A stretch of 36,206 nt of DNA from a virus, in the IMG/VR virus record IMGVR_UViG_3300031857_000625, positions 1 to 36,206 of that record; one strand, given 5' to 3'. Position 1 is the stretch's first letter, and every line of letters begins with the position of its first letter. Shown here piece by piece: positions 1 through 36,206 of the stretch. Made by a program: the position numbers and the translations under genes. A model generated the notes under the pieces. That model was not told where the DNA came from. It was given only the letters and a program-made list of their open reading frames with translations, and made no database searches.

Positions 1-3000
1 CATTATTATATGAGAAGTACTGTTCTTTTCCATTATTAAAATATGTTACATTACCTGGTAATAGATTACCTGATGGATCAAAGTCTTTTAACTTATAATC
101 TTTTTTACTAAAGTATAAGATTGAGTTGTCATTATCATATATAGATTGGCAACCAATACCAGATACTGGATTATCAGTATGTGGGTATTCAGGAAATGCT
201 TCAAGTAGTTTATATGGTAAAAACTTCTCAAACCACCACTTCATACCTGCTTGTGATATTTCTACAAGACCCTCATTAAAAGTAAAGATCTTACCTTGTT
301 CTTGACCTATATAGAAAAGTCCGGCTGGTGTAGAAATTACAGATAGTCTATTTTGAGATGAACCATACTCATATGGTCTTTCTGCTACTACAATATTTTG
401 TGGTTCTCTATTAAACAATCCTGCATCACCAAGAGTAACTTTAGTTAATGACTCATCTAATGTAAGAGTATCTACACCTTGGAAAATTACAGGACTATCA
501 TTTTTAAATGTTACAAAAGCACCTGTCTTAGCAAAGTTTTTAACACCACTAATCTGACTCTTAAAGTCTCTTCTGTTTAATGGAAGATATATTCTCCAAG
601 AATCTATATCAGATCCTTCTACTTGATAATTAGAATATGTAATTACATTAGGAAGGTATGTATAACAAAGACTTGCAACTTGTGGGTCATAGTATCTATC
701 TTGTAAGAAACCATATGAACGGAACTTTTGTGGTAATCTAGATGCACTTAAAGATTGATCATAGATGTAATAGTTACCTCTTGTTGGAACAATAGGATCC
801 ATTTTAAATAGAGCATACAAATCTGTATATCTATATGGATGGTAGCATTTTTCAAAATCAAATGTACCCACTTCTCTATAGTCAATAAGCACTTCTGATT
901 CTACAAAGAAATCTCTTACACCAGATACAGATGTATAAAAGTATGATTCTTTTACACCTAAGAAACCTGGATATGGTGTTGCATCATCATCTTGTCTATC
1001 AAAGTTTGGATTATCTAATGTGTAATAATTAGATGGTAATATACCTGTACCATTATATGTATTAAAAAATGAACCAACATCAGTTATTTCTATATCTGCA
1101 ATATCATATCTAAATGAGTTCATCCAGAATCTTGCTTGTGGCAACATCTGATGGACAAAGTAATTAAATGGATAGTCATCTATTACATCATACATCCAGT
1201 TATAGAAAAAGAACATTGGATTCTTTTCTGTAAACCTACAGATGTACATATCACCATTATACATATTTATTGTATTTGGTAATTTTTTAAGTGGATATGC
1301 TATTCCATTATTTATAAATATTTGTACTGGTAATTGTGCAGGATCAAACTTTTGCTCACATGGAGATATTATCTGTTGCTTTACAGAATCTAATTGACCA
1401 TACTGGTTTTCTATTCTTACTTTAATACCAGCATAATGACTTGCAATATTAGATTGGAAAGTTCCTGTTTTATCATTTTCTGAATAGTTAGGGTAACCAA
1501 AAAATTGATTTGTAATACTTAGATTTACTAATGAATTATCTTGTGCCCCATTGATTAAGTTTTGATTTGAACCAGATCCAGTAGTTAAAAATCTTGGTCC
1601 TACTGTAGCACCATTATTTGCTTGTGAAGTACGTACTGCAACAAACTTAGCCCTATATAAATTATTAATTGTATACTTACGTGCAGAACCTGTTGATGTT
1701 ATATAGTCCGGAATCTCTTGGTTAGTATCATTTATAACATAAAGTGAATCTTCAATTCTAAATCTTACAGGTCTATTCACTTGTGGTTTAGTATATTGAT
1801 CATAAAAACCATGACCAATAAGTTGTAATGCATATTGTCTTAATGGCAAGATAGCATAAGCCAATCTTTGCATATCTTGTAAACCTTGTGAAAAGAAAAA
1901 TGCAAACTTTGCAGCTCCAGTAAATGCTGAAAATAATGGACCACCTATTAATGACATGCCTGTTGGCTCAATGGTATATGTTCTTGGGGTCCAAGAACCA
2001 CCATTTAGAACTGATTTTCTATTATGTTCATTGTAAATATTATCTAATGTATCAGTTCCACTAACAGCATTTAGTACTGCTTGCCCACCATTAAGCCATC
2101 CTGGAAAAGCAATATTAAAAACTGGTGGGAATGGAGGTATGCTAAAACCATTAGTTGCTGTATTCCAAGCTGTATCAGAGAAATTAGTTGAACCACCTGT
2201 AAGATTAATACCATTATAAGGAGGAACTGATGTTGATGGTCCACCAGCAGAACCAGGACCTGCTAGTAACCAATCTGTTCCATATTGATTAGTAAACCCA
2301 CCCTGTGGATAGTTAAATGTTTTCTTTCCTAATGATTTTAAAACAGATTCAGCAAGTGCTCCAACAAGAAGCATAAATAAAGCTTTATTATTTAAAAGCT
2401 TATTCTTAGGATGCCCAGCTGGTTCTATAAATTGTTGATTTGCTCTACCACTCACATGACCATAAAGTTTAAGTTCAGAAACATTTAAAAATGGATTTCT
2501 AAAACTTGTCTCTGGTGAATGAAAAGAAATAATATCCGGTGGTATGTTTTGGTTTACTTTAGTATCTGTAGTTGGTTGAGTCTTCTTTATATAAGGATCA
2601 TTATACAAATAATTGTAATCTGCAATATTTGGTGTGTTTCCTGCAGGGTAAATTGTATTATATGGATAGTTAGCATATAAACCAACTCTATCAGTTACTT
2701 GACCTTTAATATTAAAATCTCTAAAGTTATTAACCATACCTTTAGCAATCACAGATCTGTTACCTTCTCTTGATCCTCTTAAGATTTCATAACCTACAAT
2801 TCCAGGAATTGGATTACCATTATTATCTACTGGATGGTAAATATTATTAAACTGTACACCAAGTACTCTAATACTTATTTTACCTGTAGTAGGATCTTTT
2901 ACAAAGTGTGGTGATACAGAATTGTCTGGAAACTTGTGATGTCTTATTTCTTTACCACAAAGATCAAACGGTGAATTAGTTACGTTATGTGGTATTGGTG

Positions 3001-4552
3001 TCCATGGCTGATCTGTACTATTCCATATCTCTGGTTTTTTATCAGGATACTTTTCTGTTGATTGCCAATAACCCATATAACCAACTTGAACTAATTTACC
3101 ACCATCTGGTAATATAGTGTTTGGTGTAGATGTTTGTCCTGCAGTATTATATGTTTGATACAGTTTTATATCATCGGGAAAACTATTAACATCAGAATAG
3201 TTCTGTAATTCAGGAATAGTTAATGTACCTCCGGTAGGTGCAACAAATGTATAATCCTGTGCAGCCCTTCCTGGAATATGATATGTTGCAGACTTATCTC
3301 CAGTGTTGTAAACCCAACGGATAAAGAAAGTATATACTTCATCTCTAAGATAACTTGTATTATGACCACCTTTATAATAATAGTCTGCTGGATATTCTGT
3401 AGCTGTCCACTCAGTACCAATTAAGTTAGCAAGTGGTTGATAGTTAAAATCAAATTTAGATGTTGGACCTATTCTTAATAAATATTTATCAAGCGGAGTC
3501 ATCTGATCAGACTTTTCAAAAACTGGTGTTACTCTACCTATATCAAAGTCATCTACTACTTCTAAACTTTGTTTTAACTGATCAATAGTTATTCTATTAG
3601 TTTGTGTAGAAAATGCACCAAATCTTCTTGACTGAATACCTTCATTTACAAATGATACTATTACTAACTCAAACTCATCAAAGTTTTGTGTATCTGCTTC
3701 TACTTTTAATTCTAATGATCCCTGAGAATTATTAGGAGTATAAACTGCTTGAATATTACTTGGTGCAAAGTAGTCTGTTACTTTTACACCATTAATAAGA
3801 TATGCTATAGATGCAAAGTAAGAACCATTATCTAAAACACCAGCACCATTACCTAATTGTAATTCAAGACAAGGTGTCTGCATTAATGATGCAATTCTTA
3901 ATTTATCACAGTTTAGTGTATTAATATCATCACATGTTGTACAACCATTTACTGTTTGACAGTTTTGATTCCATGCTACACCGGGCCAAAGAATATTATT
4001 TGTACCATCAGTATAATAGTTATTACCTAACCATGTATAGTTTGTAGGTGGCCAAGTTTTAGGATCCCCAATATTAAGAAATCTATCCGGATTAAAACCA
4101 TCTGCCCAATATACTTGCCAGGTACAATCATTTATTTCTTTAGATGCTCCAGATACAAGTTTATATCTATTTAAATTTAAACATGCATCTTGAACAATAG
4201 GTCTATATCTACATGAGTCTGATTCAAATAAACCTATCTCAGAGTCAATACTATTTGAAGTAAATTCAGTAGCATGTGCTGCTGTATATATAACCCACTT
4301 GTCACTAAATAAATGTATAAGACCTACAATATACTTAAAGCCAGACATAGTTTGTCCAGCTGTAGCACACAATGCATTTGACTCTTCATTAGATAATGTA
4401 CCAAGATCACCTTCTGCAGTATTGTTTACAGCATTTCTTGCATGCGTCCACATCCCTTCTTGGATGAATGACGGATCTGAATCTTTGTTTAGTCCTTTTA
4501 CAAATGAGTTAGAACTAGTTTCAGACATTTGCTGTTTTTGATTTTTAGCCAT
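1..4552 (-). CDS. crAss-like tail muzzle/nozzle protein (partial, C-terminus off the window)
   Basis: The frame opens at the ATG at 4552, two bases after the stop of the preceding gene, and stays open for 1,517 codons to the left edge, so the C-terminus is missing. The start region (SNSFVKGLNKDSDPSF) has the pattern of the large crAss-like muzzle protein, the family that takes the place of T7 gp12/P22 gp10 at the distal end of the short tail. Later segments also fit that family: FFVESEVLIDYR, VIFQGVDTLTLDES, PYEYGSSQNRLSVISTPAG, KWWFEKFLPYKLLEAFPEYP and YDNDNSILYFSKKDYK. The size agrees with crAss muzzle proteins of roughly 1,400-1,600 residues or more. It is the last gene of the ring-protein run. 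A helical stretch near bases 2340-2400 (ALFMLLVGALAESVL) stands out as hydrophobic. Identity is well supported; exact structure is inferred from the family. Confidence 0.88.
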   Translation of the reverse strand, partial: MAKNQKQQMSETSSNSFVKGLNKDSDPSFIQEGMWTHARNAVNNTAEGDLGTLSNEESNALCATAGQTMSGFKYIVGLIHLFSDKWVIYTAAHATEFTSNSIDSEIGLFESDSCRYRPIVQDACLNLNRYKLVSGASKEINDCTWQVYWADGFNPDRFLNIGDPKTWPPTNYTWLGNNYYTDGTNNILWPGVAWNQNCQTVNGCTTCDDINTLNCDKLRIASLMQTPCLELQLGNGAGVLDNGSYFASIAYLINGVKVTDYFAPSNIQAVYTPNNSQGSLELKVEADTQNFDEFELVIVSFVNEGIQSRRFGAFSTQTNRITIDQLKQSLEVVDDFDIGRVTPVFEKSDQMTPLDKYLLRIGPTSKFDFNYQPLANLIGTEWTATEYPADYYYKGGHNTSYLRDEVYTFFIRWVYNTGDKSATYHIPGRAAQDYTFVAPTGGTLTIPELQNYSDVNSFPDDIKLYQTYNTAGQTSTPNTILPDGGKLVQVGYMGYWQSTEKYPDKKPEIWNSTDQPWTPIPHNVTNSPFDLCGKEIRHHKFPDNSVSPHFVKDPTTGKISIRVLGVQFNNIYHPVDNNGNPIPGIVGYEILRGSREGNRSVIAKGMVNNFRDFNIKGQVTDRVGLYANYPYNTIYPAGNTPNIADYNYLYNDPYIKKTQPTTDTKVNQNIPPDIISFHSPETSFRNPFLNVSELKLYGHVSGRANQQFIEPAGHPKNKLLNNKALFMLLVGALAESVLKSLGKKTFNYPQGGFTNQYGTDWLLAGPGSAGGPSTSVPPYNGINLTGGSTNFSDTAWNTATNGFSIPPFPPVFNIAFPGWLNGGQAVLNAVSGTDTLDNIYNEHNRKSVLNGGSWTPRTYTIEPTGMSLIGGPLFSAFTGAAKFAFFFSQGLQDMQRLAYAILPLRQYALQLIGHGFYDQYTKPQVNRPVRFRIEDSLYVINDTNQEIPDYITSTGSARKYTINNLYRAKFVAVRTSQANNGATVGPRFLTTGSGSNQNLINGAQDNSLVNLSITNQFFGYPNYSENDKTGTFQSNIASHYAGIKVRIENQYGQLDSVKQQIISPCEQKFDPAQLPVQIFINNGIAYPLKKLPNTINMYNGDMYICRFTEKNPMFFFYNWMYDVIDDYPFNYFVHQMLPQARFWMNSFRYDIADIEITDVGSFFNTYNGTGILPSNYYTLDNPNFDRQDDDATPYPGFLGVKESYFYTSVSGVRDFFVESEVLIDYREVGTFDFEKCYHPYRYTDLYALFKMDPIVPTRGNYYIYDQSLSASRLPQKFRSYGFLQDRYYDPQVASLCYTYLPNVITYSNYQVEGSDIDSWRIYLPLNRRDFKSQISGVKNFAKTGAFVTFKNDSPVIFQGVDTLTLDESLTKVTLGDAGLFNREPQNIVVAERPYEYGSSQNRLSVISTPAGLFYIGQEQGKIFTFNEGLVEISQAGMKWWFEKFLPYKLLEAFPEYPHTDNPVSGIGCQSIYDNDNSILYFSKKDYKLKDFDPSGNLLPGNVTYFNNGKEQYFSYNN

Positions 4553-4554
4553 AA

Positions 4555-5613
4555 CTATACAACTCTTGAATTTAGACCATAAATACCATAACGGTTATTT
4601 GGAGAGTAACTCATAAACATATAATAATACTTACCATACATGGCTTTTCTATTAGCTTGCCACATCTCTTTAAGTTCTCTAAAGTTTGGAGTATTAACTA
4701 CACTTAATGCATTATTTCTAGCAGCTTTTAATCTTTGTTCTACAAGTTGCATTCTTTGAGAAACATCTTCTCCGTTCATAAATAAGTTTTCAAGTATTCT
4801 TGACTTGAATGCATACTCATAGTATTCATTAAGAAGGTCATGATCTGGAACTAATAAGTTACCATTCTCATCTTCCATTTGACCTTGATAGTTAAGATAT
4901 ACTTTACCAGTATCAAATGTTGTAAATAAGAAACCACCTTGGATCCAACCTTCATTAGGAGTATTATAATATAAGTTTGGGCAATCACATTCTATATCTT
5001 GACTAGCCTTCATTCTTAATGGAATAAGTTGAGTATATACTCTAGTAGTTCCAGAATTATTAATTACTTGTATTAACTCATACTTATCACCTTTACAGTT
5101 CATAAAGACTCTTGGTCTTGTACAAACATCTCCATATGGAGCATTAGGATCATATTCAGTAGGAATAGGATTAGGAGCACATGTAGGAGGACATGTATTA
5201 CCTGGACATGCTGCAGTATGATTACAAGGGTTTGCATTGCATACAGAGCAGTTTACAGTAATTGGTGCACATATGTCTACAGTAGCTGGAGTTTCTACAT
5301 AAGGTACTTCTTGAATGTTTGTACCTGCAGCCCAGCCATCATAACCTAACTGCTCAGTAAATGTACCGCATATAAATGCAAAGTTGAATGTATAAAAGTC
5401 ATCAGGTAGTTTTACTTTACCGTGACATACATCAAGAATAACTTCTTTCTGTTGATTAATTCTAAGACCTAGATCATAGTTAAGTTTTTTAGCAAGTTTA
5501 ATTAACTGCTGTGGCTCAATCATATTCTCAAGAGCAAAAGTATTTAAGTCAACTGTTACATCTTCTAACAACTGATTAAATGTTCTATATCTAAGTGTAT
5601 AATTAAAGTTCAT
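4555..5613 (-). CDS. crAss-like virion ring/tail protein with a Cys-rich insert
   Basis: This 352-residue protein resembles the conserved crAss-like structural protein encoded just before the muzzle gene, one of the ring or tail-hub components of the short tail. Visible family-like segments are the N-terminal helical part (residues 1-60) and the segment KVKLPDDFYTFNFAFICG at about 66-83. Residues 115-145 carry seven cysteines (115, 122, 125, 130, 136, 141, 145) among Pro, Asn and Thr, which looks like an inserted loop or small disulfide/metal knot. The C-terminus is Tyr-rich (KYYYMFMSY). Its start shares one base with the stop of the upstream ring gene and its own stop lies two bases before the muzzle start, so the genes form one translation-coupled unit. 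Which ring it corresponds to in the crAss001 virion I cannot say. Confidence 0.78.
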   Translation of the reverse strand: MNFNYTLRYRTFNQLLEDVTVDLNTFALENMIEPQQLIKLAKKLNYDLGLRINQQKEVILDVCHGKVKLPDDFYTFNFAFICGTFTEQLGYDGWAAGTNIQEVPYVETPATVDICAPITVNCSVCNANPCNHTAACPGNTCPPTCAPNPIPTEYDPNAPYGDVCTRPRVFMNCKGDKYELIQVINNSGTTRVYTQLIPLRMKASQDIECDCPNLYYNTPNEGWIQGGFLFTTFDTGKVYLNYQGQMEDENGNLLVPDHDLLNEYYEYAFKSRILENLFMNGEDVSQRMQLVEQRLKAARNNALSVVNTPNFRELKEMWQANRKAMYGKYYYMFMSYSPNNRYGIYGLNSRVV

Positions 5614-6275
5614 TATCTAAGTATATTTTGACTATCATCTACTGAATCAGCAGGAACTTTGAGAGTCATTGTTAATTCTTGTAGTGTAAACTGTTCTACT
5701 TCTGAAAATAAATATTCAGGTAATGCAAACTGTTCTTCTTGTTTTACTTCACATGGATCAGTATCACATGTTTCAAGTTTAGCTTCAAAGATGGCTTCCA
5801 TTCTTATAGCATCCCAATCTACATTAGGAATATAAATGTAACCGTTTAGATACCAGAAATAAATGCTTCTGTTATACTTAAAGGTTGTAGTTTTAGTCAT
5901 AGAAACCCAAGTACCTGGATCAGTACGGTAAAGTTCAATAGTACCATCTATTGAAGATACTGTACGGATAATAGGACCGAACATACCATCTAAGATACTT
6001 GGTAACTTTTCTTTAGATCTTTTAAAGTAACATCCGGAGTATACACCAATACAACCAGCTTCAACTTTATCTACATCAATTAGTTCAATGTATGGAAGTA
6101 CTTTAAAGATAGAACTGATTTTCATTAGTCTAAACTGATTGTCTTCTCTTTTAATTAAAGTCTTTGCATACTTTAGAAGCAAAGAATAAATAGTTCTGTC
6201 TGTAAGGAATGCATCTTCCTTTACAGCTTTAAGAGTGTTTCTTACTCTAGATATTGCTTCTCCTACAGTGGTCAT
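5613..6275 (-). CDS. crAss-like conserved ring/adaptor structural protein
   Basis: This 220-residue protein matches the conserved crAss-like pattern beginning VGEAISRVRNTLKAVKEDAF, followed by LTDRTIYSLLLKYAKTLIKR, then VLPYIELIDVDKVEAGCIG, a Lys-rich stretch, a GPIIRTVSSIDG motif (about 100-111) and FWYLNGYIYIPNVDWDA (about 139-155). The Crassvirales family is a virion component of the head-tail connector/tail ring stack. It overlaps the upstream gene by four bases (ATGA-type) and the downstream gene by one base, so expression should be stoichiometric with both. It has no membrane segment or signal peptide. Family recognition is strong from the motifs; the exact ring number is not determinable here. 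Confidence 0.82.
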   Translation of the reverse strand: MTTVGEAISRVRNTLKAVKEDAFLTDRTIYSLLLKYAKTLIKREDNQFRLMKISSIFKVLPYIELIDVDKVEAGCIGVYSGCYFKRSKEKLPSILDGMFGPIIRTVSSIDGTIELYRTDPGTWVSMTKTTTFKYNRSIYFWYLNGYIYIPNVDWDAIRMEAIFEAKLETCDTDPCEVKQEEQFALPEYLFSEVEQFTLQELTMTLKVPADSVDDSQNILR

Positions 6276-6853
6276 AGATCAAATTCATTATATGTTTTAA
6301 GCTGCTCTTGCATTTTCCTTTTGTCAATGTCTTTAAGAGCTATGCTTTTTTGTAAAAGTTGTATTCTTTTTTTAGGATCTACAGCTACATACATGTTCCA
6401 GTTTTCTGCGTATGCTTTTGATACAGATCTTTTAAAATTTCTACAAGCTGTAAAACCCCAAAATTCTCTATTCTTTATCTTGTGTTTTAAACTATAACTT
6501 GTAAAAAAGATTTTGCAAAGTTTACCATCTGTTTCCCAGTTCTTATTGGTAACTGTTACTCCATATTTTTTAGACTTGTTGTAATCAATATTTCTTTTCT
6601 TACTTTGATCACATGTTCCAATGAATAACCAACCTACTTGTTCTGGTAACTGTACACCTTCTCTTGAATCTATTACAGTTTGGTATACTGTTTCATTAAA
6701 TACTTTAATTATCTTTTTTAATTCTTTGTCACTTATATCTCCATACTTTGAAAACTTTGCTTTAAATGTTTTAAAAAAATCATCAGTTAACAGATTGTAT
6801 GCTTTTGGTCTATATCTTGGAGCAGTTAAATCTGGCTTTTTAAATTCTTTCAT
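6272..6853 (-). CDS. Conserved crAss-like protein of the tail ring operon
   Basis: A 193-residue, lysine-rich protein that opens the four-gene ring/muzzle unit. Its central motif VQLPEQVGWLFIGTC (about residues 67-81), the following Lys-rich KKRNIDYNKSKKYG and the NWETDG-to-KIFF segment fit a widely conserved crAss-like protein of unknown function found next to the ring proteins. The internal FWGFTACRNFKRSVSKAYAE segment is amphipathic and basic, which would suit nucleic-acid or connector contact, but that is inference. It is the first gene after the terminator at 6904-6932, with an AT-rich promoter-like stretch directly upstream (6854-6880), so this is where a separate transcript could begin. 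There is no signal peptide or membrane segment. Confidence 0.7.
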   Translation of the reverse strand: MKEFKKPDLTAPRYRPKAYNLLTDDFFKTFKAKFSKYGDISDKELKKIIKVFNETVYQTVIDSREGVQLPEQVGWLFIGTCDQSKKRNIDYNKSKKYGVTVTNKNWETDGKLCKIFFTSYSLKHKIKNREFWGFTACRNFKRSVSKAYAENWNMYVAVDPKKRIQLLQKSIALKDIDKRKMQEQLKTYNEFDL

Positions 6854-6903
6854 ACCATATAGATTAATATACTAAAAATTATGCACTTTAGCAAATATAA
6901 GCA
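6854..6903 (-). promoter_or_regulatory. Possible promoter for the ring/muzzle operon
   Basis: The gap between the terminator and the start at 6853 is AT-rich and contains, on the minus strand, AGTATATTA (6865-6873) a dozen bases before the ATG and TATATTTG further upstream. A near-identical AGTATATTA precedes the gene starting at 9169, and ACTATATTAT precedes those starting at 13639 and 22205. The location, just after a terminator and before a four-gene unit, makes a promoter plausible, but no start site can be proven from sequence. Confidence 0.35.
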
Positions 6904-6932
6904 TAAAACAAAACCCCCGCTAGTGCGAGGGC
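6904..6932 (-). terminator. Rho-independent terminator after the 6972-7517 gene
   Basis: On the minus strand a seven-pair GC-rich stem (6925-6931 with 6914-6920, one G-T wobble) encloses the loop ACTA and is followed by the T-rich tract TTTTGTTTT. It sits directly downstream of the fibre-type gene ending at 6972 and upstream of the ring/muzzle operon. Confidence 0.82.
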
Positions 6933-6971
6933 TTTGCCTTGTTGTCACAGAAACCAACAAACTGTAACTTC

Positions 6972-7517
6972 TTAGAATATGAGTACGGCTCTTAGTCTTA
7001 CAACTGGACCTGAAGGTCTATTAATAAAAATAGTAATTAACCCTGTTGTATCATCTACAGATACTATATAGTTATTACCATTTGCCTCATATGGTTGAAT
7101 AAGTCTCCATGAACCACCAGATAAGTACCAAAGACTAATTACAAAGTCTGAAGGTTCAGAACCACTTAGGCTACAAATAGATGGTGTAATACCACATGCA
7201 GCTAATTCATTCTGAGTAATTGTAAGAGTAGTTTGATCAAAATCAGTATTAATTTCTTTTACATATCTTAACTTAACTTGATTAAGTTCTTCACAGAAAT
7301 ATGTAGTAATTTCATTTAATGCAGTAGCTACATTAGTGTCTGTAGTCACTACAGTATCAGTACCACAATCAATATCTGCACCAGTGTAGATAATACACTG
7401 TGCATCAAATACTTCTGAACATGGTTCTGGATCCGGGCATCCTGCTGGAGTTGGACATGGTGGAAGAGTTACTAGTGCATCATCACACCCACAATTTTTA
7501 CATTTATTTATTGACAT
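6972..7517 (-). CDS. Cys-rich virion appendage protein (small fibre-type)
   Basis: This 181-residue protein starts with a cysteine- and proline-rich segment (CKNCGCDD, PPCPTPAGCPDPEPC), followed by a segment QCIIYTGADIDCG and TDTNVATALNEITTYFCEEL at about residues 40-77. That arrangement (Cys, aromatic-TG-ϕ-D-ϕ-C, then a helix ending in C-E-L) recurs at the N-terminus of the next gene upstream and is common in Bacteroidota phage fibre or appendage proteins, where it probably docks on the virion. The C-terminal half (about 120-181) is beta-rich with Gly/Trp and ends VRLRAVLIF. A terminator follows at once. No catalytic motif is seen. Appendage identity is inferred from composition, the shared N-terminal unit and location between virion genes. 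Confidence 0.6.
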   Translation of the reverse strand: MSINKCKNCGCDDALVTLPPCPTPAGCPDPEPCSEVFDAQCIIYTGADIDCGTDTVVTTDTNVATALNEITTYFCEELNQVKLRYVKEINTDFDQTTLTITQNELAACGITPSICSLSGSEPSDFVISLWYLSGGSWRLIQPYEANGNNYIVSVDDTTGLITIFINRPSGPVVRLRAVLIF

Positions 7518-7528
7518 CTCTTATATTA

Positions 7529-9169
7529 TTATGGACAAACTCTTGAGAAACCTGTTTCAGTATTACATGGATCTACATAAGCTACTAAACCATCTATTTG
7601 AAAATTAAAACCACCAATCTGATTTTCATCACCAGCATCACAACTAAATGGCCACACTAAATTAAATGTATCTGATACAAGTGGGAAGTTAGCATTAGAT
7701 GGAGCATTATGAATATCAGAACCAACAGCAATATAGTTAGGAAGATATTCTCCGACTCTTACATTACTAGTTACTAATCTTAATGGTGAGTTACCTTGTA
7801 TTCCTGCTCCCCTTGTTGTTGAAATTTCAATATCATGAACAACTTGTACAGATAGACCTTTTGTTGATGTAACATATACTCTAATAGCTGAGGTTAAACA
7901 TGTACCAAATGATGGATCCACATCAATAGCTCTAAGAGCTACATCCCATGCTTTGTAATATATATTGTCTAAGTTTCCTGCAGTAACAGATGCTGGAATA
8001 ACAGAACCACCATTATTAAATGAAATAGCACCATTAGCATTAATACTACAACCACCAACACCACTCCATGTAGTACATCCTGCAATTGAATTATATGCAG
8101 AAGTTGCTGTTAATGGAATTACACTACCTGGAGAAGCTGGATTTTCTAATGGTACAAATACAGTACCTCTAAAATGAATCTGATTTCCAATTCTTCTACA
8201 CTGTGGTTTATCTACTCCAGAATAGTAAGTAAAGCCATCTAAATCTACCCAACCAGTATCTGTAATTTTAGCTGAGATATTATATGCTGGCCCTGCTGAT
8301 ACAGTAAGATCAACTGTTGATGTATCAGCTACTGTAATAGTAGTAGTATTAGAATATGCTACACACAATGCAATCCAGATATTTGTAATTACTTCTGGAA
8401 GTGTTGTAGGTACTGGAGTCCAATTAGGATCAGATGTTACATCTGTACCATAAGCACATGCTGTAATATATGATGTTAAAAGATTTGCAGGAGTGCCTAA
8501 TACTCCGGTTGTAGTATTTGTATAACTACAAAGACCATTTGTAACATTGTTTATTAATTGATCTAAAACAATATCAATATCATAACTATTACCAGCTACT
8601 AATGTACCAATATTACAGTCAACAATAATTGTTGGTGTAGGAGGGATTACTACAGTTGTGCTCTCAAGATTAGTTACTCTAATTTCTAAATCTACAATTT
8701 GAGAGTTTATTACAGCAATCTGAGAAATTAATGAACAAACTTTTTTTCCAATTTCTATAGCATATTCTGAAACTGTCATTACAGTAACACCATTTACTAT
8801 AAAACAATTTGCAACAGTAACCGGAGTATCAGCACTTGCAGATTTAGGTGTATTTACAATAGGACTAGTTGAAGGATCAGCAAGAGTATTTACTTCAGTT
8901 TGTAGTGCACAAATTCTATCAATTAAAAACTGAATAAGTGCTTGAAAATCATTTGGTCCACATGCAGTAAGATTAAAGCATGATAGATCATAATTTGTTA
9001 CATTCAGAATATCTAGAACAGTACATAGTTCTGTAGCAAGCTTAGCTATTACATCAGATATTGTATCACCTGTACATAGTTTAATGCACGGAATATCTGG
9101 TCCTTGCCAAATCACACAGTTAGATGAAATTGGGCTACAAGGTTTATTGTCTAGATTCAAAGGTTTCAT
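7529..9169 (-). CDS. Tail fibre/appendage protein
   Basis: A 546-residue, Thr/Val/Asn-rich protein with the look of a phage tail fibre. The N-terminal 70 residues carry the anchor-like unit SSNCVIWQGPDIPCIKLC, then GDTISDVIAKLATELCTVLD, also seen in shorter form in the neighbouring 6972-7517 product. A helical middle part (about 125-175, including LEIRVTNLES) could trimerise. Further on, GWVDLDGF and KPQCRRIGNQIHFRGTVFVP (about residues 304-335) resemble the conserved beta-domain of Bacteroidota phage fibre C-termini. The rest is beta-rich and Cys-containing (FGTC, FSCDAGDEN, VDPC). It probably contributes to host-surface binding. An AGTATATTA motif lies just upstream of its start. The exact receptor-binding role is inference. 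Confidence 0.62.
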   Translation of the reverse strand: MKPLNLDNKPCSPISSNCVIWQGPDIPCIKLCTGDTISDVIAKLATELCTVLDILNVTNYDLSCFNLTACGPNDFQALIQFLIDRICALQTEVNTLADPSTSPIVNTPKSASADTPVTVANCFIVNGVTVMTVSEYAIEIGKKVCSLISQIAVINSQIVDLEIRVTNLESTTVVIPPTPTIIVDCNIGTLVAGNSYDIDIVLDQLINNVTNGLCSYTNTTTGVLGTPANLLTSYITACAYGTDVTSDPNWTPVPTTLPEVITNIWIALCVAYSNTTTITVADTSTVDLTVSAGPAYNISAKITDTGWVDLDGFTYYSGVDKPQCRRIGNQIHFRGTVFVPLENPASPGSVIPLTATSAYNSIAGCTTWSGVGGCSINANGAISFNNGGSVIPASVTAGNLDNIYYKAWDVALRAIDVDPSFGTCLTSAIRVYVTSTKGLSVQVVHDIEISTTRGAGIQGNSPLRLVTSNVRVGEYLPNYIAVGSDIHNAPSNANFPLVSDTFNLVWPFSCDAGDENQIGGFNFQIDGLVAYVDPCNTETGFSRVCP

Positions 9170-9188
9170 ATCTATAATATACTAATTA

Positions 9189-11084
9189 TTAATTAGAATT
9201 ACAAGTCTTTAGTGTTGTTCCACAGCCACATCCACATGTAGAAGGTGGACAGTTACAAGTATTTACTTGACATACATATGCCGGGTCTCTTAAAGCTTCT
9301 AAATCTATAAGTTGTTTTCTCATTAACCATTTGTCATCTTCTTCAGGACAACAGTTACTAATTCCATATCTTAGTTCAAGTACAGACTTATACAATACTT
9401 CTGCAGCTTTACATGTTATTTTTTCATACTTTTCAGTACTACAAATTGGTGCAACATATCCTGGTTGAACACTTCTTTTTGGATAGATCTGTGGAGGACA
9501 CTCATATACATCAGTATTTAATGTACAGTCACCAAAGTATTCTACATAGTCAGTAGGATATGATGTAAGCCAATGAGACATACATATTCTATCTGATCTT
9601 TCACCTGATAGCAAAGTAATTGTTTGAACAGTACCGTCACAATCTAAGTAATCATAATTATGTGATACAGTATCATGATTTTTAACTCTGGAACATATAC
9701 AAGGAAAACTTGTAAGACAGTCTATACATGTATCAAATTCATCTTGTATATCTCCTATTAAACCTGCACCTACACTTGTAATAGCTATTGAAACTCTCCA
9801 ACAAGTAGTTGGACACCATGCAAGAGTAATTACTTGTGTAACATATGCAGAAAGATCAGTAAATGTAATTATAGAAGGTTCAATACCATTACAATCTGTA
9901 AGTTCATAGTATGTTGTTTTACATGCATCACAATCTTGAAATGCTACTGTAATAGTTACAGCAACATCTGATGGAATTGGATTTGGGTATGCATCTACAA
10001 TCCAACAACCCGGACAGTCTGGACCAAGTTGTACTACTTGATCAACATATGCACTAAGGTCATCTGATGTATAAATAATAGTATTTAGATCATCACAGTT
10101 TGAAAGTATATAATTTGGACCTGCTGTACATGTTGCACAATCTGCAAATGCTTGTGTTACAACAACATCAATAGCACAATCACAATCTACTACTTGATTT
10201 ACAATCCAGCAGTTTGTATAACCGTCTATAATTACAACTTGACCAAGTGAAGCATATGGAGATAAAGACTGAGCTGTTGTATAAATAGGATTTTCTATAC
10301 CAGCACAATCTATAAGTTCATAACAGTCTTGTGGGCACATTCCATCCACACAATCACCATGATTTATAATAGTAAGATTAGGTCCTGGTGATGGACTAGT
10401 AAAAGGATATACTAAAGAACAATCTTTAAAGTATCCATTTACTTGTGTAGAAATTACATTGCCATTGCAGTCTACATAATTTAATTTAGCATTACCTATA
10501 ATTTCATAACATTGACATGAACAAGGATCAGTACATGGAATATCAGGATCTACAGCAACTGGAATTGGACTAAAATAATTTGTTGAAGGGGTTACATAGT
10601 AACAATTAAAATCAGGATCAGTACCTGCCTGTATGAGAACAGAAGTATTTACATATAAGGATAAATCAGTATCAGTTGTAAATACCGGTTGAGAACCATC
10701 ACATGACCATAAGTCATAATATTGCACTGGACAAGTTGGACAAAATCCTACTGGAGCATCTGTACATTGTGAATCACTAGCTGTTCCGGTAGCATATGTA
10801 TAATTTGATCCAAAATTAGTTGGTATTGTATTAAGGTTACCAAAATTGCTTCCATTAATAGGACTACCAGCATTTACTGTAGAACTTCTAAATAATTTAT
10901 AACATTGATTTGTTAATGGAATATATGTATCAGTAATTGGATCATACCCAAGTGCAGCAGGACCATTATAAATATTGATACCTTCACTGGGAGTAACGGT
11001 TGTACCATTAGTTGCAAAATATACAACAGGTCCTCCACAACAAGGTTCAAAACCAAAATAAGTTCCTGAAAATAAAGTTGTCAT
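9189..11084 (-). CDS. Cys-rich repeat virion protein
   Basis: This 631-residue protein contains at least four degenerate repeats of about 66 residues (roughly 122-190, 254-319, 324-388 and 391-456). Each begins with an aromatic-x-L/I pattern and a D/N-C pair (YYELTDCNG, CYELIDCAG, NYILSNCDD, YYDLWSCDG), continues with a T-x-x-DLSxYV turn, and contains C-W-x-V then a closing D-C-x-x-C. The C-terminal part (about 460-631) has another related YDYLDCDG segment, then a distinct helical Cys-rich tail (ISNCCPEEDDKWL, CNCPPSTCGCGCG). The repeats should be small beta-domains stabilised by disulfides or metal. Such beta-domain strings suit a virion surface or fibre protein. It ends 20 bases before the fibre gene and starts two bases after the stop of the small zinc protein gene. 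No catalytic motif is recognised. Confidence 0.6.
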   Translation of the reverse strand: MTTLFSGTYFGFEPCCGGPVVYFATNGTTVTPSEGINIYNGPAALGYDPITDTYIPLTNQCYKLFRSSTVNAGSPINGSNFGNLNTIPTNFGSNYTYATGTASDSQCTDAPVGFCPTCPVQYYDLWSCDGSQPVFTTDTDLSLYVNTSVLIQAGTDPDFNCYYVTPSTNYFSPIPVAVDPDIPCTDPCSCQCYEIIGNAKLNYVDCNGNVISTQVNGYFKDCSLVYPFTSPSPGPNLTIINHGDCVDGMCPQDCYELIDCAGIENPIYTTAQSLSPYASLGQVVIIDGYTNCWIVNQVVDCDCAIDVVVTQAFADCATCTAGPNYILSNCDDLNTIIYTSDDLSAYVDQVVQLGPDCPGCWIVDAYPNPIPSDVAVTITVAFQDCDACKTTYYELTDCNGIEPSIITFTDLSAYVTQVITLAWCPTTCWRVSIAITSVGAGLIGDIQDEFDTCIDCLTSFPCICSRVKNHDTVSHNYDYLDCDGTVQTITLLSGERSDRICMSHWLTSYPTDYVEYFGDCTLNTDVYECPPQIYPKRSVQPGYVAPICSTEKYEKITCKAAEVLYKSVLELRYGISNCCPEEDDKWLMRKQLIDLEALRDPAYVCQVNTCNCPPSTCGCGCGTTLKTCNSN

Positions 11085-11086
11085 AT

Positions 11087-11275
11087 TTAAGTTTTGTTAT
11101 ATCTATCTTTTCCCCAAACTTGATTTGTCTGAGATACTGTTGCTACTGTTTTTCTTTGTTTTAATTGTGCTTCATAATTGTTTACACATTTTGAACATAC
11201 AGTTTTGCCATCTGATGATTGTCTCTTCTGACATCCACATGACATTTTAGTTTTACAGTTTGGACACGTTGCCAT
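11087..11275 (-). CDS. Small zinc-ribbon-like protein
   Basis: A 62-residue protein with Cys pairs at 4/7 (CPNC), 13/15 (CGC) and 27/30 (CSKC), spaced like a small zinc-binding ribbon, followed by a basic, unstructured tail. It lies between two virion protein genes, with its stop two bases upstream of the next start. The start is preceded by the leader AAAACCAACAAAA (11276-11290) that recurs at several gene starts in this window, which supports the chosen ATG. A role in nucleic-acid or protein binding is possible but not shown. The coding potential is good because it fills the gap exactly and its frame matches the tight gene spacing. Confidence 0.6.
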   Translation of the reverse strand: MATCPNCKTKMSCGCQKRQSSDGKTVCSKCVNNYEAQLKQRKTVATVSQTNQVWGKDRYNKT

Positions 11276-11295
11276 ATTTTGTTGGTTTTAAATTT

Positions 11296-11856
11296 TTAGC
11301 AATTTACACAATCTAATTTATTTAGAAGCTTAAGTGCATAGTTATATAATGTCATACCTTTCTGTGGATCGTGACAGTATTCTACTTTAGCTTTAGCAGC
11401 TTCTAAATACATTTTAATTAAGCCAAGTTGCTCAAGTCTTTGTTTTGTTTTAAGTGGTGGCTCACATGCATTAGCATCAACCTCACACAAAATATTATAA
11501 TATCTATTTAAAGCATAACTAATTCTCATATGATTGTATTCTACAAATACCTGATCATTAGGAGATACACTATACTTAATTACATAAATACCGTCTGGCA
11601 AATTAGTATACTGAGTTCCACAATTAGCTGTCTGTAAATTCAGATCACATGCAGTTAATGTAATATGCCCACTTGCTACAAACTCAGTCATCTGAGCTCC
11701 TTCAAGTTGAACTGAATAAGCAAATCCAGGAACTGTTACATTTAATGTAGGACAAGTAACTGGCAACAGATCATAATATACACTTGTGTCCATAATCTTT
11801 AGAACACATGTATTCATAACTGTTGGTACTTCTAAACTTAATACGTGATTAGCCAT
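11296..11856 (-). CDS. Conserved crAss-like virion structural protein
   Basis: A 186-residue protein resembling a crAss-like structural protein. The N-terminal half (VLSLEVPTVMNTCVLKIMD, CPTLNVTVPGFAYSVQL, ITLTACDLNLQTANCG) is a beta-sandwich-like sequence. It continues LPDGIYVIKYSVSPNDQVFV and NHMRISYALNRYYNILCEVD, and the C-terminal third (about 135-186) is helical, ending KAKVEYC, GMTLYNYALKLLNKLDC. These segments recur in Crassvirales proteins of the capsid-tail gene block. Start at 11856 lies directly downstream of the terminator that closes the 569-residue virion gene, so it may be expressed at a different level. Exact place in the virion is unknown to me; a tail or portal-proximal component is the best guess. 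Confidence 0.68.
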   Translation of the reverse strand: MANHVLSLEVPTVMNTCVLKIMDTSVYYDLLPVTCPTLNVTVPGFAYSVQLEGAQMTEFVASGHITLTACDLNLQTANCGTQYTNLPDGIYVIKYSVSPNDQVFVEYNHMRISYALNRYYNILCEVDANACEPPLKTKQRLEQLGLIKMYLEAAKAKVEYCHDPQKGMTLYNYALKLLNKLDCVNC

Positions 11857-11865
11857 AGATATTTA

Positions 11866-11906
11866 ATAAAAAAGGGGATAGGAGTATTTAACTCTTCTCC
11901 CCTTTT
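11866..11906 (-). terminator. Rho-independent terminator after the 569-residue virion gene
   Basis: A nine-pair stem (AAAAGGGGA with TCCCCTTTT; 11897-11905 with 11869-11877) is extended inward by GAGT/ACTC across a small internal loop and followed on the minus strand by a run of Ts. The sequence is nearly symmetrical, so it could also act on the plus strand, but no plus-strand gene approaches it. Confidence 0.85.
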
Positions 11907-11929
11907 GATTTTTATTCTTTGTTACCTGC

Positions 11930-13639
11930 TTAGCAAGAAACTACATTGTAAGGGTTGTACACTGGAAGTGTAGGGAATGCTACTGGAACATCACATACAG
12001 TATCACAAGAGAATTCTTCAATGTTACATGCATTTTGACAACCATCTAACCATAATCCAATCTCAGCAAAGAATGTAGGTAATGTATCTTGTGAGAAGAT
12101 AGTCAATGCATATTGATCATTATCAAATGTACCAGATGGGTTGTTGAAACGTGGTACATTGTGAATCAATACGTATCTGTTGTATAAAGCACCACGGTCA
12201 ATTGTAGTGATGATTTGGTTACCTTGAGTAATCTCACGGATACGGAAGTCAGTAGCCAAGAAGTTTTGTCTGTAAGACTCAGAAAGAGTAAGTTCTCTAA
12301 GAACTGTCTCACCAAGACCTTGTACTTGAAGACCTTGACACTCAGTAACTACACATAGACTTTGGAATAAGCAAGGCTCACCTGTAAGATCTACTTCAGA
12401 AGCATAAAGTTTAACTGGCTCTTTTTCATAGAAGTCAGAAACTTGGAATGTACAGTCACCAAATCTAGTGTCTACATAAGCACCATTAAGGATAAGACCA
12501 GCACAAGCATTAGTAATATGACCAGGAGATAAATAGTTATCCCAAGTAATAGCACCATTTGCAGCTAAGAAAGCAGCAGATGTGCCTGGAGCATATAAAA
12601 GTGAACCATCTTCAGCTTGTACAACTGGTTGAATAAATGGAGCAATGATTGGGTTGTTTACAATTGCATTAGCCCAAGCAATCATAACTGTAGTTGAATC
12701 AACTGGAGTTGGAGAGATTGCATCTGGTGCACAACATCCTGTGTAAGCATCAACAGTAGCATATGCATTGTGGTTTAAGAATCTAAGTGCAGGAGATCCT
12801 TTTACATCCAGACGGAGGTAGTAAGTCTCACCACATAAAAACTCTTTGCAACACTCATAAGTAGCACCGCAACCTTCTTGTGCATGAGGCTCAGTTACAC
12901 CATTTAGAGCAATAGTATATACAGCAAGAGTACCAGGAGTACCTGAAGGTGAGTTAATTGTTACAGTATCACCAGCAGCATAATCTTTACCTGGATTAAC
13001 AATACCTGTTACTGTTGGTACACCACCAGCAATTGTAATTGTTAAAACAAGACCAGATCCTGTACCTGTTACAGTAGTTGTACTAACTGCTACAGCAGTA
13101 GTAGAGTTAGGTGCATAACCAACACCAGCAGTTGTAATAGCACCAGCTAATACACCACCACCTGCAGTCCAATATGTAGAACCTACGTGGATTACATTGT
13201 TCTGTGGAGAACATGGAGCTACAGAATAGAAACGTGATACATACTTAGGGTTGATCATTTTAGACTTGTTAGTCTCTTGGTAACCACCTGCTAAAGGACC
13301 AATCTTGTCATTGTCATAAATTGCAGAACCTGCAAGATATGCATTACAACAAGCAGTTGGTGTAATAGTCTGATTAAATGTTGCAGAATTTGGATTTGCA
13401 TCAAAAATACCAATGTAACCATTAGTATAAGTAGATGGAGCATCTGCCTTTAATTGGTTAAGAACATAAGTAGGTACACCGTTAGTAGTTACATAACCAC
13501 CATCTGTTACAACATTTATTGTTGTTACACCATCAATCAAAGTTGCTGTGAAAGTTGGTTCTGCACCTGGAACAGCAGTGTTGCGTGTTACCCCTGTGCC
13601 TAAGAATGCTTTTTCAAAAGCATGATTAAAATAAGCCAT
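11930..13639 (-). CDS. Abundant virion structural protein with an inserted beta-domain
   Basis: A 569-residue protein bounded by its own upstream AT-rich gap and its own downstream terminator, which suggests high expression. The N-terminus AYFNHAFEKAFLGTG and the C-terminal half (ETVLRELTLSESYRQNFLA, DRGALYNRYVLIHNVPRF, DTLPTFFAEIGLWLDGC) look like a conserved phage virion protein. Residues about 160-248 are different: Gly/Thr/Val-rich with GVGYAPNST and NPGKDYAAGDTVTI, the paired 'G-x-G-Y ... G-D-x-V-T-I' pattern of surface decoration beta-repeats, and flanked by Gly-rich junctions. Many cysteines (for example ATYECCKEFLCGETYY) are present. Arginine is often CGT here, whereas AGA prevails in less expressed genes, another hint of high expression. 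Candidate roles are a tail/collar or head-decorating protein; I cannot choose between them. Confidence 0.66.
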   Translation of the reverse strand: MAYFNHAFEKAFLGTGVTRNTAVPGAEPTFTATLIDGVTTINVVTDGGYVTTNGVPTYVLNQLKADAPSTYTNGYIGIFDANPNSATFNQTITPTACCNAYLAGSAIYDNDKIGPLAGGYQETNKSKMINPKYVSRFYSVAPCSPQNNVIHVGSTYWTAGGGVLAGAITTAGVGYAPNSTTAVAVSTTTVTGTGSGLVLTITIAGGVPTVTGIVNPGKDYAAGDTVTINSPSGTPGTLAVYTIALNGVTEPHAQEGCGATYECCKEFLCGETYYLRLDVKGSPALRFLNHNAYATVDAYTGCCAPDAISPTPVDSTTVMIAWANAIVNNPIIAPFIQPVVQAEDGSLLYAPGTSAAFLAANGAITWDNYLSPGHITNACAGLILNGAYVDTRFGDCTFQVSDFYEKEPVKLYASEVDLTGEPCLFQSLCVVTECQGLQVQGLGETVLRELTLSESYRQNFLATDFRIREITQGNQIITTIDRGALYNRYVLIHNVPRFNNPSGTFDNDQYALTIFSQDTLPTFFAEIGLWLDGCQNACNIEEFSCDTVCDVPVAFPTLPVYNPYNVVSC

Positions 13640-13704
13640 TTTTTCTAAATTTTAATTAATAAATATATACTATAATATAGTGAAAGTTTTTAAAACTTCC
13701 AAAA
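13640..13704 (-). promoter_or_regulatory. Possible promoter/leader of the 569-residue virion gene
   Basis: This short gap is almost pure A/T. On the minus strand it holds ACTATATTATAGTATATATTT around 13661-13681, sharing ACTATATTAT with the gap before the scaffold candidate (22228-22240). An A-rich run (AGAAAAAATGG) immediately precedes the start, typical of Bacteroidota genes that lack Shine-Dalgarno sequences. Promoter function is inferred only. Confidence 0.35.
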
Positions 13705-14220
13705 TTATTTTAAGAAAAGTAATTTATACTTAGTTGAGTTGATTGAGTCTTTAACAAGATCCAGGTTATTTACTATCTCTGAGTAAGGCATCATACCCTG
13801 AAGCTTGTTAATTGTATTGTATAGATCTCTTAAATACCCTACGGCATCTGCAGTAGTATCAAGAGTTCTAATTGGCATGTCTGTATACTTAAGAAGCTTT
13901 TCTGCTACACCTTGATAGCCTTCTACTAAAGTATCTGCATGACCATGAAGTCCTTCATAGAATTCTCCTAATGCTTTATGTGCAGCAAATGATCCATCAC
14001 CAGTTACTTTTAGATGTAATCTATGAAAACTAATTGATGCATTCATCATTTCTGTTGCACATGCTGCTGTCATTGTATCAAGTGAGCTACCACCAACTCC
14101 TGCATCTGGTGTAGGTTGAGGTTTAGCTGGTTCACTCTTAGGTTGAGTAACAACAGGTTGTGGTCTGCTGAGTGTCTTTGCAGGTTCCGGGTTTCTTTTT
14201 AACATTCTTTTTGCTTCCAT
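13705..14220 (-). CDS. Dps/ferritin-like domain protein (DUF5856-type)
   Basis: A 171-residue protein with a Pro/Lys/Gln-rich, disordered N-terminus (about 1-48) and a helical C-terminal domain. The core SFHRLHLKVTGDGS followed by HKALGEFYEGLHGHADTLVE resembles Dps-type ferritins. H69, H81, D96 and E100 have the 12-, 15- and 19-residue spacings of E. coli Dps H51, H63, D78 and E82; the fifth ligand position (Dps D67) is G85 here, with E86 adjacent. Phage proteins of this kind are grouped, as I recall, under DUF5856. It lies directly behind the ring-protein gene (two-base gap), so it may be a virion component rather than a free ferritin. Iron oxidation or DNA protection is possible but not demonstrated; the helical part is shorter than a full Dps. 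Confidence 0.62.
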   Translation of the reverse strand: MEAKRMLKRNPEPAKTLSRPQPVVTQPKSEPAKPQPTPDAGVGGSSLDTMTAACATEMMNASISFHRLHLKVTGDGSFAAHKALGEFYEGLHGHADTLVEGYQGVAEKLLKYTDMPIRTLDTTADAVGYLRDLYNTINKLQGMMPYSEIVNNLDLVKDSINSTKYKLLFLK

Positions 14221-14222
14221 AA

Positions 14223-14921
14223 TTAGTTGTTACGTTCTGCTGTTTCTGTACCTCTAGAGAACTGATTAAATGATTCCATATCACCAGCAAGAATACTCAC
14301 AGCCTCATCAATTATTACTTCTATAATATCATCTTTAAACTCACACTCTACATTTTGTGTAGACTGTAAATTAGTATAAGGATCTACACAACCTTGTATC
14401 TGAATCTTAATTGGTTGTCTATAGTAAATCAAAGATGCTGAATCTATTTCAAAATCATTATTGGTATAGATGTTTACATTATTACCCATAAGAGTACAGA
14501 AAGTTTCTGACCATTCAAAGCTTGGTCTTTTATTAGTGTCTCTTAATAGTAAACTTACATCTGCTTCTTCTGCAAAATAAACTGTCATACGTCTTTTATT
14601 GCAGCAGTCTTTTTTAGCATATACATCTACTCTCTTCCATTGTAAGTAATCTTGTGGAAGATTATCAAAGTAATAAATCTCTTTGTTTGAAAGATTTAAA
14701 GGCTCTGTTTGAAGAAGAACTTGAAGATCATCTTTTCTTCTTGTAGAACCTTCATCACCTTCTTTATAAATATTAGTTCCGTGCAACTGTCTTCTAGTCC
14801 ACTCAACTTGTGCTTTATTAAATGCCTCAACTATTTGCCAACATTCAATGTTGTCATAGTCTTGAGAATCAAGTTTATTGACACGTTGTTTTATTTTAAT
14901 AACTATTGTAGAATTTAACAT
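14223..14921 (-). CDS. crAss-like ring/adaptor protein (5' end replaced by HNH insertion)
   Basis: A 232-residue crAss-like connector protein with NKLDSQDYDNIECWQIVEAF, NKAQVEWTRRQLHG and EGDEGSTRRKDDLQVLL in the first 75 residues, then a beta-rich centre and an acidic helical C-terminus. The family forms part of the ring stack below the portal. The start at 14921 overlaps the stop of the HNH gene (AGATGTTAA). The first 18 codons are duplicated at 15337-15390 with 16 of 18 residues identical but only about 39 of 54 bases, nearly all differences at synonymous sites. The native start is therefore probably at 15390, and this start is the copy that came with the endonuclease cassette. The protein should still be full length and functional. 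Confidence 0.8.
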   Translation of the reverse strand: MLNSTIVIKIKQRVNKLDSQDYDNIECWQIVEAFNKAQVEWTRRQLHGTNIYKEGDEGSTRRKDDLQVLLQTEPLNLSNKEIYYFDNLPQDYLQWKRVDVYAKKDCCNKRRMTVYFAEEADVSLLLRDTNKRPSFEWSETFCTLMGNNVNIYTNNDFEIDSASLIYYRQPIKIQIQGCVDPYTNLQSTQNVECEFKDDIIEVIIDEAVSILAGDMESFNQFSRGTETAERNN

Positions 14922-15328
14922 CTTTCTAAATATTTTATCATATTAGCAAGTACAGTAATATTGTCTTTTGCATAACCCAATGCTGAGTTACAACTATTAC
15001 ATAACAAACCTCTTACTTTCCCTGTAGTATGACAATGGTCAACAAACAGTCCTTTTTTTAAACTACTATGTTCAACTGAACAACAATAACATTTATAGTC
15101 TTGCTCAACTAACATTCTTTCATAATCATCAATGCTAATTTTATGAGTAGACATTAATATATTATGCTTTCTTCTTCTTTTATTATTTTCAGCCCAGGTT
15201 TTAGATCTTTGAATAGCTATCTCTTTATTTTCATTATAGAAATTTTTTCTATACTCAAGAAGTTTTTCTTTATTCTTAAGATAGTATTCTTTTTGATATT
15301 CTTTTTTATGTTCAAGATCTCTACCCAT
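14915..15328 (-). CDS. HNH endonuclease, endonuclease VII-like (homing type)
   Basis: This 137-residue protein has a Lys/Glu/Tyr-rich basic N-terminal helix (about 1-60), then an HNH/His-Me finger of the recombination endonuclease VII type: C80-x-C/C83 (KCYCC), DHCH at 97-100, TGKVRGLLCNSCN at 102-114 and a helical tail. The two Cys pairs (80/83 and 110/113) bind zinc, H98 is the likely general base and N114 the metal-binding residue. The Lys-rich N-terminus presumably binds DNA. It interrupts the run between a small basic virion gene and the ring-protein gene, and both its ends overlap: TAATG with the orphan peptide upstream and TGTTAA with the ring protein downstream. The flanking duplication argues for a freestanding homing endonuclease rather than a resolvase of the phage. 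Confidence 0.85.
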   Translation of the reverse strand: MGRDLEHKKEYQKEYYLKNKEKLLEYRKNFYNENKEIAIQRSKTWAENNKRRRKHNILMSTHKISIDDYERMLVEQDYKCYCCSVEHSSLKKGLFVDHCHTTGKVRGLLCNSCNSALGYAKDNITVLANMIKYLERC

Positions 15329-15390
15329 TATTTGACATCTAATTTATTAAGCCGTTGCTTGATCTTTATTTCAATAGTACTATTTAACAT
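15328..15390 (-). pseudogene. Orphaned native 5' end of the ring-protein gene (20-codon remnant)
   Basis: On the minus strand an ATG at 15390, three bases after the stop of the upstream gene, opens a 20-codon frame MLNSTIEIKIKQRLNKLDVK ending in TAA at 15328-15330. Its first 18 residues match the start of the ring protein at 14921 (differences only E/V and L/V). It keeps the tight spacing to the upstream gene seen throughout the window, so it is most likely the original start of that gene, cut off by insertion of the HNH cassette. It may still be translated as a short peptide and could couple translation into the HNH gene through the TAATG overlap. Confidence 0.85.
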
Positions 15391-15393
15391 TTG

Positions 15394-15831
15394 TTATTTC
15401 TTTTTTCTTTTTATAGATCCACCTTTTTTTCTAACAACAGATTCCATAGATTCTCTTGTATTAAATCCAGAATTACCACGCATTTCTTTTTCAGCCCAAT
15501 TTCTTAATGCCATTTCTTTTTGAGGTGTTCTTGTATTATTTTGATTACTTCCAAAATAGGTTCTATTTTTTCTTGTATCATAACCTTCAGGAGATGGGTA
15601 AAAAGGAACTTTAGGATTTGTAGAAGGATATTGATAATCTAAAAATGCAGCATCACTTTTTGATAATGGACCTGCTTTAATAGGATCTCCCTGTGAATTA
15701 ACTTGAATACCATCTTGAGCTTTTTTTAAAGACTTTTTAAATGCCTTCATTTGACCACCGGCTTTTTTATAAGCCATAGCTTTATTATCATTAAAGGTTT
15801 TAAGTGGATTAGGTTTAGTTGTCTTTTTCAT
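15394..15831 (-). CDS. Small basic protein with C-terminal KKGG motif
   Basis: A 145-residue Lys-, Asn- and Pro-rich protein without membrane segments. It has a helical basic N-terminus (KKTTKPNPLKTFNDNKAMAY), a low-complexity middle with YPSTNPKVPFYPSPEGY, and a C-terminus RKKGGSIKRKKK. The last motif is shared with four other proteins nearby. It is the last of six consecutive small basic genes between the capsid and ring genes. The position and charge suggest a DNA-binding protein carried inside the virion. I recognise no catalytic domain and give no specific function. Confidence 0.55.
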   Translation of the reverse strand: MKKTTKPNPLKTFNDNKAMAYKKAGGQMKAFKKSLKKAQDGIQVNSQGDPIKAGPLSKSDAAFLDYQYPSTNPKVPFYPSPEGYDTRKNRTYFGSNQNNTRTPQKEMALRNWAEKEMRGNSGFNTRESMESVVRKKGGSIKRKKK

Positions 15832-15832
15832 T

Positions 15833-16300
15833 TTATTTCTTTTTAGCCATTTTTTTCAAAGTAACAGCAAGAGCTTTTCTTTTTGGTGTACAAGTTGGTT
15901 TTGACATTGGAGTGCAGTAACCTTTGTGTGCAGGATTGATAGCTTTTTGAATCCACTTCTTATCAGTAGATCCACCCTTTTTCATCATGATAACTGGTGA
16001 AGAAACTAATTTTGCTTTTTTCTCACCACCTTTTTTTGCAATAAGATCAGAATTTTTCTTAGCTGCTCTTTTTGCTTGTCTAACAGGTTTGTTCTCCTTT
16101 ATGTTCTTTGCAATTCTAGTACCAATTGCAGCTGCACCAGCACCAAGTATTGTTGCAGCAACTTTAGCACTTGGTGTACTAAATGCTCCTGGTTTTTTAG
16201 CCCATGGAACACATTTACCATCTACACAACCATGTTCTGGAGGACACTCTGAACCATAATTACAGTTTTGACTTGAGCGTGTAGTTTTCTTTACAGCCAT
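15833..16300 (-). CDS. Small basic Cys-containing protein with KWIQKAINPAHKGYC motif
   Basis: This 155-residue protein has an N-terminal Cys-rich segment (CNYGSECPPEHGCVDGKCVP, about 14-33) similar to a short disulfide or metal knot, a small Ala/Gly hydrophobic stretch (VAATILGAGAAAIGT, about 48-62) that might touch a membrane, and a very basic remainder. The end contains DKKWIQKAINPAHKGYC, then two Cys and KRKALAVTLKKMAKKK, a motif I recognise from small proteins of unknown function in many marine and Bacteroidota phages. Two GG motifs (AKKGGEKK and KKGGSTDKK) are shared with neighbours. The gene abuts both neighbours. A virion-internal, DNA-associated role is inferred from charge and position. 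Confidence 0.55.
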   Translation of the reverse strand: MAVKKTTRSSQNCNYGSECPPEHGCVDGKCVPWAKKPGAFSTPSAKVAATILGAGAAAIGTRIAKNIKENKPVRQAKRAAKKNSDLIAKKGGEKKAKLVSSPVIMMKKGGSTDKKWIQKAINPAHKGYCTPMSKPTCTPKRKALAVTLKKMAKKK

Positions 16301-16302
16301 GA

Positions 16303-16830
16303 CTATTTCTTTTTACGCATTTTCATTTTAGCACCAGCAATTCTATCAGCAGCAGTTGGCTTAGGATTTTTATCAATACCAGCTTTTACTGAAAGCATTC
16401 CAAAAGTAGAACCACCTTTTTTTAAATTATCTAAAGCATCTTTAGTTACAATAGTTTTCTTTCTAATTACATCTTTTCTAACATCTCCAGGTTTAATGTT
16501 TTTAGGAATAACACGTCTAGTTTTAACTGTTGCCATTTCATTAGTTCTTGGATCAAACTCCATCCCTTTTTCTTTAACTACAAAATTACCTCTCAGATTT
16601 TTTTTAACTTTTCTAGGTCCCATTGTATAGATAGGTTCATCTTTAGCTCCACCATTTTGTTTTTTAACAAGGCCACCTTTTTTCATAGTATCAATACCTT
16701 GGTAGTTAGGGCCTGTTGGACCTCCATTAGGAATACCCGCAATAAAAGATTTGGTAGATTTAGAACCTACCTTACCACCTTTAGCCATTTTAACTTTACC
16801 GTCACATTTAGCACACATTACTTTTTTCAT
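16303..16830 (-). CDS. Small basic protein with repeated GG motifs
   Basis: A 175-residue, strongly basic, low-complexity protein. It starts with CAKCDGKVKMAKGGKVG, where CxxC may bind a metal or redox partner, and contains KKGGLVKKQNGGAK and LKKGGSTFG, so four Gly-Gly sites flanked by Lys or Asn. A short beta-like region (about 70-125, IYTMGPRKVKKNLRGNFVVK) is the only part that looks foldable. The C-terminus is KMKMRKKK. It is encoded in the middle of the basic-protein cluster with three-base and twelve-base gaps to its neighbours. Function is unknown; DNA condensation inside the capsid or proteolytic processing at GG is possible. Confidence 0.53.
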   Translation of the reverse strand: MKKVMCAKCDGKVKMAKGGKVGSKSTKSFIAGIPNGGPTGPNYQGIDTMKKGGLVKKQNGGAKDEPIYTMGPRKVKKNLRGNFVVKEKGMEFDPRTNEMATVKTRRVIPKNIKPGDVRKDVIRKKTIVTKDALDNLKKGGSTFGMLSVKAGIDKNPKPTAADRIAGAKMKMRKKK

Positions 16831-16841
16831 AATATTTTATT

Positions 16842-17123
16842 TTAACAGTTCCACTTTCTCAAAGACTTATTAATCCTTGAGTTAGGATCATTAGCTGTCT
16901 TAGAGCTTGTTAGTTTCTTCTTCATACCAGACATTCTAGCACAAAAAGATTTTCTTCTTTTAGCATCTTTACTATCTGGAGCAAGTTTTGATGGTTTAGT
17001 AGTCACAGCAGTTTTAAGTTTACTTCCTGGATTAGCTTTTCTATATGATGCTACTCCTTTTGCATTAAGACCTCCTGATAGATTCTTACCTTCTTTTCTT
17101 TGCCATGCTGGAGACTTTGCCAT
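16842..17123 (-). CDS. DUF6321-like small basic protein
   Basis: A 93-residue protein recognisable by PAWQRKEGKNLSGGLNAKG, ASYRKANPGSKLK, then RRKSFCARMSGMKKKLTSSK and ANDPNSRINKSLRKWNC. This sequence pattern is widespread in marine and Bacteroidota phages and in some bacteria and is, as I recall, the family DUF6321; its function is unknown. It is extremely basic, with cysteines only in FCARM and at the C-terminus. It lies between two other basic genes with two- and eleven-base gaps. Conservation across unrelated phages and high charge suggest nucleic-acid binding, possibly packaged with the genome. Family recognition is good; function is inference. Confidence 0.72.
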   Translation of the reverse strand: MAKSPAWQRKEGKNLSGGLNAKGVASYRKANPGSKLKTAVTTKPSKLAPDSKDAKRRKSFCARMSGMKKKLTSSKTANDPNSRINKSLRKWNC

Positions 17124-17125
17124 AA

Positions 17126-17464
17126 CTATGCTTTTTTAACTCTTCTTCCCATTCCTACTTTAGATTTCTCAGCCTTCTTAGCTGCTAGTTTAGAAGGGGT
17201 TAATTCATATTTTGTTTTAGGTGTATCCTTAGATACTTTCCTTGTTGGCCGGCAGTATTCATTTTTACCACCGGCTCCACAAGGTTTACCAGATTTTGTA
17301 TCTTGCCACTTTTCTGCTTGCCATCTTTTTAAGTCTGATCCTGCTTTTGTTTTTCTAACATTACCAGAACCTTTCCTACATTTAGCAATAGCTTGAGAAG
17401 CCCTTGCTGAAGGAAACACAGCATACTGCGCTTTTACTTTACTATAGCATGCATCTTTTGGCAT
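17126..17464 (-). CDS. DUF5872-like small basic protein
   Basis: A 112-residue protein with the pattern CYSKVKAQYAVFPSARASQA followed by IAKCRKGSGNVRK, then LKRWQAEKWQDTKSGKPCG, YCRPTRKVSKDTPKT and YELTPSKLAAKKAEK. Such proteins occur in phages and in large DNA viruses of eukaryotes; I recall them as DUF5872-like, function unknown. Cysteines at about 6, 29, 61 and 70 could form disulfides or bind a metal. The rest is Lys/Arg-rich. It is part of the six-gene basic cluster, next to the DUF6321-like gene. Packaging with viral DNA is a reasonable but unproven guess. Confidence 0.68.
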   Translation of the reverse strand: MPKDACYSKVKAQYAVFPSARASQAIAKCRKGSGNVRKTKAGSDLKRWQAEKWQDTKSGKPCGAGGKNEYCRPTRKVSKDTPKTKYELTPSKLAAKKAEKSKVGMGRRVKKA

Positions 17465-17469
17465 AGCAT

Positions 17470-18195
17470 TTATTTTTTACGACCCATTTTTTTAACAGTA
17501 GTTTTAACCATACCGCCTTTTTTCTTGATGCCTTTATAACCTCCTTTTGCTTGCATTTCTGCAACTTTTTTTCTTTCAGCAGATTTAGCTGCAGATTCTT
17601 TTTGAGATTTAATTTTAGCTTGTGCTTCTTTGGCTCTAATGATGGCCATATCTTTGTCAAGAATTCTTTGTTCTGCTACAGTTCTATTTTGTGATCCAGT
17701 TCCTGTACCACGTCCAAATATATCACCTGTCTCTCTTGCTTTAATAGCAGCTGCTCTTTGTCTTGTATCAAGTTCATCATACATTCCTTTTGCAGGACTG
17801 ATAGATGCTTTACCAAGAGCTTTCATTGCTTTGCCTTCAGCTTTCATAGCTTGACCTTTTGCTTTCATTGCCGCTCCTTCTTTTTTAAGTTGAGCACCAG
17901 TTTTACCACCGTTTTGATATTTTTTAGAAACTCTTTCTTTTTTAATTTCAGCAGCTCTATTTACTCTTGACTTAAGACTAGTAAGCATTTCAGGATTCAT
18001 ATTTTGAATCTGACCTTTTTTTGTTCGGTAATTAATTAAGTCCTGAGCAGTTTCAGCTTTTTTTAAAAATTGATCTTGACCAACTTTCTTCATTGCTGTT
18101 CCTTGCATTTTCATAGTTTGGCCTTTAGCTTTCATAGCTTGACCTTCTTTTTTAAGTTGAGCACCACTCTTAAGTGGTTTCTTTGGTGTTTGCAT
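17470..18195 (-). CDS. Basic coiled-coil protein with duplicated KKEGxAMKAKG repeat
   Basis: A 241-residue Lys/Ala-rich protein containing two copies of a heptad-like repeat block: residues about 11-39 (GAQLKKEGQAMKAKGQTMK, then MQGTAMKKVG) and about 101-129 (GAQLKKEGAAMKAKGQAMK, then AEGKAMKALG). Each block repeats A-M-K-x-x-G every seven residues, so it should form an amphipathic helix with regular Gly positions. Between the blocks is a helical linker; afterwards comes a Ala/Lys/Arg-rich coil (KIKSQKESAAKSAERKKVAE) and the GG-rich end KKKGGMVKTTVKKMGRKK. Three GG sites (NGGKTG, AKGGYKG, KKGGMVK) link it to its neighbours. It is the first gene of the basic cluster after the capsid region. 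A virion-internal DNA-binding role is inferred. Confidence 0.57.
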   Translation of the reverse strand: MQTPKKPLKSGAQLKKEGQAMKAKGQTMKMQGTAMKKVGQDQFLKKAETAQDLINYRTKKGQIQNMNPEMLTSLKSRVNRAAEIKKERVSKKYQNGGKTGAQLKKEGAAMKAKGQAMKAEGKAMKALGKASISPAKGMYDELDTRQRAAAIKARETGDIFGRGTGTGSQNRTVAEQRILDKDMAIIRAKEAQAKIKSQKESAAKSAERKKVAEMQAKGGYKGIKKKGGMVKTTVKKMGRKK

Positions 18196-18206
18196 TTTAT
18201 TTTAGT

Positions 18207-19223
18207 TTAAGAATTCCAAAATTTCTCACAGGCTTTGTTGAGATCTCCAAGAACATCTTCATTTAAAGGGTTCTTTAAGTACTCAACTACATCTGACACG
18301 TTTCTTCCTAATAATGCATTAGTCTTAGCATGATAGATGTAACCATCAGCCTTATTAATAATATACTTAAAAAATACGGAATCTCTAACAATTGATTTAA
18401 TTTTTAGTGTTTCCATATCCATATTTACAGCTTCAAGGAAAGACTTAGCTGCTCTTTCTTTGTTGCTTTCAACTCCCTCTCCATTAATGTACAAGTCCAT
18501 ATTCTCATACATAACATCATTAGGTGTTGACTTTCTATATTGTGTACTGTTACCATCTACTACTTTAGCTACATAGAATAGTTTAGTACTGTTCTTGTCA
18601 AATAATTTCTGAAGTTCAGAAAGTGCTTTGTTACGCATTTTCTTGTATTCAGTTCTTGCAACAACTGTCTGTTCTTGTTTGTCTAAGTAAAACTTAGGAG
18701 GAACAGCTCTTGATCTTGCATCATCAAAACTTTTTGCTACAATAGAAAAACCACCAGCTTCAATAGCATGAAGTTTAATTCTATCATATGGATCATTAGG
18801 ATCTAAAAATACAGGTTCATTACCACAGGCAATATTAATTCTATTCCAGAAATCTTTATTGTCTGGCTTAAGTAATTTTACTTGATTCCAGAACTGAGGA
18901 TCCTCAATATCTAAAACATTTGCAGCTAACTCTTTCTCAAGTTCTGCTACAGCAGTTCTAATTTCTCTAATTCTAGCTTGTCTATCTTCAGCTTGAAGAA
19001 GTTTAATCTCTGGTGCAAATTCATTTAGACCAGTAAGATATCTAATAACTCCATTTTGCTCAAGACAAGCAAGTTGTTCAAAGTGCTTAACTCCATCATA
19101 TAGAGATAAGCCATAATTTTCCAATCCCATATTAGAGACTGAGTTGTCAAAGAACGGACGGACTGCAATAGCTGTTTGTTTTACTCTGCCTCCACCGGTT
19201 TCTACCATTGTGAAATTTTCCAT
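18207..19223 (-). CDS. Conserved virion structural protein downstream of MCP
   Basis: A 338-residue soluble protein, helical in the middle (KLLQAEDRQARIREIRTAVA, about 94-113) and mixed elsewhere, with segments VRPFFDNSVSNMGLENYGLS, PNDPYDRIKLHAIEAGGFSI and RSRAVPPKFYLDK. Location immediately after the MCP gene and its terminator matches a conserved crAss-like structural gene. Its start is confirmed by the leader AACCAACAAAA directly upstream, which is present twice (19224-19254). No enzyme motif is visible. It may be a capsid-associated or connector protein; I cannot be more precise. Confidence 0.6.
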   Translation of the reverse strand: MENFTMVETGGGRVKQTAIAVRPFFDNSVSNMGLENYGLSLYDGVKHFEQLACLEQNGVIRYLTGLNEFAPEIKLLQAEDRQARIREIRTAVAELEKELAANVLDIEDPQFWNQVKLLKPDNKDFWNRINIACGNEPVFLDPNDPYDRIKLHAIEAGGFSIVAKSFDDARSRAVPPKFYLDKQEQTVVARTEYKKMRNKALSELQKLFDKNSTKLFYVAKVVDGNSTQYRKSTPNDVMYENMDLYINGEGVESNKERAAKSFLEAVNMDMETLKIKSIVRDSVFFKYIINKADGYIYHAKTNALLGRNVSDVVEYLKNPLNEDVLGDLNKACEKFWNS

Positions 19224-19254
19224 GTTTTGTTGGTTTTATTTTTTGTTGGTTAAA
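19224..19254 (-). promoter_or_regulatory. Tandem AACCAACAAAA leader before the 18207-19223 gene
   Basis: On the minus strand two copies of TTAACCAACAAAAAA / AAAACCAACAAAA lie in the 31 bases before the ATG at 19223. The same motif precedes the starts at 22205 and 11275 and overlaps the first codons of the genes starting at 22205 and 30204. It may be a translation-initiation enhancer in a host that lacks strong Shine-Dalgarno use. Confidence 0.45.
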
Positions 19255-19261
19255 TATAAAG

Positions 19262-19290
19262 AAAAAAAGGGAGGAGTTTCCCCCTCCCTC
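19262..19290 (-). terminator. Rho-independent terminator after the major capsid gene
   Basis: On the minus strand GGGAGG (19283-19288) pairs with CCTCCC (19269-19274) around a G/A-rich loop, and seven Ts follow. It lies 17 bases downstream of the MCP stop codon. Confidence 0.82.
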
Positions 19291-19306
19291 TCCTTTCTAG
19301 TTTAGA

Positions 19307-20923
19307 TTAGAATGATCCACCTGTTACAGGGTTTCTCATAACAATTTTCAACACTTTAGTTGGGTCTTTAACCCAGATAGCTGGCATTGTTTGGCTCATC
19401 ATTACACGGTAACCATTGAACTGACCAGAAGACTGGAAGCCTTGGCTACGTCCCATGTAGTCCATAGTACCATTTTGATACCACCACTTCAATTGGTTAT
19501 CCCAAGACAATTTCAACAAGAAGATGTTGTCATTAGTATTGTCAGTGATGTCAAAGATAATGAATGAGTAAGAAGATAATGGGAAACCATCTACAATTGG
19601 GTTCTCAATATCATTTGTATGAACATTGTCAAATGCTGGGTTAAGAACAAACTTAACATTTGCCAAGAATGGGATTACATATGAAGTATATGCAAAACCA
19701 AAGTTCAAGTCCATACCTTTACCAGTGATTGCACCGATGTCAGCAGCCTGAATAAGAAGACCTGAAGAGATAGCCTCTTGTTTGATAGCCTCATTAACCA
19801 TTCTCATACCACCCATACCAGTTTGTACAATCAAGCTGCGTTTTGGATCTGGTCCTTGGAACTCAACCTTACCATTGAAGAAGTTGTAGATCTCAGAACG
19901 GAACAAGTCAAGTGTGAAGTTGTTTTTGTTGTATACTCTTTTGAATGAGTTATCCAACTGCTTCCAAAGACCCACAGACAATCTAACATCATCTGGACCA
20001 TCTTGACGAACTCTACCACCATGACCCCACATTAAGTAAGTCTCAATGTCAATTGCAATTTTTGACAAGTGAGCAGCTTCCATGTTAGTTAAGAAAGTAC
20101 GTGACAAGTTACCGTTGTCAAATGCTTTTTTAACAGAGTCTTTACCCATTACTTTAACCATGTCTTCCAAAGAAGTAATTGATGGATCCATAGTTTTGTC
20201 AAATGATCTCCAGATCTCAGTTACAGGAACTGTACCATCTGCATTCATTCCACCTTTGATCATCAAGTCAGCACGGCTAGAGATAGAGTAGTGTACGTGA
20301 GCTTCTGCACCACCTACGTAGTTGTAGAATTCACGGAAACCTGCATTAGTGATGATGTCAGAGAATCTTTCACCATACTCACCTCTTGCAGAACCTTTAC
20401 GGAATACTTTAGTACCGTTAGCAAGGTATCTGTTTTCAATGAACTTATAGTTGTCATTGTTTACCAACTGAACTGTATAGATATAACCATCACCTAATGG
20501 AAGAATGTCTTCCTGAGTAATGTACATCTCAACACCGTTGTATTTGTCATAAGTAATGATGTCACCATGACCAAATTCTCTTTTGTTGAGTTTGATACGG
20601 AATGTAGTACCATCAACACCTTTGAACTCATTGTTTGGTTCAACATCTTCTACAATGTAAGGAAGGTCAATAGAAACAGGTGTTTGCCATCTGTATTCCC
20701 CACGTGCGTTATCTACCATGATAACATTTTTGCCACCAAATGAAGACATCTGATAAAGAGGCATTTCAACTTTTTGAGCCATAGCCCATAGATCCACTGG
20801 ACCAAGGTCCATTGGCTCTGCATCTTTCAGCATATTCACCAAGTGGTAAGAATCCACATGGGAACTTGCATTGTAAGCGGTATCCCTGAGGAATATACCA
20901 TTGTTCATTACTGGAGTTGCCAT
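19307..20923 (-). CDS. Major capsid protein (crAss-like, HK97-fold expected)
   Basis: A 538-residue protein in the position expected for the crAss-like major capsid protein: after portal and scaffold candidate and before a dedicated terminator. The N-terminal arm (about 1-70) is followed by an E-loop-like segment with charged residues (GGKNVIMVDNARGEYRWQTP) and a central P-domain-like helix region (SITSLEDMVKVMGKDSVKKA, about 240-270). The C-terminus has GRSQGFQSSGQFNGYRVMMS and ends VMRNPVTGGSF. Arginine codons are often CGT and the base composition is slightly richer in G/C than neighbours, as for a very highly expressed gene. No other gene in the window fits the capsid role. HK97 fold is established for Crassvirales MCPs but is not directly readable from the sequence. 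Confidence 0.85.
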   Translation of the reverse strand: MATPVMNNGIFLRDTAYNASSHVDSYHLVNMLKDAEPMDLGPVDLWAMAQKVEMPLYQMSSFGGKNVIMVDNARGEYRWQTPVSIDLPYIVEDVEPNNEFKGVDGTTFRIKLNKREFGHGDIITYDKYNGVEMYITQEDILPLGDGYIYTVQLVNNDNYKFIENRYLANGTKVFRKGSARGEYGERFSDIITNAGFREFYNYVGGAEAHVHYSISSRADLMIKGGMNADGTVPVTEIWRSFDKTMDPSITSLEDMVKVMGKDSVKKAFDNGNLSRTFLTNMEAAHLSKIAIDIETYLMWGHGGRVRQDGPDDVRLSVGLWKQLDNSFKRVYNKNNFTLDLFRSEIYNFFNGKVEFQGPDPKRSLIVQTGMGGMRMVNEAIKQEAISSGLLIQAADIGAITGKGMDLNFGFAYTSYVIPFLANVKFVLNPAFDNVHTNDIENPIVDGFPLSSYSFIIFDITDNTNDNIFLLKLSWDNQLKWWYQNGTMDYMGRSQGFQSSGQFNGYRVMMSQTMPAIWVKDPTKVLKIVMRNPVTGGSF

Positions 20924-20951
20924 TGTATATATTAATTTAAATTGTTACTAA

Positions 20952-22205
20952 TTAAAATCTCTTGAACAAGTTATTTGGTCTAGAGAGTGTTCTTTGAGGT
21001 TTACTAGAAGGTGTTCTCTTCTGTTCTTGTTCCTCCATATGTGAAGAAGTAATTTTTCTTGCTTCTTCAGTTTTAAGCTGCCTTACTGTTTTTTCAATAG
21101 CTGCTTTACCACCTTGGTCTTTAATTCTAGTTTTATAACCATCCGGGTCTGCAAGCAACCAAAGAGCTTCAGCAATAAGGTCATGTCTTGGTTCTACAAA
21201 CTGATACTTTTCTAGAAGATGTCCTAATAAGTTAGTAGGCTTACCAGAAATAGATGGGTAATTGGGTTGAACTAATCCTGAGTAAAGTAAACTTTGAATT
21301 TTTTTATCAAGTTTTACACCACTCAATTCACCAATAGAAAGAGTATTATAAACACTATCTGTATATATTTTAGCAGCTTCTGCTTGTTGATGCTTCTTCT
21401 GTTCTTGAGCAGCAAGTTGTTGTGCAATTACAGATTCCTGCATTTTATCTAACTTTGGTTTAAACTGATTAGCTTTCTGCTCTAGTTTACCCATATCAGC
21501 CCAATCTTCAATTTCTGCTTCAATTTCTTCAGCAGTTCCAAATCTTGTAGCATGTAGATATTGTCTTGCAATTTCTGCTTGATCATATTCATCAGTTGGA
21601 TCAAGTTGTCTGATTTCTTCTACCTGTGCAAGTGTTCTGAATAAACCCTTAAGATCTTGTCCACCGTCAGCTACATATTTAGCTGCATATTGAAGTTCTT
21701 CTGGTAATGCTTCAAAGAATTCTCTTGGGGTATCTTGTCTAATTTTATTTTCTCTTTCTTGAAAGTTAGCTTCAAATAATTCTCTGAAATCTTTGGTAGT
21801 ATATTCTTCTAATGGTTTATCATCATCAAAAGGAATAAGTGTACCTTCTTCAATCATTTTTAATGCTAACTCAGAAAGACCAGACTTATCTACTTTTGGT
21901 CTTCCCTTGTTACCAGTTTCTTCTTCTTGAGTAATAAGATCATTAAGTTCATTAATGGTTTCTTCTACCTCAGCTTTCTTTTCTGGTGTATCTTCTTTTT
22001 TGTCATCAGTCTTGTCAAAGAACGACATGTCTACTGTTTCCTTAGAGAATACAGATTTAGTCTTTTCAGTTTCTTGGTCTTCTGGTAGCATTACACTTTC
22101 TGCGCCAGGCATTCCAAATAACTCATCAATGTTTACATCTACTTGACCTACCGTTGTAGAGTCTTGTACCTGAGTTTCCTCAAATGGTTTGTTGGTTTCT
22201 TCCAT
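20952..22205 (-). CDS. Acidic scaffold/capsid assembly protein candidate
   Basis: A 417-residue acidic, helical protein rich in Glu, Gln, Lys and Asp, with no Cys-rich or membrane segment. Its first 100 residues are highly acidic and disordered (DVNIDELFGMPGAESVM; EETINELNDLITQEEETG). The middle contains coiled-coil regions (LEQKANQFKPKLDKMQESVI; AQEQKKHQQAEAAKIYTD) and the C-terminus is basic (QKRTPSSKPQRTLSRPNNL), which suits capsid-shell binding. A gene of this kind between portal and MCP is typically the scaffolding protein. The motif AAACCAACAAA is found immediately before the ATG and again at codons 4-6. Confidence 0.68.
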   Translation of the reverse strand: MEETNKPFEETQVQDSTTVGQVDVNIDELFGMPGAESVMLPEDQETEKTKSVFSKETVDMSFFDKTDDKKEDTPEKKAEVEETINELNDLITQEEETGNKGRPKVDKSGLSELALKMIEEGTLIPFDDDKPLEEYTTKDFRELFEANFQERENKIRQDTPREFFEALPEELQYAAKYVADGGQDLKGLFRTLAQVEEIRQLDPTDEYDQAEIARQYLHATRFGTAEEIEAEIEDWADMGKLEQKANQFKPKLDKMQESVIAQQLAAQEQKKHQQAEAAKIYTDSVYNTLSIGELSGVKLDKKIQSLLYSGLVQPNYPSISGKPTNLLGHLLEKYQFVEPRHDLIAEALWLLADPDGYKTRIKDQGGKAAIEKTVRQLKTEEARKITSSHMEEQEQKRTPSSKPQRTLSRPNNLFKRF

Positions 22206-22294
22206 TTTTTGTTGGTTTTAGTTATAGAATAATATAGTAATAAACTTTTGAAATTTAAAATAATGCATGTAAAAAAATTGCCTTATATAGCTAC
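22206..22294 (-). promoter_or_regulatory. AT-rich leader with motif AAAACCAACAAAA and promoter-like TATATTAT
   Basis: This 89-base gap after the portal gene is about four-fifths A/T. On the minus strand it holds ACTATATTATTCTATAAC (22222-22239) and, directly before the ATG, AAAACCAACAAAAA. ACTATATTAT also precedes the virion gene starting at 13639. It could be the promoter for the scaffold and capsid genes; I see no hairpin terminator in it. Confidence 0.38.
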
Positions 22295-25039
22295 TTACTG
22301 TTGATTATTATTTTTACCATCATATTTATTCTTATTTTCTCTGGCAATTTCTAATTGTTTATCTGCTATTTCTCTTTGAACTTGTAGTTTTTCACGTTCA
22401 ATCTGATTCTTTTTATCTTGTTGAACATTTCTATTAGTCTCTTTTTCTCTCTGAAGTTGAGTCTGTTCTTTATACTGTTCAGTTTGTTTAATCTCTGTCA
22501 TAGCATCTCTATAGTCTGACATCATGTTTTGATTAACATCTGACATAGAACCATAACCAGCTGCTCTAATTTCTGCAACTAAGATATCTCTTTGTCTATC
22601 TTTTTCTTTCTCAGCCATTTGAGCATCAATCTTCATTTGCTCCATTTGTTGTTGAGCCTGAATTTGTTGTTCTTGCATTTGCTGTTGCTGTTGCATCTCT
22701 TGTTGTTTCATCTGCTGTTGTTTTTGCTCAGATGATTTTAATGCATTATTAAGTTGTGCAATAGAGTCAGATTGTACCACTTTACCAAGATCATAGATAG
22801 AAGCTCCGGTAGTATTATTTTGAAGAGCCATTTGTTTTAATTGCTCAAGAATAGCTCTATGGTTTGCAGTAGTAGTAGCAAAAATATTTAGATCTCTCAT
22901 TAAAAGATCTGTACCATTCATTTGGAAGTTTACACTTTCATCTGCTGTTGTAATATAAGATAGTCTAACAGAAGGATTGGTTGAATGATAATACTGAGCT
23001 AAGTCTGTACGCATTTGGTGTACTCTAGGCATTAAATAGTCACAGTGTTGGATAAAGAATACCTCTGTCTGTGCATATGATGCATTAACTGCTTGTTCTA
23101 CTCCGGTAGCAGTTTGTTGTGAAATCTGTTGTCCCATTCTTTGTGGGTTAACACCAATCACTTCATATGCTTGTTGTTTAAAGTAGTTAGCAAGGTTAAT
23201 CCTTGACATAAGTCTGTTTGTTTGCTCAAGGTCAAGTTTTTGGAAATGCTGAAAGTTTAATGCATTCTCTGTGTTTGTAATAGATGTATCAAGAGGAAGC
23301 ATTTGGAAATTCTTCATTGCCATATATGCTTTAGCATAATTACCTTTACCCCAGTCTTCACCAAGTGAATGTTTAGGTAATGTATTTTGGTCAAGCATAA
23401 TAATAGTACCAAGTTCATCTACTAAGATGTCTGCAATCTGATTGTTTACAATATTGTATCCAATCTGATATGGCTTCATTAAGTCAAGTAGTGCGGTAGA
23501 CTTAGTATTTCTATCTGAAAATACAGCACCTTCTACTGGAAGTTTACAACCATAAAGACTTGAATCACCTTTAAACTGAAACTTAAGTGGTCCAATTTTT
23601 TGTTTATTTACACCAATGTACATTGGAGTTAATCCACCTGGATTATTCATACCCCAGTAACTTGGAATGTTAGGTCCAATTTTTACACCACCCCATACCT
23701 CATTGATCCAGATCCAGTCTACATGCTCACCATAAATAACAGTCTCTTTTGTTTTATTTTTAAAGAGTCTTGTATCATATTGTGGTTTAACACTTACTTT
23801 ATAGTGTTCATCTACAATCTCAGTAATAACTTCACCACTTTCTTCAATCTTAGTAAGATGTCCTACTTTTCTTTGTGACTTCCAGTAACATGTTGTTACT
23901 CTTAAAAGATATGCAACACCATTATTTACATAGTCTTCACCTTCAGAAAGAATTTGTTGTACAATATCACCACCATCATATACGGATCCTGCCATAGCAG
24001 ATGTGTATTGTCTATAACCTAATGATGGCATATTGACATTCCAGTCATGAGATTTAGTAGCATCATAGAATGTACCATCATTTTGATATCCACCAACTGT
24101 ATAACCAGCAGCTCTAATTGGATAGATTGCTTCTAATGCAGCTAACTGTTCTTCATTCATTAAGTAACCATACTTATCAATAACATCTGCTGCTGTAAGC
24201 ATGTCTGTTTTACCAACCCAGTTTGCTTGAGAAATGTATCTAGCATCTGGAGACTTATGATAAAAACAAATTACTGGATTCCACAATTCTACTTGGTAGT
24301 CATCCTCCATCATATGGAAATGCCAGAACTCTCTATCTGTAATAAGTGAATCTCTAAATGCTCTTTCTTCTAACTCATCCATCTTAAATCTTTCCACATC
24401 TACTTTATGTTGATGTGTAGCCCATTCTTCAATCATAGATCTGTAATCTTTTTTGAAGTAGGATTCAATTTCTGGAAGAGTCTTAAGATTTTCTGTAGAT
24501 AACTGTTGTTGTGCTTCTTCAGAATTAGGATCTAAACCATTAGCAAGAAGTTGTGCTTGTATTTTTACTGCTGCATTTTGAAGTAATACATCTTCAATTG
24601 CTGCTCTTTTTTGTTCTAATAACTCATTGTATGAATACTCATCTACTGCTCTATAGGTAAGTTTAGTAGATCTCTTAGCAAATTCAGCTACAAGAACATT
24701 AATAACATTTGGGATAATAGGATAAAACTTTAGTTCTAATGCAGAAATGTCATCTTGAACTAATGTTTCTACTATATCTCTATACTCATTATTTGTTTCT
24801 ACTATGTAATCAGATCTATCAATAATACCTTTGGCAAGTTTGTAGTTCTTCATTAGTCTACGGGCATTCTTACGGATCTGTTTTAGTCCTTGCCACTCTA
24901 GCCAATCTAAATTCCATGCAGCCCACTCATCATCCTTTTCCTTACTAGGAATAAATTGCAAAGGCTGGGTAATAGTACCTATCTTATTATATTCAGCTTT
25001 GGCTCCTTTTTTTAACTGAAGGGCATTATATATTTGCAT
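22295..25039 (-). CDS. Portal protein (crAss-like)
   Basis: A 914-residue protein directly downstream of TerL (five-base gap), the usual place for the portal. The N-terminal part starts MQIYNALQLKKGAKAEYNKI and continues with helical and mixed segments (AELAKRSTKLTYRAV-type stretch near 115-130). The middle has WIWINEVWGGVKIGP, ADILVDELGTIIMLDQNTLP and ANYFKQQAYEVIGVNPQRMG, followed by GQQISQQTATGVEQAVNASY, the latter pattern being typical of large portal stem/wing regions. The C-terminal 150 residues are a Gln/Glu/Lys-rich coiled coil (QQQMKQQEMQQQQQMQEQQ) that could form the barrel. Size agrees with crAss-like portals (about 750-900). No other gene fits the portal role. Confidence 0.83.
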   Translation of the reverse strand: MQIYNALQLKKGAKAEYNKIGTITQPLQFIPSKEKDDEWAAWNLDWLEWQGLKQIRKNARRLMKNYKLAKGIIDRSDYIVETNNEYRDIVETLVQDDISALELKFYPIIPNVINVLVAEFAKRSTKLTYRAVDEYSYNELLEQKRAAIEDVLLQNAAVKIQAQLLANGLDPNSEEAQQQLSTENLKTLPEIESYFKKDYRSMIEEWATHQHKVDVERFKMDELEERAFRDSLITDREFWHFHMMEDDYQVELWNPVICFYHKSPDARYISQANWVGKTDMLTAADVIDKYGYLMNEEQLAALEAIYPIRAAGYTVGGYQNDGTFYDATKSHDWNVNMPSLGYRQYTSAMAGSVYDGGDIVQQILSEGEDYVNNGVAYLLRVTTCYWKSQRKVGHLTKIEESGEVITEIVDEHYKVSVKPQYDTRLFKNKTKETVIYGEHVDWIWINEVWGGVKIGPNIPSYWGMNNPGGLTPMYIGVNKQKIGPLKFQFKGDSSLYGCKLPVEGAVFSDRNTKSTALLDLMKPYQIGYNIVNNQIADILVDELGTIIMLDQNTLPKHSLGEDWGKGNYAKAYMAMKNFQMLPLDTSITNTENALNFQHFQKLDLEQTNRLMSRINLANYFKQQAYEVIGVNPQRMGQQISQQTATGVEQAVNASYAQTEVFFIQHCDYLMPRVHQMRTDLAQYYHSTNPSVRLSYITTADESVNFQMNGTDLLMRDLNIFATTTANHRAILEQLKQMALQNNTTGASIYDLGKVVQSDSIAQLNNALKSSEQKQQQMKQQEMQQQQQMQEQQIQAQQQMEQMKIDAQMAEKEKDRQRDILVAEIRAAGYGSMSDVNQNMMSDYRDAMTEIKQTEQYKEQTQLQREKETNRNVQQDKKNQIEREKLQVQREIADKQLEIARENKNKYDGKNNNQQ

Positions 25040-25044
25040 ATCCT

Positions 25045-27249
25045 TTATTTAATATTTTTAAATGCAGATTTCTGTAAACCTCCACCCAATGATGATCTAC
25101 CCTGCCCCATATGACGGAACGGGCTTCTATTTAATTTAAACAAATTTTCTGACTTTTGCAAGTTTTTAGAAGCATCATCCATGATGACTCTCTTAGAATA
25201 ACCTCTATTAGCTTGCTGTATTCTCATGAAAGCAACTAATGCTGCAAATGATACAAGTCTATCCACGTTGACACCATCTGCATATTCTTGCATTTCTTTA
25301 AGTAGCATTGGATCTGGGATACGTTCTATACCATATTTAGTTCTAACTACAGTACCATCTGTTTTAGTTTCTACATCTAGTTCTTCTTTACAGTATTCAA
25401 TAGCATAACTTAATAAGTGTGCTTTAAATAATGTACCAGTGTTTTTCCAACCATACTCCTGGAACACGTTAGCATTTGCACCAAGATCTTTCAAGAACAT
25501 AATCTGACTCTTAGGTACTAGATATCTTTGTTTCTTTCTTGATATCATGTACTGAATAAATAGTGAGATGTTATTCTCTATTACTGTCCAGGCATTATAC
25601 CATTCTATAATTAACTCTAATCTCTGGTGAGTTTTATTAATATCATCAAATCTACCACACCAAGCAGCCACAATTTTATCTGGTTCTATGTATGTTTCTG
25701 TTTCTCCCATAGTAACTTTAGTTACTTCTACAGGAGCTTTCATAATAAAAATAGAACAGAGTGATTCTGATGTTGTTGTCTTACCTTCTGATACGGGGTC
25801 AATAGAAGCATAATACTGACCAAATGTAGGATCAGCAATTGGTCTTTCCCATACAACAAGTACTCCAGTTTTATCTTCCAGTTTTTTAGATACCGGAAAT
25901 TCTTTAATAGGTTGTTTATCTGTAGACTTAACTGCAACTTTACCATTCTCATCTGTAAAAATATCTAAGAACTCATAGCCATATTCTTTCTCTTCAATTC
26001 TTCTTTGCTGTGCAGCAACTAAGTGTGTAGGAAATAAAGATACAGATCTATGTGCAAATGCTTCTCTAATATTTCTAGGGTGCTGAGATATCCTTAACTG
26101 ATAGTCTTCTGGATTAAGTTCTTTCTTCCATTGCTCAAACTGTCTATCTAAAGCTTCTAAAGCTTCAGTTACAAGAGAGTTACCAAAGTCATCAATATAG
26201 GGAGGCATTGACCATTGCTCAGGAATAAACAATCCTGACATACCAATAGTACCTTTTTCATCAATAAGATCAGTTTCAACTGCATAAATATCTTTTGAAA
26301 GTGGGTTCAAGATCATATCTCTTAGTGGTTCACACTGAGACAAGTCACCCACAGATCCTGCTGCAATGAACATACCTGTAGTAACCATACCTGATCTCAT
26401 GGCTGGGCGCATATACTCATATGTCTGATCCATCTTAGGTGCAATACCTGCCTCCTCATGGAAGAAGTATTTTACCGGACCCCCTACACCATTTGTTGGA
26501 TCTTTCTCAAATGACATACCTTGTATGGTACCTTTGAGACCAACTTCTGTTTTTCTATCTCCTTTTCTTACTTCAATCTTCTGTTGCCACATCATGACCT
26601 TATCTGGAGACATAGGTCTATACCATGCTGTGTGCTCATTTAGGAATGCTGCATATTCCTGTAAAAACTTCCAGGAACCCTTCTCATTAATATAATCTTT
26701 AAGTGATGCACCAATCTTAAGAGTAACCCCTGCTTCAAACCACTGCTGGTTTATAAGCTTACCCATATGATAATAAGAAGATGCAATCTGACGTTTCTTT
26801 AAGATAGCAACATGTTTGTAATTAAGTTCTGCTAGTAACTCATATAGAGCCATATGATATTGTGCATCCCTTATTTTAGCAAAGTCAAACTTCTGTTGCT
26901 CCTTATCAAAGATTGGTAAGAAGTTTAACCACATATAGTATTCTCTTGCAAGAAACCATGTGTTACCAGAATCTTTAACTATTATGCCTTTTTTGCATTT
27001 TGCTTTTTGATCATCCCAATAGTTTACAAAGTCTTTAGACTTGAAGGGGGCTGTGCAATATACTCCGTCACTTCTAAACTTGTTGGACTCTGATATAAAT
27101 ATCTTATTAGTAGTGTCATTGAAGCCGTACTCACCAGGTTCTTTGAAAACCCCAAATATGAAGTTACTGAAGTCTTCTCTGGATTCAAAGCTTGTGATTG
27201 TCCATTGTCCGTTATCATAGGTTGGTATGTCTTGATAGATTTCACTCAT
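25045..27249 (-). CDS. terL: Terminase large subunit (TerL)
   Basis: A 734-residue ATPase-nuclease that packages DNA into the prohead. The N-terminal ATPase domain shows an adenine-binding-like Q128 region (RDAQYHMALYELL), a deviant Walker A at 151-160 (KKRQIASSYY), Walker B VKYFFHEEAG at 259-268 (catalytic Glu 265 or 266) and the coupling motif GMFIAAGSVGD at 292-302. The C-terminal RNase H-like nuclease begins near GQYYASIDPVSEG (D483), with a further acidic site near MFLKDLGANANVF. Crassvirales TerL proteins show the same deviations from textbook Walker A. The gene lies between the small-terminase candidate (two-base gap) and portal (five-base gap). Confidence 0.93.
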   Translation of the reverse strand: MSEIYQDIPTYDNGQWTITSFESREDFSNFIFGVFKEPGEYGFNDTTNKIFISESNKFRSDGVYCTAPFKSKDFVNYWDDQKAKCKKGIIVKDSGNTWFLAREYYMWLNFLPIFDKEQQKFDFAKIRDAQYHMALYELLAELNYKHVAILKKRQIASSYYHMGKLINQQWFEAGVTLKIGASLKDYINEKGSWKFLQEYAAFLNEHTAWYRPMSPDKVMMWQQKIEVRKGDRKTEVGLKGTIQGMSFEKDPTNGVGGPVKYFFHEEAGIAPKMDQTYEYMRPAMRSGMVTTGMFIAAGSVGDLSQCEPLRDMILNPLSKDIYAVETDLIDEKGTIGMSGLFIPEQWSMPPYIDDFGNSLVTEALEALDRQFEQWKKELNPEDYQLRISQHPRNIREAFAHRSVSLFPTHLVAAQQRRIEEKEYGYEFLDIFTDENGKVAVKSTDKQPIKEFPVSKKLEDKTGVLVVWERPIADPTFGQYYASIDPVSEGKTTTSESLCSIFIMKAPVEVTKVTMGETETYIEPDKIVAAWCGRFDDINKTHQRLELIIEWYNAWTVIENNISLFIQYMISRKKQRYLVPKSQIMFLKDLGANANVFQEYGWKNTGTLFKAHLLSYAIEYCKEELDVETKTDGTVVRTKYGIERIPDPMLLKEMQEYADGVNVDRLVSFAALVAFMRIQQANRGYSKRVIMDDASKNLQKSENLFKLNRSPFRHMGQGRSSLGGGLQKSAFKNIK

Positions 27250-27251
27250 AG

Positions 27252-27767
27252 TTATTGGTCATATGCCATTCCAATTCCACCTCTTACTTTACTAGACTGT
27301 TCATCCTGGAGATCTTTATATACTCCTTTAAATGATGCTCTAATCTGGTCAAAGTTTTTTGCTGCAGCAATCAGTGAATTAATATTTCCATCTCTACCTG
27401 CAGTGATAGTTGTTGTTTCCATATATCTACCCAATCTATCTAACATAGAAGATATACCCTTGTATGCTCTAGATGTAGGAGTTTCATACATTCTCTGGCA
27501 GAATAAAAGAGCTGTATGTATATCATCATCCTCTGTAGAGAATTCTGCTTCTATCTCTTTTAATATGATATGTTCTTTATCTACTTCTGGAGTATGAAAG
27601 AATGGATTCATATCCGGGTTAGGACATGTCATATAGAAGAGATATAGATACACTTTAAGATAGTCATCCGGATAATTATCCATGACATCTTTAAGTGCCT
27701 TAAGTGTGTAACAATGTTCTGTAGGAATTACTTTACCATTCTGAACATCAAAGAGTCTTATAATCAT
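27252..27767 (-). CDS. Candidate small terminase subunit (conserved crAss-like)
   Basis: A 171-residue acidic protein directly before TerL. It contains IIRLFDVQNGKVIPTEHCYT, LKALKDVMDNYPDDYLKVY, YMTCPNPDMNPFFHTPEVDK, a helical middle and YMETTTITAGRDGNINSLIA, ending VRGGIGMAYDQ. These segments are strongly conserved among crAss-like and related Bacteroidota phages at this position. The expected gene for this place is the small terminase subunit, but I cannot see an unmistakable helix-turn-helix, so the role is inferred from position and size. It overlaps its upstream neighbour by four bases. Confidence 0.6.
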   Translation of the reverse strand: MIIRLFDVQNGKVIPTEHCYTLKALKDVMDNYPDDYLKVYLYLFYMTCPNPDMNPFFHTPEVDKEHIILKEIEAEFSTEDDDIHTALLFCQRMYETPTSRAYKGISSMLDRLGRYMETTTITAGRDGNINSLIAAAKNFDQIRASFKGVYKDLQDEQSSKVRGGIGMAYDQ

Positions 27768-28072
27768 GCAAATGGATTTTCAGTTTTTGGTTTTAGTTTT
27801 ATACCAAATATATTCTTTAAAGCATCTATAAAACCTGAAGCTAAATAATATTGATGATATAATAAACTTTCATTTCTACAAACAATAAACCCCTTTGGTA
27901 AATACACATCTGGGTTTTTAGGATCTTCAAAACCCTTAGTTTTATTTTTTAAAGGTTTAAGATAGGTTAATAATCTTCCCTTATACCTAAATAATATAAT
28001 TCCTTTATATGCTAATATCTTAGTACGTCCTGGATAATTAGAATTGTACTCTCTTATTTCATAAAATATCAT
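27764..28072 (-). CDS. Small conserved protein upstream of the packaging genes
   Basis: A 102-residue basic protein with KILAYKGIILFRYKGRLLTY (beta-hairpin-like, about 18-37), DPKNPDVYLPKGFIVCRNES and a C-terminal helix FIDALKNIFGIKLKPKT. It overlaps the next gene by four bases and follows the nuclease gene by two bases, so it belongs to the packaging operon. I do not recognise the family. Possible roles include nucleic-acid binding during packaging, which is only a guess based on charge and position. Confidence 0.5.
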   Translation of the reverse strand: MIFYEIREYNSNYPGRTKILAYKGIILFRYKGRLLTYLKPLKNKTKGFEDPKNPDVYLPKGFIVCRNESLLYHQYYLASGFIDALKNIFGIKLKPKTENPFA

Positions 28073-28074
28073 AA

Positions 28075-28911
28075 CTACTTCTTTTTAATTAAGTGTGGAA
28101 ACTCTTTCATAAAGTTAATTATTGAGATGACCTCATCATATAAATATGGCACCGGCATCTGAATAACTTCTTTAACAATAGGTTCACCATTTACATCTAG
28201 TTTAGATATTGGGTAACCATATTGATCTTCACCGTCAACTTCAAATATAATGTGATGTATAAATATCTTTCCAGCTTGTAACTTAGGGTTATGCTTTAAT
28301 ATAATATACATATAAACACTGAGTTGTAAAGCATAATGGTTAAAGTTGCAGTCATCTAAATGTTGTACTGGATCAAGCATTTTCTCTGTCATGCCTTCCC
28401 AGTTCTTAAAAGATTCTGTTTTGATTTCTTTATTAGTCTTGTAGTCAATGATGTTAACTCTACCATTGACTACTTCAACTAAATCTGATTGTCCACACAA
28501 GCCTGCTGACTTGAGATAGACCATATGTTCAGGATACACTCCTGGTTCTAATTTTTGTAATGGTGCTATTTTTAAACCATTATCTCCTTCATATGGCTTA
28601 AATACAGGAACAGTAACCCCTTCTCTTTCTATAGAAGCAAATGAGCATAAGTCAGACTCTCTTTGGTTATGATAGAATGTACCAAGTGTAGTAGCTCTAG
28701 TAGCTTCATTATCCCATATCTGTACAATAAGTTTAGGATCTACACCATACCATTTTGATTTCTTGTTCTTAGATACTCTCTCTGCTACTTTCTTAGCATC
28801 AAAAGGTTTCTTTAAACTAGATATCAATGTTGTTACACTAGTCCATTTGATCTGATCATTTGGATCTACACTTACATAACTGTGATCATCTGCATTAAAT
28901 ACTATGCTCAT
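28075..28911 (-). CDS. PD-(D/E)XK nuclease (RecB/Cas4-like)
   Basis: A 278-residue nuclease of the PD-(D/E)XK superfamily. The motif set is complete: LGTFYHN with H81, PEHMVY with E128, GLCGQSDLVEV with D143, IIDYKTNK with D156 and K158, and NHYALQLSVYMYII with Q196/Y200. This is the RecB/Cas4-like arrangement, usually an exonuclease. N-terminal W-T-S-V-T-T-L-I and KKPFD segments are typical of the phage family. No four-cysteine Fe-S cluster is visible, so Cas4 itself is unlikely. In crAss-like phages this nuclease belongs to the conserved core and may act in recombination, DNA repair or packaging clean-up. It overlaps the zinc-ribbon gene by four bases. Confidence 0.86.
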   Translation of the reverse strand: MSIVFNADDHSYVSVDPNDQIKWTSVTTLISSLKKPFDAKKVAERVSKNKKSKWYGVDPKLIVQIWDNEATRATTLGTFYHNQRESDLCSFASIEREGVTVPVFKPYEGDNGLKIAPLQKLEPGVYPEHMVYLKSAGLCGQSDLVEVVNGRVNIIDYKTNKEIKTESFKNWEGMTEKMLDPVQHLDDCNFNHYALQLSVYMYIILKHNPKLQAGKIFIHHIIFEVDGEDQYGYPISKLDVNGEPIVKEVIQMPVPYLYDEVISIINFMKEFPHLIKKK

Positions 28912-29201
28912 AATTGTTCTAGTTTATCTTCCTCTTCTTCTGTAGCAATTGCTTGCCACTTACCAAGTGGACATTCTGAAGAAAGAGATCTTGTTTTAAA
29001 ATTTAATGAGCAGCCACATTCATTACAACATGGAGCTGTACCTTTTACTGCACATTTTTTTCCTTTACTTGGGCATTCATCACAGACATCAAATCTCATG
29101 CGGGCAACATCTTCTACAAACTCATCTCTAATAACTGAGTTTTTAATACCCTCAAGAATCTGTGCCTTGTTCTCCCATATTGCTCTCAATGCTGCCTTCA
29201 T
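28908..29201 (-). CDS. Conserved crAss-like zinc-ribbon protein
   Basis: I place the start at 29201, giving 97 residues beginning KAALRAIWENKAQILEGIKN; an in-frame upstream ATG at 29255 would add 18 almost purely Lys/Asn/Leu residues and overlap the IHF-like gene further. The protein has an N-terminal helix with EFVEDVARMRFDVCDECPS and cysteines at 40, 43, 50, 58, 59, 62, 64 and 77, ending CPLGKWQA and an acidic tail. The helix plus two Cys clusters is the form of a small zinc protein conserved in crAss-like phages. It overlaps the IHF-like gene by 50 bases and the nuclease gene by four. Function unknown; a nucleic-acid or protein-binding adaptor for the nuclease is plausible. Confidence 0.72.
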   Translation of the reverse strand: MKAALRAIWENKAQILEGIKNSVIRDEFVEDVARMRFDVCDECPSKGKKCAVKGTAPCCNECGCSLNFKTRSLSSECPLGKWQAIATEEEEDKLEQL

Positions 29202-29556
29202 ATTTTTTTTCTTTAAAAGATTTTTTTTCTTCTTGTTCTTCTTGTAGTTTAACAATTATATTCTTTAAAAGAACAAGTTTTTCTTCCATGGACTTCTTAT
29301 TGTGATATGCATTATATGTTGAAGTATCATGGTTCTTTACTGATTTTTCTAGTCTAACAATTGCTTTACTTACTATTTGTGGTTTAACCATTGCATGTCC
29401 TAAACCTTCAATGTTTATTCTTGTGTGACTAAGTGTTGACATTTTTTTTCTTAGTTCTTTATAATAGAACTGAACTAAATCTTCAACAAGTTTTTCTTGA
29501 ATGTTTAGATCTTCTGAAACTATCTTATAAATCTTACTGGATTTCTTGGGAATCAT
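29152..29556 (-). CDS. IHF/HU-like DNA-binding protein (crAss-like)
   Basis: A 134-residue protein like the IHF-like subunits reported for crAss-like phages. The N-terminal helices MIPKKSSKIYKIVSEDLNIQ, LVEDLVQFYYKELRKKMS lead to a short beta segment INIEGLGHAMVKP (48-59), the position of the HU/IHF beta-saddle (G-L-G). The long helical Lys/Glu-rich C-terminus (about 87-134) is an extension not found in cellular HU. The protein presumably bends or compacts DNA, perhaps during replication or packaging. It overlaps the winged-helix gene (29534-29556) and the zinc-protein gene. Confidence 0.77.
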   Translation of the reverse strand: MIPKKSSKIYKIVSEDLNIQEKLVEDLVQFYYKELRKKMSTLSHTRINIEGLGHAMVKPQIVSKAIVRLEKSVKNHDTSTYNAYHNKKSMEEKLVLLKNIIVKLQEEQEEKKSFKEKKYEGSIESNMGEQGTDS

Positions 29557-29914
29557 GACTTAAAAATTTATAGTCAAGTAGTATGGTACCTTCTGTCTGA
29601 ATCTTAATATTAGGATTTAAAGATATCATCTTTTTATTCTTAGTATCTTTTACAACTAACTGTTGCTTTTCAGCTTTATTAATTGCATTTCTTACAGTCT
29701 GTGGTGATTTAAAAATCCAACCTTCTTCAGAAGAAGCATCATAACAAAAGTCTGTTAATGAAATAGGTTCATTAAAACTTAAAAGTGTAAGGCAATTCAA
29801 GTCAGACTCATTAATAGATATTCTATTAATAAAGCAATATGTCATAATCTGGAACTTAACTATGTCCCATTTAGGCATTCTTACTCTTTTCTGTACTTGA
29901 TTTACTAAAGCCAT
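29534..29914 (-). CDS. Conserved crAss-like protein, winged-helix-like
   Basis: A 126-residue protein with IVKFQIMTYCFINRISINES, DLNCLTLLSFNEPISLTDFC, FKSPQTVRNAINKAEKQQLV and a C-terminal beta strand IQTEGTILLDYKFLS. The third segment resembles a winged-helix recognition helix and the following KDTKNKKMISLNP a wing. The pattern is conserved in crAss-like phages next to the IHF-like gene. DNA binding and regulation or replication initiation are possible, but the function is unknown. It overlaps the IHF-like gene by 23 bases and follows the small upstream gene by two. Confidence 0.62.
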   Translation of the reverse strand: MALVNQVQKRVRMPKWDIVKFQIMTYCFINRISINESDLNCLTLLSFNEPISLTDFCYDASSEEGWIFKSPQTVRNAINKAEKQQLVVKDTKNKKMISLNPNIKIQTEGTILLDYKFLSHDSQEIQ

Positions 29915-29916
29915 GA

Positions 29917-30204
29917 CTATCCTTTTCTAAGCTTTCTTTTACCCTGCTCAGGTATACCAGGCTCTTTATCAATATCATTATCAGATCCCTCTGTTTCTGC
30001 TTCTTGTTGTGCTTGAGCCATCATAGCATATTGCATTTGAATACTAGTTCTTTTAAATCTAGCTTCTTCAATTTTAAGAAGTGCTTCTTCATACTTTCCT
30101 TGTGCTTCTAAATAAGGTAATGATTCAGTATAAAATTGAAGCATTTGTTCTTTTTGAGCAGCTAAATCTTCAGCTGTAAACTCTTTTTCTTGTTGGTTTT
30201 CCAT
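29917..30204 (-). CDS. Small conserved helical protein
   Basis: A 95-residue acidic coiled-coil-like protein: KEFTAEDLAAQKEQMLQFYT, ESLPYLEAQGKYEEALLKIE, EARFKRTSIQMQYAMMAQAQ, then an acidic linker and basic end KRKLRKG. The pattern occurs in crAss-like phages at the start of this conserved block. It begins the transcription unit downstream of the terminator at 30265-30297. Codons 2-6 contain the AAAACCAACAAG sequence that resembles the leader motif found before other genes. Function unknown; it may act as a chaperone or assembly factor. Confidence 0.6.
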   Translation of the reverse strand: MENQQEKEFTAEDLAAQKEQMLQFYTESLPYLEAQGKYEEALLKIEEARFKRTSIQMQYAMMAQAQQEAETEGSDNDIDKEPGIPEQGKRKLRKG

Positions 30205-30264
30205 GATAAATTATTTATTGGTTTACAACAAATATACAAAATAAGTTTAAATGTATATTGTTTA
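30205..30264 (-). promoter_or_regulatory. Likely promoter region of the IHF-packaging operon
   Basis: About 60 AT-rich bases lie between a strong terminator and the start at 30204. On the minus strand they contain AACAATATACATTTAAACTT, TATTTTGTATATTTGTTG and TAAACCAATAAATAATTTATC. TATTTTGTATATTTG has the shape of a Bacteroidota sigma-ABfr promoter, with TATATTTG fitting the -7 consensus TAnnTTTG. The downstream genes have no other obvious promoter before the portal region. Confidence 0.45.
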
Positions 30265-30297
30265 AATAAAAAATCCAGGCACAGAAAGTACCTGGAT
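30265..30297 (-). terminator. Strong Rho-independent terminator after the small basic gene
   Basis: A ten-pair stem (ATCCAGGTAC with GTGCCTGGAT, one G-T pair; 30288-30297 with 30273-30282) encloses the loop TTTCT and is followed on the minus strand by TTTTTATTT. It closes the lysis-operon side and separates it from the IHF-packaging operon. Confidence 0.9.
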
Positions 30298-30316
30298 CAT
30301 AGTAGTTTAAGTAATA

Positions 30317-30571
30317 TTACTTTCTCTTAGCAGTTCTTTTTACAGCACCACCCTTTTTATTTATGCCTAATTTTTCTTTAAATTTATCAACAAGACCATA
30401 CTTCTTATTTGCTACTAAAGCTCCAATACCAGCTGCTGTTCCTATAATAGCTTTTTTAGCATTAGATGATAACCCTCGTTTACCAAATGTTTGTTTACAC
30501 TTTGGTTCATCTGGATTTTTTTTACAGTCTACAGCTGCACCACCAGCTGCCATTTTTTTTATTTTTTTCAT
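30317..30571 (-). CDS. Small basic protein with GG motifs and a short hydrophobic stretch
   Basis: An 84-residue protein with an N-terminal KKIKKMAAGGAAVDCKKNPD, two cysteines in CKKNPDEPKC, a hydrophobic central stretch AIIGTAAGIGALVANK (about 40-55) and a basic C-terminus KLGINKKGGAVKRTAKRK. The GG motif and the alanine-rich stretch link it to the basic proteins at 15394-18195, though it is encoded 12 kb away. It may be a virion-internal or membrane-associating peptide. It is the last gene before the terminator at 30265-30297. Confidence 0.55.
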   Translation of the reverse strand: MKKIKKMAAGGAAVDCKKNPDEPKCKQTFGKRGLSSNAKKAIIGTAAGIGALVANKKYGLVDKFKEKLGINKKGGAVKRTAKRK

Positions 30572-30573
30572 GG

Positions 30574-30732
30574 TTATCTATTTTTAATTGTAAAGTTCAA
30601 CACTGTTAATAAATAAAAGTCTCTAGATATATCTATTTCAATAGATAAGATATCTATAAATGAGAATCTTACTTTAATAGCAAGCTTGTCCCACTGCTTT
30701 GTGTAAGTATTCCAGCCGTTTCTAAGTTTCAT
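30574..30732 (-). CDS. 52-residue conserved-looking small protein
   Basis: An ATG at 30732 opens a 52-codon frame MKLRNGWNTYTKQWDKLAIK, then VRFSFIDILSIEIDISRDFY and LLTVLNFTIKNR, ending TAA at 30574. It exactly fills the space between the endolysin stop (30739) and the next start (30571), with six- and two-base gaps, as for all genes in this operon. The amphipathic aromatic content and balanced charge look like a real protein. I recall similar tiny proteins in related phages, but cannot name a function. Confidence 0.62.
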   Translation of the reverse strand: MKLRNGWNTYTKQWDKLAIKVRFSFIDILSIEIDISRDFYLLTVLNFTIKNR

Positions 30733-30738
30733 AGTTTA

Positions 30739-31203
30739 TTATTTAAATGGAACATAGGTAGTTCTATTACCTGATTTTCTAGCTTTAAGAATTTCTTTTC
30801 TTTGTCTGCCAGTAGACTCATAAGATACATGTACCCAGTCTGGATTAGTATCTGTACCAAACTCCCAGATAAGTTGATCAAACTCTAAGTTAGCTTTAAT
30901 GTAATCAAAGATTTGTTTGTTAGTTACTTCAGTACCATCCATATCAATATCTACAGCTTCACCTGAACAATGTTGAGATGTTGTTGATGCTCCTTTAGTA
31001 ATCTTATTAAGAGCCGCACTTCTATAACCAGAACTTAAAAAGATTGCTCTACCAAAATGTTCTCTAATTGGTTCTAATACTTTTTCACATAACAACACCA
31101 TATTTGCCTGATGTGCTTCAGTTGGTGTATTACTTATTCCTGCTCTTTTGGCTGTGCTACTTCTTGTAAACTCAGCAAGTTCAAAGTGTTTACTTAATTG
31201 CAT
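30739..31203 (-). CDS. Endolysin: peptidase M15 (D-Ala-D-Ala/L-Ala-D-Glu type)
   Basis: I set the start at 31203 (MQLSKHFELAEFTRSSTAKR), two bases after the holin stop and preceded by AAAAGAAATAAT, rather than at the in-frame ATG at 31230. The 154-residue protein has the peptidase M15A zinc site: H78 and D85 in SQHCSGEAVDID and H125 in DWVHVS, with the substrate-binding SSGYRS at 58-62. This family cleaves peptidoglycan peptide stems. There is no signal peptide, so release requires the holin upstream. The FELAEFTRS opening is typical of phage M15 lysins. Confidence 0.88.
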   Translation of the reverse strand: MQLSKHFELAEFTRSSTAKRAGISNTPTEAHQANMVLLCEKVLEPIREHFGRAIFLSSGYRSAALNKITKGASTTSQHCSGEAVDIDMDGTEVTNKQIFDYIKANLEFDQLIWEFGTDTNPDWVHVSYESTGRQRKEILKARKSGNRTTYVPFK

Positions 31204-31204
31204 A

Positions 31205-31426
31205 TTATTTCTTTTTAGACCATTTATCAATGGATGTTAAACCTAATGCACCAAATGCTAACAATGCTACTGCATCAACTAGTCTATCTGATGGTTTAAT
31301 ATCTCCATGAGTAGTTGTATTCATAATCAGTGCAGCAATTAGTGCTAATGTACAAAGTAGACCGGCTACCCTTTTAGATGAATAACTTCCTGATTCATCT
31401 GTAAATATTTCTTTTAAAAATCTCAT
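31205..31426 (-). CDS. Holin (two transmembrane segments)
   Basis: A 73-residue protein with a cytosolic basic/acidic N-terminus (MRFLKEIFTDESGSYSSKR), TM1 about 21-39 (VAGLLCTLALIAALIMN), a short polar turn with DIKPSDR, and TM2 about 48-65 (LVDAVALLAFGALGLTSID), ending WSKKK. This size, topology and the position immediately before the M15 lysin gene are those of a class II holin. It would form the inner-membrane lesion that lets the lysin reach peptidoglycan. Confidence 0.83.
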   Translation of the reverse strand: MRFLKEIFTDESGSYSSKRVAGLLCTLALIAALIMNTTTHGDIKPSDRLVDAVALLAFGALGLTSIDKWSKKK

Positions 31427-31428
31427 AC

Positions 31429-31998
31429 TTAATGTTTATCTGTTGCATACTTAACCCCCATAATAGTTCCTACTATAGAGAATGCATTAGTTAGTAATAT
31501 ACCCAAAAGGTTACTCCATGTAGAACCTATAATTTGAGTCTCTCTTCCATATAATATAGCAAATAAATACATAATACTTACTACTATGCCTACACTAATT
31601 ATAATTACTAAAGCTACTTTAACAATTATATTAATGAGTTCAAACTGTGTTCTTTTTTGCAAAAGATCTAAATCATCCATTGCAGCATCTCTTAATTGTT
31701 CAGCTTCTTTCTTAGCATCTTCAGCTTGTTCAAGAGCATGTTGAAGATTTAGCATAAGAGTTTCTTTCTCACCCATTGCATGAGCAAGAGCTGTATTCTG
31801 AGACTGTACTTGTTTAGTTACTTCTAATCTTTTTTTTCTTGATGATATATCTCTTTCTTTACAAATTTTTAGATACTCAGCAAAAGCAGGATCATCTGTT
31901 CCAGGTTCTATTATCTTAAGAAGATTTCCTTCTAAGAAGAGTTTCTTCTCTTTAGCTATCTTTAATAACCCGTCTCTAACTGCTTTTGGTAGTACCAT
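31429..31998 (-). CDS. Coiled-coil protein with two C-terminal TM segments (lysis/two-component neighbour)
   Basis: A 189-residue membrane protein: a small N-terminal part (PKAVRDGLLKIAKEKKLFLE, about 4-23; DDPAFAEYLKICKERDISSR), a long coiled coil (about 60-115: AHAMGEKETLMLNLQHALEQ; EDAKKEAEQLRDAAMDDLDL), then TM1 about 126-148 (VALVIIISVGIVVSIMYLFAI) and TM2 about 160-180 (LLGILLTNAFSIVGTIMGV). It overlaps the response regulator gene by one base (stop/start) and lies before the holin gene. Possible roles: an alternative holin, an antiholin, or the output of the two-component pair whose regulator lacks an output domain. The sequence alone does not decide. Confidence 0.68.
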   Translation of the reverse strand: MVLPKAVRDGLLKIAKEKKLFLEGNLLKIIEPGTDDPAFAEYLKICKERDISSRKKRLEVTKQVQSQNTALAHAMGEKETLMLNLQHALEQAEDAKKEAEQLRDAAMDDLDLLQKRTQFELINIIVKVALVIIISVGIVVSIMYLFAILYGRETQIIGSTWSNLLGILLTNAFSIVGTIMGVKYATDKH

Positions 31999-32435
31999 TA
32001 CTTATAAACTTTGAAAGGTAAAGATTTAGTTCTATACCCTTCATAATCTTTTTTAAACTCTTCTAGTCTAGGTTCAATCTCATCAGATTTAATAATCCAG
32101 AATTGAGCACCCACAGCTTTAGCTTTATCAATTTCTTGAATATCAGAAGATGAAGATATAATACCTATTACACAACCATTACCATAATCATGATTAATCT
32201 TTCTGATCATTTCTATCCCATCAAAAGATGAACCTATAATGTTAAGATCTACAAATACACAATCAGGTTTTTCTTTATTTGGATCATCAGGAAACCATTG
32301 CTTAAAAAGCTTATCTGCTTCATCTGATGAAGACAAAGCTTCAAATGAAAGTGATATATCTAAAAGACTGCATGCATCTTCAAAAACAAGATGAAAAAGA
32401 TTTTCATCATCTATTAGCATTATTGAGTTAATCAT
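31998..32435 (-). CDS. Stand-alone response regulator (REC domain)
   Basis: A 145-residue single receiver domain: IMLIDDENLFH with acidic residues D9, D10 and E11 at strand 1, FVDLNI with phosphoacceptor D63 at strand 3, IISSSSDIQ with the conserved Ser/Thr near 94-96, and IIKSDEI with the invariant Lys at 116. An insertion of polar residues (FPDDPNKEKPD) precedes strand 3. There is no DNA-binding or enzymatic output domain, so output must occur through protein contact. The gene overlaps the kinase gene by four bases, typical of co-translated two-component pairs, and the downstream membrane protein by one. Confidence 0.9.
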   Translation of the reverse strand: MINSIMLIDDENLFHLVFEDACSLLDISLSFEALSSSDEADKLFKQWFPDDPNKEKPDCVFVDLNIIGSSFDGIEMIRKINHDYGNGCVIGIISSSSDIQEIDKAKAVGAQFWIIKSDEIEPRLEEFKKDYEGYRTKSLPFKVYK

Positions 32436-33316
32436 TTTATTTTAATTTTTATTTGTGTACCCTGAGCTATTTTTTCAGAAGTAACCTCAAAATTATGTTC
32501 TTTTATTATGGCTACACAAATGCCAAGACCAAGACCACTACCTGATTCTTTTTGGTTTTCTCTTCTTTTGTTTTGCCTTGAGTATTCTATTAATTCTTCA
32601 TTAGATAAACCTCTACCATTATCTTGCACAATCAAAGTATGATTATCCAACATATATACAATTACTAGTTTATTTTCAGAGTCATTATATCTAAGCCCAT
32701 TTCTGATCAAATTATCTACAGCTGTACAAAATAAAGATTCATTGATCTTTGCACTTGGTAAAACATCAATGATAACTTGGTCTTTATATGAAGTAGTCTC
32801 TAAATATTTTTTTAAGCAATCATCTAACTTAACCTCTTTAAACTCTAATGAACTACCCTGCTTTACTAAGTTTGTAAATTCATAAACTCCTTTATATACT
32901 TTTTGAGTATGTAAAAGACCATCTTTAAGCAACTTTAAAGGTGATGCTAAATTATACTGCTCTATAATTTCTAGTGGTAATCTTCTTTCTAATGAACTAA
33001 TTCCTCTAGGTATGTATACATTGATTCCAGAATGCATATCATGTCTAAGAATCTTAGCAGCATGTTCAAGATATGTATTTTTATATTGTAGCTGATCTAC
33101 TGTTAACTGGTGCAATTGTTCTTTTTCTTTTAAGAAGTCTTTAACAAACCAGAAAGCAGGAGGACAAAATACAATAAAACAAAAATACTCAATTAGGTTA
33201 GTATACTTACACTGAAGAAATATACCAAATAATGTAAAAGTTTTAACAACAAAAAATACTAGCATGCAAATACCAGCAATTATTAATGCTGCTTTACTTT
33301 TAAAAGATAGGGTCAT
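32432..33316 (-). CDS. Membrane histidine kinase
   Basis: A 294-residue sensor kinase. Two N-terminal TM segments (about 8-30 and 41-58) are linked by a loop of only about ten residues (LQCKYTN), so there is no periplasmic sensor domain. A short coiled coil (about 60-85) leads to the DHp domain with phosphoacceptor H92 in LRHDMHSG. The HATPase_c domain has an N box (AVDNLIRNGLRYND; N202 and N206), G1 (QDNGRGLS; D232) and G2 (SGSGLGLGI; 258-266). All catalytic motifs appear intact. It overlaps the YceI-family gene and the response regulator gene by four bases each. It therefore forms an active-looking two-component pair inside the phage lysis operon. Confidence 0.9.
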   Translation of the reverse strand: MTLSFKSKAALIIAGICMLVFFVVKTFTLFGIFLQCKYTNLIEYFCFIVFCPPAFWFVKDFLKEKEQLHQLTVDQLQYKNTYLEHAAKILRHDMHSGINVYIPRGISSLERRLPLEIIEQYNLASPLKLLKDGLLHTQKVYKGVYEFTNLVKQGSSLEFKEVKLDDCLKKYLETTSYKDQVIIDVLPSAKINESLFCTAVDNLIRNGLRYNDSENKLVIVYMLDNHTLIVQDNGRGLSNEELIEYSRQNKRRENQKESGSGLGLGICVAIIKEHNFEVTSEKIAQGTQIKIKIK

Positions 33317-33831
33317 GCCTTCATCATTTGAATATTGATCATAAGTTTTACTTCATCACCAATCAACAAAGATCCTTTACCACCTTCTAAGTTAAATGTT
33401 AAACCCCAGTCTTTTCTGTTTATAGATCCATCAAGTTCAAATCCATACTTAGTTTGACCATAAGCATCAACATCATTACCATTGTAGTTACCTTTTAGAG
33501 TTACTTCTCTTGACACACCTTTAATTGTTAACTCTCCAATAACTGTATACTCATCATTTATCTTTTCTACCTTAGAAGACTCAAAAGTTATATAAGGAAA
33601 GTTATCAGCATCAAAAAAGTCTTCTCCTTTTAAATGATTATCTCTATCTGTAATGTTTGTTGAAATGGTATTTACTTCTGCTTGAAACCATATCTTAGCA
33701 CCTTCAAAGTCTTCAGACTCAGATTCCATAGTAGCATCAAACTTACCAAATATTCCATTAACATTTGAGATCATCAAATGCTTAATTCTAAATGCTACAT
33801 CTGAGTGAAGCGGATCAATAATATATCTCAT
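33313..33831 (-). CDS. YceI-family lipocalin-like protein, no signal peptide
   Basis: A 172-residue protein with the typical YceI pattern: YIIDPLHSDVAFRIKHLMIS, NGIFGKFDATM, NTISTNITDRDNHLKGEDFF, FPYITFESSKVE, GELTIKGVSREVTL, and KTKYGFELDGSIN-like end with RKDWGLTFN. The fold is a lipid- or isoprenoid-binding beta-barrel resembling lipocalins. Cellular YceI proteins often carry a signal peptide, but this one starts with the domain itself, so it should be cytosolic unless released by lysis. It overlaps both the histidine kinase gene and the small membrane protein gene by four bases, so it is part of the operon. A role in binding isoprenoid quinones or lipids as a ligand for the kinase or holin is speculation. 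Confidence 0.88.
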   Translation of the reverse strand: MRYIIDPLHSDVAFRIKHLMISNVNGIFGKFDATMESESEDFEGAKIWFQAEVNTISTNITDRDNHLKGEDFFDADNFPYITFESSKVEKINDEYTVIGELTIKGVSREVTLKGNYNGNDVDAYGQTKYGFELDGSINRKDWGLTFNLEGGKGSLLIGDEVKLMINIQMMKA

Positions 33832-34088
33832 CTTTGTAATATTAGTTGTTTAACTGCATCAGATAGTTCAGAAACACTTCTAGCTAGACTTTTAATTTCT
33901 AACTGAGTCTGTTCTTGAATTGCCTGATATTTTAATCTTGACTCTTGTTCTACAAGTTCAATCTTGCCTTTAAGCTTACCTAAACTTTCTGTATTATTTC
34001 TTACATCCGTATGGATCATTCTTAAAAAGTAACCAAGAACTCCTGTTACTGCTACTAATCCCCACTGTACTAATTGTGCTAATTCCAT
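33828..34088 (-). CDS. Small membrane protein with C-terminal coiled coil (holin-like)
   Basis: An 86-residue protein with one N-terminal TM segment (LAQLVQWGLVAVTGVLGYFL, about 3-22), then a charged helix and coiled coil (KLKGKIELVEQESRLKYQAI; LARSVSELSDAVKQLILQ). This architecture is common among small phage holin or lysis accessory proteins. It overlaps YceI by four bases and the spanin-like gene by one. A single TM and amphipathic helix would also suit a pinholin partner or an anchor protein. Assignment is by topology and place only. Confidence 0.6.
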   Translation of the reverse strand: MELAQLVQWGLVAVTGVLGYFLRMIHTDVRNNTESLGKLKGKIELVEQESRLKYQAIQEQTQLEIKSLARSVSELSDAVKQLILQR

Positions 34089-34588
34089 TATTTAATAATT
34101 AAACCTGTTGTCAATAATGCATTTAGAATTACAGATATGTTTCTCTGTTTCTTTAATTTCTTAATATCAAATGCTTGTGCTGTAATAATTGTATCCTGGC
34201 TATTAATAATATATCTCTGTGCCTGAATAACTGTGTCTTGGTTTTTTATTATCAGATCTTTTTCTTTGTCTCTACGGTAGAGCACGTGGATCATAGTATC
34301 CTGTATCTGAATAATGTTAAAAGTATCTCTAGCATTCTTAACAGAATCTAACTGAGAGTGTAGATCAAGTAGTCCAGCATTTAGTTTAGCAATAATCTTT
34401 TTGCTGTTATCTATCACTTGACCTTTCTCTCTTATAACAGTTTCTTTACCTTCTATTCTCTTTTCAATAGTCTTCTGCTTACTTACCGGGTAAACCTGAA
34501 TAGGTTTTCTAAGCATCAAGATAAGACATATACCTATCAAGACAACTTGCAAGATTGTAGAAGTACTGATATTTAAGTTCTTTATCAT
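34088..34588 (-). CDS. Membrane-anchored coiled-coil protein, spanin-like candidate
   Basis: A 166-residue protein with an N-terminal TM helix (ILQVVLIGICLILMLR, about 12-28), a long periplasm-type coiled coil with two repeats of Q-D-T-x-I (IKNQDTVIQAQRYIINSQ then DTIITAQAFDIKKL, about 115-145), and a C-terminal hydrophobic stretch (ISVILNALLTTGLIIK, about 150-165). A TM anchor plus long coiled coil resembles the i-spanin Rz; a second hydrophobic end might contact the outer membrane, as in unimolecular spanins, but no lipobox Cys is present. It begins the lysis operon behind the 34585-34806 gene. The spanin assignment is a hypothesis. Confidence 0.5.
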   Translation of the reverse strand: MIKNLNISTSTILQVVLIGICLILMLRKPIQVYPVSKQKTIEKRIEGKETVIREKGQVIDNSKKIIAKLNAGLLDLHSQLDSVKNARDTFNIIQIQDTMIHVLYRRDKEKDLIIKNQDTVIQAQRYIINSQDTIITAQAFDIKKLKKQRNISVILNALLTTGLIIK

Positions 34589-34806
34589 AGTGATTCTAAA
34601 ATTGGATCTGGTTTAGGTAGATATGGAATGAGAGGCAATTCTTTTACCCATAAACATCTTTCATTTATGCATTCATTCATTTCTTCTTGACTTATAACCC
34701 AGTTATCTTCAATATCCTGAATTGGATTAAAGTAACTATCTGGAGCATATAACTGCCCAATAAGTTGATCTTTTTGTTCAATAGTAAGTAAGCCTACTTG
34801 TATCAT
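34585..34806 (-). CDS. Small conserved phage protein downstream of the appendage gene
   Basis: A 73-residue acidic protein starting IQVGLLTIEQKDQLIGQLYA, continuing DSYFNPIQDIEDNWVISQEE and ending with Pro-rich LPLIPYLPKPDPILESL. Such small proteins occur behind fibre or appendage genes in Bacteroidota phages and are of unknown function. It overlaps both neighbours by four bases and may help assembly of the preceding appendage protein, by analogy with fibre chaperones. No known domain is recognised. Confidence 0.6.
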   Translation of the reverse strand: MIQVGLLTIEQKDQLIGQLYAPDSYFNPIQDIEDNWVISQEEMNECINERCLWVKELPLIPYLPKPDPILESL

Positions 34807-35687
34807 ACGTTTCTTCCTAAAGCAGTTTGAAAATTATTTACAATAGTGCTAAGAGTTACACACTCTGCATCCGATAGTCCTTTTCCAATATGTGCAAAAG
34901 CACACTCTTTATTTGTAAAGTTTAATGCAGAAAACCCTCTGTTATTATAAGCAAACAAGAACATATCCACTGGAGGTGGACTAAATGTTGTTGTACCGCC
35001 TGAAGCAGAACCTCTTAAGATACCCCTAATAAAAAGTTTACTAGCTGCTGATGTTCTTGTACTAACGTAGTATCCTGATCCATCTGTATCTGTAGTAGTT
35101 AATGCATTTGGTTGAATACCATCAGGATAGTTAATAGCTGAAAGTGAGGAGTTAGGATTACCTACAAATCTAATCAATAGTCTTGCCGATGTTGCCTGAG
35201 TAGCAGGATTGCCAAAACTACCAATTACGTTACCACCTGTTACGTGACTACCGGGTGTTCTAGAATAGTAACTAAAAGAAATATAATCAGGAATTGGAAA
35301 ATTAGCAATATCTGAATTTACAAAAGTATTTGCATAACCATTCACACCATTAGGTAAAGCTCCAGTTGATGAATGTATAATACCTCCATTAAATACTAAT
35401 CTTTTGGCTGCATCACTATCTGCTGGATTAATAAGATTAAACTTATGACTTGCTGGCGTAGAACCTACAAATGGATACACAGCAGTCATTTTTGTCCAAA
35501 GACCTGCTGTTTTTAGATCTGTTACTAGTGTACATACAGCATCCACAGATAAGGTATCTGTTACGCCTGCCGCTGATAAAAAGGCAACTGCATCTGGGTC
35601 AGGACAGTCATAAGAAAATGTAGGTAAAACAATAGATGTCTTTCCTGTATTTCCTAAAACAGTATTAGTATTAATACTTGTTTTCAT
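34803..35687 (-). CDS. Virion appendage protein with LamG/concanavalin-like domain (predicted)
   Basis: A 294-residue protein. The first 60 residues are Asp/Ala/Thr-rich and helical (DPDAVAFLSAAGVTDTLSVD). Residues about 60-265 are beta-rich and Gly/Ser/Asn-rich, with FPIPDYISFSYYSRTPG and DMFLFAYNNRGFSALNFT, in the style of a LamG/concanavalin-like jelly roll. The end, FAHIGKGLSDAECVTLSTIV and NNFQTALGRNV, is the conserved C-terminal helix pattern of many phage appendage proteins of this type. It may bind surface polysaccharides. It overlaps the small downstream gene by four bases. Confidence 0.65.
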   Translation of the reverse strand: MKTSINTNTVLGNTGKTSIVLPTFSYDCPDPDAVAFLSAAGVTDTLSVDAVCTLVTDLKTAGLWTKMTAVYPFVGSTPASHKFNLINPADSDAAKRLVFNGGIIHSSTGALPNGVNGYANTFVNSDIANFPIPDYISFSYYSRTPGSHVTGGNVIGSFGNPATQATSARLLIRFVGNPNSSLSAINYPDGIQPNALTTTDTDGSGYYVSTRTSAASKLFIRGILRGSASGGTTTFSPPPVDMFLFAYNNRGFSALNFTNKECAFAHIGKGLSDAECVTLSTIVNNFQTALGRNV

Positions 35688-35692
35688 AGATA

Positions 35693-36037
35693 CTATGAAA
35701 TATAAATAATTAAAAACTCAGTACCAGTAGCATTATAAGCAATAGTATCTAAAGTATTATTAATTGAACCGGCATCAAAAGTAATTGTTTCTTTAGACTT
35801 TAAGGTCACTCCTTTTACTGTACCATCAGCAAGACCTACATTAGCAATAGAAACTGAGAATGTACCAGCACCAATTGTACCTGAACTTATTGTTCTAAGG
35901 ATATTGCTTGTTCTAGCTGCACCAGAGGTTACTCCAGTAAATGCACTAAACAATGATGCTAAACCTTGTAAAACTTTATACTGAAAATTAAAGTTATTCT
36001 TTTTATCTCCGTATGAGTTAATGTTACCTACTGACAT
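35693..36037 (-). CDS. Small beta-rich phage virion protein
   Basis: A 114-residue protein opening SVGNINSYGDKKNNFNFQYK, then VLQGLASLFSAFTG and a beta-rich C-terminal half (SVSIANVGLADGTVKGVTLK; GSINNTLDTIAYNATGTEFL). The 'SYGD...F.YKVLQGL' opening is shared by small virion proteins of many uncultured Bacteroidota phages. It lies five bases before the appendage gene and two bases after the partial gene at the right edge. Role in a tail or appendage is inferred. Confidence 0.6.
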   Translation of the reverse strand: MSVGNINSYGDKKNNFNFQYKVLQGLASLFSAFTGVTSGAARTSNILRTISSGTIGAGTFSVSIANVGLADGTVKGVTLKSKETITFDAGSINNTLDTIAYNATGTEFLIIYIS

Positions 36038-36039
36038 GA

Positions 36040-36206
36040 TTAATATGTTTTGTTTAAAATAAATATATCACTATAAATACTGTTTCCAGCATTATTACTT
36101 CCCCACTGTACTGTTATATCAAGGGTGTTTGGGATAGTAGTGTTAAATGTTGTATTGTTTACCACATTAAATGCAAAACCTTGAACACTAGTGTTTGATG
36201 TTTTTG
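36040..36206 (-). CDS. C-terminal end of a phage virion protein (partial)
   Basis: The reading frame enters from the right edge and ends with TAA at 36040-36042. The 54 visible residues include FAFNVVNNTTFNTTIPNTLD and ITVQWGSNNAGNSIYSDIFI, ending LNKTY. The VQWG-x-N-N-x-NSIYS pattern close to a C-terminus is common in phage fibre/appendage subunits and collagen-like virion proteins. The N-terminus and domain layout are outside the window. Confidence 0.65.
   Translation of the reverse strand, partial: KTSNTSVQGFAFNVVNNTTFNTTIPNTLDITVQWGSNNAGNSIYSDIFILNKTY

Follow-up and report, generated by a model that had tools for sequence, protein, structure and literature searches.

Background

Homing endonucleases are thought to enter essential coding sequence mainly via introns or inteins, or to sit beside genes. 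The locus described here raises the question of how a small nuclease gene can occupy the start of another gene without either device while that gene remains whole. It lies on the minus strand of IMG/VR virus record IMGVR_UViG_3300031857_000625, the whole stretch of which (36,206 nt, hereafter the window) was analysed, and consists of an HNH nuclease gene placed between two versions of the start of the same gene. An initial annotation, made from the sequence alone, had read this arrangement as a start-replacing, self-immune homing cassette that brings along a recoded start for the gene it interrupts. Having compared the locus with its relatives, we consider it likely that it is an intron-less, gene-start-replacing homing cassette, free-standing and consisting of an HNH gene together with a version of the invaded gene's first ~18-20 codons that has diverged mostly by synonymous changes, with cleavage, homing and immunity being inferred.

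Results and discussion

Architecture of the locus

All features of the locus are on the minus strand. The upstream gene (15394..15831; 145 aa) has its stop at 15394 and is followed by CAA and then by an ATG at 15390, from which 18 codons of the native ring-gene start (15337..15390) are stranded as an upstream remnant. These 18 codons (15390-15337) run on into GTC AAA TAA, forming a mini-ORF of 20 codons made of remnant and cassette bases (15328..15390; MLNSTIEIKIKQRLNKLDVK and stop), whose translation is inferred and whose TAA overlaps the ATG of the HNH gene. The latter (14915..15328) encodes a 137 aa nuclease of the endonuclease VII type, and its stop is overlapped by 7 bases by the ATG of the target, the intact ring gene (14223..14921), which starts at 14921 with MLNSTIVIKIKQRVNKLDSQ. 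The first 18 codons of this gene (14868..14921) constitute the replacement start, and together with the remnant they form direct repeats ~470 nt apart, which agree in 39/54 bases and 16/18 residues. Every coordinate and count in the initial annotation was confirmed, as was its placement of the native start 3 bases after the previous gene. Its statement that nearly all changes are synonymous is slightly overstated: synonymous codons account for 11 of the 15 base differences, and the substituted codons E7V and L14V for the other 4. The two starts use a different codon at 9/15 shared degenerate residues. The contrast that it drew between AGT and TCT for Ser did hold, with Ser4 being AGT in the remnant and TCT in the replacement start. 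The TCT of Ser19, just past the 18 codons, could conceivably be part of the replacement tract as well.

Chance similarity of the two starts was ruled out by a duplication score of 77 at this locus, when none of 59 control ORFs exceeded 33, and by recurrence, the start duplication being found again at every related HNH locus of the ring gene. A split gene or translational bypass, as in mobA/mobE, was likewise ruled out, because the ring gene is intact and equal in length to that in empty relatives. The absence of an intron, also claimed at the outset, was upheld: no Rfam intron family was detected at 14200-16000, and the HNH gene forms an ORF of its own, complete with stop and start. The same Rfam search gave a histone stem-loop match on the opposite strand that stayed below threshold and was taken as chance.

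Identity of the nuclease and of its target

The HNH protein is a member of the Endonuclease_7 family (Pfam PF02945, 8e-23; PHROG, 8e-30) with intact Cys4 and DH...N residues; its nearest sequences in the PDB are Hpy99I and T4 endonuclease VII, and it shares 39% identity with F-CphI, a phage protein annotated as a homing endonuclease. Purifying selection acts on the nuclease genes, with pN/pS values of 0.15-0.31 among the copies of cassette family A (see below) and of 0.15-0.37 overall.

The target is less securely identified. The label "ring protein", taken over from the initial annotation, is only weakly backed by a match to CrAss_Ring_3_4 (PF25710) that lies below the cutoff (E 0.05-0.1) and by 29% identity to the "ring protein" of phage csAssE-Sib. 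The PHROG match is to a virion structural protein (29507, E 2e-15), a PDB profile search with the ring protein gave no match, and its AlphaFold2 model (mean pLDDT 42) is too poor to use. The gene may hence be regarded as one for a virion structural protein, its assignment as crAss ring protein 3/4 remaining tentative, and we retain the name for convenience. The phage itself is crAss-like: its terminase matches Crassvirales genomes, though distantly, and CrAss_Ring_1 and CrAss_Ring_2 proteins are encoded at 4555-6275. The window further encodes a full YceI-like domain protein (33313-33831; Pfam E 7e-44).

Empty and occupied versions of the ring locus

A protein search of IMG/VR recovered 80 loci with ring proteins 73-83% identical to that of the window. 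In most of these there is no HNH gene, and the remnant-type version of the start stands immediately behind the preceding gene; in particular, L001-L013 encode MLNSTIEIKIKQRLNKLDSQ, the same as the window remnant, which at the DNA level is 96% identical to the start of the HNH-free L012. Across 94 distinct loci, Ser4 is spelled AGY in 86/87 HNH-free ones and TCN in 7/7 carriers (Fisher p 8e-10), and all 7 distinct carriers tabulated also possess the upstream native remnant. A pattern scan of the whole of IMG/VR for TCN-type starts returned 9 contigs, 6 already in the ring set and 3 new, and every one of them has an HNH gene directly upstream and the native remnant beyond it. A further carrier, L082, whose contig extends only 60 bases into the ring gene, was found via its HNH protein. 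Comparison with relatives shows the structure, its recurrence and the native identity of the remnant. The initial annotation had proposed to check whether uninterrupted relatives have the upstream codon version and no HNH gene, and this was borne out; carriers combine the native remnant, the HNH gene and the alternative start. The reading would have been refuted by HNH-free relatives with the downstream codon version at the native start, or by the two copies occurring without an HNH gene, and neither was seen at the ring gene. The sole HNH-free TCN start, that of L338 (Ser4 = TCA), is divergent and is not matched by the cassette-type pattern. As a separate matter, one ring locus (L044:1301-1927) has a different HNH-like gene, with an ESHHMKHR motif, just after a small MATKKKSDKNW-type gene and ~300 bases upstream of the ring gene.

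As every carrier sequence is a metagenome contig, the arrangement could in principle be an assembly chimera of two co-occurring phage strains. The same structure, junctions and intact frames are, however, present in many contigs from different samples, which leaves this possibility with next to no support.

Two cassette families and the unit of exchange

The carriers fall into two families. In family A (the window, L027, L046/L048, L061/L062 and L082) 18 native codons and a stop are followed by an HNH gene with its own start, and in family B (L074, L133/L134 and L137) the first 9-12 native codons continue in frame into the HNH gene. The HNH proteins of the two families are 34-39% identical; they sit at different points of the ring gene, each with its own replacement start, and the HNH end overlaps the new ring start by 7 nt in A and by 8 nt in B. 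When compared with L046, the HNH copy of L048 shows an in-frame TGA and a missing base, with the ring start still being the replacement version; this might reflect either decay of the nuclease or a sequencing error.

The unit of exchange is shown by a comparison between the families. L061 (A) and L074 (B) share 99.0% identity across 900 bases of upstream sequence, there is no difference between their remnants, and identity is 99.3% over the ring gene from nt 91 and 99.0% beyond it, so that the two phages differ only in the HNH gene carried and in nt 1-90 of the ring gene. The empty locus L049 shows 97.6% identity to L061 in the upstream region, 96-97% along the remnant and only 70% to the replacement start of L061; its ring body is 86% identical to that of L061, and hence the two are not isogenic downstream.

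A passive tandem duplication of the gene start, combined with a chance HNH insertion and spread by ordinary recombination without homing, might also be envisaged. In its favour, a nuclease gene can hitchhike, and data on mobility of the cassette are lacking. On the other hand, duplicated copies would begin identical and both would match the local lineage, whereas only the upstream copy does; moreover, the arrangement is found repeatedly, in combination with different HNH families, at different insertion points and in different target genes, the HNH gene always lying between the copies. We hold this explanation to be very improbable.

An independent replicate at a tail gene

The duplication test was run on 52 distinct HNH ORFs. 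About 40 of these 52 endonuclease VII genes showed no start duplication, which counts against the cassette reading. The test also pointed to another target besides the ring gene, a tail or virion gene (M..LQT.SISAPGF.GLNTQDS...) on contigs resembling unrelated short-tailed phages by their PHROG matches. From 80 fetched relatives of this gene we obtained 51 distinct empty and 11 HNH-bearing loci, the remnant being kept in some but not all of the latter. The carrier L263 and the empty L380 are 100% identical over the upstream 400 nt, agree at 38/39 bases of the remnant and are 97% identical in the gene body, whereas their agreement over the replacement start is 27/39; the mismatches are dense from nt 10 to 52 and absent from 53 to 111 (p 1e-9). 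The pairs L271/L374, L111/L400 and L288/L302 concur, with right boundaries at nt 48-53. Thus, carriers and empty relatives at the tail gene have flanks up to 97-100% identical and first ~50 bases that are ~30% different, mostly synonymously, and the sharpness of the boundaries is shown by these comparisons. In L288 the two starts are identical at 16/16 residues with 13 codons changed.

Taken over both targets, empty and occupied alleles occur at the same site in close relatives (L061/L074/L049, L263/L380, L271/L374 and L288/L302). The presence of a diverged copy of the target-gene end together with the displaced native end is confirmed by the identity of the remnant to the native start (96%, versus <=81% for the new start) and by five close-pair comparisons. 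The start-replacing part of the initial reading is hence well supported, including by near-isogenic pairs.

Mirror-image forms at gene 3' ends and cultured phages

Similar structures were observed at the other end of genes. In crAss-like loci L011, L023, L047, L073, L237, L337 and L338 an HNH gene follows a DUF6321 gene (e.g. L011:2857-3276, L023:2231-2803 and L047:1925-2344) with duplicated, respelled gene 3' ends; the window homologue of DUF6321 (16842-17123) has no HNH gene there. These HNH ORFs end in ...KWNC and a stop, like the native DUF6321 gene, and the DUF6321 gene accompanied by an HNH gene ends in other codons, with Ser as AGT versus TCN in empty loci and, in L011 and L047, CGT AAA in place of AGA AAG. 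The replacement-type 3' end also exists without an HNH gene (L013:3212-3250, L045:1092-1130 and L053:2681-2719), which speaks against the cassette reading. Replacement ends without a nuclease are expected after its loss, and these three are possibly resistant alleles of that kind, or might represent the donor lineage. Six-codon 3' duplications were found at the tail gene in L288, L293, L300 and L301; a candidate in L228 was rejected, as it dropped to background once C-termini were aligned at the stop codon. Each 3'-end duplication is short and is weaker evidence taken alone. The tail gene of L288 (2017-3555) has HNH genes on both sides (1551-2024 and 3555-3992), of which the 5' one shares the tail-gene start (MAEQLVGSSIAAPGF) and the 3' one repeats its end (KMGRTI / KLGRTI); both ends of this gene may have been replaced.

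Among cultured phages with endonuclease VII genes (12 regions fetched, 10 compared), none combined a remnant with a duplicated start, a result that likewise counts against the cassette reading. In Klebsiella phage Kp_Pokalde_002 (L360, 1465-1866) and Erwinia phage L1 (L364, 1471-1806) gp11 and gp12 flank an HNH gene, whose overlap with the start of gp12 is 35 nt and 26 nt, respectively. Both HNH genes stand directly after a ribosome-binding site without a remnant, and could perhaps be a version with a zero-length remnant in cultured T7-like phages.

Origin and spelling of the replacement start

The replacement starts are alike within each family (mean identity 0.84 in A and 0.83 in B), with one of 0.87 between that of the window and that of another carrier. 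Against 71 distinct native starts their means are about 0.69, with a maximum of 0.815; a native start and its nearest native neighbour have an identity of 0.925 on average. Among five cassette-A carriers the HNH and new-start distances show no correlation (r = -0.11; 10 pairs, 54 nt), and hence co-inheritance is not shown by distance, albeit in a small sample. Over the length of the remnant, new and native ring starts have identities of 0.61-0.78, values also found between the starts of empty relatives whose gene bodies are 70-80% identical, and therefore selection for recoding is not demonstrated at the ring gene.

This leaves room for a captured foreign allele, i.e. the ring start of a distant phage carried along as the right recombination point lies inside the gene, with resistance a by-product and no recoding under selection. 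The description "recoded" in the initial annotation might accordingly stand for a long-diverged, cassette-linked allele. Such an origin is compatible with our main explanation, from which it differs only in the source of the second start. It is favoured by the range of divergence just mentioned, by the HNH-free divergent relative L338 with its TCA codon, and by the interpretation of yeast WHO elements and Glomus mobile ORFs as carriers of diverged alleles. Against it, the replacement starts resemble other members of their family and none of the 71 native starts, L288 keeps all its residues across 13 changed codons, and no donor was found. On balance we lean slightly away from it.

Alternatively, the spelling differences might serve only to prevent repeat recombination that deletes the HNH gene, immunity having no role. 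The copies are direct repeats in close proximity, and phages recombine efficiently. However, the divergent tract also covers unrepeated DNA: it outruns the duplicated stretch in L074 (remnant 33 nt, tract to nt 90) and in L263 (remnant 39 nt, tract to nt 52). This fits protection of a cut site rather than repeat avoidance alone, and we regard the purely anti-deletion explanation as unlikely.

A proposed mechanism

Under the homing-cassette reading, which we prefer, the cycle would begin in a co-infected cell, with the HNH enzyme cutting an empty ring gene near the codons where the cassette inserts. Repair would then proceed from the cassette-bearing genome, with homology provided on the left by the shared upstream region and on the right by the ring gene past the replacement tract. 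The recipient would be left with its former start stranded upstream, followed by the HNH gene and by a full-length ring gene with cassette-derived first codons and a nearly unchanged protein product. With the old start joined to the cassette and the new one spelled differently, no intact recognition site would remain and the phage would be immune; an identical start would recreate the cut site when the full gene is rebuilt beside its right half, which a respelled one would not. The different spelling would also block recombination between the copies that deletes the cassette. The HNH gene would take over the native ring start, through the mini-ORF with its overlapping stop and start in the window and through in-frame fusion in family B, and translation would be handed back to the ring gene through the 7-8 base stop/start overlap. 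Cleavage, repair, homing, immunity and translational coupling are all inferences, no cleavage, homing or resistance data being available; the resistance of the carried allele to its own nuclease, in particular, is inferred from sequence differences at the insertion point. The terms "self-immune" and "homing" of the initial annotation likewise remain inferences without a cleavage or mobility assay.

A bolder reading would see here a general phage class of self-immune, gene-end-replacing homing cassettes, whose replacement end evolved as a cut-resistant, function-preserving recoding, and which would be natural home-and-rescue drives invading essential virion coding sequence without introns or inteins. 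Its scope would take in 5' and 3' versions, several nuclease subfamilies, at least 3 target genes and at least 2 unrelated phage groups. The arguments for and against this generalization appear to us evenly matched. Cassettes of this kind enter coding sequence and repair the damage by carrying the gene end along. If true, this would account for the spread of small HNH genes to the ends of virion genes, for the mosaic character that phage gene starts and ends can have, and for immunity of an element that has no separate resistance gene. The cassette would also be a naturally occurring analogue of recoded-rescue gene drives and lend itself to the study of resistance and decay. Phages would offer a fast and tractable system for asking whether a nuclease element selects for synonymous rewriting of its own target, so far a question for yeast.

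Comparison with known systems

Among phage elements, the free-standing homing endonucleases (T4 seg/mob; F-CphI of S-PM2) are similar in being promoter-less HNH/endonuclease VII family genes in phage operons, which adjoin an important gene and entail co-conversion of flanks. The T4 free-standing enzymes, however, cut hundreds to thousands of bases from their own gene, and in the literature searched we found no duplicated, respelled target-gene end for enzymes of this kind. Reviewed T4 HNH insertions adjoin genes or split them. T4 mobA in gene 60 and Aeh1 mobE in nrdA resemble the cassette in being HNH genes inside a phage gene, but they split it into two polypeptides, whereas the target of the cassette stays whole with its start supplied again. 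One study on phage nuclease genes located at exchange boundaries contained neither "synonymous" nor "recognition site", and nothing on duplicated gene ends in the relevant passages. With incomplete coverage, the literature searched yielded no phage precedent, only mitochondrial and yeast ones.

Engineered home-and-rescue (HomeR) drives (PMC7968924) place a nuclease and a recoded, cut-resistant copy of an essential gene at the target. These are synthetic, Cas9-based and used in insects, whereas the phage cassette is natural and looks to be built on the same plan.

The WHO elements of Torulaspora and Lachancea yeasts pair an endonuclease gene with one end of an essential gene in the form of a diverged allele; their insertion replaces the gene end and leaves the old end as a fragment, and the allele is cleavage-resistant, by experiment for WHO6 (Coughlan et al. 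2020, PMC7282813). The phage cassette shares with them the gene-end replacement, the old end left as a fragment, and the absence of an intron or protein splicing. WHO elements, however, have an HO/intein-type enzyme and target the 3' end of yeast nuclear FBA1, with fragments of ~400 bp, while the phage cassette has an HNH enzyme at virion genes, acts at the 5' end in the ring and tail genes with tracts of ~50-90 nt, and its nuclease uses the native start of the target. It hence does not meet the criteria for a WHO element proper, namely an HO/WHO-type intein-derived zinc-finger endonuclease at the FBA1 3' end. Fungal mitochondrial mobile ORFs similarly replace C-termini, in Allomyces atp6 and in Glomus atp6, atp9, cox2 and nad3, with gene ends that are 64-81% identical in DNA and near-identical in protein (Beaudet et al. 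2013, PMC3630166). Here too an endonuclease ORF has the incoming, diverged gene end on one side and the native end, now displaced, on the other. These are mitochondrial elements with LAGLIDADG or GIY-YIG enzymes, confined to 3' ends, whereas the ring cassette has an HNH enzyme at the 5' end, and it does not meet their defining criteria (LAGLIDADG/GIY-YIG enzyme, C-terminus) either. The mechanism inferred here, cleavage and homing included, is like that of WHO elements and mitochondrial mobile ORFs, whose nucleases are unrelated and which work at gene 3' ends, and it differs in the 5' end of the target gene, the HNH enzyme and the phage setting.
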